Below are positions 1 to 64,000 of a DNA stretch of 64,000 nucleotides, piece by piece. The DNA comes from Megamonas hypermegale (GTDB lineage Bacteria > Bacillota > Negativicutes > Selenomonadales > Selenomonadaceae): the NCBI RefSeq assembly GCF_900187035.1, contig NZ_LT906446.1, positions 868,001-932,000 on the forward strand. The letters run 5' to 3'. How positions within the stretch are numbered: position 1 is the first letter of the stretch; every line of letters begins with the position of its first letter. Position numbers and translations under genes: made by a program. The notes beneath the pieces were generated by a model, which saw only the letters and a list, made by a program, of their open reading frames with translations, had not been told where the DNA came from and did not search any database.

Positions 1-828
1 ACCCATTGTGCCAGCACCCATAAAACGAACTTTTGCAGACCAAATACTCTGAGCTGCATCAGAAAGTTCAGTACCTACTGGAATATTAGCTATAGACATT
101 AAATAAGGAACAAAACCACACCAAGCAGCAATCATGCCGACAAGCATTGCAATACCACTTGCAAGACCGATTAAATATCCTGCTCCTAAAAGTGCTGGAG
201 AAAAACCGAGAGGTAAAAGTGTAACAGCTTGTTTACCAACACTAAAATAAGTAAGCATTGAACCAGAAAGATAACCAAATCCACTGGAAAATAAATTGAT
301 AAGTGCAGCAATAATACCACCACTTAAGATGTCTCTAATACCGCTAACACCAGATTTTCCGTTAGAAGTTGCACTGCCAACTTTTAAAATTTCAGCAGCT
401 GCACGACCTTCTGGATATGGTAAATCTGTATTAACTACCATAGCACGACGAAGTGGAATAGTGAAAAGTACACCCAAGCAACCACCGCAAGCACAAATCA
501 TTAAAGTTTGCCAAAATTGAAATCCTTGCCAATAACCAATCATTAAAAGACCAGGAATAATGAAAATTACAGCAGATAAAGTACCAGCTGCTGAAGCTTG
601 CGTCTGTACGAGGTTATTTTCCAAAATATTGGAATCTTTGAACATACGCAAAATTGCCATGGAAATTATTGCAGCTGGAATAGCAGATGAAAATGTAAGA
701 CCAACTTTCAATCCCAGATACACATTTGAAGCTGTGAATACGATTGTTATAAGTAAACCTAAAATCATACCACGTATAGTAAGTTCAGGCAGCTTCAATT
801 CATGACTCATGAAATCATGCTCTTTCAT
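1..828 (-). CDS. OPT family oligopeptide transporter, 3' part outside window
   Basis: This is a polytopic membrane transporter of the oligopeptide/metal-chelate OPT family. The first 276 codons are visible and the frame is open to the window edge. After a short hydrophilic N-terminus (MKEHDFMSHELKLPELTIRG) come successive hydrophobic helices. The first includes NVYLGLKVGLTFSSAIPAA, typical of the family, followed by a PYPEGRAAAEILK segment also seen in OPT members. The ATG at 828 follows AAAGGAG at a good distance. The substrate cannot be told from sequence; peptides are the usual guess. A promoter with an overlapping palindrome lies just upstream, so the gene is probably regulated on its own. 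Confidence 0.88.
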   Translation of the reverse strand, partial: MKEHDFMSHELKLPELTIRGMILGLLITIVFTASNVYLGLKVGLTFSSAIPAAIISMAILRMFKDSNILENNLVQTQASAAGTLSAVIFIIPGLLMIGYWQGFQFWQTLMICACGGCLGVLFTIPLRRAMVVNTDLPYPEGRAAAEILKVGSATSNGKSGVSGIRDILSGGIIAALINLFSSGFGYLSGSMLTYFSVGKQAVTLLPLGFSPALLGAGYLIGLASGIAMLVGMIAAWCGFVPYLMSIANIPVGTELSDAAQSIWSAKVRFMGAGTMG

Positions 829-863
829 CAATGAAATCTCCTTTACAAATAAATTCAAACCTA

Positions 864-892
864 ATTGTATAATACTATTGCACAAAGTGCAA
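864..892 (-). promoter_or_regulatory. Promoter of the OPT gene with palindrome over the -35 box
   Basis: Reading the minus strand, TTGCAC (892-887) is separated by exactly 17 bp from TACAAT (869-864). The -35 box forms the left arm of a perfect palindrome TTGCACTTTGTGCAA (892-878). A further TTGTGCAAG copy lies about 70 bp upstream, near 952-960. Repression by a dimeric regulator is inferred. The rest of 829-1106 is AT-rich and shows nothing else. Confidence 0.5.
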
Positions 893-1106
893 GACTAAAT
901 ACACAATAAATACATAATTAATTAAACATATATTGCATAAATATTGTTATCTTGCACAATATTAATCTTTAACAATAAAATATATAATACAGATTTTACA
1001 AAAAAATCCATTATCAAAAAACATATATTTATTCATTGTACATTAAAAAATATACCTTCATTGTAAATTATTTTAATTTTCATGCTATTAAAATTCAAAA
1101 TATAAA

Positions 1107-1138
1107 AGGCTTTACATTAGCATATACATGTAAAGCCT
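1107..1138 (-). terminator. Terminator of trpS
   Basis: An 11-bp inverted repeat (AGGCTTTACAT with ATGTAAAGCCT) encloses a 10-nt loop. On the minus strand it is followed by TTTTATATTTT. It begins 7 nt after the trpS stop codon. Confidence 0.85.
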
Positions 1139-1144
1139 CTCATC

Positions 1145-2233
1145 TTAATCTTTATATTTATTAATTTGTTGATTTAATAATTCTACATCATCAAAATAAT
1201 TTATTTTCATAGCATCTTTTACTTCATGCAAAGTTTTAGCTGCTGTTTCTCTTGCTACATCGCAACCATCTTTAAGCATCTTATATACAGAAGCAATATC
1301 TTTTTGATATTCTTTACGACGATTTCTAATAGGTTCTAATTCTTCCTGTAATATAGCGTTGAGAAATTTCTTAACTTTTACATCACCCAAGCCACCGCGC
1401 TGATAATGTGCTTTTAATTCATCTAAATTAGCATAGTCAGGCAAATATTTAGTAAAATCTTCATCTTTGCAGAAAGCATCTAAATACGTAAATACTGTAT
1501 TTCCTTCAATTTGACCTGGGTCAGATACTTTTATATGGTTAGGGTCTGTATACATGTTCATTATTTTCTGTTTAATAACATCTGGTTCATCAGATAAATA
1601 AATGCAGTTTCCTAAAGATTTACTCATCTTAGCTTTGCCATCAGTACCAGGTAAACGCAAGCATGCTTTATTTTTAGGCAAGAGAATTTCTGGCTCAACT
1701 AAAGTATCTGTATTGTAAATCATATTAAAACGGCGCACGATTTCACGAGTTTGTTCAAGCATTGGTTCTTGGTCTTCACCTACAGGAACAGTAGTTGCTT
1801 TAAATGCTGTGATATCAGAAGCCTGACTGATTGGATAAGCAAAAAATCCAACTGGAATACTAGCTTCAAAATTACGCTGTTGAATTTCTGATTTTACTGT
1901 AGGATTGCGTTGTAATCTTGATACAGTAACGAGGTTCATATAATAGCAAGTCAATTCACAAAGCTGTGGTATCTGTGATTGAACAAAAATTGTCGATTTC
2001 TTCGGGTCAAGACCACATGCCAAATAATCAAGTGCAACTTCTAATACATTCTGACGGACTTTTTCTGGATTATCTGCATTATCTGTAAGTGCCTGTGCAT
2101 CTGCTATCATGATGAATACTTTTTCAAATTCACCAGAATTTTGCAATTCTACACGACCTTTTAAAGAACCAACATAATGCCCGATATGTAAACGACCAGT
2201 TGGTCTATCGCCTGTTAAAATGATTTTACCCAT
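1145..2233 (-). CDS. trpS: Tryptophan--tRNA ligase
   Basis: This cytoplasmic class I aminoacyl-tRNA synthetase charges tRNA-Trp. The HIGH signature is present as HIGH at residues 16-19, preceded by TGDRPTGRL, and the KMSKS loop is exact ([11 protein letters not shown]). At 362 residues it is slightly longer than many bacterial TrpRS. The ATG at 2233 is preferred because GGAGG sits 11 nt before it; a TTG 18 nt further upstream lies before that site. The next gene upstream on the same strand is an EamA exporter, 133 bp away. The gap is too short for a T-box leader and shows none. Confidence 0.96.
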
Positions 2234-2366
2234 AAAAATATATACCTCCAAATTTATAAAACTCTATCATTATGACAAGACTATTTGCCAATAGATATTT
2301 ATTATCAAACAATACTATTTTCTCAAATCCCATAGCAAATGTCAAAACCCATAGACTTAATGCAAA

Positions 2367-3233
2367 TTATTTCTGTGAAATCACTAGTCCTGCTATAGCA
2401 AAGACAATGCCGAATAATTTTGGCAATGTTATTGGTTCACTTAAAATAAAATATGCTGTAATCACTGTAATTACAGGAATAACATAAATGTAAACTGTAG
2501 TTTTTACTATGCCTAAGAATTTCGTTGCAAAATTCCAAGTCAAAAAGCATAATGCAGAAGCACCAATTCCCAAATATAGCATATTTATTAAATTTATTGG
2601 TTTAGTTAAATTGATTAAGTCAATGTCAAACCCCATGAAAATTATCGGAGGTATCATCAAAACTATGCCGTAAAGAAAAATTTCGCGTGTAACCGTGATT
2701 AAATCATATCCAAATGTACATATTTTCTTTAAAACTACAGCATAAACAGCCCATAAAACAGCTGCGCCGAGTGCTAATAAATCACCTTTTAAATTGAAAT
2801 TAAATCCGCCATCTTCTACACTTATCAAGAAAACACCTATCATAGATAATATAAAACCAACGAAGAATGGTCCTGATAAATGACTGTTTTTTATCGTAAA
2901 TCTAGCTAAAATTGCAGCAAAAAACGGTGCTGTTGATGTTATAATTCCTACATTAGAAGCATACGTATACGTAAGTGCTATATTTTCCATTAAATAATAA
3001 AGTGTGATACCTGAAAGTGCTGCTATAAACAAATATAAGCGATGTTCTTCATGTCTTAACTTCAAAACGTGTGGGCGTATTATATATAATATGGTAAGAC
3101 CTATGACAAATCTAGTCACTAAAATTTCAATCGGCGAAAAATCTGTCAATAAAATTTTAGTAGATATAAATGTTGTTCCCCAACAAATAACAGTAAATAT
3201 TGCTAATAAATGTCCTTTTATTGCTGTATTCAC
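2367..3233 (-). CDS. EamA-type drug/metabolite exporter
   Basis: This is a DMT-superfamily inner membrane transporter with about ten hydrophobic helices arranged as two EamA repeats. The first opens with GHLLAIFTVICWGTTFISTK and the second with GDLLALGAAVLWAVYAVVLK. The W-G-T-xF motif in helix 1 is typical. I chose the GTG at 3233 (VNTAIKG, 288 residues) because AGAGG lies about 10 nt upstream. A longer frame from 3284 would overlap the relaxase gene and add a hydrophilic tail unlike the family. The substrate is unknown; amino acids or metabolites are typical for the family. Confidence 0.85.
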   Translation of the reverse strand: MNTAIKGHLLAIFTVICWGTTFISTKILLTDFSPIEILVTRFVIGLTILYIIRPHVLKLRHEEHRLYLFIAALSGITLYYLMENIALTYTYASNVGIITSTAPFFAAILARFTIKNSHLSGPFFVGFILSMIGVFLISVEDGGFNFNLKGDLLALGAAVLWAVYAVVLKKICTFGYDLITVTREIFLYGIVLMIPPIIFMGFDIDLINLTKPINLINMLYLGIGASALCFLTWNFATKFLGIVKTTVYIYVIPVITVITAYFILSEPITLPKLFGIVFAIAGLVISQK

Positions 3234-3250
3234 TTCATAAACATCCTCTC

Positions 3251-4366
3251 TTAGTTCAAATTTTGCTCTAAATAATTTAAGCAATATTCATGCTTTTTCG
3301 TGATTTTATAAATAGTGCTATCGTAAAATAAACGGCCTGTATTTTTATGACAAAAACATTTTCCTGTTAATGTATTTAAAATCTCCCAACCATCTTTTTC
3401 CATTGCTTTATAAAAATCTTCTTTCGTTTCAATAAAGCGATTGCTATCTATAACTTCTAATAAATTCTCTATTAATTTATAAAATCCTTGTTTTTGTGGT
3501 GATAAAATTTCTGCAATTTCTAATTGATAATCTGGTATTTTACCCACTAATTTTTCTATATTCAAGCGTAGAAAATATCCTTGTGTTGGAAATGTTTTTT
3601 CTAAGGTTTTATCACTTGTTTTATAGCCTGTTGTTTCATCTTGAAAGATTAAATCATTATTTAACCGCTTATAGTCAACTATGATTTTCTTCTGTTTTAA
3701 ATATTGGCAAAAAAATTCAAAGTTTTTTCCTTGGGATTTTATGATTGCTTCTTTTATGATTTCATGGATTTCATTTTGCCAGCTATTCGTTTTAAAGGTT
3801 TCTCTTTCTATACTGTATTTTTTCTTCATACTGTAAATAGCTTGTGTTTTTTCTGGTACATAGTAATTTCTATCAATTACTGATAATCCATATTCGCGAC
3901 ATATTTCATCTGAACTGAATTTTAATTGCTCTAATGTTTTGTTTGCATTTATGACTATGGTTTTACCTGTTATGGGATTTACTGAATTTATAATAAAATG
4001 ATTGTGAATGTGTTCTTTATCTATGTGCGTACAGATACATATTTCAAAGCCTTGTTTACCGAAGTTTTGGTCTGCCCATTTTATTCCTATTTTATGTGCT
4101 AGTTGGGGAGTTAATTCGTTTGGTTTAAATGATTGTTGAAAATGTTTGTACATTTCACTATTTTTATTATCTGTTGCTTTTCTGTACATTTCTTTTGTGG
4201 ATATCATTGTTTCATAGATGTTTTGTATGGTGCCCCAACAATTTAATGTCGATAACAATACCTCACCATTTGATAATGTTATTTTCTGGGGTTCGCTGAT
4301 ATAATATAGTGCTGTTTTTAGACTTGCTTTGGTTTTTCCTGCTTTAGTAATTTTAATAATCGCCAA
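3251..4366 (-). CDS. Relaxase/mobilization nuclease, MobA/VirD2 type
   Basis: Relaxases of this family nick oriT and carry the strand during conjugative mobilization. The three-histidine metal site is clear: H119, H121 and H123 in KEHIHNHFIIN, preceded by H114-x-D116. Tyr21/Tyr22 in ALYYISEP are candidates for the strand-transfer tyrosine. At 371 residues only the nuclease domain and a short lysine-rich C-terminal region are present, with no primase or helicase extension. The start overlaps the MobC-like gene by 49 bp, a usual arrangement for mobC-mobA pairs. The frame is intact, so it may still be active. Confidence 0.88.
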   Translation of the reverse strand: MAIIKITKAGKTKASLKTALYYISEPQKITLSNGEVLLSTLNCWGTIQNIYETMISTKEMYRKATDNKNSEMYKHFQQSFKPNELTPQLAHKIGIKWADQNFGKQGFEICICTHIDKEHIHNHFIINSVNPITGKTIVINANKTLEQLKFSSDEICREYGLSVIDRNYYVPEKTQAIYSMKKKYSIERETFKTNSWQNEIHEIIKEAIIKSQGKNFEFFCQYLKQKKIIVDYKRLNNDLIFQDETTGYKTSDKTLEKTFPTQGYFLRLNIEKLVGKIPDYQLEIAEILSPQKQGFYKLIENLLEVIDSNRFIETKEDFYKAMEKDGWEILNTLTGKCFCHKNTGRLFYDSTIYKITKKHEYCLNYLEQNLN

Positions 4367-4665
4367 AATTCATCACATCCTTTTTGTAGTTCTTGGATTA
4401 ATTTTTTATTTTCTTCGTTTGACTGGTCTAGTCTTTGTGAAAGTTCATTTGTTTTGTTTCCTAAATATTTTATTTGTGAGATGGTTTGTTCTAGATGGGG
4501 CAGTATATATATTGGATTTTCGTTTATACAATCTAGGACAAATTGTGTTTTATTTTTTTGTGTTTCTTTTAGGCGTTTATTTATATATTCATTTTGCTGT
4601 GGTGTTAGGCGTATATTTAGTTGAAGTCTTTTGGTTTTTTTATTTTTTTCTTGTTCTGTTTTCAT
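4318..4665 (-). CDS. MobC-like relaxosome accessory protein
   Basis: This is a 115-residue basic protein. An N-terminal ribbon-helix-helix-like segment (KRLQLNIRLTPQQNEYINKR) is followed by a helical, coiled-coil-like C-terminus. That is the layout of plasmid MobC and other relaxosome proteins that bind oriT and help the relaxase. It is translated immediately ahead of the relaxase and overlaps it. AAGGAGAG precedes the ATG. An oriT would be expected close by; the AT-rich 4666-4752 segment or the octamer array upstream are the only candidates and neither is proven. Confidence 0.75.
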   Translation of the reverse strand: MKTEQEKNKKTKRLQLNIRLTPQQNEYINKRLKETQKNKTQFVLDCINENPIYILPHLEQTISQIKYLGNKTNELSQRLDQSNEENKKLIQELQKGCDEFWRLLKLLKQEKPKQV

Positions 4666-4752
4666 TTTGTTGTTCTCTCCTTGTTATTAGATTCTTTTTT
4701 CTCACTATTAATTTTTTATCATTTTAATTTCATTTTCTAGACATTAGCTAAG

Positions 4753-5165
4753 CTTGCTATCTTGCTATCTTGCTATCTTGCTATCTTGCTATCTTGCTAT
4801 CTTGCTATCTTGCTATCTTGCTATCTTGCTATCTTGCTATCTTGCTATCTTGCTATCTTGCTATCTTGCTATCTTGCTATCTTGCTATCTTGCTATCTTG
4901 CTATCTTGCTATCTTGCTATCTTGCTATCTTGCTATCTTGCTATCTTGCTATCTTGCTATCTTGCTATCTTGCTATCTTGCTATCTTGCTATGCTATCTT
5001 GCTATCTTGCTATCTTGCTATCTTGCTATCTTGCTATCTTGCTATCTTGCTATCTTGCTATCTTGCTATCTTGCTATCTTGCTATCTTGCTATCTTGCTA
5101 TCTTGCTATCTTGCTATCTTGCTATCTTGCTATCTTGCTATCTTGCTATCTTGCTATCTTGCTAT
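4753..5165. repeat. 51 perfect copies of the octamer CTTGCTAT
   Basis: Thirty head-to-tail copies of CTTGCTAT (4753-4992) are followed by a 5-bp partial unit GCTAT (4993-4997) and 21 more perfect copies (4998-5165). A trailing CTTG ends the array at 5169. There is no base substitution in any full unit. Because 8 is not a multiple of 3, the plus strand is open in all three frames, whereas the minus strand has TAG in every frame. The array lies upstream of the mob genes and about 120 bp upstream of the trxB promoter. Copy number this high with no sequence drift points to recent slippage. Confidence 0.97.
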
Positions 5166-5268
5166 CTTGTATATATCCAAAGAAATTTTTTCTTTTTATT
5201 TATATGATACGGGATTATTTTTGTTTGTTCAATGTTTTTTTACTATGTTTGATGGGAAAGTTTTTTTG

Positions 5269-5297
5269 TGGACTTTTTGTTTTTGGTGGGATATAAT
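5269..5297 (+). promoter_or_regulatory. Likely trxB promoter
   Basis: TGGACT (5269-5274), a 17-bp spacer and TATAAT (5292-5297) lie 53 bp before the trxB start. The rest of 4666-5349 outside the octamer array shows no gene. Confidence 0.5.
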
Positions 5298-5349
5298 TTA
5301 AGTAATAAAGAATGATTATTAATTTATAATATATATTCGAGGTGATTTT

Positions 5350-6264
5350 ATGTTAGATACTGTTATTATTGGTAGTGGTCCTGCTGGACTGGCTGCTGCT
5401 ATTTATGCTTCTCGTGCGGCTCTTGATTATGTAGTTTTGGAAAAAGCTGGTTATAGTGGCGGTCAAATTGTTACTACAAATGATTTAGATAATTATCCTG
5501 GTATTCCAAATATTGATGGAGCTTCATTTTCTATGGCATTACAAGAACATGCGGAAAAACTCGGAGCAACTATAAAGGAAGCTACTGTTACTGCTATTGA
5601 AAAAAATGATGATATGTCTTTTACTATCAAAATTGATGAACAAGATGATATTCTTACTAAAACAGTAATACTGGCAACTGGTGCTAATCCTCGTACTTTA
5701 AATATTCCTGGTGAAGCGCAATTTTTAAGCCGTGGCGTGTACTATTGTGCAACTTGTGATGGTGCATTTTATCGCAATAAAACAACTGCTGTTATCGGTG
5801 GTGGTAATACAGCTTTAGAAGATGTATTATTTTTAGCGAAAATCTGCCAAAAGGTTTATTTAATTCATCGCAGAGATGAACTTCGTGGTGATAAAAAATC
5901 GCAAGAAAAGATTTTCGCTTTGCCTAATGTAGAATTTATAAAATCAGCTGTTCCTAAGACTATTAAAGGCGATAAAAAAGTTACATCTTTAGAAATTGAA
6001 TTTAAGGCGACAAATACTACTAAAGACATTCCTGTTGATGGAATTTTTGTGGCAGTAGGTACGATACCAAATAATCAATTAGTGCCAGATTTTGTAGCTA
6101 AAGATGAAGCAGGTTATGTCATTGCGGATGAAACGGGCATTACTAATGCTCCTGGATTTTTCGTAGCTGGTGACTTGCGCACTAAGGGCTTGCGCCAAGT
6201 AATAACGGCTGCTTCTGATGGTGCTAATGCGGTAAAATCTGTTACAGATTATTTAAATGAATAA
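5350..6264 (+). CDS. trxB: Thioredoxin-disulfide reductase
   Basis: This cytoplasmic flavoenzyme moves electrons from NADPH to thioredoxin. The FAD-binding GSGPAG motif is at residues 8-13. The redox-active CATC pair (C133, C136) is followed by DGAF, and the NADPH site follows as GGGNTALED. The C-terminal FAD motif GIFVAVG...GFFVAGDLR is complete. Its 304 residues match the low-molecular-weight TrxR class. GAGGTGATTTT gives the ribosome site before ATG 5350. The gene has its own promoter and terminator and sits just after the mobilization module. Confidence 0.96.
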   Translation: MLDTVIIGSGPAGLAAAIYASRAALDYVVLEKAGYSGGQIVTTNDLDNYPGIPNIDGASFSMALQEHAEKLGATIKEATVTAIEKNDDMSFTIKIDEQDDILTKTVILATGANPRTLNIPGEAQFLSRGVYYCATCDGAFYRNKTTAVIGGGNTALEDVLFLAKICQKVYLIHRRDELRGDKKSQEKIFALPNVEFIKSAVPKTIKGDKKVTSLEIEFKATNTTKDIPVDGIFVAVGTIPNNQLVPDFVAKDEAGYVIADETGITNAPGFFVAGDLRTKGLRQVITAASDGANAVKSVTDYLNE

Positions 6265-6277
6265 TTTACTATTATTG

Positions 6278-6303
6278 AGTGCATGGATTTTATTCTATGC
6301 ACT
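6278..6303 (+). terminator. Terminator of trxB
   Basis: A 9-bp stem (AGTGCATGG with CTATGCACT, one G-U pair) is followed by TTTTATATCTTTT, 14 nt after the trxB stop. Confidence 0.85.
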
Positions 6304-6364
6304 TTTTATATCTTTTGGTATAATATAGATTTAGTTAAGATTAATATTATAGGGAGAGAGTTTC

Positions 6365-7054
6365 TTGATTAAAGTTAAACTTATAAAGCATACTGAACAA
6401 CCAGAAAAAACGGTAGCAATGGCTGCGCGTCTCTGTTATTCTCCTTGTGGAGCAGAAGAACTCGAGGAAAAGATGACTGATGAACAGGTTGAAAAACTCG
6501 TTCAAAAAATCATCAGTATGGGTCATGCTTCTACGATGGAACATGTTACTTTTACTTTTGCTATTGAAGGTATTTCTCGCGTACTCAGTCATCAATTAGT
6601 ACGTCATCGTATTGCATCATATTCTCAACAATCCCAACGTTATGTCAGTGAACATGATTTTGAATATATTTTACCTCCTTCTATTGCTCAAAATCCTCAA
6701 GCTAAGGAGAAATTTACTTCTTTAATGGATACAATCCGCAAGACTTATGATGAACTTGCAAATATGAACATTCCTAAAGAAGATGCTCGTTACGTTCTGG
6801 CTAATGCTACTGAAACAAAAATTTTAGCAACGTTTAATGCTCGTTCTTTATTGAATTTCTTTTCACTTCGCTGCTGCAATCGCGCTCAATGGGAAATTCG
6901 CGAAATGGCTTATTTAATGTTAGCTGAAGTGAAAAAAGTTGCACCATTATTATTTAAAAATGCTGGTGCTTCTTGCGTTCGCACTGGTCGTTGCCCAGAA
7001 GGCGCTATGACTTGTGGAAAACTTCAAGAAATGCTTAAATTACGCGAAAAATAA
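6365..7054 (+). CDS. thyX: Flavin-dependent thymidylate synthase
   Basis: ThyX makes dTMP from dUMP using FAD, NAD(P)H and methylene-tetrahydrofolate. The diagnostic ThyX motif RHRxxSxxxxSxR is present as [13 protein letters not shown] (residues 80-92). The protein is 229 residues, normal for the family. The start is TTG at 6365, preceded by AGGGAGAG; no ATG lies nearby in frame. A downstream C-terminal Cys-rich tail ([15 protein letters not shown]) is seen in clostridial relatives. No thyA is seen in the window. Confidence 0.95.
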
Positions 7055-7156
7055 TTTTTCAATCCTCTAGCAGGTATTTAATTGTTTGTTATATAATATA
7101 GAATAAGAAATGTATTTGCATCAACGTGATAGTTAAATGCTAAAGGAGGAATTTTC

Positions 7157-7582
7157 ATGAAAATTATCTTGGCTGTATTCGTTATGTTGGGCTTTTTAGG
7201 CTTTTATGCTAATCCTATGGTTGAAGCTACTGATAATCCAATCAGTGTGGAAAATCATTCAGCTTATACAAAAATCACACCAGAACAAGCTAAAGCTATT
7301 ATGGATGATGAAACTTCCAACTGTATCATCATTGATGTTCGTTCATTAGATGAATACAATAGCGGTCATATACCAAATGCTGTATCATTGCCAAATGAAA
7401 CAATCACATCTGATAATCCTCAAGTAACTGCTATTTTACCTGACAAAGACCAAACTATTTTAGTTTATTGCCGCAGCGGTAAACGCAGTAAACAAGCTTC
7501 TGATAAATTAGTAGCTCTTGGATATACTAATATTTGTGATATCGGCGGTATTATGAATTGGCCATATGAAGTTGTAAAATAA
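7157..7582 (+). CDS. Exported rhodanese-domain protein
   Basis: A signal peptide (hydrophobic residues 3-17, likely cleavage near 24) precedes one rhodanese domain. The catalytic loop is CRSGKRS with C105, the cysteine that carries the persulfide in active sulfurtransferases. The upstream DVRSLDEYNSGHIPNA motif is typical. At 141 residues it is a single-domain, probably extracytoplasmic sulfur or redox protein. The physiological sulfur acceptor is not indicated by neighbours. AAAGGAGGAATTTTC gives a strong ribosome site before ATG 7157. Confidence 0.9.
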   Translation: MKIILAVFVMLGFLGFYANPMVEATDNPISVENHSAYTKITPEQAKAIMDDETSNCIIIDVRSLDEYNSGHIPNAVSLPNETITSDNPQVTAILPDKDQTILVYCRSGKRSKQASDKLVALGYTNICDIGGIMNWPYEVVK

Positions 7583-7598
7583 CTCGAAAATTATATTG

Positions 7599-7633
7599 CT
7601 ACATTGCATAAAATGCAAATTTATGTGATGTAG
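7599..7633 (+). terminator. Terminator after the rhodanese gene
   Basis: A two-part stem is seen: CTACAT pairs with ATGTAG, and inside it CATAAA pairs with TTTATG. TTTTCTTTT follows. Confidence 0.75.
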
Positions 7634-7678
7634 TTTTCTTTTATCAGTATCAATAAATAATTTAAAAGGAGAAATTAA

Positions 7679-8524
7679 ATGCGTCCTACAAAAAATAAAC
7701 CTAAAAATAAAATGTCTACTAAAACTCGTTCAACTCGAAAAGCACCTGTAAATAAACCGGTAAGACCTAAAAAAATGGAATTAAGTGAAGATATCTTATT
7801 AGGTAGAAATGCTGTGCGCGAAGCTATTAAGAGCGGTCGTTCCATCAATCGCATTTTGATTGCTGAAGGTTCTCATGGTGGTTCAATTTCAGAAATCATC
7901 AACTTAGCTAAAGAACGCCATTTGATTTTACAAAGCATTTCTAGCGATAAATTAGATGCCCTTTGCGCAGGTCAACGCCATCAAGGTATTGTGGCATATG
8001 CTGCTCCTGTTGATTATGTAGAACTTGAAGATATTTTAAATTTAGCTAAAGACCGCAACGAAGACCCATTCATCATCTTATTAGATGAATTAGAAGACCC
8101 ACATAATCTTGGCGCTATTTTGCGTACGGCTGATGCTGTTGGCGCTCATGGTATTTTAATTCCTAAACATCGCAGTTGCCCATTATCTTCTGTTGTTGCA
8201 AAAACTTCTGCTGGTGCATTGGAATACGTTCCTGTTGCTCGTATCGGCAATGTAGTACAGACTTTAGATGAATTAAAAAAACAAGGACTTTGGGTTGCTG
8301 GTGCTGATATGGACGGCAAAGAAACTTATTACGAAGCTAATTTGACTGGTCCTATCGTTCTCGTCATCGGTAGCGAAGGCAGAGGCATAAGCCGTCTTAC
8401 AAAAGAAGCTTGCGATTTCATCGTAAATATCCCAATGCGCGGCAAAGTAAATTCTCTAAACGCTTCTAATGCAGCAGCTATTTTAGCTTATGAAATATTA
8501 AAACAACGCACTTTACAAAAATAA
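7679..8524 (+). CDS. rlmB: 23S rRNA (guanosine-2'-O-)-methyltransferase, TrmH family
   Basis: This SPOUT-class enzyme methylates the 2'-OH of a guanosine in 23S rRNA. A basic N-terminal tail of about 38 residues precedes the substrate-binding domain (LLGRNAVREAIKSGRSINRI). The knotted catalytic domain follows with three hallmarks: LDELEDPHNLGAILRTADAV (motif 1), VIGSEGRGISRL (motif 2) and IPMRGKVNSLNASNAAAI (motif 3). The lysine-rich N-tail is longer than in E. coli RlmB. AAAGGAG precedes ATG 7679. A related TrmH enzyme with another rRNA target is possible. Confidence 0.9.
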   Translation: MRPTKNKPKNKMSTKTRSTRKAPVNKPVRPKKMELSEDILLGRNAVREAIKSGRSINRILIAEGSHGGSISEIINLAKERHLILQSISSDKLDALCAGQRHQGIVAYAAPVDYVELEDILNLAKDRNEDPFIILLDELEDPHNLGAILRTADAVGAHGILIPKHRSCPLSSVVAKTSAGALEYVPVARIGNVVQTLDELKKQGLWVAGADMDGKETYYEANLTGPIVLVIGSEGRGISRLTKEACDFIVNIPMRGKVNSLNASNAAAILAYEILKQRTLQK

Positions 8525-8529
8525 TTTTT

Positions 8530-8557
8530 AAGGCAATAGATATAATTCTATTGCCTT
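8530..8557 (+). terminator. Terminator of rlmB
   Basis: A perfect 10-bp inverted repeat (AAGGCAATAG with CTATTGCCTT) and an 8-nt loop are followed by TTATTTACT. Confidence 0.85.
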
Positions 8558-8692
8558 TTATTTACTATCATCATTTTATATAAATTTAACGTATTATTTG
8601 CATAAACTTCATTAATTTTACACCATCAAAAGTCTATAATATAAAAAATCAAATTTTATATTACCAATAAAAATTTAACTTACAATATAAAA

Positions 8693-8728
8693 ATATCCAT
8701 AACTGCTACTATTTCAGTTTATGGCTAT
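8693..8728. terminator. Shared terminator between converging genes
   Basis: CCATAACTG (8697-8705) pairs with CAGTTTATGG (8715-8724) with one bulged base. T-rich flanks lie on both strands, so it can stop the minus-strand glycosylase transcript and readthrough from rlmB. The rest of 8558-8737 is AT-rich and empty. Confidence 0.6.
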
Positions 8729-8737
8729 TTTTTATTT

Positions 8738-9247
8738 TTATTTAGCAATATGTTCTTGCAATGCTTCTTGCCATTTTTCTTGTAAATCTGCTAAGCGAAA
8801 GCGTGCATTTGCAGGACTCGTAGATGGCAATTTAAAAAATTGTATCTTAGGATTTTTCAATACTTCTTTATTGTACTTTTTAAAACACTGAAATGATTTA
8901 CCGCCATTAAAACAAATTCGCACGATATTCGGATATTTTTCTAAAAAAGCAGTGAAATCATTTGCTACTTCATCACAAATAGCACTGTCCAAACTGCCTT
9001 CACGCACACATGAATCAATGGAATCCCAAAGTGCAATATGATTTTCTCTGAGCATTTGCAAGCGCCGTTCATATATCGAAGGTATAACACCATCATTGAA
9101 AAAAATTGCCATTAGCTTCCAAAATCTATTTTGCGGATGAGCGTAATATTGATTTTGTTCTAACGATTTCACACTCGGCATAGAACCCAATATCAAAGTT
9201 GTACAATTTTCATCAACGGAAGGTGCAAAACCTACACATCTTTCCAT
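8738..9247 (-). CDS. DNA-deoxyinosine glycosylase (uracil-DNA glycosylase superfamily)
   Basis: This 169-residue enzyme belongs to the uracil-DNA glycosylase superfamily branch that removes hypoxanthine from DNA. The active-site segment LILGSMPSVKSLEQNQYYAH lies near the N-terminus, with HPQNRFWK directly after. The second motif LPSTSPANAR lies near residue 142. These match the deoxyinosine glycosylase group rather than Ung, whose GQDPYH is absent. It excises deaminated adenine for base excision repair. AGGTGATTTT precedes the ATG. The editing deacylase gene is 18 bp upstream and is probably cotranscribed. Confidence 0.85.
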   Translation of the reverse strand: MERCVGFAPSVDENCTTLILGSMPSVKSLEQNQYYAHPQNRFWKLMAIFFNDGVIPSIYERRLQMLRENHIALWDSIDSCVREGSLDSAICDEVANDFTAFLEKYPNIVRICFNGGKSFQCFKKYNKEVLKNPKIQFFKLPSTSPANARFRLADLQEKWQEALQEHIAK

Positions 9248-9265
9248 AAAATCACCTCAAATTAA

Positions 9266-9754
9266 TTATATATCCATGAATTCAACCAAATTGCCATGTT
9301 CCTTTATGATTGATACTAAATCTGTTGTTTTAAGCCAAACAGACGCTGTATTACTATTTGGATGAACAGCTATATTCGTATTTTCAAAAACCTTATCTAT
9401 CACGACTTTTACGATACAATTTTCATCATTCAAAATGCCAAACGGTGTTACTGCTCCTTTTGTCAACTTTAAGATATTCCACATATCTTTTTCGGAAACA
9501 AAGCCGAGCGGTCTTGAATTTATTTTTTCTTTCAACGCTTTTAAATTAACTTTTTTATCCTGTGCTACAACAATAATATAATAATTTTTCTTTTTATCAT
9601 CGCGTATAAATAAATTTTTAGCAATTAAATTCGCTTCTGGTAAATCAAGTGCTAATATCTCATCAATCGTGTATACAGGAATGTGTTCTATCATAGAATA
9701 ATCAATATTTTTTGCTTGCAATAAATCGATAATAGCTTGAATTTGTTCATTCAT
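9266..9754 (-). CDS. YbaK/ProX-type aminoacyl-tRNA editing domain protein
   Basis: This free-standing editing domain of 162 residues is related to ProX and YbaK, which hydrolyse mischarged Ala- or Cys-tRNA-Pro. The N-terminus reads NIDYSMIEHIPVYTIDE and the core holds LIAKNLFIRD, the conserved-lysine strand of the family. GAVTPFGILND is the substrate loop, and HPNSNTASVWL near the end is typical of the ProX subgroup. The ATG at 9754 follows AAAGGGG by 6 nt; an in-frame ATG at 9778 lies ahead of that site and is unlikely. The exact tRNA substrate is inferred from the family. Confidence 0.85.
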   Translation of the reverse strand: MNEQIQAIIDLLQAKNIDYSMIEHIPVYTIDEILALDLPEANLIAKNLFIRDDKKKNYYIIVVAQDKKVNLKALKEKINSRPLGFVSEKDMWNILKLTKGAVTPFGILNDENCIVKVVIDKVFENTNIAVHPNSNTASVWLKTTDLVSIIKEHGNLVEFMDI

Positions 9755-9923
9755 AAAAATGCCCCTTTCTAATCTCATTTAAAATATTATACCAAATTAA
9801 TTAATCTTTTATTCAATCTCTCAATCAGTTTACTATTCTGCTAATGCAAGATATTCTGCGTTATATATTTTTATGATATAATAATATAATTGTATTTTTA
9901 TATTATTTAAAGGTGTGTTTTTA

Positions 9924-11831
9924 ATGATTTTAACTATAGAAAATCTCTGTAAAACGTATGGAGAAAAAGTTTTATTCAATAATGTAAATTTCAGCTTATC
10001 AGACGGCGATAAAGTTGGGATTGTAGGTGTTAACGGCACAGGTAAATCCACTTTTATTAAGGTCATTGCTGGCATTGTACCAAAAGACAGTGGCACTATA
10101 ACGACTGGCAAAAATACAAAAATATCTTATCTTGAACAAGATAAAGTATTTGAGCCAGAACATACCGTTTTAATGGAAGTATTTAAAGGTACTCAGCCAT
10201 TAATGCGCGCTCTTTATGATTATGAACTTGCACTGCAAGCCAGTCAAAAAAATCCTCAAGATATAGATTTACAAAAAAAGATAATCACTTTGAGCAGTAA
10301 AATCGATGAATTAAACGGCTGGCAACTGGAAAGCGATGCTAAAACTATTTTGACAAAACTCGGTATAATGGATTTTAGTGCCAAGACAAAGACGCTTTCC
10401 GGCGGACAACAAAAAAGATTGGCACTCGCTACAGCATTAATACAACCATGTGATTTACTCCTCTTAGACGAACCGACAAACCATTTAGATAGTGAAACGA
10501 TTGCTTGGCTGGAAGAATATCTACGCAAATTGAAAACGGCTTTAATCATGGTCACACATGACCGCTATTTTCTCGATTCAGTAGCTACAAAGATTTTAGA
10601 ACTCGATAAAGGTAATTCATATATTTACACGGGCAATTATACGCAATTTCTCGAATTAAAAAATCAGCGTTTAGAACGCGAAGAAGCTTCTGAACAGAAA
10701 CGACAAAACTTTTTGCGCAATGAATTAAAATGGATTAGACGTGGTGCACAGGCTCGTTCTACAAAACAACGTGCTCGTATTCAGCGCTTTGAGGAAGTAA
10801 AAAACCAAAAGGTGAATATCGACCATAGTAAAATAGAAATCGGCATGGCTACATCTCGTTTAGGACGTACAGTCATTGAACTGGAAAATGTAAATTATGC
10901 TGTAGATGATAAAACCATCGTCAAAGATTTCACTTATACCGTATTACGCAATGACCGCATCGGCATTTTAGGACCGAACGGCTCAGGCAAAACAACATTA
11001 TTAAATATAATTGCCGGCAAACTTGCGCCAACTTCCGGCACTGTCACAATCGGTCAAACCGTGAAAATCGGCTATTTCACACAAAAAAATATCGCTATGG
11101 ATGAAAGATTGCGCCCTATTGAATATATAAAAGAAGAAGCCAATTATTTAACCCTAGCTGATGGCACAAAATTAAGTGCTTCACAACTCATGGAAAGATT
11201 TCTTTTCCCTGGTACATTGCAATGGACGCCAATCGCTAAATTATCTGGTGGCGAAAAACGCCGCTTGTATTTACTGCGCATCTTGATGAGTGCGCCAAAT
11301 GTGCTTTTACTCGATGAACCCACTAACGATTTAGATTTAGAAACCATGTCCATTTTGGAAGAATTCATTGATAATTTCAATGGTGCTATCATTTTCGTAT
11401 CGCATGACCGCTTTTTCATTGACCGCTTAGCTGATAAGGTATTCGTATACCAAAAAGACGGCAGTTTGCGTCAATATCCAGGTGGCTATTCTTATTATAA
11501 AGGCATTGAAGAACAAGAACAGCAAGCCTTACAAGTACAAACACAGCAATCCATGCCTAAAAAAGAAGTTAAACCAGCTAAAACACGCGAAAAAGCTAAT
11601 GCACCGAAAAAACTTTCTTTTAAAGAACAACGCGAATATGATGAAATAGAAGCCATCATAGCTGAAACAGAAGGCGAATTGAAAGTAGTTCAACTGCAAA
11701 TGACACAAAACGCTTCTGATTATGGCAAACTCAATGAATTAACTAAAGAAGAAACTCGTCTACAAGAAAAACTAGATTATTTGATGGAACGTTGGGCTTA
11801 TTTAGAAGAGATAGTTGAACAAATGCAATAA
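9924..11831 (+). CDS. ABC-F ATPase, Uup-like
   Basis: This soluble tandem ATPase has two ABC domains: GVNGTGKST with LSGGQQKRLALA, then GPNGSGKTT with LSGGEKRRLYLL. The linker carries basic helices (NELKWIRRGAQARSTKQRAR) as in ABC-F proteins, and there are no membrane spans. A charged coiled coil fills about residues 555-635, the C-terminal domain typical of Uup, which binds branched DNA. ABC-F proteins act on ribosomes, so translation and DNA-linked roles are both possible. ATG 9924 follows AAAGG by 10 nt; an upstream GTG at 9915 overlaps that site. Confidence 0.9.
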   Translation: MILTIENLCKTYGEKVLFNNVNFSLSDGDKVGIVGVNGTGKSTFIKVIAGIVPKDSGTITTGKNTKISYLEQDKVFEPEHTVLMEVFKGTQPLMRALYDYELALQASQKNPQDIDLQKKIITLSSKIDELNGWQLESDAKTILTKLGIMDFSAKTKTLSGGQQKRLALATALIQPCDLLLLDEPTNHLDSETIAWLEEYLRKLKTALIMVTHDRYFLDSVATKILELDKGNSYIYTGNYTQFLELKNQRLEREEASEQKRQNFLRNELKWIRRGAQARSTKQRARIQRFEEVKNQKVNIDHSKIEIGMATSRLGRTVIELENVNYAVDDKTIVKDFTYTVLRNDRIGILGPNGSGKTTLLNIIAGKLAPTSGTVTIGQTVKIGYFTQKNIAMDERLRPIEYIKEEANYLTLADGTKLSASQLMERFLFPGTLQWTPIAKLSGGEKRRLYLLRILMSAPNVLLLDEPTNDLDLETMSILEEFIDNFNGAIIFVSHDRFFIDRLADKVFVYQKDGSLRQYPGGYSYYKGIEEQEQQALQVQTQQSMPKKEVKPAKTREKANAPKKLSFKEQREYDEIEAIIAETEGELKVVQLQMTQNASDYGKLNELTKEETRLQEKLDYLMERWAYLEEIVEQMQ

Positions 11832-11870
11832 AAATTGTATCAATACAATTTAAAGAAATTACCAAATTTA

Positions 11871-11910
11871 ATTGACTAGGATTAGATTAAAATCTATAAT
11901 CTTAGTCAAT
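11871..11910 (+). terminator. Terminator of the uup-like gene
   Basis: A long stem of about 17 bp (ATTGACTAGGATTAGAT with ATCTATAATCTTAGTCAAT, one bulge region) is followed by TATTTTTTTT. Confidence 0.9.
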
Positions 11911-11948
11911 TATTTTTTTTATAATATATTAGTATTGAAGGTGATTTC

Positions 11949-13163
11949 ATGTTTACATCAACAATTTCTCCATTTAACATTTCTCTGCTATGGTTTGGCA
12001 CAGCTATCTCCATTGCTGAAATCATGACTGGTACACTACTAGCACCACTGGGTATGACTTATGGTTTTTGTGCTATTTTGCTAGGGCATCTTATCGGTGG
12101 AATAATTTTATTTTTAACAGGTTTCATCGGCGCAAAATGCAGACTTTCTTCTTTTGAAATCATCAATTCATTTTTTGGTCGTTTAGGAGCTACAGCATTT
12201 TCTATATTAAATATCATTCAATTAATCGGTTGGATAACCATTATGCTGATTATCAGTAATGAAGCTATCAATCATTTTACAGACATGCTTTGGCAATTAT
12301 TACCACATGATTTCTTATGGATAATCGTATTAGGACTTGTACCGTGTATTTGGATATTTTGTAGGGAAAAATTTATTCATCATTTTAATCGATTAATAAT
12401 CCTTTGTTTATTTCTCGTATCTTTATGATTAGCTTTTAATAGTGTATTCACAGAAAATCCCATTATTCCTTCTGCAATAAGTAATAATATATCTTTTGGA
12501 TTAGCCGTTGAATTAAATGTTGCTATGTGCATATCTTGGATGCCTGTAATTTCTGATTATACTTGTAAATTAACAAAACATACAAAAGGCACTTTATACG
12601 CTGTATTTGCTTATTGTTTCGGTAGCTGTTTGATGTACATCATTGGACTTTCATCCGCCATTCACTTTAATACAACTGATATCTGCGACATTTTTGCTTT
12701 ATCTGGTTTAGGTATTATCGCACTGCTTGTAATTTTATTATCAACGATTACTACAAATTTTATAGCCATAAATTCCGCTACACTTTGCTTCACTAATTTA
12801 TTTCACCGCTTTAATTTTAAAATCACTTTCATTTGTATTTGCCTATTCTCCATTTTTCTAGCTTATTTTGTTTCCATGCAACAATATGAAAACTTTTTAT
12901 ACTTCATCGGCGCAATTTTTGCACCATTATTCGCCATTTCATTCTCTGAATTTTTCATATTCCATAACACAAAAATTCATTCCGATAAAATCATCATAAA
13001 AAATAATTTATTATGGCTGGTAGGATTTATAATCTATGAAAATTTAATCGATTGCACGACGTTTATCGGCATCACTTTTCCTGTCATGTTAGGCATTGCC
13101 ATATGTAATATAATAATAAGCTATATCTTAAATCAAACAGCCTTTTCTTTAAAGAAATCATAA
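11949..13163 (+). pseudogene. cytX: cytX-like hydroxymethylpyrimidine permease, broken by one in-frame TGA
   Basis: The two pieces (11949-12428 and 12525-13163) are in the same frame. The only interruption is TGA at 12426-12428, after LCLFLVSL. The codons between the pieces read on as LAFNSVFTENPIIPSAISNN without shift. Together they give about 404 residues with roughly 12 helices and the NCS1/CytX start PFNISLLWFGTAISIAEIMTG. CytX imports hydroxymethylpyrimidine for thiamine synthesis. TGG to TGA is a one-base change. The upstream AAGGTGATTTC ribosome site is intact. There is no TPP riboswitch in the 117 bp upstream. Sequencing error and very recent inactivation are both possible. Confidence 0.82.
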
Positions 13164-13167
13164 AATG

Positions 13168-13208
13168 AAAGACTGCACTTTAATCTGTACAATCAAAGTG
13201 CAGTCTTT
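13168..13208. terminator. Bidirectional terminator between cytX pseudogene and trmD
   Basis: A perfect 14-bp stem (AAAGACTGCACTTT with AAAGTGCAGTCTTT) has a 13-nt loop. Its outer A/T arms give a T-run on each strand. Confidence 0.92.
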
Positions 13209-13946
13209 TTATTTCTCATCATTTAAACTAGCTAAAAAAATCTTATCTTCTTTAGATAAATCAGCCGTCTTTAATAAATCAGGTCGATTGTTAAACGTTG
13301 TGCGCAACGCTTCTTGTCTGCGCCATTTAGCGATTTTAGCATGGTCGCCAGATAAAAGTACTTCTGGCACTTTTAATCCATGATATTCACGCGGTTTTGT
13401 ATATTGCGGATATTCTAAAATACCATTATAAAAAGAATCCGTCGGCGCTGATTCTCCACTTCCTAATACACCTGGAAGCATTCTGGAAACAGCATCAACA
13501 ACCACCATGCAAGCCAATTCACCGCCAGTCAAAACATAATCACCAATAGAAATTATTTCATCAGCTAAATTTTGCACAATTCGATTATCATAGCCTTCAT
13601 AATGACCACAAATGAATATGAGCTGGTCATACTTTGCAAGTTCAATTGCTTTTTGCTGATTAAAAGTCTTACCAGTAGGGCACATGATGACAACTCTGCT
13701 ATTTTCAATCTGTGTCTTTTCCTTTACAGATTTTATAGCGCGGAAAATAGGTTCTGGTTTCATGACCATACCTGCACCGCCACCATATGGCGTATCATCT
13801 ACTTGGTTGTGTTTGTTAAACGCAAAATCACGCGGATTAGTGATAGCAATATCTAAAATATTTTTTTCAATTGCTCGCTTAGTTATACTAGCACCGAATA
13901 CTCCGCCAAACATTTCAGGAAATAAGGATAAAATATCTATTCTCAT
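13209..13946 (-). CDS. trmD: tRNA (guanine-37-N1)-methyltransferase
   Basis: TrmD methylates G37 next to the anticodon and prevents frameshifting. It is a SPOUT enzyme. MRIDILSLFPEMF, the substrate loop DDTPYGGGAGMVMK, and the knot region FICGHYEGYDNR plus SIGDYVLTGGE are all present and intact. The 245 residues are normal. The gene follows rimM with a 7-bp gap, and ylqD lies upstream, as in the ylqC-ylqD-rimM-trmD order of Firmicutes. Here ffh, rpsP and rplS are not adjacent. Confidence 0.97.
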   Translation of the reverse strand: MRIDILSLFPEMFGGVFGASITKRAIEKNILDIAITNPRDFAFNKHNQVDDTPYGGGAGMVMKPEPIFRAIKSVKEKTQIENSRVVIMCPTGKTFNQQKAIELAKYDQLIFICGHYEGYDNRIVQNLADEIISIGDYVLTGGELACMVVVDAVSRMLPGVLGSGESAPTDSFYNGILEYPQYTKPREYHGLKVPEVLLSGDHAKIAKWRRQEALRTTFNNRPDLLKTADLSKEDKIFLASLNDEK

Positions 13947-13953
13947 ATCGCTA

Positions 13954-14463
13954 TCATACTTCCTGATTTTCGTCCCAGATAACTTTCATATAGCCATCTT
14001 GTATATTGATTTCAGTAACTACTTTTTTAAGTGCTGGAATTAATATCTGTCTGCCGTCTTTTGCTTTAGTGATATAGACATCATTGCTACCTGTTTTTAA
14101 AATATCTGTGATTTCACCGAGCACGACATCATCTTGATTGATGACTTCAAGCCCTACGATATCAAATGCGTAATATTCGCCTTCATTTAAACTAGCAGCA
14201 TCGGCACGATTGATTTTTAGCAATTTATTTGTGAAACGCATTGCATCTTCACGATTATCAACGCTTTTTATCTTCATCACTACAAAATTTTTCTGATAAC
14301 GTGTTTTAGTGATTTCAATTTCTTTATCATCGACATAAGCTGTTTTTATCGTATTAAAACGTTCTGGAAAATCAGTCAATGGATAAACTTTTATATCGCC
14401 GCGTATGCCGTGTGTAGCACCGAATTTGCCGATGATTATTTTTTTATCAGTTACGGATTTCAA
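13954..14463 (-). CDS. rimM: Ribosome maturation factor
   Basis: RimM binds ribosomal protein S19 and assists 30S head assembly. The N-terminal beta-barrel begins IIIGKFGATHGIRGDIKVYPLTDFPERF, and the PRC-barrel follows, centred on EYYAFDIVGLEV and ending DGYMKVIWDE. The 169 residues fit the family. Its start overlaps the end of ylqD by 17 bp, and trmD follows 7 bp later, so translation of the three is probably coupled. Confidence 0.95.
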   Translation of the reverse strand: MKSVTDKKIIIGKFGATHGIRGDIKVYPLTDFPERFNTIKTAYVDDKEIEITKTRYQKNFVVMKIKSVDNREDAMRFTNKLLKINRADAASLNEGEYYAFDIVGLEVINQDDVVLGEITDILKTGSNDVYITKAKDGRQILIPALKKVVTEINIQDGYMKVIWDENQEV

Positions 14464-14854
14464 TGATTTTTCCGTCCTCTATTACAATTTCACTATTCAT
14501 GACTTCTGGCATTTTATCGCCAACTTTTACATTGAGGATATGATGCATTGTACCTTGGATGATTTCTGCACCTAAACCTAAATGTTTCATATCAGCGATA
14601 TCTTGTGTTAATTTATCTCTGACTTTTAAGCCTTTTGCTTTATCAACTTCCATGCGCTGTACAACAGCAGCTACTTGCTGAGGATTATCCTGTTCATGTT
14701 CTTCAATGAATTTTTTTCTCTGAATATCGATTTTAGATAATTTTAAATTAACTTCTTCGAGTTCTCTATTCATTTTTTCAAGCATTTTGTTTCTAAATTT
14801 TTCTGTAACTTTAACTTTAATAGTTACTGGACATTGTAAAGAAATACTTTCCAT
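14447..14854 (-). CDS. ylqD: YlqD family protein
   Basis: This 135-residue protein has a short beta N-terminus, a long charged helical hairpin (about residues 22-75) and a small C-terminal beta part (GDKMPEVMNSEIVIEDGKIIEI). That is the pattern of YlqD proteins, coded next to rimM and trmD in Firmicutes. The function is unknown; location suggests ribosome or rRNA biogenesis. It overlaps rimM by 17 bp. The usual upstream partner khpA (ylqC) is not present, so this operon appears to start here. Confidence 0.85.
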   Translation of the reverse strand: MESISLQCPVTIKVKVTEKFRNKMLEKMNRELEEVNLKLSKIDIQRKKFIEEHEQDNPQQVAAVVQRMEVDKAKGLKVRDKLTQDIADMKHLGLGAEIIQGTMHHILNVKVGDKMPEVMNSEIVIEDGKIIEIRN

Positions 14855-14906
14855 AATAATGCAATAACCCCTTTGTATTTATATTTTATTCTATTGTACT
14901 CAAAAA

Positions 14907-14930
14907 CTCCCCAGAAATCAATCTGAGGAG
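14907..14930 (-). terminator. Terminator of the beta-CASP gene
   Basis: CTCCCCAG pairs with CTGAGGAG (one G-U) around an 8-nt loop. On the minus strand TTTTTG follows. It separates the beta-CASP gene from ylqD. Confidence 0.75.
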
Positions 14931-14960
14931 CTTTATTTATTAATTTTACAATGTATTTAA

Positions 14961-16574
14961 TTAACTGATACCAAAATCTTTGAACAAGCGTTTTACATAA
15001 CGCCAGCCTTTTTCTGTAGTGCGAATTGCTGCTGGCATGAGTTCTGGATTTTTAACAACCATATTGATGATACGGCGACGGAATTGACGATAAGACGAAT
15101 CGATATCCATGAAGAAATCTTCCATATCTTTTTGTACAGCCACTTGTGGAATGTTTGCTTCTTTGATTTCACAAGTCGTCTTCGTCATAATGGCTCTATC
15201 TGCATAATACGGAATATACGCATTCCAGCCAAATTCATCTAATACCATTTCTTTTATCGCTTTAGCAGCAGTTGCTTCACCATGTACAACGAATACTTGC
15301 TGTGCATTATTCATAGTTAAATGTTGAAGCCATTCTTCAATTTGCAGATAATCAGCATGAGCAGAAAATCCATCCATATTGACAATACGAGCTTTTACAC
15401 TGATTTCTTCGCCCATTACCTTCACTTGTTTAGCACCATCCAAAAGTCTACGACCTAAACTTCCTTCTGCTTGATAACCAACAAATAAAATAGTAGACTC
15501 TGGTCGCCATAGATTATGTTTTAAATGATGTAATACACGGCCTGCATCCGCCATACCACTTGCTGATAAAATTATTTTTGAACCAACATCACTATTTAAC
15601 GCCTTAGATTCTTCTGCACTTTCACACATTCTAAGTTGTGGCATTTCTGGCAATTTATTATGTTTTTTTAAGTAATCAATGGCTTCTTCATCAAAATAAT
15701 GTACATTCTTAGCAAAAATTCGTGTTGCCTCTACTGCTAGCGGACTATCCACTACAATAGCAGTATCATCAATACGCCCTGCTTTCCAAAGTTTAAATAA
15801 ATAATACAACATAGTTTGCGTACGTCCCACTGCAAACGAAGGAATAATCAAGTTTCCGCCTCTATCCATAGTATCATTGATTATTTCCGCCAATGAAGTC
15901 TCTTTATCATATATTTCATGCTTTCTATCACCATAAGTAGACTCTATTATTAAGTAATCTGCATCTTTTATATAAGTTGGGTCTTTTATAATTGGTTGAT
16001 CGGGTTGTCCTAAATCGCCAGTAAATACTAATTTTGTTTCTTCACCATTTTCTGTAACATATAATTCAATAATCGATGAACCTAAAATATGACCAGCATC
16101 ACGATAAACCGCTCTAATCCCATTAACTGGTTCAATCTCTTCATCATAATTAATAGCTACGAACTGTTTTAACGAAGCCATGGCATCATCGATCGTATAC
16201 AGCGGAGCAATCGGCGTCTTGCCCATACGCTGTCCTTTACGATTTGTAATCTGAGCATCAGATTCTTGGATGTGCGCACTATCTGGTAACATGATATTTA
16301 CTAAATCACACGTTGCTTTCGTGGCGTAAATACTACCTTTAAAGCCTTGTTTACAAAGCTTTGGTATAAGTCCGCAATGGTCAACATGGGCATGTGTCAA
16401 CAATACGCAATCAATATCCGACGGAACAAATCTAAAATCATTATAATTCAAATCACGTAAAGTCCTTCCACCTTGAAACATTCCACAGTCAATCAATATT
16501 TTATGGTCATTAGTTTCCAATAAATAACATGAACCAGTAACTGTATGTGCTGCACCTAAAAATTGCAAATTCAT
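14961..16574 (-). CDS. Metallo-beta-lactamase/beta-CASP ribonuclease
   Basis: This 537-residue cytoplasmic nuclease has an N-terminal metallo-beta-lactamase fold with HAHVDHCG (motif 2), DAGHILGSS (motif 3) and FTGDLGQ (motif 4). A beta-CASP insertion follows, with SFAVGRTQ and a DSPLAVEATRIF stretch, then SASGMADAGRVLHHL and SAHADY. This is the YSH1/CPSF-like group of RNA-specific exonucleases. A likely role is RNA processing or decay. It is a different protein from RNase J, which is usually longer at its C-terminus. It is flanked by terminators, so it seems monocistronic. Confidence 0.9.
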   Translation of the reverse strand: MNLQFLGAAHTVTGSCYLLETNDHKILIDCGMFQGGRTLRDLNYNDFRFVPSDIDCVLLTHAHVDHCGLIPKLCKQGFKGSIYATKATCDLVNIMLPDSAHIQESDAQITNRKGQRMGKTPIAPLYTIDDAMASLKQFVAINYDEEIEPVNGIRAVYRDAGHILGSSIIELYVTENGEETKLVFTGDLGQPDQPIIKDPTYIKDADYLIIESTYGDRKHEIYDKETSLAEIINDTMDRGGNLIIPSFAVGRTQTMLYYLFKLWKAGRIDDTAIVVDSPLAVEATRIFAKNVHYFDEEAIDYLKKHNKLPEMPQLRMCESAEESKALNSDVGSKIILSASGMADAGRVLHHLKHNLWRPESTILFVGYQAEGSLGRRLLDGAKQVKVMGEEISVKARIVNMDGFSAHADYLQIEEWLQHLTMNNAQQVFVVHGEATAAKAIKEMVLDEFGWNAYIPYYADRAIMTKTTCEIKEANIPQVAVQKDMEDFFMDIDSSYRQFRRRIINMVVKNPELMPAAIRTTEKGWRYVKRLFKDFGIS

Positions 16575-16686
16575 AAAAATCCCTCCCTACTATATAAAAA
16601 CTATTTCATTCATTTTATTCTATATTATATATATTCGAAAAATAGCAGATAAATTCCTTTTCTTTAACAGAAAATTCTTTATAAAA

Positions 16687-16740
16687 AAGTACCTAGTACA
16701 ATAAAATTATAAATATAAATTCATATTGTACTAAGTACTT
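16687..16740 (-). terminator. Terminator of dnaE
   Basis: A 17-bp stem (arms 16687-16703 and 16724-16740, one G-U) is followed on the minus strand by TTTTTTAT. It starts 24 nt after the dnaE stop. Confidence 0.88.
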
Positions 16741-16764
16741 GTATATTACCATTTATATAGTATT

Positions 16765-19700
16765 TTAGCGTTGTTTTACAGCATTTTTACCGAGTAGCTT
16801 TTGCAATTCTTTAAACGCTTTATCTGTACCATTTATCCAAAATTCACAATTACCTTTTATCATTTTCTTTGTACTGAGAAAATACATATATACAGGACAA
16901 TTTCCTGCATATTCATGTAATGTTTCTTTAAGCATTAAGAAATTTTTCTGCGTTTCTTGTTCTGGTTTTAAAATTATGCAATACTCTGGTACATATTCTT
17001 CCATGCTGATTACTTTATCGACAATTATCTTCGTTTCATCATCAATATGATTTATTCTGCCGCGCACGACAACAGGCATATCGGGAATGAGATTATTTAT
17101 ATTTTCATAGAAGGATTTCGGGAAAACTGTAGCTTCTATAACACCTGCAAAATCTTCGACTTCTAAAAAGCACATCATATCGCCTTTTTTTGTCGTAACT
17201 CGTTTTGCCTTGCGAATAATTCCAGCAAATGAAACGAATTTATTTTCTTTTAAGCCAGATAATTGGTCAATTTTATACAGATGTTCAATTTTTTCTCTAT
17301 ATTCCTCTAATGGATGACCGGTGATATAAAAGCCAGTTATTTCTTTTTCCATATTTAAAAGTTCCATCTTAGGGAATTCATCGATTTTCGGTACATCTAT
17401 CTTATCGATAAAATTTTCTTCTTCCGAAAAATCGCCGAATAAATCCATCTGTCCACTGGCTAGGTCTTTTTGATGGCGCATACCTAAATCCATTGCTTGG
17501 TCTAAAATCGCCAAATACTGCGCACGATTATACCCTAGTGAATCAAATGCACCGCATTTTATCAAATTTTCTAACGAGCGCTTATTTATGCATCTACTGC
17601 TCACTCTTGCACAAAAATCTTCTAAAGATTTAAAAGGCCCATCAGTTTCACGTATTTTTACGATTGTCTTCAGTGCATTTTCACCAACACTCTTCACGGC
17701 AGCCATACCAAAGCGAATACTGTTTTTATCTACAGTGAAACTATCTCTACTAGCATTTATATCCGGTGGTAAAACTTGTATTCCCATATGCTTGCAAAGT
17801 TCGATATACTCACCAATCTTCGTACTCGTCATAAGGCTTGTCAAAATAGCCGCCATAAATTCTTGCGGATAATGCGCTTTTAGATACGCTGTACGCCATG
17901 ATACGAGTGCATAAGCAGCACTGTGTGATTTATTAAAACCATAATCGGCGAAGTTCAACAATAAATCAAAAATTGTTTCAGCTAATTTTTCATCAATGCC
18001 ATTTTCCTTTGTACCTTTTAAGAAATTTTCTTTTTGCGACATCAGTACATCGTGTTTTTTCTTACCCATGGCACGGCGCAAGATATCAGCTTGACCAAGG
18101 GTAAATCCTGCCAATACCTGTACAATCTGCATTACTTGTTCTTGATATAAGATAACGCCGAAAGTTTCTTTTAAGATAGGCTCTAATGCTGGATGCATAT
18201 ATGTGACTTTTTTTCTGCCATGACGCCCATTGATGAAATCTGTAACCATGCCACTACCGAGCGGGCCAGGACGATAAAGTGCCATAACAGGAATTAAATC
18301 AGCAAAATTATGCGGTTGCAAATCCTTAACAAGTGTAGTCATGCCAGCTGATTCCATCTGAAATACTGCACCCGTTTCGCCACGGCAAAGCATATTAGCA
18401 GTCTTTTCATCTTCAAGTGGTATCTTATCTAAATCAACGGTTATACCGCGATTATTTTTGATATTTTCCAAAGTATCTGCGATAACTGTTAACGTTCTAA
18501 GACCGAGAAAGTCCATTTTTAACAGACCTAATTCTTCAACGCAATCTTTGTCGTATTGCGTGACGAATGTACCTTCAGAAATCTGTATCGGCACATAATC
18601 GGTCACAGGTTCTTTAGAGATAACGACACCCGCTGCATGAGTTGATGAATGGCGTGGCATGCCTTCAATATCGCGCGCATAATCTATTAATTGGCGCACC
18701 TGCAAATTTTCCTGATAAATTTGGCGCAGTTCTGATGACTCTTGTAGTGCTTTATCGAGTGTTATGCCGAGTTCTTGCGGTACTAATTTAGCGATTTTAT
18801 CCACTTCGCCATACGGTATATTCATGACGCGCCCTACATCGCGAATAGCACCTTTTGCCGCCATCGTACCAAATGTTATAATCTGCGCAACGTGGTCATC
18901 ACCATAACGTCTTTTAACGTACTCAATGACTTCATCGCGCCTAATATAGCAAAAATCGATATCGATATCTGGCATTGTCACGCGTTCTGGATTTAAAAAA
19001 CGTTCAAAAAGCAAATTATATTTGAGCGGGTCAATGTCAGTAATCCCTAAAATATACGCTACAATACTGCCTGCTGCTGAACCACGCCCCGGTCCTACAG
19101 CAATATTTTGACTGCGTGCAAAATTTATAAAATCCCATACAATCAAAAAGTAACTGTCATATCCCATGCGATGGATAATTGACAATTCATATTCTAAGCG
19201 TTTCTTTATTTCTTCTGTGATATTATCATAGCGATTACTGATTTTTTCTTTACATAATTTGCGCAAATACTGTTCATCAGTCATGCCCTCAGGTAATGGA
19301 AAATTCGGCAAATGAAGATGACCAAATTCAAATTCAACATTACAACGCTCTGCAATCTCTAATGTGTTCGTTATTGCCTGCGGTACATCTTTGAATAAAT
19401 CCAGCATTTCCTTACCAGATTTCAAATAAAAATCATCATTGTTGAACTTCATGCGTTCTTTATCATCGAGTGTTCTACCCGTCTGAATACATAAAAGCAC
19501 ATCATGAAATGTGCTGTCCTCTCTTTTTATATAGTGAATATCGTTCGTCGCCACTAATTTAATACCGTATTTTTGTGCTAATTTTATGAGGCCAGCATTC
19601 GATTTTGCTTCTTCTGGAATTTGATGATTTTGAATTTCTAAAAAGAAATTATCCTTGCCAAAAATATCCGCGTATTCCTGTACTAATTTTTCTGCCCGTT

Positions 19701-20205
19701 CCATATTATCGCGAATAATTGCCTGCGGTATTTCTCCTGCTATACAACTACTAAGACAGATAATCCCCTTGTGATATTGTCGCAAAAGTTCTTTATCTAT
19801 GCGCGGTTTATAATACATACCTTCTATATTAGCCAGCGATACAAGCTTTATTAAATTTTGATAGCCTTCGTTATTTTCCGCCAACAAAATCAAATGGTAA
19901 TATCGCGTGTGTTCTACTTCAAAATTATCAAAACGCGATTTCGGTGCTAAATAAACTTCACAACCAATAATTGGCTTTATGCCTTGTTTTTTCGCTTCCT
20001 TATAAAAAGCAATTGTTCCGTACATAGTGCCGTGGTCTGTTATAGCCAACGATTTCATGCCCAATTCTTTAGCATAACTCACTAATTTTTTTACACGGCT
20101 TGCACCATCGAGCAAGCTATATTCTGTATGCACATGCAAATGTACAAAATCGACTACATCTTTATTATCTATATCCATTATATCTAAATTTTCTAAACTA
20201 CCCAT
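16765..20205 (-). CDS. dnaE: DNA polymerase III alpha subunit
   Basis: This is the catalytic subunit of the replicative polymerase, C-family DnaE type, 1146 residues. The N-terminal PHP domain opens with HLHVHTEYS (residues 22-30). The polymerase core holds GPGRGSAAGS (371-380) and the catalytic aspartates in PDIDIDF (412-418). A helix-hairpin-helix segment follows, then an OB-fold (FVSFAGIIRKAKRV) and a small C-terminal domain. PolC-type 3'-5' exonuclease motifs are absent, as expected for DnaE. ATG 20205 follows GAGG closely. The gene appears monocistronic. Confidence 0.97.
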   Translation of the reverse strand: MGSLENLDIMDIDNKDVVDFVHLHVHTEYSLLDGASRVKKLVSYAKELGMKSLAITDHGTMYGTIAFYKEAKKQGIKPIIGCEVYLAPKSRFDNFEVEHTRYYHLILLAENNEGYQNLIKLVSLANIEGMYYKPRIDKELLRQYHKGIICLSSCIAGEIPQAIIRDNMERAEKLVQEYADIFGKDNFFLEIQNHQIPEEAKSNAGLIKLAQKYGIKLVATNDIHYIKREDSTFHDVLLCIQTGRTLDDKERMKFNNDDFYLKSGKEMLDLFKDVPQAITNTLEIAERCNVEFEFGHLHLPNFPLPEGMTDEQYLRKLCKEKISNRYDNITEEIKKRLEYELSIIHRMGYDSYFLIVWDFINFARSQNIAVGPGRGSAAGSIVAYILGITDIDPLKYNLLFERFLNPERVTMPDIDIDFCYIRRDEVIEYVKRRYGDDHVAQIITFGTMAAKGAIRDVGRVMNIPYGEVDKIAKLVPQELGITLDKALQESSELRQIYQENLQVRQLIDYARDIEGMPRHSSTHAAGVVISKEPVTDYVPIQISEGTFVTQYDKDCVEELGLLKMDFLGLRTLTVIADTLENIKNNRGITVDLDKIPLEDEKTANMLCRGETGAVFQMESAGMTTLVKDLQPHNFADLIPVMALYRPGPLGSGMVTDFINGRHGRKKVTYMHPALEPILKETFGVILYQEQVMQIVQVLAGFTLGQADILRRAMGKKKHDVLMSQKENFLKGTKENGIDEKLAETIFDLLLNFADYGFNKSHSAAYALVSWRTAYLKAHYPQEFMAAILTSLMTSTKIGEYIELCKHMGIQVLPPDINASRDSFTVDKNSIRFGMAAVKSVGENALKTIVKIRETDGPFKSLEDFCARVSSRCINKRSLENLIKCGAFDSLGYNRAQYLAILDQAMDLGMRHQKDLASGQMDLFGDFSEEENFIDKIDVPKIDEFPKMELLNMEKEITGFYITGHPLEEYREKIEHLYKIDQLSGLKENKFVSFAGIIRKAKRVTTKKGDMMCFLEVEDFAGVIEATVFPKSFYENINNLIPDMPVVVRGRINHIDDETKIIVDKVISMEEYVPEYCIILKPEQETQKNFLMLKETLHEYAGNCPVYMYFLSTKKMIKGNCEFWINGTDKAFKELQKLLGKNAVKQR

Positions 20206-20293
20206 TATGACCTCACTTCCTTTAAATTCAAATATATATAGATTTATTTTATCAAATTTATATCGCCTTTGTCATTTTGTTTCCCATTTTTAT

Positions 20294-20348
20294 CACTAAA
20301 ACAAATTTTAGTGAATATTTTTACTTAAAGAATAATTAATGGTATAAT
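20294..20348 (+). promoter_or_regulatory. Promoter with flanking palindrome before the 109-residue gene
   Basis: TTTACT (20320-20325), a 17-bp spacer and TATAAT (20343-20348) form a likely promoter. A perfect 8-bp dyad, CACTAAAA with TTTTAGTG (20294-20313), ends 6 bp before the -35 box and could be an operator. Both readings are inference. Confidence 0.45.
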
Positions 20349-20406
20349 AACGATTAGTGTTTATATCATTATAATATTTATAAATGGAGGATAATTTATT
20401 TCTTAA

Positions 20407-20736
20407 ATGGACAAATTTGATGACCAATACATGTTATTGGAGCAGTTGTACGAAGACAGTTTCTATCCCGATTTTCTTGTGGATAAATTAAAATATCTCT
20501 TGGAGGATTTCATCAATTATCTTGAAACAAATCCAAAAAATCAAGCAGAAGTTGAAGACAAAATCTATGAATTAATCATGAATGTCAATAATTTTCAATA
20601 TGAGTTTCTCGATAATGATAGCGAATTTGATAATTTAGCACGTGAATGCTTATTGCGCGATTTAGAATATATCTTACATTGGTTTCACTTCCCAATCGAT
20701 GTAGAAAAAGTTCGCTCCACACGTGAATGGGATTAA
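20407..20736 (+). CDS. Small acidic protein, DUF5713-like
   Basis: This is a 109-residue acidic, all-helical, probably cytoplasmic protein with no signal or membrane segment. The opening LLEQLYEDSFYPDFLVDKLKYL resembles the start of DUF5713-type proteins from memory; this needs a profile search. The function is unknown. GGAGG lies about 15 nt before the ATG, so initiation may be weak, and no nearer start is in frame. It lies between dnaE (divergent) and the U32 gene, with no evident functional link. Confidence 0.7.
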   Translation: MDKFDDQYMLLEQLYEDSFYPDFLVDKLKYLLEDFINYLETNPKNQAEVEDKIYELIMNVNNFQYEFLDNDSEFDNLARECLLRDLEYILHWFHFPIDVEKVRSTREWD

Positions 20737-20821
20737 ATCCATACCTGTTTAAAATTTAAAATCAATTTTATTTATGATATACTATAATCTGCATTAGTAA
20801 TTTAAATTGGAGGATTGTTTA

Positions 20822-22750
20822 ATGTTATTAACTAAAAAGTCTGTAGAACTACTCGCTCCAGCTGGCAATTGGGAAACTTTTGTTGCTGCTATTGATGCTG
20901 GAGCCGATGCTGTTTATTTGGGCGGTAAGCACTTCAATATGCGCATGCTCAAATCAGACGCTAATTTTGATAATGAAACGCTGAAAAAAGCCGTTGAATA
21001 CGCTCATGCTCATGATGCTTTATTATATGTAACAATCAATAATCTTATCAGCGATGATGAATTACCAGAACTTGAAGAATATCTTAAATATTTAAATGAA
21101 ATTCAAGTAGATGCAATCTTAATCCAAGATTTAGCTATAGCTCAACTCGTTAAAAATCTTGGACTCAAACTCACTATGCATGCATCTATCATGATGAATT
21201 CACATAATAACGCTGCTATCAGTAAATTAAAAGAATATGGCATTCGCCGTGTTGTTGTCAGTCGTGAAATGTCATTAAAAGAACTCAGTGAACTTAAAGC
21301 TGCTGATAGAGACTTTGAATTAGAATATTTTGTACACGGTGATATGTGTATCTGCGAAAGCGGTCAATGCATTCATTCCGGTGTGCTTTTCGCTAACAGC
21401 AGTAATCGCGGTCGTTGCATGAAAGCTTGTCGCTGGCCGTACAAAATCATGGACGAAGCTACAGGCGAAATCTTACCGACAAAAAATGATGGTGATTACG
21501 TATTAGCTTTAAAAGATATGTGCATGTTCCGCAACATTCCTGATTTAATCCAAGCAGGTGTATACTCTTTCAAAATTGAAGGACGCATGCGCAGTGCTGA
21601 CTTCGTTTCTAATATCGTAAGCATTTATCGCCGCGCTATTGACAGTTATGTAGCTGACCCAATGGGTTATCAGATAAACGAAGATGATTGGAAAAATCTC
21701 TATGAAAATCGTGTGCGTGATTATTCCACATGCTTTGCTATGAATAAACCTGGCAGTGAAGCTATCGGTTACAGCGGTAAACGTGAACCACGCTTTTTCA
21801 GCTATGCTGCTAAAGAAGCCGATTTAGAATGTGATTGGCTCAAAGATGAAGCACCTATCAAAGCAAAAGACGATAAAAAACCTAAACTCATTGTAAAAGC
21901 CGCAACACTTGCACACGCTCGCCAAGCATTACAAAATGGTGCAGACATCCTCATCGTTGGCGGTGAAGTATATCGTCCAAACAAACCATGGACTTTAGCT
22001 GAAATCGAAACAATTCTCGATGAAGCCCATGAAAAAAATGTCAAAGTAATCGTTAATACACCACGCACTACATTAAAAGACCAATGTAGTGAACTTCAGC
22101 AATTATGCCGTGATTTAAATGAAATTCAGCCTGATGGCATCATGGCAGGAAATTTAGGCGCAGCTAGCATAATTTATGATTGCACAGCTATTCCTGTTTT
22201 TGCTGACCACAGCTTTAACTTATTCAATCACGTAGCTACACAATTTTTACAGGAAAATGGTATCGTTGGCGCTACAGCTTCTTATGAAATGCCATATCCA
22301 CAAGTGCGCACACTCATAGAAAACAGCGCTATGCCAATCGCTATAACAGTTCATGGTAATGTAGAAGCTATGATTAGCGATAATAACATTCCTGCTATGA
22401 ACTTGCATTATAATCCTCTTGAAAACCCTGATTTAAATGATAAACATTTCGCTTTAGTCGATACAATCGGTGGTAAACACTCCATGCGCATGGACCAACT
22501 CAACCGCTTGCATATCTTATTCACACATGATTTATGCCTCTTACCGTATATCGATAAATTAATGGGAGCTGCTGCATGGCGCATTGAAGCTCAAGATTAT
22601 ACACCAGAATTGACTGGTTTATTGACAAATATCTATCGCCAAGTAATCGATGGAACTTTAGCTGACAAAAATGAAGCTCTCTCTAAAATTCAAAAAGAAA
22701 GCCCTCGTCCACTTGGCATCGGCGTTTATCGTCATAAAAAATCTTATTAA
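20822..22750 (+). CDS. U32 peptidase-family protein
   Basis: The 642 residues carry the U32 hallmark ELLAPAGNWETFVAAIDAGADAVYLGG at the start. Further on come FVHGDMCICESGQC and GRCMKACRWPYK. The clustered cysteines are of the kind that hold a 4Fe-4S centre in U32 relatives. Family members TrhP and RlhA hydroxylate tRNA or 23S rRNA, so an RNA-hydroxylation role is as likely as proteolysis. The C-terminal part (about 350-640) is a second TIM-barrel-like half. ATG 20822 follows GGAGG by 8 nt; a TTG at 20807 lies ahead of that site. Confidence 0.88.
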   Translation: MLLTKKSVELLAPAGNWETFVAAIDAGADAVYLGGKHFNMRMLKSDANFDNETLKKAVEYAHAHDALLYVTINNLISDDELPELEEYLKYLNEIQVDAILIQDLAIAQLVKNLGLKLTMHASIMMNSHNNAAISKLKEYGIRRVVVSREMSLKELSELKAADRDFELEYFVHGDMCICESGQCIHSGVLFANSSNRGRCMKACRWPYKIMDEATGEILPTKNDGDYVLALKDMCMFRNIPDLIQAGVYSFKIEGRMRSADFVSNIVSIYRRAIDSYVADPMGYQINEDDWKNLYENRVRDYSTCFAMNKPGSEAIGYSGKREPRFFSYAAKEADLECDWLKDEAPIKAKDDKKPKLIVKAATLAHARQALQNGADILIVGGEVYRPNKPWTLAEIETILDEAHEKNVKVIVNTPRTTLKDQCSELQQLCRDLNEIQPDGIMAGNLGAASIIYDCTAIPVFADHSFNLFNHVATQFLQENGIVGATASYEMPYPQVRTLIENSAMPIAITVHGNVEAMISDNNIPAMNLHYNPLENPDLNDKHFALVDTIGGKHSMRMDQLNRLHILFTHDLCLLPYIDKLMGAAAWRIEAQDYTPELTGLLTNIYRQVIDGTLADKNEALSKIQKESPRPLGIGVYRHKKSY

Positions 22751-22778
22751 TATAGCATTATTGTGCTAGTATAATCAC

Positions 22779-22827
22779 AGCCATAAAATAGCCGTAGTTT
22801 TTATTAACTACACGTTATTTTATGGCT
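22779..22827 (+). terminator. Terminator of the U32 gene
   Basis: AGCCATAAAATA (22779-22790) pairs with TATTTTATGGCT (22816-22827), and an inner GTAGTT/AACTAC helix lies between. A short TTTATAAAAT tail follows. Confidence 0.75.
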
Positions 22828-22886
22828 TTATAAAATCTACTGGCATAATACATAATATATTTATCAAATGAAAGGAAGTTTTGTTT

Positions 22887-24176
22887 ATGGCTGAATATAT
22901 TGGCCCTGAAAAATGTCTAGAAAAAAAGAAAAAATACATCATTCCTTGTCTTGGTCATTTCTTTGCCAATCCACCTCAATTTGTAAAAGGTTCTATGCAA
23001 TACCTTTATGACCATACTGGTAAAAAATATTTGGATTGCTTTGCTGGCGTATCCGTTATCAACTGCGGTCACTGCAATCCAGAAATAACTGATAAAGTAG
23101 TAAAACAAGTGCAAACACTTCAGCACGTTTGCAATATTTATTTAACTGAAAATATCTATAATCTCGCTGAAAAATTAGCTCAAGTTACACCAGGTCGTTT
23201 ACAAAAATCCTTCTTCTGTTCCACTGGTACAGAAGCCAATGAAGGTGCTTTATTATTAGCTAATATCTACAATGGTAAAAGCGAAATCTTAGCACTCAGA
23301 AATGGTTTACACGGCAGAACAAAACTCACTATGGACGTAACTGGTATCGGCATGTGGAGAACTGACCCAAATCCTATCGGTGGCATTCACTTTGCACCAA
23401 ATCCATATTGCTACCGTTGCCCACTTGGTAAAAAATTCCCAGAATGCGATTATGCTTGTGCTAATGCAGTAGAAGACATAATTAGTTATGCAACATCTGG
23501 TCAAGTTTCTGCCATGATTTGTGAAGCTATTCAGGGCAATGCTGGTATCGTAGTTCCTCCAAAAGGATATTTCAAACGCTTGAAAGAAATCCTTGAAAAA
23601 CACGATATTTTGCTCATCATCGATGAAGTTCAAACAGGTTTTGCCCGTACAGGTAAGATGTTCGCTATTGAAAATTTCGATGTTGAACCAGATATCATGA
23701 CTATGGCAAAAGCACTCGGTAACGGCGCACCTATCAGTTGCTTCATCTCTCGTCCTGAAATCGCTGATAAATATACTCGCCCAGGTGCTTCTACACTCGG
23801 TGGCAACCCAGTATCCACAACAGCAGGTATCGCAGTTCTCGAATACATCGAAAAACACAACCTCATGGAAAATGCTAAAGCTCGCGGTGAACAACTCCGC
23901 CAAGGCTTGCGCGAATTGCAGAAAAAATATCCAATCATCGGCGATGTTCGTGGCTTAGGCTTAATGACTGGTGCTGAACTTATAAATACAGATAAATCCC
24001 CAGCCCCAGACAAAGTTGATTTCGTTGTAGAAACAATGAAAGACCGCGGCTTCCTCATCGGCAAAAATGGTATCGCTAGAAATGTTCTCGCATTCCAGCC
24101 ACCACTCATCATTACAGAAGAAAACATCAATGACTTACTCAACAATCTCGGCGATGTTTTAGCTCTTGTTAAATAA
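22887..24176 (+). CDS. Class III aminotransferase
   Basis: This PLP enzyme has 429 residues and fold type I. The PLP lysine is K275 in TMAKALGNG. IIDEVQTGFARTGK carries the conserved Asp for the pyridine nitrogen, and STGTEANEGAL is the phosphate-binding region. Four cysteines sit in C175-x2-C178-x8-C187-x3-C191, an insertion seen in alanine-glyoxylate-like members. The substrate is not certain: ornithine-like, beta-alanine and aminophosphonate-type substrates all occur in this family. ATG 22887 follows AAAGGAAG. The HD hydrolase gene starts 21 bp after it and may be cotranscribed. Confidence 0.88.
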   Translation: MAEYIGPEKCLEKKKKYIIPCLGHFFANPPQFVKGSMQYLYDHTGKKYLDCFAGVSVINCGHCNPEITDKVVKQVQTLQHVCNIYLTENIYNLAEKLAQVTPGRLQKSFFCSTGTEANEGALLLANIYNGKSEILALRNGLHGRTKLTMDVTGIGMWRTDPNPIGGIHFAPNPYCYRCPLGKKFPECDYACANAVEDIISYATSGQVSAMICEAIQGNAGIVVPPKGYFKRLKEILEKHDILLIIDEVQTGFARTGKMFAIENFDVEPDIMTMAKALGNGAPISCFISRPEIADKYTRPGASTLGGNPVSTTAGIAVLEYIEKHNLMENAKARGEQLRQGLRELQKKYPIIGDVRGLGLMTGAELINTDKSPAPDKVDFVVETMKDRGFLIGKNGIARNVLAFQPPLIITEENINDLLNNLGDVLALVK

Positions 24177-24197
24177 AAATTACACGAAGGTGAAGTT

Positions 24198-24689
24198 ATG
24201 GACTTATTACATGAACTTACATTGGCAATGATAAAATATTATCAGGGCGACCCAAAACGAATTCAACATTTCATCAAAGTACACAGCTTCGCCCAATTAA
24301 TCGGCATTGGCGAAAAACTTGATGAAAAAACATTATTCACATTAGAAACTGCTGCACTGACACATGATATCGGCATAAAATTAGCTGAATCAAAATTCAA
24401 CAGCACTAACGGAAAATTCCAAGAACAAGAAGGCCCTGCTCCAGCTAAAGAAATGCTGACAGAATTAGGCTTTGAACAAGATGTAATCGACCGCGTATGC
24501 TATCTTATAGCACATCATCACACTTATACAAATATCGATGGCATCGACTATCAAATTCTCGTTGAAGCCGATTTCCTTGTAAATTTATATGAAGATAATT
24601 TGCCAAAAAAATCTGTAGAAACAGCACTACAACGCATTTTTAAAACAGAAACTGGTATATCTTTATGTAAAACAATGTTTGATATCTAA
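24198..24689 (+). CDS. HD-domain phosphohydrolase
   Basis: This is a single HD domain of 163 residues. The metal-binding pattern is visible: an early H in FIKVHSFAQ, the HD pair in ALTHDIG, and AHHHTY further on. HD enzymes cleave phosphoester bonds of nucleotides or signalling molecules; the substrate cannot be named. It lies 21 bp after the aminotransferase with GAAGGTGAAGTT as ribosome site, and the pair share the terminator that follows. Confidence 0.85.
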   Translation: MDLLHELTLAMIKYYQGDPKRIQHFIKVHSFAQLIGIGEKLDEKTLFTLETAALTHDIGIKLAESKFNSTNGKFQEQEGPAPAKEMLTELGFEQDVIDRVCYLIAHHHTYTNIDGIDYQILVEADFLVNLYEDNLPKKSVETALQRIFKTETGISLCKTMFDI

Positions 24690-24698
24690 AATCTAAAA

Positions 24699-24744
24699 AA
24701 CTGCACCTAAAAGTTAGAAATAAAACGACTTTAAAGGTGCAGTT
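24699..24744 (+). terminator. Terminator of the aminotransferase-HD unit
   Basis: AACTGCACCT pairs with AGGTGCAGTT, extended by an AAAGT/ACTTT helix. A long T-run follows. Confidence 0.92.
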
Positions 24745-24811
24745 TTTTTTTTTAATAAATACCTTATTTGAATAAAAATAAAATCTCTATATGGATATTA
24801 TGAAAAAATAT

Positions 24812-24862
24812 TTTACATAGTTTTTACATTTATTTTACTTATTTCTACTAGAAAGCTATACT
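24812..24862 (+). promoter_or_regulatory. Pho-box promoter of the Na/Pi cotransporter
   Basis: TTTACA at 24812, TTTACA at 24823 and TTTACT at 24834 repeat with an exact 11-bp period, the layout of PhoP binding sites in Firmicutes. The last repeat is 17 bp from TATACT (24857-24862), so it also takes the -35 position. The target gene is a phosphate transporter, which supports the call. Confidence 0.68.
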
Positions 24863-24947
24863 CACTTATTTATATAATTTAAGTAGCAATTAAGTAAATT
24901 TCGTTTTGAATTTATGGGTAAAAAAATTAATTTGGAGGAATAACTCA

Positions 24948-25964
24948 ATGGGTGAGGGTTTGAAAATTGCTTTTGAATTATTAGGTGGTTTAGCATTATT
25001 TATCTACAGTATGAATATGATGAGCCAAGGTTTACAAAATATGGCTGGAGAAAAAATGCGCTATGTACTCAGCGTATTGACTAAAAATCCAGTTGTAGGT
25101 GTATTAGCTGGTGCATTAGTTACATGTGTATTACAAAGCTCTAGTGCAACAACTGTAATGGCTATCGGTTTTGTCAGTGCAGGTTTAATGAAACTGCCAC
25201 AAGCAATTTCCATTATTTTCGGTGCTAATATCGGTACGACAATGACAGCACAGTTAATCGCTTTTAAATTAAGTGACTATATTTGGCCAATAGTATTCAT
25301 TGGTTTTGTAGTTTATTTCTTTGCTAAAACAGAAAAATTAAAAAATATCGGTCAAACAGTATTTTTCTTTGGTTTGTTATTTGTCGGTATTGAAATCATG
25401 GGTTCCACTATGAAACCTCTTGTAAATGCGCCAATTTTTACGGAGCTTATAGCAAATGTTCATGATAACCCAATTTTAGGTTTATTATTAGGAACAGTTA
25501 TGACTGTTATCGTACAAAGCTCTAGTGCTACAATCGCAGTATTACAAAATTTCGCTTCTCAAGCAGGTGTAGATGGCAATAGTATAATTGGTCTTCAAGG
25601 TGCATTGCCAATCTTATTAGGAGATAATATCGGTACAACAATCACAGCATTATTAGCATCTATCGGTCAATCTAAAAATGCAAAACGCACAGCTGTAGCT
25701 CATAGCGTATTCAATATCACAGGTAGTATTTTATTCTTATGTATATTACCGTTGTTTGCTCAATTTGTAATGTATATTTCTCCAGCTGGTCCAGAAACTG
25801 CTGTAATCTCTCGTCAGATTGCCAATGCTCATACTTCATTTAATTTAATCAATACATTATTATGGTTGCCACTTATTCCATTAATGGTTAAAATAGTTTG
25901 TTTCATTGTTCCTGATAAAAAACCAGGTTTATCTACAAAACAGGTTGAATCAGAAATCGCTTAA
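24948..25964 (+). CDS. Na+/phosphate cotransporter, membrane domain only
   Basis: This inner-membrane NptA/YjbB-type carrier has 338 residues. The inverted Na/Pi-cotransporter repeats each carry the QSSSAT signature (VLQSSSATTVMA and VQSSSATIAVL), followed by ANIGTT and DNIGTT. Many relatives continue into a PhoU-like C-terminal domain of about 200 residues, but this one stops after the membrane part. ATG 24948 follows GGAGGAATAACTCA; an in-frame ATG at 24906 has no ribosome site. Phosphate starvation control is suggested by the upstream direct repeats. Confidence 0.9.
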   Translation: MGEGLKIAFELLGGLALFIYSMNMMSQGLQNMAGEKMRYVLSVLTKNPVVGVLAGALVTCVLQSSSATTVMAIGFVSAGLMKLPQAISIIFGANIGTTMTAQLIAFKLSDYIWPIVFIGFVVYFFAKTEKLKNIGQTVFFFGLLFVGIEIMGSTMKPLVNAPIFTELIANVHDNPILGLLLGTVMTVIVQSSSATIAVLQNFASQAGVDGNSIIGLQGALPILLGDNIGTTITALLASIGQSKNAKRTAVAHSVFNITGSILFLCILPLFAQFVMYISPAGPETAVISRQIANAHTSFNLINTLLWLPLIPLMVKIVCFIVPDKKPGLSTKQVESEIA

Positions 25965-25982
25965 AATAAATAAATAACATAA

Positions 25983-26030
25983 AATGCACTCTAAAAGTTA
26001 ACTATAAAAACTTTTGGGGTGCATTTTTTT
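25983..26030 (+). terminator. Terminator of the Na/Pi cotransporter gene
   Basis: An imperfect stem pairs ATGCACTCTAAAAGTT with AACTTTTGGGGTGCAT and is followed by TTTTTTATA. Confidence 0.9.
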
Positions 26031-26055
26031 ATAATCCAAAATAATAAATTAAAAA

Positions 26056-26084
26056 GGACTTAGTCCCATATAAGAACTAAGCCC
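26056..26084 (-). terminator. Terminator of the Bax1-I gene
   Basis: On the minus strand GGGCTTAGT pairs with ACTAAGTCC and is followed by TTTTTAATT. Confidence 0.8.
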
Positions 26085-26120
26085 CAATCAGTAATCTAAT
26101 TAAATTAATATTCTATTAGA

Positions 26121-26849
26121 TTATTCATCTCCGCCAAACATAGCAAGTATCATCTGAATAAGTCTCAAGATTTCAATGTAAAGCCATACAAGAGTTAAGA
26201 GTAAACCAAATGCACAGAAATATTCCATGTATTTAGGTGCGCCATAACTTACAGCTTGTTCTATATTGTCAAAGTCTAACAAGAAATTAAAAGCTGCAAC
26301 ACCAGCGATGATAAAGCTGATAGCTATGCCAAAAATACCACTTGTTGGCATTAAATGGAAACCAAACAATGAAGCAATGATATTAATAAAATAGAAAATT
26401 GCTACAGCACCCGTCATGCTGATTATAACAGAACGAACTTGGTTAGTTACCTTTATGATTTGTGCTCTCCATAAAAATAACATCAAGAACATAGTTGCTA
26501 AAGTGATACCTACAGCGATTGCAGAAATGCCAAAATACATTCTTTCAAATTGCGCTGAGATTATACCGAGTACAGCACCTTCAAACACTGCATAGCCTGG
26601 TGTAGTCATAGCAGCTATTTGTGGTTTAAAGCAAGTCACTATTGTAAGTACTACGCCCACAATCATGCCTAAAACCAATATACCATACGCTGCTGGTGAA
26701 CCAGCAAGATACATACCAGAAAGAACGGCAGAAATGATAGTTACGAGTGTAAGACCGAAAGCTTTTGTAAATGTTCCCTTCATGGTAGCCGGAGAGTCAA
26801 CATATTCGGCAGTCGGTCTGCTGATTATTTTCATAGCAGGATTTGCCAT
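26121..26849 (-). CDS. Bax inhibitor-1/YccA family membrane protein
   Basis: This 242-residue protein has seven predicted helices and the Bax1-I layout: a soluble N-terminus (MANPAMKIISRPTAEYVDS), six tightly packed helices and a last re-entrant helix ending in acidic GGDE. Prokaryotic members act as pH-sensitive cation leak channels or affect membrane protein turnover; the role here is unknown. ATG 26849 follows AAGGAGTGACTTT. An upstream in-frame ATG at 26948 would add 33 residues without a ribosome site and is rejected. Confidence 0.88.
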   Translation of the reverse strand: MANPAMKIISRPTAEYVDSPATMKGTFTKAFGLTLVTIISAVLSGMYLAGSPAAYGILVLGMIVGVVLTIVTCFKPQIAAMTTPGYAVFEGAVLGIISAQFERMYFGISAIAVGITLATMFLMLFLWRAQIIKVTNQVRSVIISMTGAVAIFYFINIIASLFGFHLMPTSGIFGIAISFIIAGVAAFNFLLDFDNIEQAVSYGAPKYMEYFCAFGLLLTLVWLYIEILRLIQMILAMFGGDE

Positions 26850-26998
26850 ATAAAAGTCACTCCTTAAAAATATAAAATTATTATTTGACTTATTGACTAT
26901 TATACCATATATCGCTATTAAAATATAGGTAATAACCGTCTTTTTCATATTAAATTTTGATTAAAAATCAATATATTTTAATTATATACCAGTTTATT

Positions 26999-27032
26999 AG
27001 TTAAAACATCAGATAAACTAGTGGTTTTAACT
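26999..27032. repeat. Inverted repeat at the left edge of the GC-rich island
   Basis: AGTTAAAAC pairs with GTTTTAACT across 16 bases that contain an overlapping AGTTTAT/ATAAACT dyad with the flank. Its role is unknown. It lies where base composition begins to change and could be a terminator relic or an operator. Confidence 0.4.
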
Positions 27033-27085
27033 GTATTCACAATAAAAAACAGACGTTTATATATGCTGTTCTTGCTAAATCATTT

Positions 27086-27382
27086 TTATAATATTATGCC
27101 GAAAATCATCATTATTATACCCGCACTTTCCAAAGATTTTATTTTCAGATTAAAAAATGTCGTATCTATAAAAGCCGTAAGCAGTAATCCGAACGCACTG
27201 AACAGGAAACAGGCTATGCTTATAGGAATTTTGACAACAGCCCTTCTCAGAACAATAAGCAAAAGCATAAAAATATAATTTTCCATACATTCCTACGTGA
27301 TGAAAAAATTCATTACGGAAGTTCCTGTTATTTCAAAAGCAACTGCCAAAAAAAGCATGTACTAAGCAGTTGTTTTAACCAT
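27086..27382 (-). pseudogene. SMR-family multidrug exporter, inactivated
   Basis: Read in one frame from ATG 27382 (good AAGGAAGTG site), the product begins MVKTTA and then meets TAG. It continues YMLFLAVAFEITGTSVMN and meets a second TAG. It then runs from 27286 to the end as a 66-residue open frame ending IKSLESAGIIMMIFGIIL. FEITGTSVMN and VKIPISIACFLFSAFGLLLTA match helices 1 and 3 of small multidrug resistance proteins. About ten residues of helix 2 seem missing. Two nonsense codons plus a deletion indicate decay. The MerR-type promoter upstream is intact. Confidence 0.72.
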
Positions 27383-27442
27383 ATTATTCACTTCCTTTTC
27401 TAAAATCAGCACTAAAACTAAGGATTTTCAGTTTCTATACTC

Positions 27443-27473
27443 ATTTTAAACTATGGTGTAAAACTATAGTCAA
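27443..27473 (-). promoter_or_regulatory. MerR-type promoter with 19-bp spacer
   Basis: On the minus strand TTGACT (27473-27468) and TAAAAT (27448-27443) are 19 bp apart. The spacer holds an imperfect dyad, CTATAG with CCATAG, around TTTTACA. The over-long spacer with central dyad is the hallmark of MerR-family control. It points at the SMR pseudogene. No merR-like gene is in the window. Confidence 0.65.
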
Positions 27474-27480
27474 GCTAAAA

Positions 27481-27510
27481 ATGTCAATAAATCAGGATTT
27501 TTATTGACAT
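27481..27510. repeat. 11-bp inverted repeat upstream of gpmA
   Basis: ATGTCAATAAA and TTTATTGACAT are perfect arms around an 8-bp centre. The right arm contains TTGACA (27504-27509), with a weak CAAAAT 17 bp downstream, so it could be an operator on the gpmA promoter. Confidence 0.5.
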
Positions 27511-27623
27511 AATTGAGAATATGTGTCAAAATCATTTTGTGAAGATATTATTTTTCATGTGTGTTTATATTAGAAGCTGTTTAAGGAAAAGTTTTCTATT
27601 AATAAACAACGGAGATGATTATG

Positions 27624-28385
27624 ATGAGTACGAAAACTCTGGTACTGATTAGACATGGAGAAAGTATCTGGAACAAAGAAAATCTGTTCACGGGCTGGAC
27701 GGATGTCGATTTGTCGGCAAACGGCGTGAATGAAGCTAGAGAAGCGGGCATGCAGCTAAAAAAACTGCACTATGAATTTGATATCTGCTATACTTCATAT
27801 TTGAAAAGAGCTATTCACACTTTGAATAATGTGCTTGAACAGCTTGACATGGAATGGCTTCCGGTAATAAAAGTATGGGAACTCAATGAACGCCACTACG
27901 GGGCACTGCAAGGCCTGAATAAGGCAGATACCGCCGCTAAATACGGTGAACAGCAGGTAAAAATATGGCGCCGTTCTTTTGATGTGAAACCGCCGCTGCT
28001 GGATAAAGATGACGAACGCAATCCAGTCTGGCAAAAAGCCTATAAAAACGTAGATAAAAATAAACTGCCGCTGGCGGAAAGTTTAAAGGATACGATTGCA
28101 CGTGTCGTACCATATTTTCTGGAAAATATAAAACCGCAGCTCGACAATGATAAAAAAGTACTCATTGCGGCGCACGGCAATTCACTGCGGGCTTTAGTTA
28201 TGTATCTGGAAAATATTTCCGAAAAAGATATTGTAAATCTCAATCTGCCTACAGGTGTGCCGCTTGTTTACCATCTGGATGACGATTTTAAAATTCTGGA
28301 TAAGCAGTTTATCGGCGATGCAGTTGTTATTGCGGCAAAAATGCAGAAAGTGGCAAATCAAGGTAAAAAATTAAATAATAGATAA
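27624..28385 (+). CDS. gpmA: 2,3-bisphosphoglycerate-dependent phosphoglycerate mutase
   Basis: This glycolytic enzyme interconverts 3- and 2-phosphoglycerate. The phosphohistidine motif [10 protein letters not shown] is near the start, [10 protein letters not shown] follows, and [12 protein letters not shown] and [11 protein letters not shown] supply the remaining catalytic residues. It has 253 residues, close to E. coli GpmA. Two adjacent ATGs (27621, 27624) follow GGAG; the second gives usual spacing and the first cannot be excluded. Codon use is more GC-rich than in genes to the left. An iPGM elsewhere in the genome would make this a second mutase. Confidence 0.93.
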
Positions 28386-28404
28386 AAATACGTTTAACAG
28401 CAAA

Positions 28405-28441
28405 AAAATGCAGCTATCCGTTTTAAGGATAACTGCATTTT
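28405..28441. terminator. Bidirectional terminator between gpmA and the P-type ATPase
   Basis: A 15-bp stem (arms 28405-28419 and 28427-28441, one mismatch) has a 7-nt loop and A/T-rich flanks on both sides. Confidence 0.9.
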
Positions 28442-28445
28442 ATTT

Positions 28446-30569
28446 TTATTTATTCATAAGAAAGCCGCGTTTCGGCATTAAAATTCTCGCACTGTTCAAT
28501 ACGACTGCAAGTGTCGCCGTATTATGAATAATAGCCGCCACAAGCGGATTTATCTTGCCGAGCGCACCGAGCAGCATGGCCGCTGAATTAATCGTAATCG
28601 TCGCCGTGAAATTCTGGCGGATTAGACGCATGGTATTCTGACCGAGTTCCAGCGCATCCATCAGTTTCGTCGGATTATCCGAATTTATCGTGATATCGGA
28701 GGACTCTACGGCAATATCGGTACGGCGGCCGCCGAGTGCCACCCCTACATCGGCAAAAGCAAGTGCCGGTGCATCGTTGATACCGTCGCCCACCATCAAC
28801 ACATGGCCGTTTTTCTGCAGGAAGTTGACGATATTCGCCTTGTCTTCCGGCAGTATTTCGGCAAAATAGCTGTCAATGCCCATTTTCTGCGCAACGGTTG
28901 CCGCAACGTCCTTGCTGTCGCCCGTCAGCATGACGATTTCGTCAATACCGTGGCGGCGCATCTGATTGAATGTCTTTTTCATCTGCGGACGGATTGGGTC
29001 ATTGATGACGATGACGCCCATTAATTTATTGTCGCGCGCTACGTATAAAATATTGTAGCCTGCCGGTATTTTTCTGTCCTCGAAACTGTCCAATCCGCTT
29101 ACATTGCGGTCTGTCATGAAATGACGGCTGCCTACGATAATATTGCCGCCCTTAAAACCTTCAAAATCCGCTACATTTGCTTCCATGCCGTGCGCTACAA
29201 CCGTATCGGAGTTTATATGGTCCGGCACCTGCCAGCCTTTTTCCTCTACATAATTCTGAATGGCTACGGCGAGCGGATGAACGGAATGGATTTCCGCCGA
29301 AGCCGCCAAAAGTATCATTTCTTTTTCACATACGCTGTCGACCGTGTGCACTGCGGAGATTTTCGGTACACCGATAGTGATTGTACCCGTTTTGTCCATT
29401 ACGACCGTATCAATATCGGCAAGCGCTTCAATATAGTTGCCGCCTTTAATCAGTATACCCTGTTTTGCCGCCGTAGCCACAGCCGCCGAAATCGCCGTCG
29501 CCGTGGATAACTTAAGACCGCAGGAAAAATCGATGAACAGCAGATTGAGCACTCTCTGCCAGTCGCGCGTTGCGCCGTAGACGATTGCCGCTCCGATAAA
29601 TGAAATCGGCACGAGCATATTCGCCATTCTGTCAGCAAAATTCTGCACCGGTGCACGGCGGGTCTGAGCATCTTCTACGAGATGAACGATGCGGGCAAGC
29701 GACGTATCGTCGCCGACTTTCTGTACCAGAACCGTAAGCTGCCCTCCCTGTACGACTGAGCCGGCATAAACGGGGTCTTTTTCGCCCTTCATGGCAGGGT
29801 TGGACTCACCCGTAATCGAAGCCTGGTCAATCGCCGCATTGCCGCTTAATACCGTACCGTCGACACAGATTTTTTCACCCGTATGCACGGCAATCACATC
29901 ATTTACTTTCACCTGTTCAATCGGCACTTTTTCTTCATGACCGTCATCCGCCACGCGCCATACAAACTGCTGGTCAAGCTTGAGCAGACTGGAAATATGC
30001 TTTCTGGCACGTTCGGCCGCATAAATGGTAAGCATTTCCGCCACATTGGAAAGCGTCATAAGACTGAGGCTAGACTCCGGCTTGCCGGCAAGGACGGAAG
30101 CTATGACGGCTGTAGATGTAAGCGTATCGGCATTCGGCTGACCGTCCTTTATCAGCCCTTCAATGCCGCTTTTTATCACATTGCGCGCAATGCCGAGCAC
30201 GAACAGGCTTCGTACAATTCTGAGACTGATATACGCCTGCGGCGCGAATTTCTTCAAAGCCTGCAGCCCAACAAAACCGACGAGCGATATAATGGCGTCC
30301 CGCTTATACGCCTGCAACTCCTCGCTGATATTTTTCTGTGCCGGCACTTTCGCGTTATCGGCAGGAAGATTTATATTATAGCCCATAATTCTGCAAATTG
30401 CCGTTTTATCGACATCACCCTTATAAAAAACCTGTACGGCATTCGGATAAAATCTAAGCAGTACGACATTTTTCACGCCGTGCATTTTCAGTTTCAAACT
30501 GTTTCTCTGCACTAAATTCAAGCGGTTAGCCAAAGGAAACTGATAGAAATTCAATGTTACTTTATCCAT
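28446..30569 (-). CDS. Heavy-metal P-type ATPase with unusual SCG motif
   Basis: This is a P1B-like metal transporter of 707 residues in the inner membrane. The N-terminal 65 residues look like an HMA fold without a CxxC pair. TGES lies in the actuator domain, and the phosphorylation site is D392 in DKTGT. HP lies in EIHSVHPLAVA, and GDGINDAPALA starts at 594. The membrane metal site that is CPC, CPH or SPC in common P1B pumps reads FSCGLKLST (C350). This suggests a divergent metal, with Mn, Fe or Zn as guesses. Its ATG overlaps the stop of the upstream HMA-like gene by one base, so the two are coupled. Confidence 0.9.
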   Translation of the reverse strand: MDKVTLNFYQFPLANRLNLVQRNSLKLKMHGVKNVVLLRFYPNAVQVFYKGDVDKTAICRIMGYNINLPADNAKVPAQKNISEELQAYKRDAIISLVGFVGLQALKKFAPQAYISLRIVRSLFVLGIARNVIKSGIEGLIKDGQPNADTLTSTAVIASVLAGKPESSLSLMTLSNVAEMLTIYAAERARKHISSLLKLDQQFVWRVADDGHEEKVPIEQVKVNDVIAVHTGEKICVDGTVLSGNAAIDQASITGESNPAMKGEKDPVYAGSVVQGGQLTVLVQKVGDDTSLARIVHLVEDAQTRRAPVQNFADRMANMLVPISFIGAAIVYGATRDWQRVLNLLFIDFSCGLKLSTATAISAAVATAAKQGILIKGGNYIEALADIDTVVMDKTGTITIGVPKISAVHTVDSVCEKEMILLAASAEIHSVHPLAVAIQNYVEEKGWQVPDHINSDTVVAHGMEANVADFEGFKGGNIIVGSRHFMTDRNVSGLDSFEDRKIPAGYNILYVARDNKLMGVIVINDPIRPQMKKTFNQMRRHGIDEIVMLTGDSKDVAATVAQKMGIDSYFAEILPEDKANIVNFLQKNGHVLMVGDGINDAPALAFADVGVALGGRRTDIAVESSDITINSDNPTKLMDALELGQNTMRLIRQNFTATITINSAAMLLGALGKINPLVAAIIHNTATLAVVLNSARILMPKRGFLMNK

Positions 30570-31213
30570 TATTTACCAAGTCCTCTCAAAATGGAAAATG
30601 CCCACCAGAGCATCTGCGGTCCGTTCGGTCGCTGCCCCATCGTCATGACTTTTCGAAGACCTCTGATGATGAAAAAGCCTGCCACGGCTACGCGCAAATC
30701 CATCAAATTGCCCGTTTTCGTCTTAATCCACAAATTTATTTCCCGTATCAGATTTAAAAGTATACAGCCGATTTGAGTCGTGGCATTGCCGCCCATTGCC
30801 ATAAGTTTATTGCCGATATTGAATACACGCTGTTTAAGCTGAGTGAAAATATCGTCCATGACATTTTCAGCGCAGCTGTATAAAATAAGCAGGCTTCCCG
30901 TGTTTACATTCGCTGTTACCTGCTTTATAAACGGCAGTTCATTTAATTTGACGGTTATCAGTTTTGCCAGTTTTTCATTGTTTTTCAGCGCGTTGATATA
31001 ATAACGGCGACGCCCCTTTATCGCATGAGCCAGACGCACCGACTGCTCCTCGATTTCCTTATTAATATAATTTATCTCCTTGCCCAGCTGTTCAAAATTA
31101 AAACCGGAGGAATTATTATTTTTCCCCTGATTGCCCTGAGCAAAAAATTTAAGCAACTGCTGACCTATCGTAAGCCCGATGGCCATTCCCGAAGCATAAG
31201 ACATATTCTGCAC
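30569..31213 (-). CDS. HMA-like accessory protein of the P-type ATPase
   Basis: The 214 residues hold a glycine-rich hydrophobic N-terminus, a helical linker, and an HMA_2-like domain around residues 65-115 (GRRRYYINALK ... LPFIKQVTANVNTGSLLILY). The C-terminal part has hydrophobic stretches (about 135-150 and 172-208). No CxxC is present, so classical copper or zinc binding is unlikely. It lies 3 bp after another HMA-like gene and is directly coupled to the ATPase. A role in feeding or regulating the pump is inferred from this arrangement. Confidence 0.7.
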   Translation of the reverse strand: MQNMSYASGMAIGLTIGQQLLKFFAQGNQGKNNNSSGFNFEQLGKEINYINKEIEEQSVRLAHAIKGRRRYYINALKNNEKLAKLITVKLNELPFIKQVTANVNTGSLLILYSCAENVMDDIFTQLKQRVFNIGNKLMAMGGNATTQIGCILLNLIREINLWIKTKTGNLMDLRVAVAGFFIIRGLRKVMTMGQRPNGPQMLWWAFSILRGLGK

Positions 31214-31216
31214 CTC

Positions 31217-31696
31217 TTATCTTTTTACATGAGTTTTTACGTATATTTCCATTTCACATAAATCTTTATTATTTTTTATATTTTCCGGACGGTATTCAAT
31301 GAGCACGGAACCTGAAATAATATTAATGGTAAATTTATCCAGTTCCGGATATTTAGCCAAAGACTGTTCCACTTTCAACTTTAATTGCGGATTATTGATT
31401 AATGCCCTGCTGTATATGCGGATACGCCCCGGTATATAAGATGCCACTTCCACGGATTTCAAAAACCATTCCATTCTCGTGGTCGGTATGCCCACTGCTT
31501 TTAATATATTCACTTTTTCCAAACCTTTCTTTGCATTGTTTTTCATATTTTTGCGGTATTGATAAGCATGAACCAAAGACAGTGCCGTCCACGCCACGCC
31601 GAAAGCCGTATGCAGTCTTTTGCCGCCGACAAACAGCGAAGCTACAGTTCCCGCCATGCCGACAGCCAGCGGAATTCCCAATCTGAGATTTTTCAC
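31217..31696 (-). CDS. Membrane-anchored HMA-like protein
   Basis: The 159 residues open with two hydrophobic segments (LGIPLAVGMAGTVASLFVGG and TAFGVAWTALSLVHAY). A basic linker follows, then an HMA_2-like domain (about 86-145: VASYIPGRIRIYSRAL ... INIISGSVLIEY). The PGRIRI and SGSVLI strands parallel those in the next gene. There is no CxxC. It heads the three-gene ATPase unit. GGAAAG upstream serves as ribosome site, and a strong terminator separates it from the feo-side genes. Confidence 0.7.
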   Translation of the reverse strand: MKNLRLGIPLAVGMAGTVASLFVGGKRLHTAFGVAWTALSLVHAYQYRKNMKNNAKKGLEKVNILKAVGIPTTRMEWFLKSVEVASYIPGRIRIYSRALINNPQLKLKVEQSLAKYPELDKFTINIISGSVLIEYRPENIKNNKDLCEMEIYVKTHVKR

Positions 31697-31731
31697 AAGC
31701 TTTCCTCTCCTTTCAATACATACATTCTAAA

Positions 31732-31761
31732 AAAAGGAGTGTTAATAAAAACACTCCTTTT
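31732..31761 (-). terminator. Terminator after the 68-residue membrane protein
   Basis: A perfect 12-bp stem (AAAAGGAGTGTT with AACACTCCTTTT) is followed on the minus strand by TTTTAGAA. It divides the feo-side genes from the ATPase unit. Confidence 0.9.
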
Positions 31762-31773
31762 CCGCCGTAAAAA

Positions 31774-31980
31774 TTATTTAGCTGCTTGAGCCTGCTGAGC
31801 TGCAATCATGTCTTCTAATTCTTCTTTCTGGCGTACAAGTTCAGCCATGGAAACATCCGCCTGTCCTTCGGCGATTGCCGGCTGTGCCTGCTGAGCGCGG
31901 CTTTGTATGAATTTGTAACCAAATGCACCGGCTACAACGCCAACAGCTAATCCTATCCAAAAATCAGTTTTCGTAAACAT
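31774..31980 (-). CDS. Small single-span membrane protein
   Basis: This 68-residue protein has one N-terminal transmembrane helix (FWIGLAVGVVAGAFGYKFI) and a cytoplasmic, Ala/Gln/Glu-rich helical tail. The layout resembles YtxH-type proteins, but I cannot assign a family. AAAGGAGTCTTTC precedes the ATG. It lies between the FeoB partner and the ATPase unit and ends at a strong terminator, so it probably belongs with the feo transcript. Function is unknown. Confidence 0.7.
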   Translation of the reverse strand: MFTKTDFWIGLAVGVVAGAFGYKFIQSRAQQAQPAIAEGQADVSMAELVRQKEELEDMIAAQQAQAAK

Positions 31981-32054
31981 ATGAAAGACTCCTTTATAAT
32001 ATATATTAATAACGCTTTAAAAGCATTATTTCCAGATTGGATATTACAGAAATA

Positions 32055-32255
32055 TCAGGCATTCTTTTTCGTATCGGTTTTCTTGTCCATGCTGTCGCAG
32101 CAGTGGCAGCCGCTAGAACAGCCGCAGCTGTCGCCGGTTCCGCAACTGTCGCACTTGCCGCTGGAAAAATTGCGGTAAACGCGTCTTATACCGAAACAGA
32201 AAAGCACAACAATAATGGCAAATATTACCCAAGTAGCGATATCACCTGTCGTCAT
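32055..32255 (-). CDS. FeoB-associated Cys-rich membrane protein
   Basis: This 66-residue protein has one transmembrane helix (WVIFAIIVVLFCFGI) and a short tail with eight cysteines in C-x2-C, C-x-C and CHCC spacing. Such proteins sit next to feoB in many Firmicutes and are thought to help ferrous iron handling at the FeoB cytoplasmic side. GGAGG lies 7 nt before the ATG at 32255; a TTG at 32279 precedes that site and is not used. It follows feoB after 103 bp. Confidence 0.85.
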   Translation of the reverse strand: MTTGDIATWVIFAIIVVLFCFGIRRVYRNFSSGKCDSCGTGDSCGCSSGCHCCDSMDKKTDTKKNA

Positions 32256-32358
32256 AATAAAAGCCTCCTCAAAATGCAAATATAAGGGAACACTACGGCT
32301 CCCCTATATTCTATCATATAATCCATAGTAATCACAATGAATTACTATTATTATTTAA

Positions 32359-34254
32359 TTAAAATCCTAAAAGGGTGCCTACCTGATAAACAATGAGCGA
32401 TACAATCCAAGCCAGTACGAAGTTGCCGATTGCGGAAACGAAGAACCATTTCCAGCCACCCGCTTCCTTCTTAATTGTGCCGAGAGCCGTCATGCACGGA
32501 GTGTACAGCTGGGAAAATACCATGAAGGCAAGTGCCGACATTGTAGTGAATGCAGCCTGGAAACCGCTGCCTGCTACCATGCCGATTGCATCAACCGCTT
32601 CAGTATCCGGGCTTAAATCAGGCAAGCCGTACAAAATACCCATTGTGGAAATAACGGCTTCTTTTGCCATGATACCGGTTAAAACGGCAGAGCCCGCTTC
32701 CCAATCGCCGAAGCCGTGGAACACGAACAGCGTGGACATCCAGCCGCCGAGCGTTGCGAGGAAGGACTGGGACATATCGTCCACCATACCGCTGAAATTG
32801 TAGCTGCTCAGGAACCAGATAAGTACGGACATTGCAAAGATGATTGTACCGGCTTTAACGAGATAGCCTTTACCTTTATCCCAAGTTTCCAGAAGAACGG
32901 TCTTCATATCAGGAATGCGGTACGGCGGAAGTTCCAGAACGAAACTCGTATCGTCTTTACCGAATATGGTTCTGCTCAAAATACTGGAAGCAATGATTGC
33001 AACGACGATACCTACAAGATACATGGCAAATACAACGTCATCAGCATTTGCACCGAAGAAGATAGCACCGAAAAGCGCCATTACAGGAAGTTTTGCACCG
33101 CAAGTCATAAACGGAGTTACTAAAATCGTAATCATACGGTCTTTTTCACTGTCAAGTGCTCTCGCACCCATAATACCCGGAACGGCACAGCCGAAACCGC
33201 AGATAATCGGCATTAATGCTTTACCGCTGAGGCCTGCCTTTCGCATAATCGGGTCCATAACGAAAGCGACACGCGCCATATATCCCGTACCGTCGAGAAA
33301 ACTCAAACAGAAGAACAATGTAAAAATAAGCGGTACGAATGTAAGCACGCCGCCGACACCGGCAATGATACCGTCGCATACAAGAGAATGCAGCCAGTCG
33401 GCAACCCCGAGACTTGTAAGAGCCTCATCAGCCCAGCCGTAAAAATCTTCATTTATAAGTACATCAAGTTCATCAGCAATCGGCTGGCCAATCCAAGTAA
33501 ATGTAATTTCAAATACGAGATACAGTGCCAATACTAAAATCGGCAAAGCGATAATACCGTTGGCTAAAACCTTATCAATTTTTTCCGTTATGCCGCTGCC
33601 GACATTTTCACGGGTAACGGTCTGAGCCACGATTTTATCGATAAATGCATAACGTGCTTCAATAATCGCTTCTTCCAGCTGGTCGGCATTATGAATAGTT
33701 GCACGCAGCTGTTCGATATTTTTAATATGTTCTTCCACTTGGTCGGAATTTTTGTACTGACTCATTACAGTGGAAGTAAATACATCCAATAATTTCTTCG
33801 TGGATTTTTTGCTGCGACCGTTCGTTTCCACAACAGGCATTCCAAGAGCTTTTTCCAATTTACTTGTGGAAATTTTAATACCTTTACGTGTGGATTCATC
33901 AATCATATTGAGGTCAATCAGTACAGGAATACGGCGTTCCAGAAGCTGCAGGCATAAAAACAGATTGCGTTCGATATTCGATGAATCGATAACGTCAACC
34001 ACAATATCCGGTTTTTCTCCTGCCAAATAACTTTCTACAATTCGTTCTTCCGGTGAACGGCCGTTTATGCTGTATGTACCAGGCAAATCCATTACAGAGA
34101 TTGCTCTGTCGTTATGTCTAGTATAGCCTACCTTTTTATCTACGGTAACACCCGGCCAGTTACCGATTTTCTGTCTAATACCGGTCAACTCATTAAAAAT
34201 CGTCGATTTACCCGTATTAGGATTACCTGTCAAAGCTACAGATAAAGTTGCCAT
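32359..34254 (-). CDS. feoB: Ferrous iron transporter B
   Basis: This is the inner-membrane GTP-gated Fe(II) importer, 631 residues. The G domain has GNPNTGKST (10-18), DLPGTY and LNMID, the FeoB form of the fourth GTPase motif. A helical spacer leads to the membrane part. Gate segments are GCAVPGIMGARAL and MTCGAKLPVMALF, each with the conserved cysteine. It is somewhat shorter than E. coli FeoB, mainly at the C-terminus. feoA starts 24 bp upstream and a Cys-rich partner follows. Codon use is GC-richer than the surrounding chromosome. Confidence 0.96.
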   Translation of the reverse strand: MATLSVALTGNPNTGKSTIFNELTGIRQKIGNWPGVTVDKKVGYTRHNDRAISVMDLPGTYSINGRSPEERIVESYLAGEKPDIVVDVIDSSNIERNLFLCLQLLERRIPVLIDLNMIDESTRKGIKISTSKLEKALGMPVVETNGRSKKSTKKLLDVFTSTVMSQYKNSDQVEEHIKNIEQLRATIHNADQLEEAIIEARYAFIDKIVAQTVTRENVGSGITEKIDKVLANGIIALPILVLALYLVFEITFTWIGQPIADELDVLINEDFYGWADEALTSLGVADWLHSLVCDGIIAGVGGVLTFVPLIFTLFFCLSFLDGTGYMARVAFVMDPIMRKAGLSGKALMPIICGFGCAVPGIMGARALDSEKDRMITILVTPFMTCGAKLPVMALFGAIFFGANADDVVFAMYLVGIVVAIIASSILSRTIFGKDDTSFVLELPPYRIPDMKTVLLETWDKGKGYLVKAGTIIFAMSVLIWFLSSYNFSGMVDDMSQSFLATLGGWMSTLFVFHGFGDWEAGSAVLTGIMAKEAVISTMGILYGLPDLSPDTEAVDAIGMVAGSGFQAAFTTMSALAFMVFSQLYTPCMTALGTIKKEAGGWKWFFVSAIGNFVLAWIVSLIVYQVGTLLGF

Positions 34255-34278
34255 TTATTCATTCCTCCATTCAATTCA

Positions 34279-34503
34279 TTATGCAATCTGAGTAACTGTT
34301 ATTTTAGCTGCATCAGATAAACGAATAGACATATTAAAAGAACGCACGGATACAGCGAGCGGGTCGCCGAGCGGCGCAGAACGCAGAACTTTTACTTTTG
34401 TTCCCTTCACCATACCCATGCTCATAAGACGTTCCTTCAGTTCTGAAGCTTCAATCGCTTCCACTTTAACAACCATTCCTGGTTTAGCATCTTTCAAAGT
34501 CAT
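34279..34503 (-). CDS. feoA: Ferrous iron transport protein A
   Basis: This 74-residue SH3-like protein (MTLKDAKPGMVVKVEAIEAS ... LMSMGMVKGTKVKVLRSAPL) is the cytoplasmic partner of FeoB and probably binds its G domain. It is complete and heads the feo unit. AGGAGGCTGACTTCTA gives the ribosome site. Fur-like sites upstream fit iron repression of the whole unit. Confidence 0.94.
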   Translation of the reverse strand: MTLKDAKPGMVVKVEAIEASELKERLMSMGMVKGTKVKVLRSAPLGDPLAVSVRSFNMSIRLSDAAKITVTQIA

Positions 34504-34526
34504 TAGAAGTCAGCCTCCTATCTCAA

Positions 34527-34582
34527 AATAATTATCATTCATACAACATAATAATAATCACTATATCGATAATAATTATTAC
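34527..34582 (-). promoter_or_regulatory. Fur-like boxes upstream of feoA
   Basis: AATAATTATCATTC (34527-34540) and GATAATAATTATTAC (34568-34582) both fit the A/T-rich GATAATnATTATC Fur core. A third, weaker GATAAT-type cluster lies at 34611-34640, close to the helicase gene promoter. Control by Fur is inferred from motif and from the feo target. Confidence 0.6.
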
Positions 34583-34716
34583 TTCTATTGATAACTGCAT
34601 TATATAGCAAATGATAATACATGTCAATAATAATGATAAATATTTTCATAAAAATTGCAGGAAAGTTCTGTTCAGTATATTATATTGGTATAATAATTCT
34701 AAAAACGAGGTTCTTT

Positions 34717-37560
34717 ATGAATAAATCATCCGACGAATTCATGCAAAATACAGCTGGCGGCAATATCAACAGCAGTGTTTTGCAACCTAAATTTATTTTC
34801 AACGATTATAACAGCGGCTTTAATCTTCTGACTGAGCTGCAAAAGGAACTTATAAGCTGTGAAGAGTTTTATTTCTCCGTGGCTTTTATCACGCAGAGCG
34901 GCCTTATCTGCCTAAAAGAAGTTCTGGCCCACTTAAATAAAAAAAACATCAAAGGCTGTATTCTGACTACGGATTATCTGTGTTTCACCGAGCCGAAAGC
35001 GTTGCGCGAACTACAGCAGTTTGCCAATCTGGAAATACGCATCTATACGCAAGGCAATTTTCATACAAAAGGATATATTTTCCGCCACGCCGATTATTAT
35101 TCACTGATTATCGGCAGCAGCAATCTAACGCAGGGTGCGCTTAAAGCCAATAAGGAATGGAATTTAAAAGTCAGTTCAACAGAGCAAGAAGCATTCTGCC
35201 GGGATACATTGCAGGAATTTCGGCGCATGTTGGAAAATGCTGTGCCGCTGACAGACGAGTGGCTGCGCGGCTATGGGGAGCATTACCGGCAAAAGCAAAA
35301 AAGTTTTCCTGTAAAGCAGCCGTTTCCCGCTAAATTTGCACCGAATAAAATGCAGACGGAAGCACTCGCTTCACTGGAAAAACTGCGCCAATCGGGACAG
35401 ACGAAAGCGTTGCTCATCTCCGCCACCGGCACGGGCAAAACCTACCTTGCCGCCTTCGCCGTACAGGAAGCCGCGCCGCGCCGAGTTTTATTTCTCGTAC
35501 ACCGCGAGCAGATTTTAAAGCAGGCTGCGCAGACTTTCCGGCATGTTCTCGGCGATATCAATATCTGTTTTTTATCGGGAACGCATAAAGATTTTGCCGC
35601 ATCGTATCTTTTTTCCACCGTTTCCATGCTGACGAAAGAAGAAATTATGACGCAATTCGCGCCGACGTATTTTGACTATATCATTATCGACGAAACACAT
35701 CGCGCCGGCGCGGCAAGCTACCGCAAAATCCTCGACTATTTCCGGCCGCAGTTTTTACTGGGCATGACGGCTACACCGAGCCGCAGCGACGGCTTCGATA
35801 TTTATAAACTTTTCGACTACAATATCGCTTATGAAATTCATCTGAAAGAAGCCATGCAGGAAGATATGCTCTGCCCTTTCCACTATTTCGGCATAACGGA
35901 TATCACGATTGGCGGCAGGGAAATTGATGACGTCTCCGCATTTACTGAACTGACGGCCGATGCTCGCATCGAACATATTATCGGCAAAGCGCAGTTTTAC
36001 GGCTGGTGCGGCGAGCGCGTCAAAGGACTTGTATTCTGCCGCAATATCGAAGAAGCGCGCCTTTTATCGCAAAAATTCAATGATAAGGGATTTTTCACTG
36101 CCGCACTGTGCGGCGAGGACAGACAGGAAACGCGCGAGACGGCTATTTCCCGCCTGGAGCAAGACAAGCGGCGCGGCGGGCTCGATTATATTTTTACGGT
36201 GGATATCATGAATGAAGGCATCGACATTCCTGCCGTAAATCAGGTAATCATGCTGCGCCCGACGAAATCCTCCATCATCTTCGTACAGCAGATGGGCCGG
36301 GGACTGCGCAAATATCTGCATAAGGATTACGTCGTAATTCTCGATTTCATCGGCAATTATCAGAACAATTTTCTGATACCGATTGCACTGTTCGGCGACA
36401 CTTCCTACAATAAAGATACAATACGCCGCTGCGTCGCGGAAGGCAGCCGCCTTTTGCCCGGCTGTTCCACGATAAATTTCGACGAAATTTCCCGCCAGAA
36501 AATTTATAACGCCATCGACAGCGCCCGTCTCAGTGATGCGCTACTGCTGAAAAACGAATATCTAAATCTGAAGCAGAAACTCGGCCGTATCCCGCGCCTT
36601 GACGATTTCGCCAAATTCGGCAGTATCAGTATTATAAAATTCTTTGACAAATTCGGCTCCTATCATCATTTCCTGCAAAAATACGATAAGGATTATACTA
36701 TCCAGCTGACGGCCGAACAGGAAGAAATCTTTGCTTTTGTCTGCCGCCGTTTTGCCAAAGGCAAACGCATTTTCGAGATACTGGCACTGCAAATACTGCT
36801 CGATACGCCGCACAAATTTTTAGCCGAACTGCAAAACACCCTGCTGGCGGATTATCATCACGCTTTAACAGAAAACGAAACAATCTCCGTTATCAATAAT
36901 TTGACTAATGAATTCACGATTGCCAACGAGCGGGAAAAATACCGCCACTGCGTATTTATTGAGCCGCAAAATAACGATTTTGTCATTGCCGCCAATTTTG
37001 CACAGCATTTACAGTCGGCCGATTTTAAACATCTGCTGCAGGAAACTCTCGCCTTTGCACGGCAGCAGTATAAACAACATTATGTCAATCATTATCGTGA
37101 AACAAATCTCGTTTTATATGAAAAATACACCTATGAAGAAGTGTGCTATCTGCTGAACTGGCCCGGCAAAATCAATCCGAACGCCATGGCAGGTTATTTT
37201 TATGAAAAAACGACTCATACCATGCCTGTATTCATTAATTACATTGCTCCAAATAAAAAACGCGTCGATTACGCCAATGAATTTTTGAGCAATGATATGA
37301 TTACTGCTTTTTCTAAAGCAAATCGCAAACTCAATTCTACTGACGCTCAACATATCTATAATGCAAAAAAAGAACAAAATAAGCTGTATTTATTCGTTCG
37401 CAAGCCAAACGAAGATAAAGAAGCCAAAGAATTTTATTTTCTCGGTGAAATTTCAGCTATCGGTGAGCCAGAATACGCTGAAAAATACAATGGATTTAAG
37501 GTAATTTACAAACTGCATACGCCAGTTCGCGAAGATATTTTTGACTATTTTTCCCATTAA
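34717..37560 (+). CDS. PLD-nuclease/DEAD-box helicase/DUF3427-type protein
   Basis: The 947 residues hold an N-terminal phospholipase-D-like nuclease (H116-x-K118 in FHTKGYIF, with IIGSSNLTQGALKAN). An SF2 helicase follows with ATGTGKT (236-242), DETH (325-328), GMTATPSR and QMGRGLRK. The C-terminal region (about 800-947, LYEKYTYEEVCYLLNW ...) resembles DUF3427. Such proteins are cytoplasmic nucleic-acid remodelling nucleases and are often suspected of phage defence; that is inference. ATG 34717 follows GAGG by 6 nt, with TATAAT at 34689-34694. From about codon 828 the base composition drops to host level. Confidence 0.85.
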   Translation: MNKSSDEFMQNTAGGNINSSVLQPKFIFNDYNSGFNLLTELQKELISCEEFYFSVAFITQSGLICLKEVLAHLNKKNIKGCILTTDYLCFTEPKALRELQQFANLEIRIYTQGNFHTKGYIFRHADYYSLIIGSSNLTQGALKANKEWNLKVSSTEQEAFCRDTLQEFRRMLENAVPLTDEWLRGYGEHYRQKQKSFPVKQPFPAKFAPNKMQTEALASLEKLRQSGQTKALLISATGTGKTYLAAFAVQEAAPRRVLFLVHREQILKQAAQTFRHVLGDINICFLSGTHKDFAASYLFSTVSMLTKEEIMTQFAPTYFDYIIIDETHRAGAASYRKILDYFRPQFLLGMTATPSRSDGFDIYKLFDYNIAYEIHLKEAMQEDMLCPFHYFGITDITIGGREIDDVSAFTELTADARIEHIIGKAQFYGWCGERVKGLVFCRNIEEARLLSQKFNDKGFFTAALCGEDRQETRETAISRLEQDKRRGGLDYIFTVDIMNEGIDIPAVNQVIMLRPTKSSIIFVQQMGRGLRKYLHKDYVVILDFIGNYQNNFLIPIALFGDTSYNKDTIRRCVAEGSRLLPGCSTINFDEISRQKIYNAIDSARLSDALLLKNEYLNLKQKLGRIPRLDDFAKFGSISIIKFFDKFGSYHHFLQKYDKDYTIQLTAEQEEIFAFVCRRFAKGKRIFEILALQILLDTPHKFLAELQNTLLADYHHALTENETISVINNLTNEFTIANEREKYRHCVFIEPQNNDFVIAANFAQHLQSADFKHLLQETLAFARQQYKQHYVNHYRETNLVLYEKYTYEEVCYLLNWPGKINPNAMAGYFYEKTTHTMPVFINYIAPNKKRVDYANEFLSNDMITAFSKANRKLNSTDAQHIYNAKKEQNKLYLFVRKPNEDKEAKEFYFLGEISAIGEPEYAEKYNGFKVIYKLHTPVREDIFDYFSH

Positions 37561-37580
37561 ATTATATTTAATATAAAAAA

Positions 37581-37625
37581 AGCTTCTGTTTATAAAGTCT
37601 TATCGAAACTAAATAAACAGAAGCT
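37581..37625. terminator. Bidirectional terminator between the helicase gene and purD
   Basis: A 13-bp perfect stem (AGCTTCTGTTTAT with ATAAACAGAAGCT) carries A-runs on the left and T-runs on the right, serving both converging genes. Confidence 0.9.
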
Positions 37626-37641
37626 ATATTATTTTTTATAC

Positions 37642-38913
37642 TTATTTACGATTAAAAGCGCGATGTGCTATATCTTTTCTGTAGTATACATTGTCAAATT
37701 TTATTAAATCAATGTTTTGGTAAACTTTATCCACAGCAGATTTAATATCATCACCGATATCTACAACGCCGAGTACACGACCGCCATTTGTCACGATTTT
37801 ATCATCTTTTTTAGCCGTTCCTGCATGGAATACGAGAAGTCCAGCGTCTTTTGCTTTATCAAGTCCTGTAATTTCATCGCCTTTATTGTATTTTGCAGGA
37901 TATCCGCCAGCACTCATTACAACGCAAACAGCAGCTTTATCGCTCCATTTTATCTGCATATCAGCTAAAGTGCCATTTACACAAGCGAGCATGATTTCAC
38001 CTAAATCGCTTTCCAATAAAGGAAGCACAACTTGTGTTTCAGGGTCACCAAAACGAGCGTTGAATTCAACTACTTTTGGTCCTTCACTTGTAATCATGAG
38101 TCCTGCATACAAACAGCCTTTGTATTCATGTCCTTCTGCTTGCATTGCATTTATTACAGGTTCAAGAATTTCTTTTTGTACGCGCTGCATTATTTCAGGT
38201 GTTACAACTGGTGCTGGTGCATATGTGCCCATACCGCCAGTATTTGGTCCTTTGTCGCCATCAAGTGCACGTTTATGGTCTTGTGATGGTATCATAGGTA
38301 CGATAGTTTTGCCATCAGTGAATGCCAATACAGAAGCTTCTTCGCCTTCCATAAATTCTTCAATAACAACGCTGTTACCTGCACTACCGAATGCTTTATC
38401 GCACATGATTTCATCGATAGCATCAAGAGCTTGCTGAAGTGTTTCTGCAACAATTACACCTTTACCAGCAGCTAAGCCATCAGCTTTGATTACGATTGGC
38501 GCGCCTTCTTGTTTAATGTATTCTTTAGCTTTATCTGCATCAATAAATACTTCATATTTTGCTGTAGGAATGTTGTATTTTTTCATAATCGCTTTAGAAA
38601 ATGATTTTGAACCTTCAAGCTGTGCAGCTGCTTTTTGTGGGCCAAATGCTGGGATATTGACTTTTGCCATATCATCTACAATACCATTTGTAAGCGGAAC
38701 TTCTGGGCCAACAACTACTAAGCCGATGTTTTTTTCCTGCGCTAATTTAACGAGGAAATCATTGTCTTCCACTGAACCTGGTATACATTCAGCTACATCT
38801 GCCATACCTGGATTGCCTGGTACTGCATAGATTTTATCTGCAATTTTGCTCTGTGCTAATTTCCATGCAAGTGTATGTTCACGACCGCCACCGCCGATAA
38901 CTAAAATATTCAC
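37642..38913 (-). CDS. purD: Phosphoribosylamine--glycine ligase
   Basis: This cytoplasmic ATP-grasp enzyme makes GAR from phosphoribosylamine, glycine and ATP. NILVIGGGGREHTLAWKL opens the N-domain. KADGLAAGKGV and the ATP-grasp core (VVEFNARFGDPETQV) follow. It has 423 residues. The start is GTG 38913, preceded by GGGAGG at 9 nt; a longer frame from 38952 lacks a site. It is the last gene of the pur operon, 85 bp after purH. Confidence 0.96.
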   Translation of the reverse strand: MNILVIGGGGREHTLAWKLAQSKIADKIYAVPGNPGMADVAECIPGSVEDNDFLVKLAQEKNIGLVVVGPEVPLTNGIVDDMAKVNIPAFGPQKAAAQLEGSKSFSKAIMKKYNIPTAKYEVFIDADKAKEYIKQEGAPIVIKADGLAAGKGVIVAETLQQALDAIDEIMCDKAFGSAGNSVVIEEFMEGEEASVLAFTDGKTIVPMIPSQDHKRALDGDKGPNTGGMGTYAPAPVVTPEIMQRVQKEILEPVINAMQAEGHEYKGCLYAGLMITSEGPKVVEFNARFGDPETQVVLPLLESDLGEIMLACVNGTLADMQIKWSDKAAVCVVMSAGGYPAKYNKGDEITGLDKAKDAGLLVFHAGTAKKDDKIVTNGGRVLGVVDIGDDIKSAVDKVYQNIDLIKFDNVYYRKDIAHRAFNRK

Positions 38914-38998
38914 AAAAAATCCTCCCTTATCTTTAAAGAAAAGAAGGCGCACTTAATTAGTGCTTCTTTATAGCAGATATAAGTGCGCCGATTTATTA

Positions 38999-39592
38999 TT
39001 ATTTATTTAACTGCTGAGCAAGATATTCTTGAATACATTCATCATAATGAGCTGTATGATTAAAAGCTTCTTGAGCGAGTTGCATACGGAATTTACCTGT
39101 AGTGCAACCATCTTTAGCTACCATTTCAGCAACTTCATCATAATGAGCTGGATTTACTACAACTGTAACGAATTTAAAATTTTTAGCAGCAGCACGAATC
39201 ATTGCAGGTCCGCCGATATCAATGTTTTCTACTGCTTCAGCCAAAGTTACATCTGGTTTAGCAATTGTTTCACGGAATGGATACAAATTTACTACAACTA
39301 AATCAATTGGCTGAATGTGGAATTTCTGCATCTGTGCTTGATGACTTTGGTTGTCACGTACTGCTAAAATTCCGCCATGAATGTATGGATTTAAAGTTTT
39401 TACACGACCATCCATAATTTCTGGAAATTTTGTTACATCGCTAACATAAGTAACAGGAATACCTGCTGCATCGATAGCGTGCATTGTTCCGCCAGTGGAA
39501 ATGATTTCTACACCAGCTTCATGCAATTTACGAGCAAATTCAACAATACCTGTTTTATCAGATACACTCAATAAGGCTCTTTTTATTGGCAT
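38999..39592 (-). CDS. purH: IMP cyclohydrolase, stand-alone half of PurH
   Basis: The 197 residues are the N-terminal MGS-like IMP cyclohydrolase domain of PurH ([56 protein letters not shown]), which closes FAICAR to IMP. The protein stops at the normal domain boundary ([19 protein letters not shown]), so the AICAR transformylase domain of about 320 residues is absent. No remnant of it is visible in the 85 bp before purD. The formyl transfer must be done by another protein, not coded in this window. Confidence 0.93.
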
Positions 39593-39616
39593 AATAAAGC
39601 CTCCTCTTTTAATCTA

Positions 39617-40228
39617 TTAATCGTCAATTGTTACATGGCGACCATTTACATGAATTTTTCCTGCGAGATATAATTCTATAACTTTAGGATAAATAATATG
39701 TTCTTGTTCTAATACTCGAGCGGATAATGTTTCTTCTGTATCATCATCAAGTACTGGAACAGCTTTTTGCATAATGATGGGACCGCTGTCCATGCCTTCA
39801 TCGACAAAATGCACTGTGCAACCAGATACTTTTACGCCGTAAGCCAATACATCGCGATGAGCATGAGCACCACCAAATGATGGCAAAAGTGAAGGATGAA
39901 TATTCATGATGCAATTTTTAAATTCATTTACAAAGTATGGACTTAAAATGCGCATAAAACCAGCTAAAATAACGAGTGTTACACCATGTTCTTTTAACTG
40001 TTTTACTAATTCACGTTCAAATGCATCTCTATCATCATATTTTTTGCGGTCAACGCAAATTGCTGGAATACCAGCTTTTTCAGCACGCTGAAGTGCCATT
40101 ACGTTTGGTTTATCAGTTAAAACCACGCCGATTTTTGCTTTAATCTGTCCTGCTTCTACAGCATCGATTATTGATTGCAAATCGCTGCCACGACCGGAAG
40201 CTAATACGCCAAGTACAGCATTATTCAT
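39617..40228 (-). CDS. purN: Phosphoribosylglycinamide formyltransferase
   Basis: This folate-dependent GAR transformylase has 203 residues. The N-terminus [17 protein letters not shown] and the catalytic region [21 protein letters not shown], with [13 protein letters not shown], are conserved. ATG 40228 overlaps the purM stop region by 8 bp with AAAGGCGG upstream. The longer frame from 40282 would overlap purM by 62 bp and is less likely. Confidence 0.95.
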
Positions 40229-41288
40229 TGAAAACGCCGCCTTTAACTTCAACAGTTTGATTGCCTTCGACAACTTCACCAATGATATAGGATTTTTCGC
40301 CTTTAGCAGCTAAATCAGCTTGAATGGATTTTGCATCTTCACTAGATACGAGTAAAATCATACCAATACCCATGTTGAATACGCGATACATTTCATGCCA
40401 ATCTACATTGCCCCACTGTTGTAAGAGTTTAAAGATTGCTGGCATTTCCCAAGCATCAGCATTAACGCTTACGCCTGTGCCTTCAGGTAATATGCGGGAA
40501 ATATTTTCATAGAAACCGCCACCTGTTACATGTACCATACCATGGATATCGTATTTTTCGATTAATGGAAGACATACGGAAGGATATAAACGAGTAGGTG
40601 TCAAGAGTTCTTCGCCTAATGTTTTACCACCGAGTTCATCAAATTTTTCACTGCCATCAAAGCCTTTAACTTCAAAGCAAATTTTACGAACTAAGGAATA
40701 ACCATTGGAATGAACACCGCTAGATGGAATACCTACAAGAACATCGCCAGCTTTAATTTTATCACCAGTGATGATTTTGGATTTATCAACTGCACCAACT
40801 GCAAAGCCAGCGATATCGTATTCACCATCGGAATAGAAGCCAGACATTTCAGCTGTTTCGCCGCCGATTAATGCACAGCCAGATTCTTTACAAGCATTAG
40901 CTACGCCTTTTACTACAGTTGCCACCTGCTGTGGGTCTAATTTACCAACAGCTAAATAATCTAAGAAGAATAATGGTTCTGCGCCTTGTACAAGAATATC
41001 GTTTACGCACATAGCAACAGCATCTTGACCGATAGTATCATGTTTGTCAAGCATGAATGCTAAACGAAGTTTTGTACCAACGCCGTCTGTACCAGATACG
41101 AGTACAGGTTCTTTATATTTACCGCTATTTAAAGCAAATAAACCGCCAAAGCCGCCTAAATCTCCTAAAACTTCTGGACGATATGTTGCTTTTACGCTAT
41201 CTTTAATGAGTTTTACAGAATAATTTCCTGCATCAATATCTACGCCAGAATCACGATAGGTAAGATTTGTCTGTTTATTTTCAGCCAT
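40221..41288 (-). CDS. purM: Phosphoribosylformylglycinamidine cyclo-ligase
   Basis: PurM (AIR synthetase) converts FGAM to AIR. It begins [20 protein letters not shown] and has [10 protein letters not shown], the ATP-binding [11 protein letters not shown] and the C-terminal [16 protein letters not shown]. It has 355 residues. ATG 41288 follows GGAGGTCAAA; a TTG at 41300 overlaps that site. The gene is coupled to purN by overlap. Confidence 0.96.
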
Positions 41289-41322
41289 TTTGACCTCCAA
41301 AATATATCATTTCCAAAATATA

Positions 41323-42756
41323 TTACTTATGGCGCTGTTCAAATACGTATTTATCAGCACCAGTTACCGTTTCTTTTGACATTTCAATAGGATATGCATT
41401 GTTAAAGCATGCATAACACATATCATCTGGATTAGCTGTAGTGAGTGAAGCTCTAAGACCTTCCAGAGATAAGAAATGTAAAGAGTCTGCCCCGATATAT
41501 TCACGAATTTCTTCTACTGTTTTCGTTGCAGCAATAAGTTCTTTACGTACGGAAGTATCAATTCCATAATAGCAAGGATAGCCGATTGGTGGAGAACTTA
41601 CGCACATATGAACTTCTTTAGCGCCTGCTTTACGCAACATTTTTACGATTTTACCACTAGTTGTACCGCGTACAATAGAGTCATCAACCATGATTACAGA
41701 TTTGCCTTTAACAGCTTCTTTAATTGCATTGAGTTTCAAGCGAACAGCTGTATCACGTTTTTTCTGTGTTGGTTGAATAAATGTACGTCCGATATAACGA
41801 TTTTTTATTAAACCTTCACAGTATGGAATGCCTGATTCATAAGCAAATCCAGATGCAGCAGTATTACCAGAGTCAGGTACAGAAATAACTATATCGCCTT
41901 TGAATTTACTTTCACGAGCAAGCATTCTACCCATCATAAAACGAGCAGCATGTACGCTTTGACCATCAATTGTACTGTCTGGACGAGCAAAATAAATATA
42001 TTCAAAAATACAAGAAGCTCTTTTTTGTGGTTTTACACATTCATAAGACTTAAGTCCATCATCATCCATTACAACCATTTCACCTGGTTTAACATCTCTA
42101 ATGAACTCAGCACCTACAACGTCTAAAGCGCAAGATTCAGAAGATACAACCCAAGAGCCTTCTTCTGTTTTACCAATACACAATGGACGGAAACCTTGTG
42201 GGTCTCTAAGTGCAATAAGTTTATTTTCTGTCATAATAGTTAAGCAATAAGCACCTTTTATCTGTGCTACACTTTCTATTATTTTTTCTTCAATAGTAGA
42301 TTTACGAGAACGAGCAATAAGATTAACAATAACTTCTGTATCAATAGAAGTTTGGAAGATTGTTCCCTGTTCTTCTAAACTACGGCGGATTTCAGCAGCA
42401 TTAGTTAAATTACCATTATGTGCTAAACTGATTTTTCCACCACAATAATTAGCGATAAGTGGCTGAGTATTAGCCAATAAGCTAGACCCCGTAGTGGAAT
42501 AGCGTACATGACCAATTGCAATATATTGATTTTCCATATGAGGAAGTTGATGACGGAAAACTTCATTAACAAGTCCCATACCGCGATTTACATCCATCCA
42601 TGCGCCATCAGTTATTGCAATACCTGCGCTTTCTTGTCCACGATGTTGAAGAGCATATAAGCCAAGATAAGTAAGCATAGATACGTCCTCTGTACGGGAA
42701 AATACACCGAAAACGCCACATTCTTCTTTCCATTTATTTGACGTAATGTCAACCAT
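41323..42756 (-). CDS. purF: Amidophosphoribosyltransferase
   Basis: This is the committed step of purine synthesis: PRPP plus glutamine gives phosphoribosylamine. A 12-residue propeptide precedes the nucleophile Cys13 (CGVFGVFS), so it is self-processed like the Bacillus enzyme. The PRPP loop is VIMVDDSIVRGTTSGK. Cysteines placed for a 4Fe-4S cluster are seen in GYPCYYG and MCYACFNN near the C-terminus, so oxygen sensitivity is expected. It has 477 residues and lies between purC and purM. Confidence 0.96.
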   Translation of the reverse strand: MVDITSNKWKEECGVFGVFSRTEDVSMLTYLGLYALQHRGQESAGIAITDGAWMDVNRGMGLVNEVFRHQLPHMENQYIAIGHVRYSTTGSSLLANTQPLIANYCGGKISLAHNGNLTNAAEIRRSLEEQGTIFQTSIDTEVIVNLIARSRKSTIEEKIIESVAQIKGAYCLTIMTENKLIALRDPQGFRPLCIGKTEEGSWVVSSESCALDVVGAEFIRDVKPGEMVVMDDDGLKSYECVKPQKRASCIFEYIYFARPDSTIDGQSVHAARFMMGRMLARESKFKGDIVISVPDSGNTAASGFAYESGIPYCEGLIKNRYIGRTFIQPTQKKRDTAVRLKLNAIKEAVKGKSVIMVDDSIVRGTTSGKIVKMLRKAGAKEVHMCVSSPPIGYPCYYGIDTSVRKELIAATKTVEEIREYIGADSLHFLSLEGLRASLTTANPDDMCYACFNNAYPIEMSKETVTGADKYVFEQRHK

Positions 42757-42816
42757 TAGTTCTTTTTCTCCTATACTAATATTAAATACAAATAAAATAA
42801 GTTACAAACGGATATA

Positions 42817-43530
42817 TTATTTAACTACTTCACCAGTTAAGCGATGTAAAACTTCTTTATAAGCATCTTCGACATTACCAAGGTCACGACGGAATCTATC
42901 TTTGTCGAGTTTTTCATGAGTTGTGCTATCCCAGAAACGGCAGTTATCTGGAGATAATTCATCACCAAGAAGGATTTCACCATTATATCTACCAAATTCA
43001 AGTTTGAAATCGATAAGGTCAATGTTTTTAGTTACGAGATATTTAGTCATAATGTCATTGATTTTTAAAGACATTTCTTCAATCTGTTTGAGTTCTTCTT
43101 CAGTAGCCCAGCCCATAGCTAAGATATGATAACGGTTTACCATTGGGTCACCAAGGTCATCGCATTTGTAGCAGAATTCAATAACTGGACGAGACATTTT
43201 TACGCCTTCTTCAAGACCAAGACGTTTTGCAAGGCTACCAGCTGCAACGTTACGAATGATAACTTCGAGAGGAACGATATCTAATTTTTTAACGAGAATT
43301 TCACGGTCATTTAAAACTTTAATGAGATGATGTTTAATGCCTGCTTTGCCTAATAAATCAAAGAAGAAATTAGTAATTTTGTTATTTAAAATACCTTTAT
43401 CAGCAATTGTGCCTTTTTTTGCACCATTACCAGCAGTAGCATCATCTTTATAATAAACTAATAATTCATCAGGATTTTCAGTTGCGAATATTTTTTTAGC
43501 TTTGCCTTCATATAATAATTTATTTTCCAT
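42817..43530 (-). CDS. purC: SAICAR synthetase
   Basis: PurC joins CAIR and aspartate. [28 protein letters not shown] and DFKLEFGR are diagnostic. It has 237 residues. ATG 43530 follows GGAGG by 10 nt; an in-frame start at 43554 lies ahead of that site. It follows purE with a 61-bp gap. Confidence 0.96.
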
Positions 43531-43591
43531 GTTGTTGAAACCTCCAAAAGTCATTATTAAAATCTAATCTATAAAGTTTAACGTTTACTTT

Positions 43592-44083
43592 TTATTTTTC
43601 TAATTGAGCTGCCACTTTTGCAGCTTTTGCTTCTACTTCTTCAACCATCTTAGCACGATATTCTTTAAGTGCTTTTTTCAAATTATCATCACTAATAGCA
43701 AACATTTCTACAGCAAAAATAGCAGCATTTTTTGCTCCATTAATTGCCATTGTTGCTACCGGAATACCGGATGGCATCTGTACTGTGCTTAAAAGAGCAT
43801 CCATACCATTAAGTGGTGTTGCATTAATCGGTACTCCAATTACAGGCAATGTGGTATAAGATGCAATAACTCCACCTAAATGTGCAGCAGCACCAGCGGC
43901 AGAAATAAATGCGCCAACGCCTCTTTCTTCAGCAGAAGAAACTAGGTCACGGACTTTGCCAGGGGTACGGTGCGCAGAAGCTACGATTACTTCTGTTTCA
44001 ACATTGAACTGATGTAATAAATCAACAGCCGGTTTTAAAATGGGAAAATCAGAATCACTGCCCATTACTACAGCTACTTTCAT
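43592..44083 (-). CDS. purE: N5-CAIR mutase, class I PurE
   Basis: The first gene of the pur operon codes for 163 residues that rearrange N5-CAIR to [22 protein letters not shown] and [14 protein letters not shown] are the class I landmarks; SAHRTP suits the bacterial mutase. A promoter and GGAGG lie directly upstream. No purK is present in the operon here. Confidence 0.95.
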
Positions 44084-44132
44084 TTAAATCATCAACCTCC
44101 TGAGTAGTTTAAATATTAAGGGTTACATATTA

Positions 44133-44161
44133 ACTATAACAGAATAAGTTTAAAACTTCAA
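44133..44161 (-). promoter_or_regulatory. Promoter of the purECFMNHD operon
   Basis: On the minus strand TTGAAG (44161-44156), a 17-bp spacer and TATAGT (44138-44133) place the start about 45 nt before purE. The short leader has no room for a purine riboswitch. The divergent stretch 44162-44279 shows nothing else. Confidence 0.55.
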
Positions 44162-44279
44162 TTATGTCACTAGTAAAATTTAACATTATTTTTACAATAT
44201 GTATGCAAGTTTACATTTTTCATCCACTATTTAAAATAAAAGATATCTTAACTTTATAAATTTTAGCTATAAATATTGA

Positions 44280-44308
44280 TAGACACAATTAATATTAACT
44301 GTTATAAT
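44280..44308 (+). promoter_or_regulatory. Promoter of lysC
   Basis: TAGACA (44280-44285), a 17-bp spacer and TATAAT (44303-44308) with a TG before the -10 box. The leader of about 90 nt contains no lysine riboswitch signature. Confidence 0.6.
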
Positions 44309-44407
44309 TAAAGTCATTATATAGAGTTAGCCTAATCATATACAAATGTAAAAACAATTATGATTTTATACACTATATAAATACATAAATACTTTAGGAG
44401 GATAACA

Positions 44408-45634
44408 ATGGCATTAATTGTAAAAAAATTTGGTGGCAGCTCTGTTGGTAGCACTGAAAAAATAAAAGCTGTTGCTCAACGTATTTTAGATGAAAAACAA
44501 CCCGGCGACAAAATTGTTGTTGTCGTTTCTGCTATGGGTGATACTACTGACGATTTAATTAAATTGGCTAAAGGTATTACAAAAGACCCATATCAATATA
44601 CTCGTGAAATGGATATGTTGCTTACTACTGGCGAACAGGTTTCAATTTCTCTTTTAACTATGGCTTTTAAAGCTTTAGGACAAAAAGCTGTATCTCTTAC
44701 AGGTTCTCTTGCTGGTGTAAAAACTAATTCCGTACACACTAAAGGAAAAATCAAAGATATCCAGCCTAAACGTATTTTCGATGAACTGGATAAAGGCAAT
44801 ATCGTCATCGTTGCTGGTTTCCAAGGCTGCAATGAACTCGGCGACCCTGTAACACTCGGCCGTGGTGGTTCTGATACTTCTGCTGTTGCCCTTGCTGGTG
44901 CAATGAAAGCTGATGTATGCGAAATTTATACAGACGTTGATGGCGTTTATTCCGCTGACCCACGTGTTGTAAAAAATGCTCGTAAAATGAAAGAAATTAC
45001 TTATTATGAAATGTTGGAAATGGCACGTCTCGGTGCTGGCGTTATGCAGCCACGTTCCGTTGAAACTGGCCAGATGTACAATATACCAATTCATGTAAGA
45101 TCCACATTCACAAACAAACCAGGTACAATTATTAGGGAGGAATATACAATGGAAGAAAAAGAGTTTATTATCAGAGGAGTTGCAGATGATACTAATGTAG
45201 CAAAAATCGCTGTACTGGGTATTCCAAATACTCCTGGTATCGCTTACTCTATCTTCTCCAAACTTGCTGAAAATAATATCGACGTTGATATGATTGTTCA
45301 AAGCATCCGCAACGTAGAAAAAAATGTTACAGATATGGTATTCACTACAACACTTGATGACCTCAACAATGCAAAACAAATCATCGATAAAGTAGCAGAC
45401 CAATTAAATGCTGTTGCAGTATTGATTGAAACTGATGTTGCTAAAGTATCCATCGTTGGTGCTGGCATGCTCGGCAACCCTGGTATCGCATCTAGAATGT
45501 TTAAAGCTTTATCTGAAAACGGCATCAATATTGATGTTATCAGCACTTCTGAAATCAGCATTTCATGCTTAATCAAAGCTGAAAAAATCAAAGAAGCTGT
45601 AAACGCTATTCATAACGAATTCTTCAAAGATTAA
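44408..45634 (+). CDS. lysC: Aspartate kinase, alpha subunit
   Basis: The first enzyme of the lysine/threonine/methionine branch has 408 residues. The kinase domain starts LIVKKFGGSSVGS and holds TLGRGGSDTSAVALAG and DVDGVYSADPR. Two ACT domains fill residues 260-408. Length and layout match the B. subtilis aspartokinase II alpha chain. TAGGAGG precedes the ATG. An internal start gives the beta chain. thrC follows but is separated by a strong terminator. Confidence 0.96.
   Translation: MALIVKKFGGSSVGSTEKIKAVAQRILDEKQPGDKIVVVVSAMGDTTDDLIKLAKGITKDPYQYTREMDMLLTTGEQVSISLLTMAFKALGQKAVSLTGSLAGVKTNSVHTKGKIKDIQPKRIFDELDKGNIVIVAGFQGCNELGDPVTLGRGGSDTSAVALAGAMKADVCEIYTDVDGVYSADPRVVKNARKMKEITYYEMLEMARLGAGVMQPRSVETGQMYNIPIHVRSTFTNKPGTIIREEYTMEEKEFIIRGVADDTNVAKIAVLGIPNTPGIAYSIFSKLAENNIDVDMIVQSIRNVEKNVTDMVFTTTLDDLNNAKQIIDKVADQLNAVAVLIETDVAKVSIVGAGMLGNPGIASRMFKALSENGINIDVISTSEISISCLIKAEKIKEAVNAIHNEFFKD
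45149..45634 (+). CDS. lysC: Aspartate kinase beta subunit, internal in-frame start
   Basis: Codon 248 of lysC is ATG (45149), with a perfect GGGAGG at 45135-45140, 8 nt before it. The product would be 161 residues containing only the two ACT regulatory domains (EEKEFIIRGVADDTNVAKIAV ...). That equals the beta subunit known from Bacillus LysC, which pairs with alpha in an alpha2-beta2 enzyme. The ribosome site is within coding DNA and is as strong as that of the alpha start. Confidence 0.8.
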   Translation: MEEKEFIIRGVADDTNVAKIAVLGIPNTPGIAYSIFSKLAENNIDVDMIVQSIRNVEKNVTDMVFTTTLDDLNNAKQIIDKVADQLNAVAVLIETDVAKVSIVGAGMLGNPGIASRMFKALSENGINIDVISTSEISISCLIKAEKIKEAVNAIHNEFFKD

Positions 45635-45676
45635 TATTTGCACTTCATAATAAATATTTAGTTCTAAATAAATCGT

Positions 45677-45729
45677 AAAATAGTTTGTATTCGCTTGATG
45701 GTATCTCACCTCTTCAATACAAACTATTT
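45677..45729 (+). terminator. Terminator of lysC
   Basis: A perfect 15-bp stem (AAAATAGTTTGTATT with AATACAAACTATTTT) and a 23-nt loop are followed by ATTATAAAG. It isolates lysC from thrC. Confidence 0.85.
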
Positions 45730-45775
45730 TATTATAAAGTATAATAAATAATTCAATTTAGAAGGGAGTAACTTC

Positions 45776-47266
45776 ATGGATTATATCAGTACAAGAGGCG
45801 GTGGCAACGCTGTAAGTGCAGCACGCGCAATCATAAAAGGCTTAGCTACAGATGGTGGTCTTTTCGTTCCACAAACAATTCCATCTATCGATAAAGATTT
45901 CATACAATCCTTACTTAATTTATCTTATCAAGAACGCGCTAAAAAAGTTCTTTCATTATATTTAACAGATTTTACTAATCAAGAAATAAACGACTGCGTT
46001 GAAAATGCTTATGGCAATAATAAATTTGATACAGATAAAGTCGTTCCTACAGTTCAAGTAGAAGACAACAATTATTTATTAGAATTATGGCATGGCCCAA
46101 CGAGTGCTTTTAAAGATATGGCACTTCAACTTTTGCCACAATTTATCTCTACTTCATTAAAAAAACTCGGCGATAAAAATGAACTCGTAATCCTCGTTGC
46201 CACTTCTGGCGATACTGGAAAAGCTGCTCTTGATGGCTTTAAAGATGTGCCTCAGACAAAAATCATCGTATTTTATCCACAAGAAGGCGTCAGCAAAATT
46301 CAGCGCTTACAAATGCTCACTCAAGAAGGTAACAACGTTGCTGTTGTAGCTGTACAAGGTAATTTTGATGACGCTCAAAGCGGTGTAAAACAGATTTTTA
46401 ATGATACTTCTTATAATGAATTGTTAGCACAAAAAGGCTTCCAGCTTTCTTCCGCTAATTCCATTAACTGGGGTCGTTTACTTCCACAAATCGTATACTA
46501 TTTCAGTTCTTATGCTGATTTAATAAACATGGGCAAAATAAAATTGGGCGATAAAGTCAATTTCACTGTACCAACTGGTAATTTTGGTGATATTCTCGCT
46601 GGTTTTTACGCAAAATGTATGGGACTGCCTGTAAATCGTTTAATCTGTGCTTCTAATGCTAACAATGTTTTAACCGACTTTTTAACAACAGGTACTTACG
46701 ACAAAAATCGTGAATTCTTTAAAACAATTTCTCCATCTATGGATATTTTAATTTCCAGCAACTTAGAAAGATTGCTCTACCACATGACAAAAGATACTGA
46801 AAAAGTAAAAAAATGGATGCAACAACTTCAACAAGATGGAAAATATACTGTAGATGATGCTACATTAAAAGCTATTCAAGAAACTTTCTGCGCTGGCTAT
46901 TTAAATGATACAGATACCATGGATTGCATTAAATCTGTATATGCAAAAGATAAATACGTTGCTGATACTCATACAGCAGTTGCTTGGCAAGTTGCACAAG
47001 ATTATACAGCAAAAACAAATGAAACCATTCCAATGGTCATCTTATCAACTGCCAGCCCATATAAATTCAATGATAGTGTTTTAACCGCTTTAGGTGAAGA
47101 TATTGCTGATAAAGATGAATTTGCGCTCTTAGATAAATTAGCACAAATAAACAAAGACCCAATTCCACAAGGACTTGCTAAATTAAAAACAGCACCTATT
47201 TTGCATAACAAAGTTTGTGAAAAACAACATATGATAAATAGTGTAAGTGAATTTTTAAATATTTAA
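45776..47266 (+). CDS. thrC: Threonine synthase
   Basis: This PLP enzyme forms threonine from phosphohomoserine. It has 496 residues of the longer, E. coli-like class. The N-terminus MDYISTRGG and AIIKGLATDGGLFVP are typical, and the PLP lysine is in HGPTSAFKDMALQLLP. VATSGDTGKAAL and VPTGNFGDILAG form the phosphate site. GAAGGGAG precedes the ATG. It has its own terminator. Confidence 0.95.
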   Translation: MDYISTRGGGNAVSAARAIIKGLATDGGLFVPQTIPSIDKDFIQSLLNLSYQERAKKVLSLYLTDFTNQEINDCVENAYGNNKFDTDKVVPTVQVEDNNYLLELWHGPTSAFKDMALQLLPQFISTSLKKLGDKNELVILVATSGDTGKAALDGFKDVPQTKIIVFYPQEGVSKIQRLQMLTQEGNNVAVVAVQGNFDDAQSGVKQIFNDTSYNELLAQKGFQLSSANSINWGRLLPQIVYYFSSYADLINMGKIKLGDKVNFTVPTGNFGDILAGFYAKCMGLPVNRLICASNANNVLTDFLTTGTYDKNREFFKTISPSMDILISSNLERLLYHMTKDTEKVKKWMQQLQQDGKYTVDDATLKAIQETFCAGYLNDTDTMDCIKSVYAKDKYVADTHTAVAWQVAQDYTAKTNETIPMVILSTASPYKFNDSVLTALGEDIADKDEFALLDKLAQINKDPIPQGLAKLKTAPILHNKVCEKQHMINSVSEFLNI

Positions 47267-47275
47267 TATAAAAAT

Positions 47276-47318
47276 TAGAGCTATTGATGTATAAAAAAAT
47301 AATATATCAATAGCTCTA
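47276..47318 (+). terminator. Terminator of thrC
   Basis: A perfect 13-bp stem (TAGAGCTATTGAT with ATCAATAGCTCTA) is followed by GTTTTTTGTTTT. Confidence 0.92.
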
Positions 47319-47376
47319 GTTTTTTGTTTTACAAGGTAAATCAATAAAATTTTTCTATCTATACATACACATATTT

Positions 47377-47438
47377 TTTACATAAATTTTACAAAAGCTT
47401 AACATTTATTTAACAACATTAATAGGTGATAATATATC
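47377..47438 (+). promoter_or_regulatory. Pho-box promoter of the DUF47-pit operon
   Basis: TTTACA (47377), TTTACA (47388), TTAACA (47399) and TTAACA (47410) repeat with an exact 11-bp period, the binding pattern of PhoP. The last copy is 17 bp from TATATC (47433-47438). A second possible -10, TATAAT, lies at 47460-47465. The downstream genes are a phosphate transporter pair. Confidence 0.75.
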
Positions 47439-47811
47439 GCCTATTCTTTTTTATTATGCTATAATAGTATTCAGCAGCTGCACTGACGACTTATCAGCTG
47501 TATATTTTTGTGTATATTTTTATATTTGATTGTAAAAATTAACTTTACTTGATATTTACGTTAATTTCATATGATGAGAAGTCAACAGTGCCGTTATTTT
47601 GATGAATATTATAGAAAGGATTAGTTACTGGTATTACTTTCGTAGTAATATGTACCGGAAAAGCCGGGATTTTAAGCTTGGGGAGTATTGCATCAAACAT
47701 TAATAATCTTAATGGATACGATGAACTGAGAATATAGTTTACTATTACATATGTATTTAAGTATAAAAAAATATATTATATAATAAAAAACTATGACAGT
47801 AACGCAAACGC
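47421..47811 (+). other. Long, structured leader of the DUF47-pit operon
   Basis: About 350 nt lie between the promoter and the first codon. Visible helices are AATAGGTGA/TCGCCTATT with a following CTTTTTTATT (47421-47455, terminator-like), paired CAGCTG copies near 47475 and 47495, AAATTAAC/GTTAATTT around 47538-47569, and TATTACT/AGTAATA near 47632-47650. A CCGG-AAAAG-CCGG stretch followed by TTGGGG comes next. It matches no riboswitch class I can name with confidence. Confidence 0.5.
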
Positions 47812-48441
47812 ATGTTCAGTTTTTTCAAAAAAAAGGATACGGAATTTTATGATTTGTTTTTGACAAGTGCAAATTATTTTCATGAAAGCGCTCTTTTAAT
47901 TAACAAAGTTATGTCAGGAGATAATGGTGCTGATGCTGGCTTCTTAGATATTACAGAAATCGAGCACAATGCTGATGCTATCAATGACAAAATCATCGAC
48001 AAATTAAACAAAACATTCATTACTCCAATTGACCGCGAAGATATTTATGCTTTAGCAAATGGATTAGATGACGGTGTAGATTTTCTTCAAGGCACTTTAC
48101 AACGTGCTATGATGTATCATCTTAAAGAAACGAGTGATGCAGCGATTTCCTTGTCCCAATTACTTATTAAATCTACAACAGAAATTGTAAATGCTTTTTC
48201 TATGTTACATGAAGTTACTAAACATGAACACGAAATTTTAGAATGTACTTATAAAATTAGCAAATTCGAAAGCGAAGGGGACCGCATTTATCGCAATGAA
48301 ATTGCTTATTTATTTGAAAACATCAAAGACCCTATTGAACTCATAAAATGGAAAGATGTTTTAGATTATATAGAAGATACCTTAGACCATTGCGAAAAAT
48401 TGTCTGACTTATTGAGAGGCGTGGTAATGAAGTATGCATGA
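47812..48441 (+). CDS. DUF47/PhoU-like phosphate transport regulator
   Basis: The 209-residue all-helical cytoplasmic protein begins MFSFFKKKDTEFYDLFL and contains EIEHNADAINDKIIDKLNKT, the metal-binding PhoU-like helix pattern of DUF47 proteins. DUF47 genes are usually coupled to pit and modulate the transporter. Its end overlaps the pit start by 8 bp. No clear ribosome site is seen before the ATG (GACAGTAACGCAAACGC), which is unusual here. Confidence 0.9.
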   Translation: MFSFFKKKDTEFYDLFLTSANYFHESALLINKVMSGDNGADAGFLDITEIEHNADAINDKIIDKLNKTFITPIDREDIYALANGLDDGVDFLQGTLQRAMMYHLKETSDAAISLSQLLIKSTTEIVNAFSMLHEVTKHEHEILECTYKISKFESEGDRIYRNEIAYLFENIKDPIELIKWKDVLDYIEDTLDHCEKLSDLLRGVVMKYA

Positions 48442-49435
48442 GTTACAGTTTCTCATTATAGCAGTCATTGTACTTGCTTTATTATTTGACTTTATAAACG
48501 GCTTCCATGATACAGCAAATGCTATAGCTACCTCTGTATCAACTAGAGCCTTAAGACCTAGAACAGCCATTATCATGGCAGCTTTTTTGAATTTTATCGG
48601 TGCTATGTACAGTACAGGCGTTGCTAAAACCATCGGTGGCGATATCGTAAAATCAGCCAATCACATTGATGAACACATCATTGTAGCAGCTTTAATTGGT
48701 GCTATTGTTTGGAATTTATTCACTTGGTGGATTGCGATGCCAAGTAGTTCTTCCCATGCTTTAGTAGGTGGTATTATCGGTGCTGTTCTCGTTTCTACCG
48801 GAGCTATTGGTCTTAACTTTTGGGGAATTGGTAAAATCGTTCTTTCTTTGATTTTATCACCAGTAATAGCAATAATATTCGGTTTTATTGTCATGAATAT
48901 ATTTTTCCTGCTATTCGGTAAATATCGACCGTCATCACTTAACAATAAATTTAAACGTTTGCAAATCATAACTGCTGCCACAATGGCATTTTCTCACGGT
49001 TCAAATGATGCGCAAAAATCAATGGGTATCATTACTTTAGCCCTTTTAAGTGGTGGATATATTGATGTATTTGAAGTTCCTTACTATGTAAAAATCTTAG
49101 CGGCAACTGCAATGGCTTGTGGTACTGCTATTGGTGGTTGGAAAATCATCAAAACAGTCGGTGGTAAAATCTTTAAACTTCAACCAGTTACAGGTTTCGC
49201 AGCTGATTTAAACTCTTCCATCGTTATTTTTTCAGCGACTTTATTATCCTTGCCAGTAAGTACAACACATGTTGTTTCTGGTTCTATCATGGGTGTAGGT
49301 AGTGCTAAACGCGTTGGCGCAGTACGATGGGGCACAGCACAACAAATGCTCATGGCATGGGTGCTTACAATTCCATGTACAGCTATTGTCGGTGCACTTG
49401 TTTATTATTTAATGTGCTTTGTATTTGGACTATAA
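48434..49435 (+). CDS. pit: PiT-family inorganic phosphate transporter
   Basis: This low-affinity, metal-phosphate symporter has 333 residues and about ten helices. Both signature loops are present: FDFINGFHDTANAIATSVST near the start and FSHGSNDAQKSMGII in the second half. SSSHALVGG and STTHVVSGSIMGVG are the inner repeats. It is translated with DUF47 by overlap. The gene ends just before a terminator. Confidence 0.95.
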   Translation: MHELQFLIIAVIVLALLFDFINGFHDTANAIATSVSTRALRPRTAIIMAAFLNFIGAMYSTGVAKTIGGDIVKSANHIDEHIIVAALIGAIVWNLFTWWIAMPSSSSHALVGGIIGAVLVSTGAIGLNFWGIGKIVLSLILSPVIAIIFGFIVMNIFFLLFGKYRPSSLNNKFKRLQIITAATMAFSHGSNDAQKSMGIITLALLSGGYIDVFEVPYYVKILAATAMACGTAIGGWKIIKTVGGKIFKLQPVTGFAADLNSSIVIFSATLLSLPVSTTHVVSGSIMGVGSAKRVGAVRWGTAQQMLMAWVLTIPCTAIVGALVYYLMCFVFGL

Positions 49436-49448
49436 ATAAATATAAAAT

Positions 49449-49476
49449 AAGCCAAATGATGTATTTCATTTGGCTT
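49449..49476 (+). terminator. Terminator of the DUF47-pit operon
   Basis: AAGCCAAATGA pairs with TCATTTGGCTT and is followed by TTATTTTTTG. Confidence 0.9.
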
Positions 49477-49556
49477 TTATTTTTTGTTATAATAAGATTA
49501 ATGATATATTTACATAAAAATTTTATACAGTAATCAATATTCAAGGAGGGATTTAT

Positions 49557-51176
49557 ATGCTTCTTCCCAAAAAATATCCACTAGTAGAAATTGCAAAACA
49601 AAAACAAAAAGAACACAAAGCTTTAATAACAGCTGTAAAAATCGACAATGTATTACGCGATTTACAAACAGATATAACACCAAATTCGCAAATAGAATTC
49701 ATCGATATGACTCAAGAAGATGGTGTTTTAGCTTATCAGCGCAGTGTTTTATTCATCATGATAGCTTCTGTCAATCTTTTATATCCTGATAAAGAAGTCG
49801 TTGTCGAACATTCAGTAAACAATGGCGTTTATTGTGAACTTTTGCCTAAAGGCGATTTAACAGCTGAAAAAGTAGCAAATATTGAAGCTAAAATGCGTGA
49901 ATTTATTGAAAAGAAAAAAGATATTTACAAAGTATCTCTACCACGTGAAGATGTTATCGCATTATTTCGTGAATCACAACAAATAGAAAAATCAAAATTA
50001 ATTGAAACTTTAAAACAAGATGTAGTCAGCTTATACTATTGTTCTGGTTATTATGACTATCTTTATGGCCCAATGTTATATAATACCTCCTTATTAGATA
50101 AATTTGCACTTGATTTTTACAATCCAGGATTAATTTTACGTACACCACTAAAAGATAATCCTGATGAAGTTCCTCCAATGATGAAACAGCGTAAACTCTC
50201 GATGATTTTATCTGAAGCTGACCGCTGGGCAGATATATTGAAGTGCAATTATGTGACGAATTTAAATAATTACATCAAAGAAAATAGAAGTGGCGATATC
50301 ATTCGCATTTCGGAAGCTTTACATGAAAAAAAGATAGCTCAAATTGCTGACCATATCGTTGAAGATACAGAACATTTACGTTTAATCTTAATTGCAGGGC
50401 CTTCTTCATCAGGCAAAACAACATTTGCGCAAAGACTTAGAATTCAACTCCTTGTAAACGGACTTAATCCTACATCTATTTCCCTTGATGATTATTTTCT
50501 CGATAGAGAATTAACGCCAAAAAATGAACATGGTGAATACGATTTTGAATCACTCTATGCCTTGGACTTAGACTTATTCAATAAACATATGTTAGCACTA
50601 TTAAATGGTGAGGCTGTAGAAATACCTGTATATAATTTTGCTACAGGATACCGCGAATGGAAAAATCATATTGTACAAGTAGAAAAAAATCAACCTATAA
50701 TCATCGAAGGTATTCATGGCTTAAATGATGAGCTGACAAAAGCTATACCCAATAATATGAAATACAAAATATACATCAGTGCTTTAACTCAATTAGCTAT
50801 CGATGGGCACAATCGCATACCGACAACAGTAGCACGCATTATTCGCCGCATTGTCCGTGACAATCAATTTCGTGGGGCACATCCACTTAAAACAATTCGT
50901 CAATGGAGTGAAGTACGCAATGGAGAAAATAAAAATATCTTTCCTTATCAAGAAAATGCAGATGTAATGTTTAATTCTGCCCTCATTTATGAACTTGGTG
51001 TATTAAAAAAATACGCTCGACCACTTTTGATGAAAATAGATGCTAACTTACCTGAATACAATGTCTCTAAGCGATTGATAGATTTCCTTGATTATTTTGA
51101 TGATATTTACAACGAAGATGATATTCCAAATAACTCCATACTTCGGGAATTTATCGGCAAATCTTGCTTTTTCTAA
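49557..51176 (+). CDS. Nucleoside kinase, uridine kinase-like
   Basis: The 539 residues have an N-terminal TGS/threonyl-tRNA-synthetase-like region (about 1-230). A phosphoribulokinase/uridine kinase P-loop domain follows, with IAGPSSSGKTTFAQRL, SLDDYF and IIEGIHGLN. It probably phosphorylates uridine or another nucleoside; the N-domain combination is common in Firmicutes and Bacteroidetes and its use is not established. AAGGAGGGATTT precedes the ATG. It stands alone between terminators. Confidence 0.88.
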   Translation: MLLPKKYPLVEIAKQKQKEHKALITAVKIDNVLRDLQTDITPNSQIEFIDMTQEDGVLAYQRSVLFIMIASVNLLYPDKEVVVEHSVNNGVYCELLPKGDLTAEKVANIEAKMREFIEKKKDIYKVSLPREDVIALFRESQQIEKSKLIETLKQDVVSLYYCSGYYDYLYGPMLYNTSLLDKFALDFYNPGLILRTPLKDNPDEVPPMMKQRKLSMILSEADRWADILKCNYVTNLNNYIKENRSGDIIRISEALHEKKIAQIADHIVEDTEHLRLILIAGPSSSGKTTFAQRLRIQLLVNGLNPTSISLDDYFLDRELTPKNEHGEYDFESLYALDLDLFNKHMLALLNGEAVEIPVYNFATGYREWKNHIVQVEKNQPIIIEGIHGLNDELTKAIPNNMKYKIYISALTQLAIDGHNRIPTTVARIIRRIVRDNQFRGAHPLKTIRQWSEVRNGENKNIFPYQENADVMFNSALIYELGVLKKYARPLLMKIDANLPEYNVSKRLIDFLDYFDDIYNEDDIPNNSILREFIGKSCFF

Positions 51177-51273
51177 GTAATCTTATAATACAATAAAAAT
51201 ACAAAATCTGTATAAATCACATTTATATTTTATTACTATTTATCATTTACAACTTCAAAATCAATTTGTTTTG

Positions 51274-51297
51274 GACTCTAAATATATATTTAGAGTC
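51274..51297. terminator. Terminator between the nucleoside kinase and the Nudix gene
   Basis: The 24-bp palindrome GACTCTAAATAT/ATATTTAGAGTC is followed by TTTTTTTATAA on the plus strand. It lies 97 bp after the kinase stop and 34 bp from the Nudix stop. Confidence 0.85.
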
Positions 51298-51330
51298 TTT
51301 TTTTATAATAACGTAAACATCATTTAATTT

Positions 51331-52134
51331 TTATATATCGCGTTCACTTATCACTAAAATACCTTTATCTTTTATCATTTGAGCAAAAATACCATTGCCT
51401 TCAATCAATTTATGGGAAAATGTTCCATCATAAATGTATTTACTGCCACATGTTGGACTATTAGCTTTTAAAATAGCTAAATCAATTTCTTTATCCGCAA
51501 TATCTTGCATAGCTTTTTTAGCACTATTCATATACAGCTCTGTCATATCCACTTTATCTTTTGTGATAATCTTATCGTTTGATATTTCAACAGGCTTACG
51601 TGGCAATGGCAAATTTGCTAAAATTTCTGGGCAAACTTTAATAACATTTTTGTTTTTGACTAAATCTACTACATTTTGATTATAATTATTTCCACCATTA
51701 TATTTACAATTATCACCAAGTAAACAAGCACTCACTAAAATATTTTTACTCAAATAAATTTTTAACCGATTGACAACAATTTTATCAGCTTCTAACCAAT
51801 TTACACTATCTAAATCAGACAAAGTCAACCATTTAAATTTACTATGAATTGCCTCATTCAGTTCAAATTTTTCTGTTGTACAAATATAACAATCCATTTT
51901 CATATGAAAATCAGGATAATCATATTCTATTGAAGTAAAATATTCTGATATTTTTATTTCAGCATTTAATTCTTCTCTTAATTCTCTTTGTAAAGCAATT
52001 TCTGGCTGTTCATCTATGTTTACTTTTCCACCAGGAAATTCCCAAAAACCTTTAAGATTGCCGTAATTTCTCTTTGCCGTTAAAATCTTATCTTTATCTC
52101 GTATTATTGCTGCTACTACATGGATTTTTTTCAT
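51331..52134 (-). CDS. Nudix hydrolase-DUF523 fusion
   Basis: This 267-residue protein joins two domains. Residues 1-128 form a Nudix hydrolase of MutT/CTP-pyrophosphatase type. The Nudix box spans about 36-58 (GKVNIDEQPEIALQRELREE), preceded by KRNYGNLKGFWEFPGG. Residues 131-267 form a DUF523 domain with NILVSACLLGDNCKYNGG, CPEILANLPLPRKP and NSPTCGSK, whose conserved cysteines suggest metal or cluster binding. The Nudix half likely sanitises oxidised or methylated nucleotides. DUF523 is usually separate, and its function is unknown. AAAGTGAATATTT is a weak ribosome site. Confidence 0.88.
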   Translation of the reverse strand: MKKIHVVAAIIRDKDKILTAKRNYGNLKGFWEFPGGKVNIDEQPEIALQRELREELNAEIKISEYFTSIEYDYPDFHMKMDCYICTTEKFELNEAIHSKFKWLTLSDLDSVNWLEADKIVVNRLKIYLSKNILVSACLLGDNCKYNGGNNYNQNVVDLVKNKNVIKVCPEILANLPLPRKPVEISNDKIITKDKVDMTELYMNSAKKAMQDIADKEIDLAILKANSPTCGSKYIYDGTFSHKLIEGNGIFAQMIKDKGILVISERDI

Positions 52135-52274
52135 AAATATTCACTTTCCTGTCATTTATTTTATATACAATTTTATGGTATTTATTCACAAATACTAATT
52201 ACAATTAATAATATACCATACTTATTCTACCATAAAGATTTTTATAAAATAACAACAAATACAAAGTTTACAAC

Positions 52275-52303
52275 TTGACATTTATAAAAAATCGTTATAG
52301 ACT
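52275..52303 (+). promoter_or_regulatory. Promoter of the glycerol-dehydrogenase-like gene
   Basis: TTGACA (52275-52280), a 17-bp spacer and TAGACT (52298-52303) lie 75 bp upstream of the start. Confidence 0.5.
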
Positions 52304-52377
52304 AAAAATCACGCTGTTAAAAATATATGTAAAAAAATAATTATACTTAATCAAAAAAATAAAGGTGGTCTTATTTT

Positions 52378-53463
52378 ATGGCGAATACTGTATTTTTACC
52401 AAGCTATACTATAGGTGGAGATGCTTATAAAGAAATAAATAAGATTTGTACTCCTTATGGTAAAAAAGCTGTCGTTATCGGTGGTAAAACAGCAATTTCT
52501 AAAGCAAAACAAGCTTTAGTTGATGCAATTCAAAATACTGATTTAGAAATTATTGATTTTGTTTGGTATGGTGGAGACTCCACTTATGCTAATATCAATG
52601 CATTAGCTGAAAATCCAAAATTCCAAGAAGCAGATATGGTATTTGCCGTAGGTGGCGGTCGTGCAATTGATACTTGCAAAACTCTTTGCGATATGAAAAA
52701 TAAACCTGTGTTTTCTTTTCCAACCATTGCATCTAACTGCTCTCCTGTTACAGCAGTCTGCGTAATTTATGATGACGAAACACATGCTTTTAAAGAATTA
52801 TACTTTCCGAAAAAAAGCCCTATTCATTGTTTTATCAATACACAAATCATCTCTGAAGCTCCATATAATTTCATTTGGGCTGGTATTGGCGATGCTTTAT
52901 CTAAACAATATGAAGCAGGTTTCTCTTCTCGTGGCGATGAACTCGACCATACAAATGGTCTCGGCGTACAAATCAGTAAAAATTGCTCAACTCAATTGAT
53001 AAAATACGGTTTTGATGCTTTAAATGCAGTTAAAAATCATAAACCAAATCATGCACTTGAACAAGTCGTGTCTATAATAATTGTCAGCACTGGTCTTGTA
53101 TCCGTACTTGTAATGAATGACTATAACAGTTGTCTTGCTCATTCCATCTATTACGGTTGCACAATGCTCAAAGTTTGCGAAGAAAAACATTTACACGGTG
53201 AACTCGTAAGTTATGGTGTATTAATTTTATTGCTCATGGATAAACAAGAAGAAGAATTTAAAAAAGTATTTAACTTCAATAAATCAGTTAATTTGCCAAC
53301 ATGTTTAAAAGATATCGATATAAACACTGAAGCAGATTTAAATACTGTATTAGATAAAACTATGACAACAAATGATATCGTACACGTTCCATATAAAATA
53401 ACACGTGAAATGATTTATGATGCTATAATGCAGCTTGAACAATATAATAAAGAACATAAATAA
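52378..53463 (+). CDS. Glycerol dehydrogenase-like iron-containing alcohol dehydrogenase
   Basis: This cytoplasmic NAD(P)-dependent dehydrogenase has 361 residues and belongs to the GldA branch of group III enzymes. The dinucleotide site VFAVGGGRAIDTCKTL and the metal ligands D (WAGIGDALSKQYEA) and H (SCLAHSIYYG and KHLHGELVSYG) are in place. Glycerol, 1,2-diols or hydroxyketones are possible substrates. AAAGGTGGTCTTATTTT precedes the ATG. No glycerol genes are adjacent. Confidence 0.88.
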   Translation: MANTVFLPSYTIGGDAYKEINKICTPYGKKAVVIGGKTAISKAKQALVDAIQNTDLEIIDFVWYGGDSTYANINALAENPKFQEADMVFAVGGGRAIDTCKTLCDMKNKPVFSFPTIASNCSPVTAVCVIYDDETHAFKELYFPKKSPIHCFINTQIISEAPYNFIWAGIGDALSKQYEAGFSSRGDELDHTNGLGVQISKNCSTQLIKYGFDALNAVKNHKPNHALEQVVSIIIVSTGLVSVLVMNDYNSCLAHSIYYGCTMLKVCEEKHLHGELVSYGVLILLLMDKQEEEFKKVFNFNKSVNLPTCLKDIDINTEADLNTVLDKTMTTNDIVHVPYKITREMIYDAIMQLEQYNKEHK

Positions 53464-53578
53464 AAAAATATATTTTTTATTTCATTTTAACAATAAAAAT
53501 AAAAAATACAAAAAAATACAAAATAAACCACTAGACAAAAATAAATACTTATGATACTATTAAAAGCGTCAACATTAT

Positions 53579-53611
53579 AGATTTTAGGCAATGGGGCCTT
53601 ATGAAAAATCT
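53579..53611 (+). promoter_or_regulatory. Hairpin with A1/G4 hexaloop in the glutamine synthetase leader
   Basis: AGATTTT-AGGC and GCCT-(TATG)-AAAATCT form a bulged stem capped by the six-base loop AATGGG. A six-base loop with A at 1 and G at 4 is what ANTAR antiterminators recognise, and they control nitrogen genes in Firmicutes. A clear second hairpin and terminator were not found. The remainder of 53464-53764 is AT-rich with short palindromes. Confidence 0.4.
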
Positions 53612-53764
53612 GTATATCAATTATATTATATTTAGTCTTTTTATATATTTTATATATGTAGGGGGTATAGTATATTGGTATTTTTACAGGGCGTTTTCAT
53701 ATGGCTTTTTTTATTTTCTATAACCTATTTAAAAATTATGATTTAGTAAAGGTAGGGTTTTTTA

Positions 53765-55651
53765 ATGAACGATTTATTATACGTTATTCCCGCAAATTCC
53801 ACAAAGGAAGATATTATTGCTACATTAAAACAACATCCGGAAATCAAATTCGTATCCTTAGTTGGTATTGACTTAGCTGGTAACGATACGGATGAAAAAA
53901 TTCCTATGCGAATTTTCTTGGAAGATATAGACGCATTTTATAACGGTTCTGCTGTTCAAACTGACGGTTCTTCCGTTGTTTTGACAGGTATCGCTACATT
54001 AAACAATGCAAAAGTAGATATGCCTATTGACCCGACTGTTAACTGGTTTGTTGATTATAACATGGAAAGCTATGACGAAGAATTGGAAAAACCAATCGGT
54101 ACACTTCGTATCCCTGCTGCTCTTATTCATGAAGGTAAAGCAGTTGACTCCCGTTCTGTATTAGCTGAAACATTAAATTATGTAAAAAAAGGTTTATTAA
54201 ACTTATTTAAAGAATATCCTACAATCTCCGGTCTTGAACATATAAATGGTGCAGATGTTAAAGATATCGTATTTACTTCTGCTACAGAACTTGAATTCTG
54301 GGTTAAAACTCCACTCAGTGATGCAGATATTCCTGAAATGTCCGCTTCTCAGGTTATGCAAGAACAATATTGGCAACGTACTCGTGGTTCCGTACGTACT
54401 GCACTTGAACAGTGCGTATTAGCTCTTGAAGCTTATGGTCTTTCCCCTGAAATGGGCCATAAAGAAGTTGGTGGTATGAAAGGTCATATGGACAGCGATG
54501 GTAACATGAGCCATGTTTGCGAACAGATTGAAATTGACTGGAAATTCGCTGATGCTTTACAAGCTGCAGATAATGAACTCGCTGTTCGTATTCTCGTAAA
54601 AGAAATCTTCCGTGAAAATGGTCTTGAAGTTATCTTCAAAGCAAAACCAATGATCGGTCTTGCTGGTAACGGTGAACATACTCATATTGGTATGGGCGCT
54701 ATCATGAAAGATGGTTCTTTCGTAAACCTCTTTGCTCCAACTGATATGAAAAAAGATTTCATGAGTGCTATCGGTTATGGTGCAATCATGGGTCTTCTCA
54801 AAAACTATGAAGTTATCAACCCATTTGTTTCCGCAACAAATGACTCTTTAAATCGTTTGAAACCAGGCTTTGAAGCTCCTGTATGTATCGTTACATCCTT
54901 AGGTCATAATCCAGCAGTTCCTTCCCGTAACCGTACAATCTTAGCTGGCCTCGTTCGCGATGTTAATAATCCAAAAGCAACTCGTTTTGAACTTCGTGCT
55001 TGCAACCCATACACTAACACTTATTTAGTTCTTGCAGCTATTTATAGTGCAGTTTTAGACGGTGTTAAATACGCTGCTTCTAAAACAACTACTGAACTTC
55101 TTGAAGAAATCTCCAAACAGCCAGGCGAAACAGCTGGTTACCTCGAAACTGACCGTGCTTATCGTGCTGAAGATGATGTATTTGAAGATTACACAGAAGA
55201 AGAACGTAATCAGCGCTTTGGCGTTCATCCTGCAACAGTTTGGGAAAACCTCTCCAACCTTTCCAACTATCCAGAAAAACGCAAAGTATTAACTGCTAGC
55301 GGCGCACTTCGTGACCAAATCATCGACGCTTTTGTTAATGGCGAATTAATTCGTTGGAAAACTGAACTTATCAGCCGTATTATTCCTGAAAATCGTGCTC
55401 TTATCAGCAAATTTAAAGAAATTAAATCTGCTTATGTAACTGACGAAGATTCTTATAACTGGAACAAAATCAATCGCTATCGTTATTATCTTGCAAAAGA
55501 TAGCATTGACCAAAAATCCTTATTCACTCAGCTTATCAAAGCTTTGAATTCTGATGATTTTGCAACTGCTTCCAGCTTACAAGTTGAAATGTACGATAAA
55601 ATGGAAGAATTAAAAGCTCTTTATGCTTCTTATAAAGACAACATGATTTGA
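53765..55651 (+). CDS. Glutamine synthetase, long form
   Basis: This ATP-dependent enzyme forms glutamine from glutamate and ammonia. At 628 residues it is longer than type I GlnA (about 440-470). The catalytic core reads FTSATELEFWVKT, HKEVGGMKGHM, AGNGEHTHIGMG (ammonia/glutamate site), PSRNRTILAGLVRD and RFELRACNPYTNTYLVLAAI. The C-terminal 170 residues are helical and specific to long clostridial-type enzymes. GTAAAGGTAGGG serves as ribosome site. It is monocistronic, with a terminator after it. Confidence 0.92.
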   Translation: MNDLLYVIPANSTKEDIIATLKQHPEIKFVSLVGIDLAGNDTDEKIPMRIFLEDIDAFYNGSAVQTDGSSVVLTGIATLNNAKVDMPIDPTVNWFVDYNMESYDEELEKPIGTLRIPAALIHEGKAVDSRSVLAETLNYVKKGLLNLFKEYPTISGLEHINGADVKDIVFTSATELEFWVKTPLSDADIPEMSASQVMQEQYWQRTRGSVRTALEQCVLALEAYGLSPEMGHKEVGGMKGHMDSDGNMSHVCEQIEIDWKFADALQAADNELAVRILVKEIFRENGLEVIFKAKPMIGLAGNGEHTHIGMGAIMKDGSFVNLFAPTDMKKDFMSAIGYGAIMGLLKNYEVINPFVSATNDSLNRLKPGFEAPVCIVTSLGHNPAVPSRNRTILAGLVRDVNNPKATRFELRACNPYTNTYLVLAAIYSAVLDGVKYAASKTTTELLEEISKQPGETAGYLETDRAYRAEDDVFEDYTEEERNQRFGVHPATVWENLSNLSNYPEKRKVLTASGALRDQIIDAFVNGELIRWKTELISRIIPENRALISKFKEIKSAYVTDEDSYNWNKINRYRYYLAKDSIDQKSLFTQLIKALNSDDFATASSLQVEMYDKMEELKALYASYKDNMI

Positions 55652-55690
55652 TTAGATTAAGCATTTAATTAAAGATTATAATATAGAAAG

Positions 55691-55719
55691 GGCTATCACT
55701 TTATTTACAAGTGGTAGCC
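55691..55719 (+). terminator. Terminator of the glutamine synthetase gene
   Basis: GGCTATCACTT pairs with AAGTGGTAGCC (one G-U) around a 7-nt loop and is followed by TTTTTTATA. Confidence 0.92.
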
Positions 55720-55810
55720 TTTTTTATAACTAAGCTTTTACTTTATATTATTTTATATCTGTAATTTATTTTTTTCATAAACATCATAAACAACCACTAT
55801 AATAAAAATG

Positions 55811-55839
55811 TTGACAAATAGTATTTTTTTATTTATGAT
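55811..55839 (+). promoter_or_regulatory. Promoter of metK
   Basis: TTGACA (55811-55816), a 17-bp spacer and TATGAT (55834-55839) lie just upstream of the SAM riboswitch. Confidence 0.8.
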
Positions 55840-55861
55840 AATGAATAGCAATTAAATAGAT

Positions 55862-55972
55862 AACTCATCAAGAGCAATTGAGGGACTGGCCCGATGACAT
55901 TGCGGCAACCATTGATAATTTATTTATCAAAACGGTGCCAAATCCTTTAAGTAATAACTTAGAAGATGAGAG
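55862..55972 (+). ncRNA. SAM-I (S-box) riboswitch
   Basis: All core elements are visible in order. P1 is CTCATC (55864-55869) with GATGAG (55965-55970). The K-turn side follows as AGAGCAATTGAGGGACTGGC, then CCGATGACATTGCGGCAACC, the P3 hairpin, and GGTGCCAAATCC. The S-box class binds S-adenosylmethionine and turns off downstream genes. Here it precedes metK, giving end-product feedback. Confidence 0.96.
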
Positions 55973-55981
55973 CAATCTTTC

Positions 55982-56008
55982 ACTCTCTCTTTTAAGGGAG
56001 TTTTTTTT
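55982..56008 (+). terminator. Riboswitch-controlled terminator of metK
   Basis: ACTCTC pairs with GGGAGT (one G-U) around CTTTTTAA-type loop bases, with a run of eight T. It starts 12 nt after the riboswitch P1, which fits SAM-dependent termination. Confidence 0.88.
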
Positions 56009-56053
56009 ATGTTATTTTTTAATTGTATAAATACAATTTTTGGAGGTTCATAA

Positions 56054-57238
56054 ATGACTAATAGAATGTTATTCACTTCTGAATCTGTTACTGAAGGTCA
56101 TCCTGATAAAGTAGCAGACCAGATTTCTGACAGTATCCTTGATGCTATTTTGGCTAAAGACCCTAACGGTCGTGTAGCTTGCGAAACTTTTGCTATGACA
56201 GGTCAAATTCACATCGCTGGTGAAATATCCACTAACTGCTATGTAGATATTCCATCTATCGTTCGTGAAACAATTCGTAAAATCGGTTACACAAGAGCAA
56301 AATTTGGTTTAGACTGCGAAACTTGCGGTATTTCCATATCTATCGACGAACAATCCCCAGATATCGCTATGGGCGTAGATAAATCTTTGGAAGCTAAAGA
56401 AGGTCAAGCTAATGAAGATGACCTCGGTGCAGGTGACCAAGGTATGATGTTTGGCTATGCTACAAATGAAACTCCAGAATACATGCCTCTTCCAATCGCT
56501 CTTGCTCATAAATTAGCAAGACGCTTGACTGAAGTTAGAAAAAGCGGTGAACTTTCCTACCTTCGTCCAGACGGAAAAACTCAGGTTACTATCGTTTATG
56601 AAAATGGTAAACCTGTTGCTGTAGATACTATCGTAATTTCTACTCAACATGACCCAGATGTTACTTTAGAACAAATCAAAAAAGATATCATCGAAAAAGT
56701 AATCAAACCTGTTGTTCCTGCTGATTTATTAACAGCTGACACAAAATACTTCATCAATCCTACTGGTAAATTTGTTATCGGTGGTCCACAAGGTGATACT
56801 GGTCTTACTGGCCGTAAAATCATCGTTGATACTTATGGCGGTATGGCTCGTCATGGTGGCGGAGCATTCTCCGGTAAAGACCCAACGAAAGTTGACCGTT
56901 CCGCAGCTTATGCAGCTCGTTATGTAGCTAAAAATATCGTAGCTGCTGGTCTTGCAGATAAATGCGAAATTCAGCTTGCTTACGCTATCGGCGTTGCAAA
57001 ACCTGTATCTATCAGCATCAATACATTCGGTACAGGCAAAATCAGTGAAGACGCTATCACAAAACTCGTACAAGACAATTTTGACCTTCGTCCAGCTGGT
57101 ATCATTAAAGAATTAGACTTACGTCGTCCAATCTACGCTCAAACAGCTGCTTATGGTCATTTTGGTCGTACAGATGTAGACCTTCCTTGGGAACATACTG
57201 ATAAAGCTGAAACATTAAGAAAACAAGCTGGTTTATAA
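56054..57238 (+). CDS. metK: S-adenosylmethionine synthetase
   Basis: This makes SAM from methionine and ATP. It has 394 residues. [19 protein letters not shown] opens the protein, [12 protein letters not shown] and [20 protein letters not shown] are the two PROSITE-type signatures, and it ends [32 protein letters not shown] precedes the ATG. Transcription is gated by the upstream riboswitch. Confidence 0.97.
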
Positions 57239-57259
57239 TTTTATATCAATAGTAAAAAA

Positions 57260-57287
57260 AACTTCTGACTATATTTTGTCAGAGGTT
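57260..57287. terminator. Bidirectional terminator between metK and the proline-rich gene
   Basis: AACTTCTGAC pairs with GTCAGAGGTT (one G-U) around an 8-nt loop, with TTTTTTTT on the plus strand and a T-run on the minus strand. Confidence 0.9.
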
Positions 57288-57295
57288 TTTTTTTA

Positions 57296-57565
57296 TTATC
57301 TATAACGATGATGTCTAGGTGGTGGCGGTGGTGCATCTGGTCTTCTATGATCATCTTTCCATCTATGCTGTGGAGGAGGTGGTGTTCTTTTCCAACTAGG
57401 TCCTTTATGATGAGATGGAGGAGGTGCCTCTATTCTATGTCTAGGCGGTGGTGGCGGTGGTGCTGCTTCCGTTGTGCTAGCACTTATTACATAACCGATT
57501 GGTGTCGCCAAAAAACATGCCATAGTCAAAATACCGACAGTCTTTTTGATTTTGTCTTTCAACAT
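57296..57565 (-). CDS. Exported Pro/His-rich small protein
   Basis: This 89-residue protein has a signal peptide (VGILTMACFLATPIGYVISA). The mature part is composed mainly of proline, histidine and arginine (APPPPPPRHRIEAPPPSHH, TPPPPQHRW, DAPPPPPRHHRYR). It has no recognisable domain. Polyproline blocks suggest an extended wall- or periplasm-spanning chain, and the histidines could bind metal ions. ATG 57565 follows GGGAG by 8 nt; an ATG at 57583 lies before that site. Function is unknown. Confidence 0.75.
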   Translation of the reverse strand: MLKDKIKKTVGILTMACFLATPIGYVISASTTEAAPPPPPPRHRIEAPPPSHHKGPSWKRTPPPPQHRWKDDHRRPDAPPPPPRHHRYR

Positions 57566-57652
57566 ACGAAAAACTCCCTTCATTAATATTTACATATGAA
57601 TATTATTCGTCTTACAAACAGCTTTATCCTTCAAAAATATATAGTTTAATGA

Positions 57653-58138
57653 TTAATATCTATATTCACCGTAACCAGCTAAACCGCCCGGGAATACGGA
57701 CGGGTCTATATATCCCTGCTTTCCGTCCATATACAGCGTTATCCACTGATGCGACCATTCATTTTCATTCACGTGTACATATTCATAACCCATAAAATCC
57801 AAAACTCTACCCATAGCCCGTACCATTCCGGCGCAGGTCATATTACCTGAAATAAACACACCATACGGTGAACGATAATATTTGTTTTCGTCATTACCGT
57901 ATCTGCATTTTGCACCGTAGGCGGTTACTATTTCCGCTGCTGCCCGTACTTTTTGCAAATCCGTTGTATATGCGGAATTGGACATAACTTCATCCGCTAT
58001 GGATTTTGCAATAGCATCAGCTTGCGCCGCCTGCTCAGCGGTGATGGTGCTTCCGTAATAATCATGAGCGGCGGCAACAGAAAATCCATTGAAAGAAAAT
58101 ACCACCATTAACGCCAATACAAACACTAATTTTTGCAT
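57653..58138 (-). CDS. Secreted transglutaminase-like cysteine protein
   Basis: A signal peptide (1-24, LALMVVFSFNGFSVAAA) leads to a compact transglutaminase-like domain of about 135 residues. The catalytic triad is visible: C102 in NMTCAGMVRA, H130 in WSHQWITLY and D145 in GYIDPS. Such domains act as cysteine peptidases or amidases outside the cell. ATG 58138 follows GGAGTGATTTTT. It is the last gene of a packed operon, 12 bp after the upstream gene. Local G+C is high (30 of 60 at 57661-57720), unlike flanks. Confidence 0.8.
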   Translation of the reverse strand: MQKLVFVLALMVVFSFNGFSVAAAHDYYGSTITAEQAAQADAIAKSIADEVMSNSAYTTDLQKVRAAAEIVTAYGAKCRYGNDENKYYRSPYGVFISGNMTCAGMVRAMGRVLDFMGYEYVHVNENEWSHQWITLYMDGKQGYIDPSVFPGGLAGYGEYRY

Positions 58139-58150
58139 AAAAATCACTCC

Positions 58151-58678
58151 TTATTTTGTTGGTGAGATTGTACAGAATATACGATATAATTTAATATCCG
58201 AGTCTGGAACATCCAGCGGATTTAAATCGACCAGTAAAACAACGGTAGAATGTTCTCCTCGCCAGGTATAATAGGCGATTTTATCTTCTTTTGAACCGTC
58301 AATAGTATGTGTTTCGCCGAAACTTTTATTTATTCCATTTGCCAGTTTTACAAAACTTAAAGCAGCATATTCAGGTGAAGCCGCCGCAAAAAATCTGTTT
58401 ATCGAGCACAATTTGCCGTCTTTAAACTCCAGCTGTATATCAGGAGCAGCTAATATATCGTATTGTTCCAAACTGTTATCTTCATATTCAATCGTATAAA
58501 CCACTGAACCATCATCATTATTTTTAACAGATATCACCTCATATTTAGACAAAATATCATTAACATCTTCTCCAAAATAAAATTCTTTATAACCGTTCTC
58601 ATCTTTCGGAAAAGCCAGTGCAGTAGCTGAAATTATCATTATTCCTAAAATAATAAATATGTTAACTATTTTTTTCAT
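58151..58678 (-). CDS. Secreted SmpA/BLIP-like domain protein
   Basis: This has a signal peptide (about 1-22) and one domain of about 150 residues. FPKDENGYKEFYFGEDVNDIL matches the start of two paralogs upstream (ENGIDDFYFGQPIEEIQQQY). FYFG..-.-I followed by strands and IQLEFKDGKLCSI suggests an SmpA/BLIP-like fold; this is inference from pattern. The ATG overlaps the upstream stop as ATGA, so translation is coupled. Function is unknown. Confidence 0.72.
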   Translation of the reverse strand: MKKIVNIFIILGIMIISATALAFPKDENGYKEFYFGEDVNDILSKYEVISVKNNDDGSVVYTIEYEDNSLEQYDILAAPDIQLEFKDGKLCSINRFFAAASPEYAALSFVKLANGINKSFGETHTIDGSKEDKIAYYTWRGEHSTVVLLVDLNPLDVPDSDIKLYRIFCTISPTK

Positions 58679-59340
58679 ACAGACAACCTCTTAACAAATT
58701 CTTTACCGTCTATTATTACATCAAAATTTTGTTTTTCATCATTCCATTTTAAATAAATCTTACCTTCAAAGAATTCGTCTTCATGCAAATTTTTATCTTT
58801 TCTAAAATACCTCATAGTTAAAATATTATCTTGAACTTTTAAGTCTCCATAACTTATATCTTCAATGTTTTCATATTTAAAATATTTTTTCGTTATTTCT
58901 TCCGTATCAATATATTTTATAAATTTACCATTCGGCATTTTAGCTATAAAAGTATACATCAACGGAGGATTTATTGGATAAATAACTATTTCTGCATCAG
59001 TGTTTATTTTATATACATTATAAACAAAGTATTTTCTATCTATTGTATTTTTTATATCTTTATCACCAAATTTAAATATATCTTTATCCAAGTCATAATG
59101 AAAATATAATGCATCTTTTCCGTCACCCATACGAGCTATGCCTTTTTTATAACCCTTTTCTTCATCATTCTCATCAAAATAAACACCAGAATTAATAATT
59201 GTACCATAGTAAAATGTAAAACCTTGATTAGGAAATTGCCCAAAAGCGCCAATTTGAACTGGTTGCGAAAACTGCATAGCAAAACAGTTTCCTGAAAACA
59301 ACAAACATATAAACATCATCAATCCCAAAAACCTTCGCAT
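58675..59340 (-). CDS. Secreted paralog 3 of the QFSQP family
   Basis: The 221-residue protein has a signal peptide ending GNCFA and the family core: MQFSQPVQIGAFG, then IARMGDGKDALYFHY, KYIDTEEITKKYF and IYLKWNDEKQNFDV. Predicted beta-rich. I do not recognise a known family. The second ATG (59340) is chosen because AGGAG touches the first one. The gene runs into the SmpA-like gene by a 4-base overlap. Confidence 0.75.
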   Translation of the reverse strand: MRRFLGLMMFICLLFSGNCFAMQFSQPVQIGAFGQFPNQGFTFYYGTIINSGVYFDENDEEKGYKKGIARMGDGKDALYFHYDLDKDIFKFGDKDIKNTIDRKYFVYNVYKINTDAEIVIYPINPPLMYTFIAKMPNGKFIKYIDTEEITKKYFKYENIEDISYGDLKVQDNILTMRYFRKDKNLHEDEFFEGKIYLKWNDEKQNFDVIIDGKEFVKRLSV

Positions 59341-59357
59341 GATTTTCATCTCCTAAC

Positions 59358-60059
59358 TTAATTAATAACTTGTTTAACACTAAACCATTGTGCTTTATCG
59401 TCCCATTTAAAATAAAATTTCCCTTTTGTTCCCGAGCTGTAATAGTCAATAATTATCGTATCACCTTGCGTAGAGAGGTTTTTATATATAACATGAGTAT
59501 TTTCCCCAAAGTATCGTTTAGTTATTTCTTTCGTATCAATATACTTTACAAATTGTCTACTAAGAGAATTAATCTCCCTGCCAATAATAATATAATCGGC
59601 TTTTATATTATATATTGAGTATACAGAACGCGTTTCAAAACGGGTTTCATTGCCAATATGATTATGTTTCATATCGTATATTGGATATACAAAGCTAGTC
59701 TTACTGTATTGAATTTGATAAATATCACTGCTCCATATATCTTCCGATATAGTATTGTTCAGTGCATTACCGCCAATGTTTAAACATTTTTCCGTATTAT
59801 AATAAAGATATAAATCATCTGTTCCCTCACCAAAATGAGCAATTCCCTTTTCAGCGCCAAAAGTATCATCTTTTACATATCTTCTTCTAATCTCAGGAAA
59901 AAATTGCACGCTATTAGAAGCCGCTCCACTAATAAATACACCACCACCTTGTTTAAAATCTATCGTTCCAATTTTTAACGGCTGGGAAAACTGTATTGCA
60001 TAACAGGTTTCAGACAGTATAAAACACATACATAAAATTATTCCCCAAATTTTTGTCAT
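59358..60059 (-). CDS. Secreted paralog 2 of the QFSQP family
   Basis: The 233-residue protein has a signal peptide (ILCMCFILSETCYA). It shares the core IQFSQPLKIGTID, IAHFGEGTDDLYLYY, KYIDTKEITKRYF, NLSTQGDTIIIDYY and YFKWDDKAQWFSV with the other two copies. An insertion of about 25 residues in the middle (around 118-145) is not in them. Function is unknown. It lies 5 bp after paralog 1 and 17 bp before paralog 3. Confidence 0.75.
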   Translation of the reverse strand: MTKIWGIILCMCFILSETCYAIQFSQPLKIGTIDFKQGGGVFISGAASNSVQFFPEIRRRYVKDDTFGAEKGIAHFGEGTDDLYLYYNTEKCLNIGGNALNNTISEDIWSSDIYQIQYSKTSFVYPIYDMKHNHIGNETRFETRSVYSIYNIKADYIIIGREINSLSRQFVKYIDTKEITKRYFGENTHVIYKNLSTQGDTIIIDYYSSGTKGKFYFKWDDKAQWFSVKQVIN

Positions 60060-60064
60060 TTACA

Positions 60065-60751
60065 TCATCTCCCTGTATCATTGGAAATCCGTTTAACGTC
60101 GAACCATTGAGCTTTATCATTCCATTTGAAATGAATTTCACCCATTTCTCTTTTAAATGCACTATGTTTTTCATCAACACAGTTATATTTCATAATCAGG
60201 GTGTTTCCTTGTGTAGATAAGTTGTTATATCTAACAGTTACATCCGGAGGAAAATATTTTTCTGTTACTTCGTTTGTATCTATATAATTTATGAATATGC
60301 CGTTAGATTTTCTGCCTATAATAGTATATCCTTCCGGCGGATTGCGCGTCCTAATTATCTTATACGGTGTATATAATGGATATAATGTTAATCCTTCATC
60401 CGTGTTAATTTTGAAAAGAGTAAAATTAAGACCGTTTATAGAAACTGTATTTTTTAAATTTTCACTACCCAAATAAAACTTCGTCTTATCTTTTTTTCGA
60501 TAATAATGTACATACAAGGCATCTTCATCGTTTCCAAAACGTGCTAAACATTCCCAAGAAGGTGAGATAAAAACCTTTGTAGCATTATCAAAATTAATTC
60601 CCTGTGGATCTTTAAAAGAAAGAGAATGCCAAAGAGGAGGATGAAAAATTCCTATTGTTCCAATTTTTACTGGTTGAGAAAACTGCATAGCAAAACAATT
60701 TCCTGAAAACAGCAAAAATATAAATATCAACAAGCCTAAAATTTTTCGCAT
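60065..60751 (-). CDS. Secreted paralog 1 of the QFSQP family
   Basis: The 228-residue protein has a signal peptide ending GNCFA and then MQFSQPVKIGTIG. LARFGNDEDALYVHYY, NYIDTNEVTEKYF, NLSTQGNTLIMKY and HFKWNDKAQWFDV follow, aligning with paralogs 2 and 3. It is the first gene of the operon. ATGs at 60763, 60760 and 60751 are possible; 60751 matches the start MRK.. of the paralogs, but AAAGG is nearer the first two. Function is unknown. Confidence 0.73.
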   Translation of the reverse strand: MRKILGLLIFIFLLFSGNCFAMQFSQPVKIGTIGIFHPPLWHSLSFKDPQGINFDNATKVFISPSWECLARFGNDEDALYVHYYRKKDKTKFYLGSENLKNTVSINGLNFTLFKINTDEGLTLYPLYTPYKIIRTRNPPEGYTIIGRKSNGIFINYIDTNEVTEKYFPPDVTVRYNNLSTQGNTLIMKYNCVDEKHSAFKREMGEIHFKWNDKAQWFDVKRISNDTGR

Positions 60752-60785
60752 AAAATTCATCATCCTTTCTTATAAAACTAAAAAA

Positions 60786-60809
60786 AGCGGTGTTATATAA
60801 AACACCGCT
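60786..60809 (-). terminator. Terminator of the 62-residue membrane protein gene
   Basis: AGCGGTGTT pairs with AACACCGCT around 6 nt and is followed on the minus strand by TTTTTTAG. It separates the two clusters of secreted proteins. Confidence 0.9.
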
Positions 60810-60819
60810 AATAGCCACT

Positions 60820-61008
60820 TTACTTTTCCTTTTTATCTGTTATAAATAACACTTCATTAAAGTTTTCAACACATACTAATTCGTTTTTTATAACAAAAGA
60901 CGTCTTTTCCTCTTTTGAAGCTTCCTTTGCTGAAAAAAATGATAAAAATGAAAAAGCAATTGCTATACCAAATAAAATGAGTAATATACCTCTCACGATT
61001 GGGTTCAT
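60820..61008 (-). CDS. Small single-span membrane protein
   Basis: This 62-residue protein has an N-terminal helix (GILLILFGIAIAFSFLSFF) and a charged 35-residue tail. No family is recognised. AAAAGGAGAACTTTT precedes the ATG. It lies after the two-domain family gene and ends at a terminator. Confidence 0.6.
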   Translation of the reverse strand: MNPIVRGILLILFGIAIAFSFLSFFSAKEASKEEKTSFVIKNELVCVENFNEVLFITDKKEK

Positions 61009-61084
61009 AAAAGTTCTCCTTTTAATTTACAAAATTTATTACTCATTGTAATTCTTTAACAAGTGTAATATATCCTTTACTATT

Positions 61085-61837
61085 TTAATCAAAAATACTC
61101 ATATTCATACCAGCTTCTTGTAAAGCTTCAGCATAATCTGGGTCATTTTGTAATTCTTGTTTAAAACTTGCTTTAAACTGTTCATTATTTTTTATTAGAT
61201 TTTCTAAACGATTAATTGCTTCTGGTGATGTTTTTAAATGCTCTGCATATTCTAAACGCTTAATTTTAGTAGCATTTTTTGCATATGGCATATAATAGAA
61301 CACTAAAAAGCCCTCTTCACCATCTGTAAATAATCTTGCTTGATAATCACCGTCTTGCCATGTATATCGTACTTTATTCGATATTGCTATACTACTTTTA
61401 GCTACTCCCCAATTATTAGTCAAAATTTCCTTTAACTTATCGCCATTTGCATCAAATTTAAATCGTACATTTTCTAATTTACCTTGATAAAATTCTAATC
61501 TAACATTTTTATCAAAATACACTCCATTTACATTTAAAGAATCCATTACTACATCATACGCTATAACATCATCTTCATCTAATTGTCTATCTGATTTTAC
61601 TAAATAATTATTTTCAGAGATTTTCTCTATAGATGTTCCCAATTCTATACGACATATTTTATATAATTGGTCTTGAATAGGATTCACAGAAGCCATGTCT
61701 TCCCAACTAGGAAAATTATTTTTTGATGAATAATAATCTACATTTACATTTGATGGCAAAGCATTGGTTATGGATGGTAGACTTATCAGTATCATCAAAA
61801 CAATGAATGCAATTTGTCTTATTAATATTTTTTGCAT
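61085..61837 (-). CDS. Secreted domain-B protein, paralog of the fused gene's C-terminal half
   Basis: A signal peptide (about 1-26) precedes 224 residues that align along their length with residues 170-391 of the fused protein at 62441-63616. Shared landmarks are NPIQDQLYKICRIELGTSIE, LEFYQGKLENVRFKF, YTWQDGDYQARL, FYYMPY and the C-terminal LENLIKNNEQFK ... EAGMNMSIFD. No known family is recognised. It starts 21 bp after the domain-A gene with AAGGAG before the ATG. Confidence 0.75.
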   Translation of the reverse strand: MQKILIRQIAFIVLMILISLPSITNALPSNVNVDYYSSKNNFPSWEDMASVNPIQDQLYKICRIELGTSIEKISENNYLVKSDRQLDEDDVIAYDVVMDSLNVNGVYFDKNVRLEFYQGKLENVRFKFDANGDKLKEILTNNWGVAKSSIAISNKVRYTWQDGDYQARLFTDGEEGFLVFYYMPYAKNATKIKRLEYAEHLKTSPEAINRLENLIKNNEQFKASFKQELQNDPDYAEALQEAGMNMSIFD

Positions 61838-61858
61838 AATATTTTACTCCTTCATTAA

Positions 61859-62413
61859 TTACTTTTGGGAAGCCACCATTTGCTTAAATACTTTTAGTTC
61901 ATTTTCTCCCATATATTTTTCATACATATAAACGGATACATACGCAGTATTTTTATTATTGCTATTTATAGAAGAAAGTGCTTCTGTTAAATCTATATTT
62001 GCTATACCTAAAAATATTTTTCCAGTAAACCACGTTGCCATAAAATCATTACCTAGAGGCTTACCATATTGCACAGAAGCAAAACTCACTACATTTTTAT
62101 ACAATTCAGTAGTTTCAGCAGGAGTTGTTGTTACTGAAGTAAAAGATATTCCACATAAATTATTATTTTTAAATTCTAGAGTAATAGGCTGGTCTACTTT
62201 TATATCATAAAAATTTAAAGAGAGCACTTGTGCTTCATATTTTGTTATGCCTTCTTCTTCATCATATTCTTCATTTAATAGCTCATATTGCTGCTGAATT
62301 TCTTCTATCGGCTGACCGAAATAAAAATCATCAATGCCATTTTCATGCGGGCTAGCAAAAGAACTAGCTGAAAAAAGACAAAGTATACTTAATATCAAAA
62401 AAATTTTTCTCAT
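61859..62413 (-). CDS. Secreted domain-A protein (SmpA/BLIP-like)
   Basis: A signal peptide ends near FASP, followed by HENGIDDFYFGQPIEEIQQQ, identical over 20 residues to the fused neighbour. PITLEFKNNNLCGISF and SFASVQYGKP also match. The 184-residue protein equals the N-terminal half of the fused gene at 62441-63616. An SmpA/BLIP-like fold is inferred from the repeated FYFG..IEEI and strand pattern. The second ATG (62413) is preferred because AAGGAG is too close to the one at 62419. Confidence 0.75.
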   Translation of the reverse strand: MRKIFLILSILCLFSASSFASPHENGIDDFYFGQPIEEIQQQYELLNEEYDEEEGITKYEAQVLSLNFYDIKVDQPITLEFKNNNLCGISFTSVTTTPAETTELYKNVVSFASVQYGKPLGNDFMATWFTGKIFLGIANIDLTEALSSINSNNKNTAYVSVYMYEKYMGENELKVFKQMVASQK

Positions 62414-62440
62414 ACTCATCCTCTCCTTAGATAAAATATC

Positions 62441-63616
62441 TTAATCGAATATGCTCATATCCATACCAGCATCTTTTAAAGCTTGTTCATATTCAGGAAT
62501 ATTTTTCATTTGACTTTTAAAATTTTCTTTATACTGAGGATTTTCTTTTATCAGATTTTCCAAATAATGCATATTTTGAGGTGATAATTTCAAACCTTTT
62601 GCATATTTCAATAATGAAATCTTCGTTATTTCCTGTTGGTATGGTACATAGTAAAAATTTAAATGCCCTCTACCTTCATATAATAATAAGTTCAATCCAT
62701 AATCACCATTTATCCATGAATAATTCAACGCACTAAAAGAAGCCATATCAACCGTTTCTGCTATTGGAGTGCCTAAATTTTCTATCAGATGATTTTTTAG
62801 CTGTACTCCATCTCCTGTAAACATTAAAAACACATTATTCAAATAATTTTTATAAAAACTCAATTCTGCTTTATCTTCAAAATCTACTCCATACATATAT
62901 TGTTCTATTAATGATACACGATAACCCATTATATCCTTATTTTTCATTTGTGTTGGCATAGGATTTCTTATTAAATGAACTCTATTAGAAGTATCTTCTA
63001 ATGAAGCATTTAATTCAACTTTACATAATACATATAATTGTGCTTGTATTGGATTCATATTCTTTGGAAGTTCTATAATAGAAATAGGATTATCTTTTAC
63101 TTCAGAAAAAGATGTATTCTCTGTCTCTGAAATATTTTCAGATATAGTGTTTTCATTCATACTAAAAGATAAATACGCTAAATTATCCTTTACATTATAC
63201 GTCATGCACAAAAATATCTTATCAGTAATCCATTCCATACGATTTTTATGAAATGAACTATTACCATATTGTACTGAAGCAAAATTAGCAATCATTTTTT
63301 GCTGATTTTCTGCTTCAATTAATGAAACTGTATCAGTATTAAATGTTATTTTATATAATCTATTATTTTTAAAACCTAAAGTAATTGGCTGACTAATTTC
63401 CACTCCATAAAAATTTAAAGAAGGAACTTGCGCCTTATAATAGATGACAGCACCATCTTCAACAGTGAATTCTTTATCAGTTAACTCATATTGCTGCTGA
63501 ATTTCTTCTATCGGCTGACCAAAATAAAAATCATCAATACCATTTTCATGCGGACTAGCAAAAGAAATAGATACCATAAAAAACAATGCTATCACTGTTA
63601 AAAATATTTTACGCAA
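62441..63616 (-). CDS. Secreted two-domain (A-B) protein
   Basis: This 391-residue protein has a signal peptide (1-20). Domain A (about 21-160) matches the separate downstream gene, and domain B (about 165-391) matches the gene after that. The linker (NISETENTSFSEVKDNP) is hydrophilic. The start is TTG 63616 with GGAGG 9 nt upstream; no nearby ATG is in frame. It ends AGMDMSIFD like its paralog. Function is unknown. The partial gene upstream is 27 bp away, so it is probably cotranscribed. Confidence 0.75.
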   Translation of the reverse strand: MRKIFLTVIALFFMVSISFASPHENGIDDFYFGQPIEEIQQQYELTDKEFTVEDGAVIYYKAQVPSLNFYGVEISQPITLGFKNNRLYKITFNTDTVSLIEAENQQKMIANFASVQYGNSSFHKNRMEWITDKIFLCMTYNVKDNLAYLSFSMNENTISENISETENTSFSEVKDNPISIIELPKNMNPIQAQLYVLCKVELNASLEDTSNRVHLIRNPMPTQMKNKDIMGYRVSLIEQYMYGVDFEDKAELSFYKNYLNNVFLMFTGDGVQLKNHLIENLGTPIAETVDMASFSALNYSWINGDYGLNLLLYEGRGHLNFYYVPYQQEITKISLLKYAKGLKLSPQNMHYLENLIKENPQYKENFKSQMKNIPEYEQALKDAGMDMSIFD

Positions 63617-63643
63617 GATATATTTCCTCCTTTAAAATCTTTA

Positions 63644-64000
63644 TTATTTATCTTTTAGTGCTTTCATATATTCTTCCTTTGTTTCATTAAAATCATCATA
63701 AAAATCCTTTATTGCTCTACCAAACATAGCAAAAGTATCTTTATCAGCTTCGCGTTTTTCTACTTTTTTAAAAATCACTTTACCTGTATTATCTGTTACT
63801 GTAAATTCAGCCGTAAAGTACTGTTCATATACATAATGTTCTTCTGTATATAAATCAAATGTTACAGGTTCATATGTTGTACTTCCATCTGTATCAACAT
63901 ATTCGATATTGGCTTCTTTTGTATATTCTTCTGTTGGTATATATGTTTCTTTTATATTCCATGAAGTTACATTTATCGTTATTACAGCATCTGCTAAAGA
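63644..64000 (-). CDS. Unknown protein, C-terminal 118 residues only
   Basis: The frame is open from the window edge to TAA at 63644. It reads ADAVITINVTSWNIKETYI, a strand-rich middle, FTAEFTVTDNTGKVIFKK and a helical end DFYDDFNETKEEYMKALKDK. No family is recognised; the strand pattern suits an exported or lipoprotein-type domain, but the signal region is outside. It is directly upstream of the A-B gene. Confidence 0.65.
   Translation of the reverse strand, partial: SLADAVITINVTSWNIKETYIPTEEYTKEANIEYVDTDGSTTYEPVTFDLYTEEHYVYEQYFTAEFTVTDNTGKVIFKKVEKREADKDTFAMFGRAIKDFYDDFNETKEEYMKALKDK

What the first reader, a model, noticed from the sequence alone, without database searches (positions are those of the whole stretch)
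57653..60751. Packed operon of unknown secreted proteins with a transglutaminase-like enzyme
Five genes with gaps of 5, 17, -4 and 12 bp all carry signal peptides. They are three tandem paralogs (QFSQP, YIDTxE, KWnDkxQ landmarks), one SmpA/BLIP-like protein and one Cys-His-Asp transglutaminase-like protein. I know no described system with this make-up. Possible roles are an envelope-processing enzyme with binding or inhibitor partners, or a contact or host-directed system.
Basis: partly seen in the sequence, partly recalled or inferred. Interest (0 to 1): 0.75.

Follow-up and report, generated by a model that had tools for sequence, protein, structure and literature searches.

The report
Accessory secreted-protein cassette with transglutaminase-like enzyme
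A gut-type bacterium carries a discrete five-gene block of exported proteins, one with a transglutaminase fold, that the one other genome of its genus examined lacks; the set is not a conserved system, but the same kind of enzyme sits near three copies of the same unknown protein family in one unrelated genome too.

Summary
The five genes are real: minus strand, a ribosome-binding stretch each, gaps 5, 17, -4 and 12 bp, Sec-like signal peptides. The last gene (E) has a transglutaminase fold and an invariant Cys-His-Asp set. The three paralogs (P) belong to an unclassified exported family with matches in 75 of 380 genomes of the class, mostly single genes without E. The fourth protein (D) is of a domain type found almost only in this genome; no link to BamE was found. 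So the five-gene set is not a conserved system. It is a discrete accessory block: the one same-genus genome listed keeps remnants of both flanking small genes 6 bp apart, without the block. One result resists dismissal: in G199, of another family, three tandem P genes lie two genes from an E-family enzyme, with a conjugation gene nearby, and that enzyme is from a different branch. Best reading: an accessory envelope cassette whose recently acquired transglutaminase-fold enzyme acts outside the cytoplasm, with P as non-catalytic beta-rich partners. Function is inferred. Interest moderate.

The parts
60065..60751 (-). P1, exported beta-rich paralog (start 60751 or 60763)
59358..60059 (-). P2, exported paralog
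58675..59349 (-).
58151..58678 (-). D, exported protein of a domain type with several copies in this genome; start overlaps P3 stop by 4 bp
57653..58138 (-). E, exported transglutaminase-fold protein with Cys-His-Asp set; GC 43% against 27-33% for the other four
57583..60925 (.). Extent of the discrete accessory block: the stretch absent between two flanking remnants in same-genus genome G007
   Evidence: G007 gap aligns to L005:1453-1582 and L005:4926-5076, 6 bp apart in G007; window position = L005 position + 56000
60786..60809 (-). Terminator-like hairpin with T run just upstream of P1
   Evidence: 3 such sites found, 2.2 expected by shuffling; folding z -2.6
57296..57583 (-). Small proline-rich exported protein, left flank; its 5' part remains in G007
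60820..61008 (-). 62-aa membrane-type ORF, right flank; its 5' part remains in G007
61085..61837 (-). Exported-type protein related to part of 62441-63604
61859..62419 (-). D2, relative of D
62441..63604 (-). D-type domain fused to a 61085-61837-like part

Best explanation
The five genes form an accessory cassette of Sec-exported envelope proteins sitting between metK and priA, assembled from parts with different histories. Gene E is a transglutaminase-fold cysteine enzyme that works outside the cytoplasm: its Cys attacks an amide or isopeptide bond of an envelope protein or peptide and either hydrolyses it or passes the acyl group to an amine. The P proteins, which keep no catalytic-type residue, most likely bind a partner or ligand (substrate adaptors or envelope-bound targets), and D is another exported domain. 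Shown: genes, tight coupling, exported character by sequence, predicted transglutaminase fold, conserved Cys-His-Asp, absence of the block from the one same-genus genome, deviating composition of E, a second P-E neighbourhood in G199. Inferred: enzymatic activity, substrate, binding role of P, co-transcription, recent acquisition of E, and that E acts on or with P.
For: Tight spacing and a ribosome-binding stretch per gene. Fold of E: Foldseek 4xz7 (a TGase) E 4.2e-4, the only row at E 0.001 or better; VIA Z 11.1, rmsd 3.4 over 132 residues to S. pyogenes TglA (9crn), Z 10.5, rmsd 4.2 over 130 to 4xz7, then 3isr, transglutaminase 3 and a LapG complex chain at Z 8.2-8.4; model pLDDT 83.7. Cys78, His106, Trp108 and Asp121 (mature numbering) invariant in 8 of 8 aligned rows and matched in the G199 enzyme (alignment). 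P: 0 of 27 members match a Pfam family at E 0.01; the only invariant columns are two Gly, one Trp and one Phe; beta-rich model with one helix. Accessory nature: and no P, D or E match in G007. E deviates in composition: GC3 0.395 against 0.20-0.24 for P and D; nearest relatives a Selenomonas ruminantium MAG and a rumen-coassembly Lachnospiraceae MAG. P-E linkage: the only two strict triple P runs among 63 are those of G000 and G199, and these are the only P loci with an E-family ORF. Envelope setting of E relatives: CAP-domain proteins two genes away in G138 and G199, VanY and YkuD genes in the same loci.
Against: Neither E nor P needs the other: G138 and G082 have E but no P match, nearly all P genomes lack E, and none of the 9 named-genome loci with E shows a P match (four of the nine are short or end near the gene). 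G150 has three P genes within 3.6 kb, not strictly consecutive, without E. A terminator-like hairpin directly before P1 leaves no obvious promoter. No activity is tested. The P model is low-confidence (pLDDT 67) and its structural matches are at noise level.
Confidence: 0.45

Rival explanations
1. Bystander accretion: metK-priA is a variable site where unrelated genes for exported proteins collect; the five share transcription direction but no function.
For: The site is about 14 kb in the own genome and 447 bp in G007. P is single in 52 of 63 runs and often lies among genes that read as housekeeping. Within 4 genes of P no neighbour family recurs in more than 7 of 45 genomes, and the six commonest have no signal peptide by my rule. 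E differs in composition from the other four.
Against: 4-bp stop-start overlap and very short gaps; the block is bounded as a unit; three tandem P genes near an E-family enzyme recur in G199.
Confidence: 0.33
2. Enzyme and inhibitor array: E is an antagonistic envelope-acting enzyme and the tandem, diverged P proteins are inhibitors or immunity proteins, with the many lone P genes acting as orphan immunity.
For: Tandem diverged P copies near E in two unrelated genomes and P copies without E elsewhere; the G199 stretch also carries a TIR-domain gene and a conjugation gene. Strings of non-identical immunity paralogs are described for the T7SS toxin EsaD (PMC9484751, start of abstract in a search listing).
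Against: E relatives in G138 and in the 9 named loci have no P match nearby; E has no recognised delivery domain beyond a signal peptide; P copies often sit among housekeeping-type genes; no PADLOC hit and no Pfam family over cut-off.
Confidence: 0.12
3. LapG-like processing: E is a periplasmic protease that releases a large surface adhesin.
For: LapG chains are among the structural matches (4u65_E Z 8.2, 4fgq Z 7.4); the S. ruminantium relative lies directly behind a gene for a 1489-aa protein.
Against: No PF06035 match in the own genome, control positive in Caulobacter; no ORF over 500 aa in the window passes a simple RTX pattern, and the 1489-aa protein itself fails it.
Confidence: 0.07

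Closest known systems
Transglutaminase-like superfamily (Pfam PF01841; solved structures 4xz7, 9crn TglA, 3isr)
   Same: Predicted fold and Cys-His-Asp set
   Different: E is not recognised by PF01841 (the own-genome search finds only another gene, at G000:C1:1058998-1059279); E is 161 aa, little beyond the core domain
BTLCP family: LapG and HvyA (PF06035)
   Same: Sec-exported transglutaminase-fold cysteine enzymes; HvyA is periplasmic and mutants of C192, H226 and D241 (to A) are non-functional (passages of PMC4241560); LapG has a C-H-D triad (passages of PMC4359373)
   Different: No PF06035 match; no partner protein identified
Secreted transglutaminase-like proteins of Lachnospiraceae and other Clostridia (L070-L074)
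   Same: Same family as E by profile and tree
   Different: Those of L071-L074 are 256-499 aa and on the other deep branch; no P match in their loci
Tandem immunity paralogs (EsaG type; listing only, PMC9484751)
   Same: Strings of diverged paralogs, copies without the effector
   Different: P is exported, no toxin domain or delivery system identified, mostly single genes

Membership tests
Transglutaminase-like superfamily (E) | Transglutaminase fold | tested here: met
   AF2 model pLDDT 83.7; Foldseek 4xz7 E 4.2e-4; VIA Z 11.1, rmsd 3.4, 132 aligned to 9crn
Transglutaminase-like superfamily (E) | Cys, His, Asp in order | tested here: met
   Invariant in 8 of 8 rows of A4; geometry in the model not measured
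Transglutaminase-like superfamily (E) | PF01841 profile match | tested here: not met
   E no match; 1 of 8 rows of A4 weak, E 0.011, not E itself
Transglutaminase-like superfamily (E) | Amide hydrolysis or transamidation | not testable with these tools
   needs purified protein
BTLCP / LapG-HvyA (E) | PF06035 profile match | tested here: not met
   0 matches in own genome; control rang in 1 of 14, Caulobacter
BTLCP / LapG-HvyA (E) | LapD receptor in genome | tested here: inconclusive
   PF16448 no match, but no control rang
BTLCP / LapG-HvyA (E) | Calcium site | not tested
   -
BamE/SmpA (D) | Profile similarity to BamE | tested here: inconclusive
   hhalign of A6 (5 rows) with E. coli BamE probability 0.1; no Pfam family over cut-off; fold not predicted
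BLIP-like (D) | BLIP fold | not tested
   -
Toxin-immunity array (P with E) | Cognate effector beside most copies | tested here: not met
   E-family ORF in P loci of 2 genomes only, of 45 genomes with surveyed P loci
Toxin-immunity array (P with E) | P binds and inhibits E | not testable with these tools
   -
Conserved five-gene system | All five together in relatives | tested here: not met
   P 75 of 380 and E 4 of 380 class genomes; D 2 of 151 family genomes; D was not searched outside the family, but no other genome examined there has P, D and E

The most novel reading that the evidence does not exclude
E and P are the two halves of an exported system of Negativicutes that I found described nowhere in the searches made: a transglutaminase-fold enzyme paired with an array of diverged beta-rich partner or inhibitor proteins. 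It moves between families on mobile elements, with the enzyme half exchangeable (two deep E branches beside related P genes) and P copies persisting alone after the enzyme is lost.
Probability: 0.18. Interest if true: 0.65.

Novelty: new variant of a known kind. Interest (0 to 1): 0.4.

Why it matters
The P family is common, fast-diverging and without any family model among the members tested, in Negativicutes, which are diderm Bacillota with a poorly known envelope. If P binds the E enzyme or its substrate, the cassette would give a first function for the family and a handle on envelope protein processing in these bacteria. If not, it documents metK-priA as a variable site for exported-protein genes.

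Tried and rejected
Family libraries gave nothing usable for the five proteins (Pfam, NCBIfam 13, PADLOC 14, PHROGs 105). Weak Pfam rows were all below cut-off: DUF7263 (E 0.0022) and DUF7287 on the N-terminal half of E, DUF1616 and Hac8_like_N on D, DUF7145 on P2, PLCC on P3. PDB sequence search: none for E alone; profile hits for D (3lbb E 0.087), P (xylanase J E 0.5) and E (an antibody chain E 0.35) were judged chance. Structure matches of P1 (propeller proteins Z up to 8.6, cystatin-like designs Z 6.8-6.9) are at the level the tool calls common, with a model of pLDDT 67 from three rows; no fold is claimed. LapG/LapD was considered and not supported (13 papers listed, of which passages of one were read). 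An RTX link was tested by a simple pattern: such ORFs lie within 5 genes of a P gene in 4 loci of 3 genomes (G064, G145, G262), one more lies in L124 where no P gene was called, and the 1489-aa protein beside the G138 enzyme fails the pattern; not pursued. Phage and plasmid collections: E none in phages, 2 Lactobacillus amylolyticus plasmids at 35% over 70% of the query; P1 none in plasmids (P1 only); P profile none in viral contigs. Paper searches, listings seen only: Megamonas+transglutaminase 22 papers, 20 listed, clinical and diet titles; TglA+transglutaminase+Streptococcus pyogenes 0; transglutaminase-like+Negativicutes 0; Selenomonadaceae+transglutaminase 3; Megamonas hypermegale+complete genome 7; orphan immunity and related terms 6. 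These show no description of the cassette in the library searched; subscription papers are not held. Limits of the surveys: one search was given 67 loci, of which 59 held a P gene at E 1e-6 under a greedy ORF choice and 8 lost theirs (listed); the divergent P branch (L109-L111, L114-L120) and the loci of about 3.6 kb were left out. Profile searches find their own rows by construction: A2 holds G000, G138 and G082, so only G199 was new; A6 holds the G066 protein, which by D alone scored E 6.9e-4; A3 was built from genomes of the family search. The named-genome scan works from two short peptide patterns, so its 9 loci are a lower bound.
Full report
What is in the sequence. The five genes lie on the minus strand in the order P1 (60751 to 60065), P2, P3, D, E (58138 to 57653). 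All five N-termini pass a rough signal-peptide rule; I see no lipobox by eye. The genome has 2,230,342 bases in one contig.

Surroundings. The five genes are the downstream part of a minus-strand run between a gene that reads as metK (56054-57238, plus) and one that reads as priA (L005:15295-17718, plus; both names by eye), running from 57296 to about 70791. It also holds two D relatives, a protein over the Pfam cut-offs of CsgG, LpoB and FlgT_C, two proteins with LPP20 and FlgT_N matches below cut-off, and proline-rich proteins. A terminator-like hairpin lies at 60809-60786, just before P1 (where 3 such sites were found and 2.2 expected; folding z -2.6). With only about 20 bases between it and P1, the block probably depends on read-through or on a promoter I did not find.

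The block is a unit. G007 is the only same-genus genome listed in the searches. It has priA and metK 447 bp apart. That gap aligns to the own locus mainly in two pieces: window 57453-57582 (the start of the small proline-rich gene, 77%) and 60926-61076 (the start of the 62-aa ORF and the bases before it, 72%), with 6 bp between them in G007. A shorter match (43 columns, E 0.15) links the first piece also to the start of the other proline-rich gene, L005:13160-14791. So the stretch 57583-60925, which holds the five genes, is absent there as one piece, and the stretch beyond 61076 as another. Insertion in the own lineage or deletion in G007 cannot be told apart; insertion seems to me to need fewer special assumptions. 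G007 has no P, D or E match at E 0.001.

Gene E. Pfam misses it, although the same PF01841 search finds another transglutaminase-like gene elsewhere in the genome. The predicted structure (8 rows, pLDDT 83.7) has a transglutaminase fold: best Foldseek row 4xz7 at E 4.2e-4, the only one at or under 0.001, then its second chain at 0.003 and 3isr, LapG and TglA at 0.015 to 0.03; VIA Z 11.1 to TglA (9crn, rmsd 3.4, 132 residues) and 10.5 to 4xz7 (rmsd 4.2, 130 residues). Menin rows follow from E 0.05 in Foldseek, and menin and arylamine N-acetyltransferases appear below Z 8 in VIA. Cys78, His106, Gln107, Trp108 and Asp121 are invariant in 8 of 8 rows. Relatives: 4 of 380 genomes of the class, three of them rows of the profile, and 9 loci in named genomes, mainly Lachnospiraceae and other Clostridia plus Selenomonas (two of the nine, L069 and L076, are the contigs of G138 and G082 by length). 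The tree of 9 rows splits them into two branches, 100/99; the own E goes with a Selenomonas ruminantium MAG and a Lachnospiraceae MAG from a rumen co-assembly, the G199 enzyme with the other branch. E has 43% GC and GC3 0.395; P1-P3 and D have 27-33% and 0.20-0.24; four flanking genes have GC3 0.20-0.26. E is therefore probably a recent arrival from a donor richer in GC.

The P family. The profile finds P in 75 of 380 class genomes, 20 of 102 genera. In 249 genomes drawn from the phylum it finds 3, all of the own family. Part of the 75 are weak C-terminal matches to a divergent branch. None of 27 members has a Pfam family at E 0.01. Invariant columns are two glycines, one Trp and one Phe, which argues against an enzyme. 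The model of P1 from only the three window paralogs is beta-rich with a helix at 138-145 (pLDDT 67, pTM 0.69); structural matches are not meaningful. In 59 loci of 45 genomes (67 loci given), 76 P genes form 52 single, 9 double and 2 triple runs; same-strand neighbours 86 of 122; exported-looking neighbours 40 of 122, against 207 of 796 non-P genes overall, so no strong enrichment. Within 4 genes of P no neighbour family recurs in more than 7 of the 45 genomes, and the six commonest have no signal peptide by my rule.

Does P go with E? Mostly not: P nearly always lacks E, and G138 and G082 have E but no P match. Yet both genomes that have the two have them close together. In G199 (another family of the class), L078 holds three tandem P genes (6486-8601), a TPR protein, the E-family enzyme (9815-10753), an unknown and a CAP-domain protein, with TIR and YkuD genes on one side and a VirD4-like conjugation gene on the other. 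An enlarged E profile over 3,851 ORFs of 188 loci finds E in the P loci of these two genomes only, and they are also the only two with three consecutive P genes; G150 has three P genes with another gene between and no E. In the P tree (75 rows) the closest relative of the three own P genes is one of the G199 three (91/84, moderate support); the other two G199 copies are long branches of unsure place. As a rough sum of my own: with a 12-23 kb neighbourhood in genomes of 2.2-2.6 Mb, chance adjacency in both is about 5 in 100,000, but genes for exported proteins cluster, so the true figure is higher. Since the two enzymes come from different deep branches, the pairing was either made twice or the enzyme was exchanged. 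This is the one finding that keeps a functional link alive.

Gene D. By D alone the family search finds four places in the own genome and a weak one in G066 (E 6.9e-4). A profile of five rows finds ten places in the own genome, among them a second locus with a 492-aa protein carrying four matches (L186:6347-7825), and G066, itself a row; nothing in the other 149 of 151 family genomes. One own-genome copy is fused to a PdaC-type domain (L045:802-1881). No link to BamE was found.

Working model. E is exported and cuts or joins an amide bond on an envelope protein or peptide; P and D are exported non-catalytic partners. The envelope setting is suggested by CAP-domain proteins two genes from the E relatives in G138 and G199, and by VanY and YkuD genes in the same loci. 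The nearest functional precedents are periplasmic: HvyA, a transglutaminase homolog that restricts encapsulation and loses function when its C-H-D residues are changed to alanine (PMC4241560, passages), and LapG, a periplasmic protease with a C-H-D triad (PMC4359373, abstract start and passages). E does not match their Pfam family. No activity, binding or expression has been shown here.

Verdict. Observation largely right, 'SmpA/BLIP' not confirmed, 'system' not supported in general, and a real but thin case for an E-P link.

Noticed in passing
L078:3830-18790 (G199): Mobile-element-like stretch with VirD4-like conjugation gene, CAP-domain protein, transglutaminase-like enzyme, TPR protein, three tandem P genes, TIR-domain gene and L,D-transpeptidase domain gene.
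   Followed up: partly
L047:9161-11344 (G039), also L050, L057: Single P genes sit inside runs of housekeeping-type genes with tiny gaps, for example between genes that read as hisF and hisI (names by eye, no family search); G039 has 8 P matches. How an exported orphan gets into such runs is unexplained.
   Followed up: partly
L186:6347-8446 (own genome about 1478.3-1480.4 kb): 492-aa protein with four D-type matches next to a 204-aa one; D-type domains are multiplied in this genome.
   Followed up: no
L005:10188-13072 (beyond window end): CsgG/LpoB/FlgT_C-type protein and two proteins with sub-threshold LPP20/FlgT_N matches in the same run, reminiscent (recalled) of FlgO/P/T sets.
   Followed up: no
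L046:6583-15304 (G138, same contig as L069): E relative with an extra C-terminal part directly behind a gene for a 1489-aa protein, near a C-type lectin plus CAP protein and a VanY enzyme.
   Followed up: partly
L109:6460-7722, L110:5757-7019, L117:6625-7887: Divergent P branch (210 aa) next to the same kind of second exported-looking protein (204 aa) in each of these three loci.
   Followed up: no
L005:13160-14791: Proline-rich exported-type protein with 84-nt tandem repeats; its N-terminus resembles that of 57296-57583.
   Followed up: no
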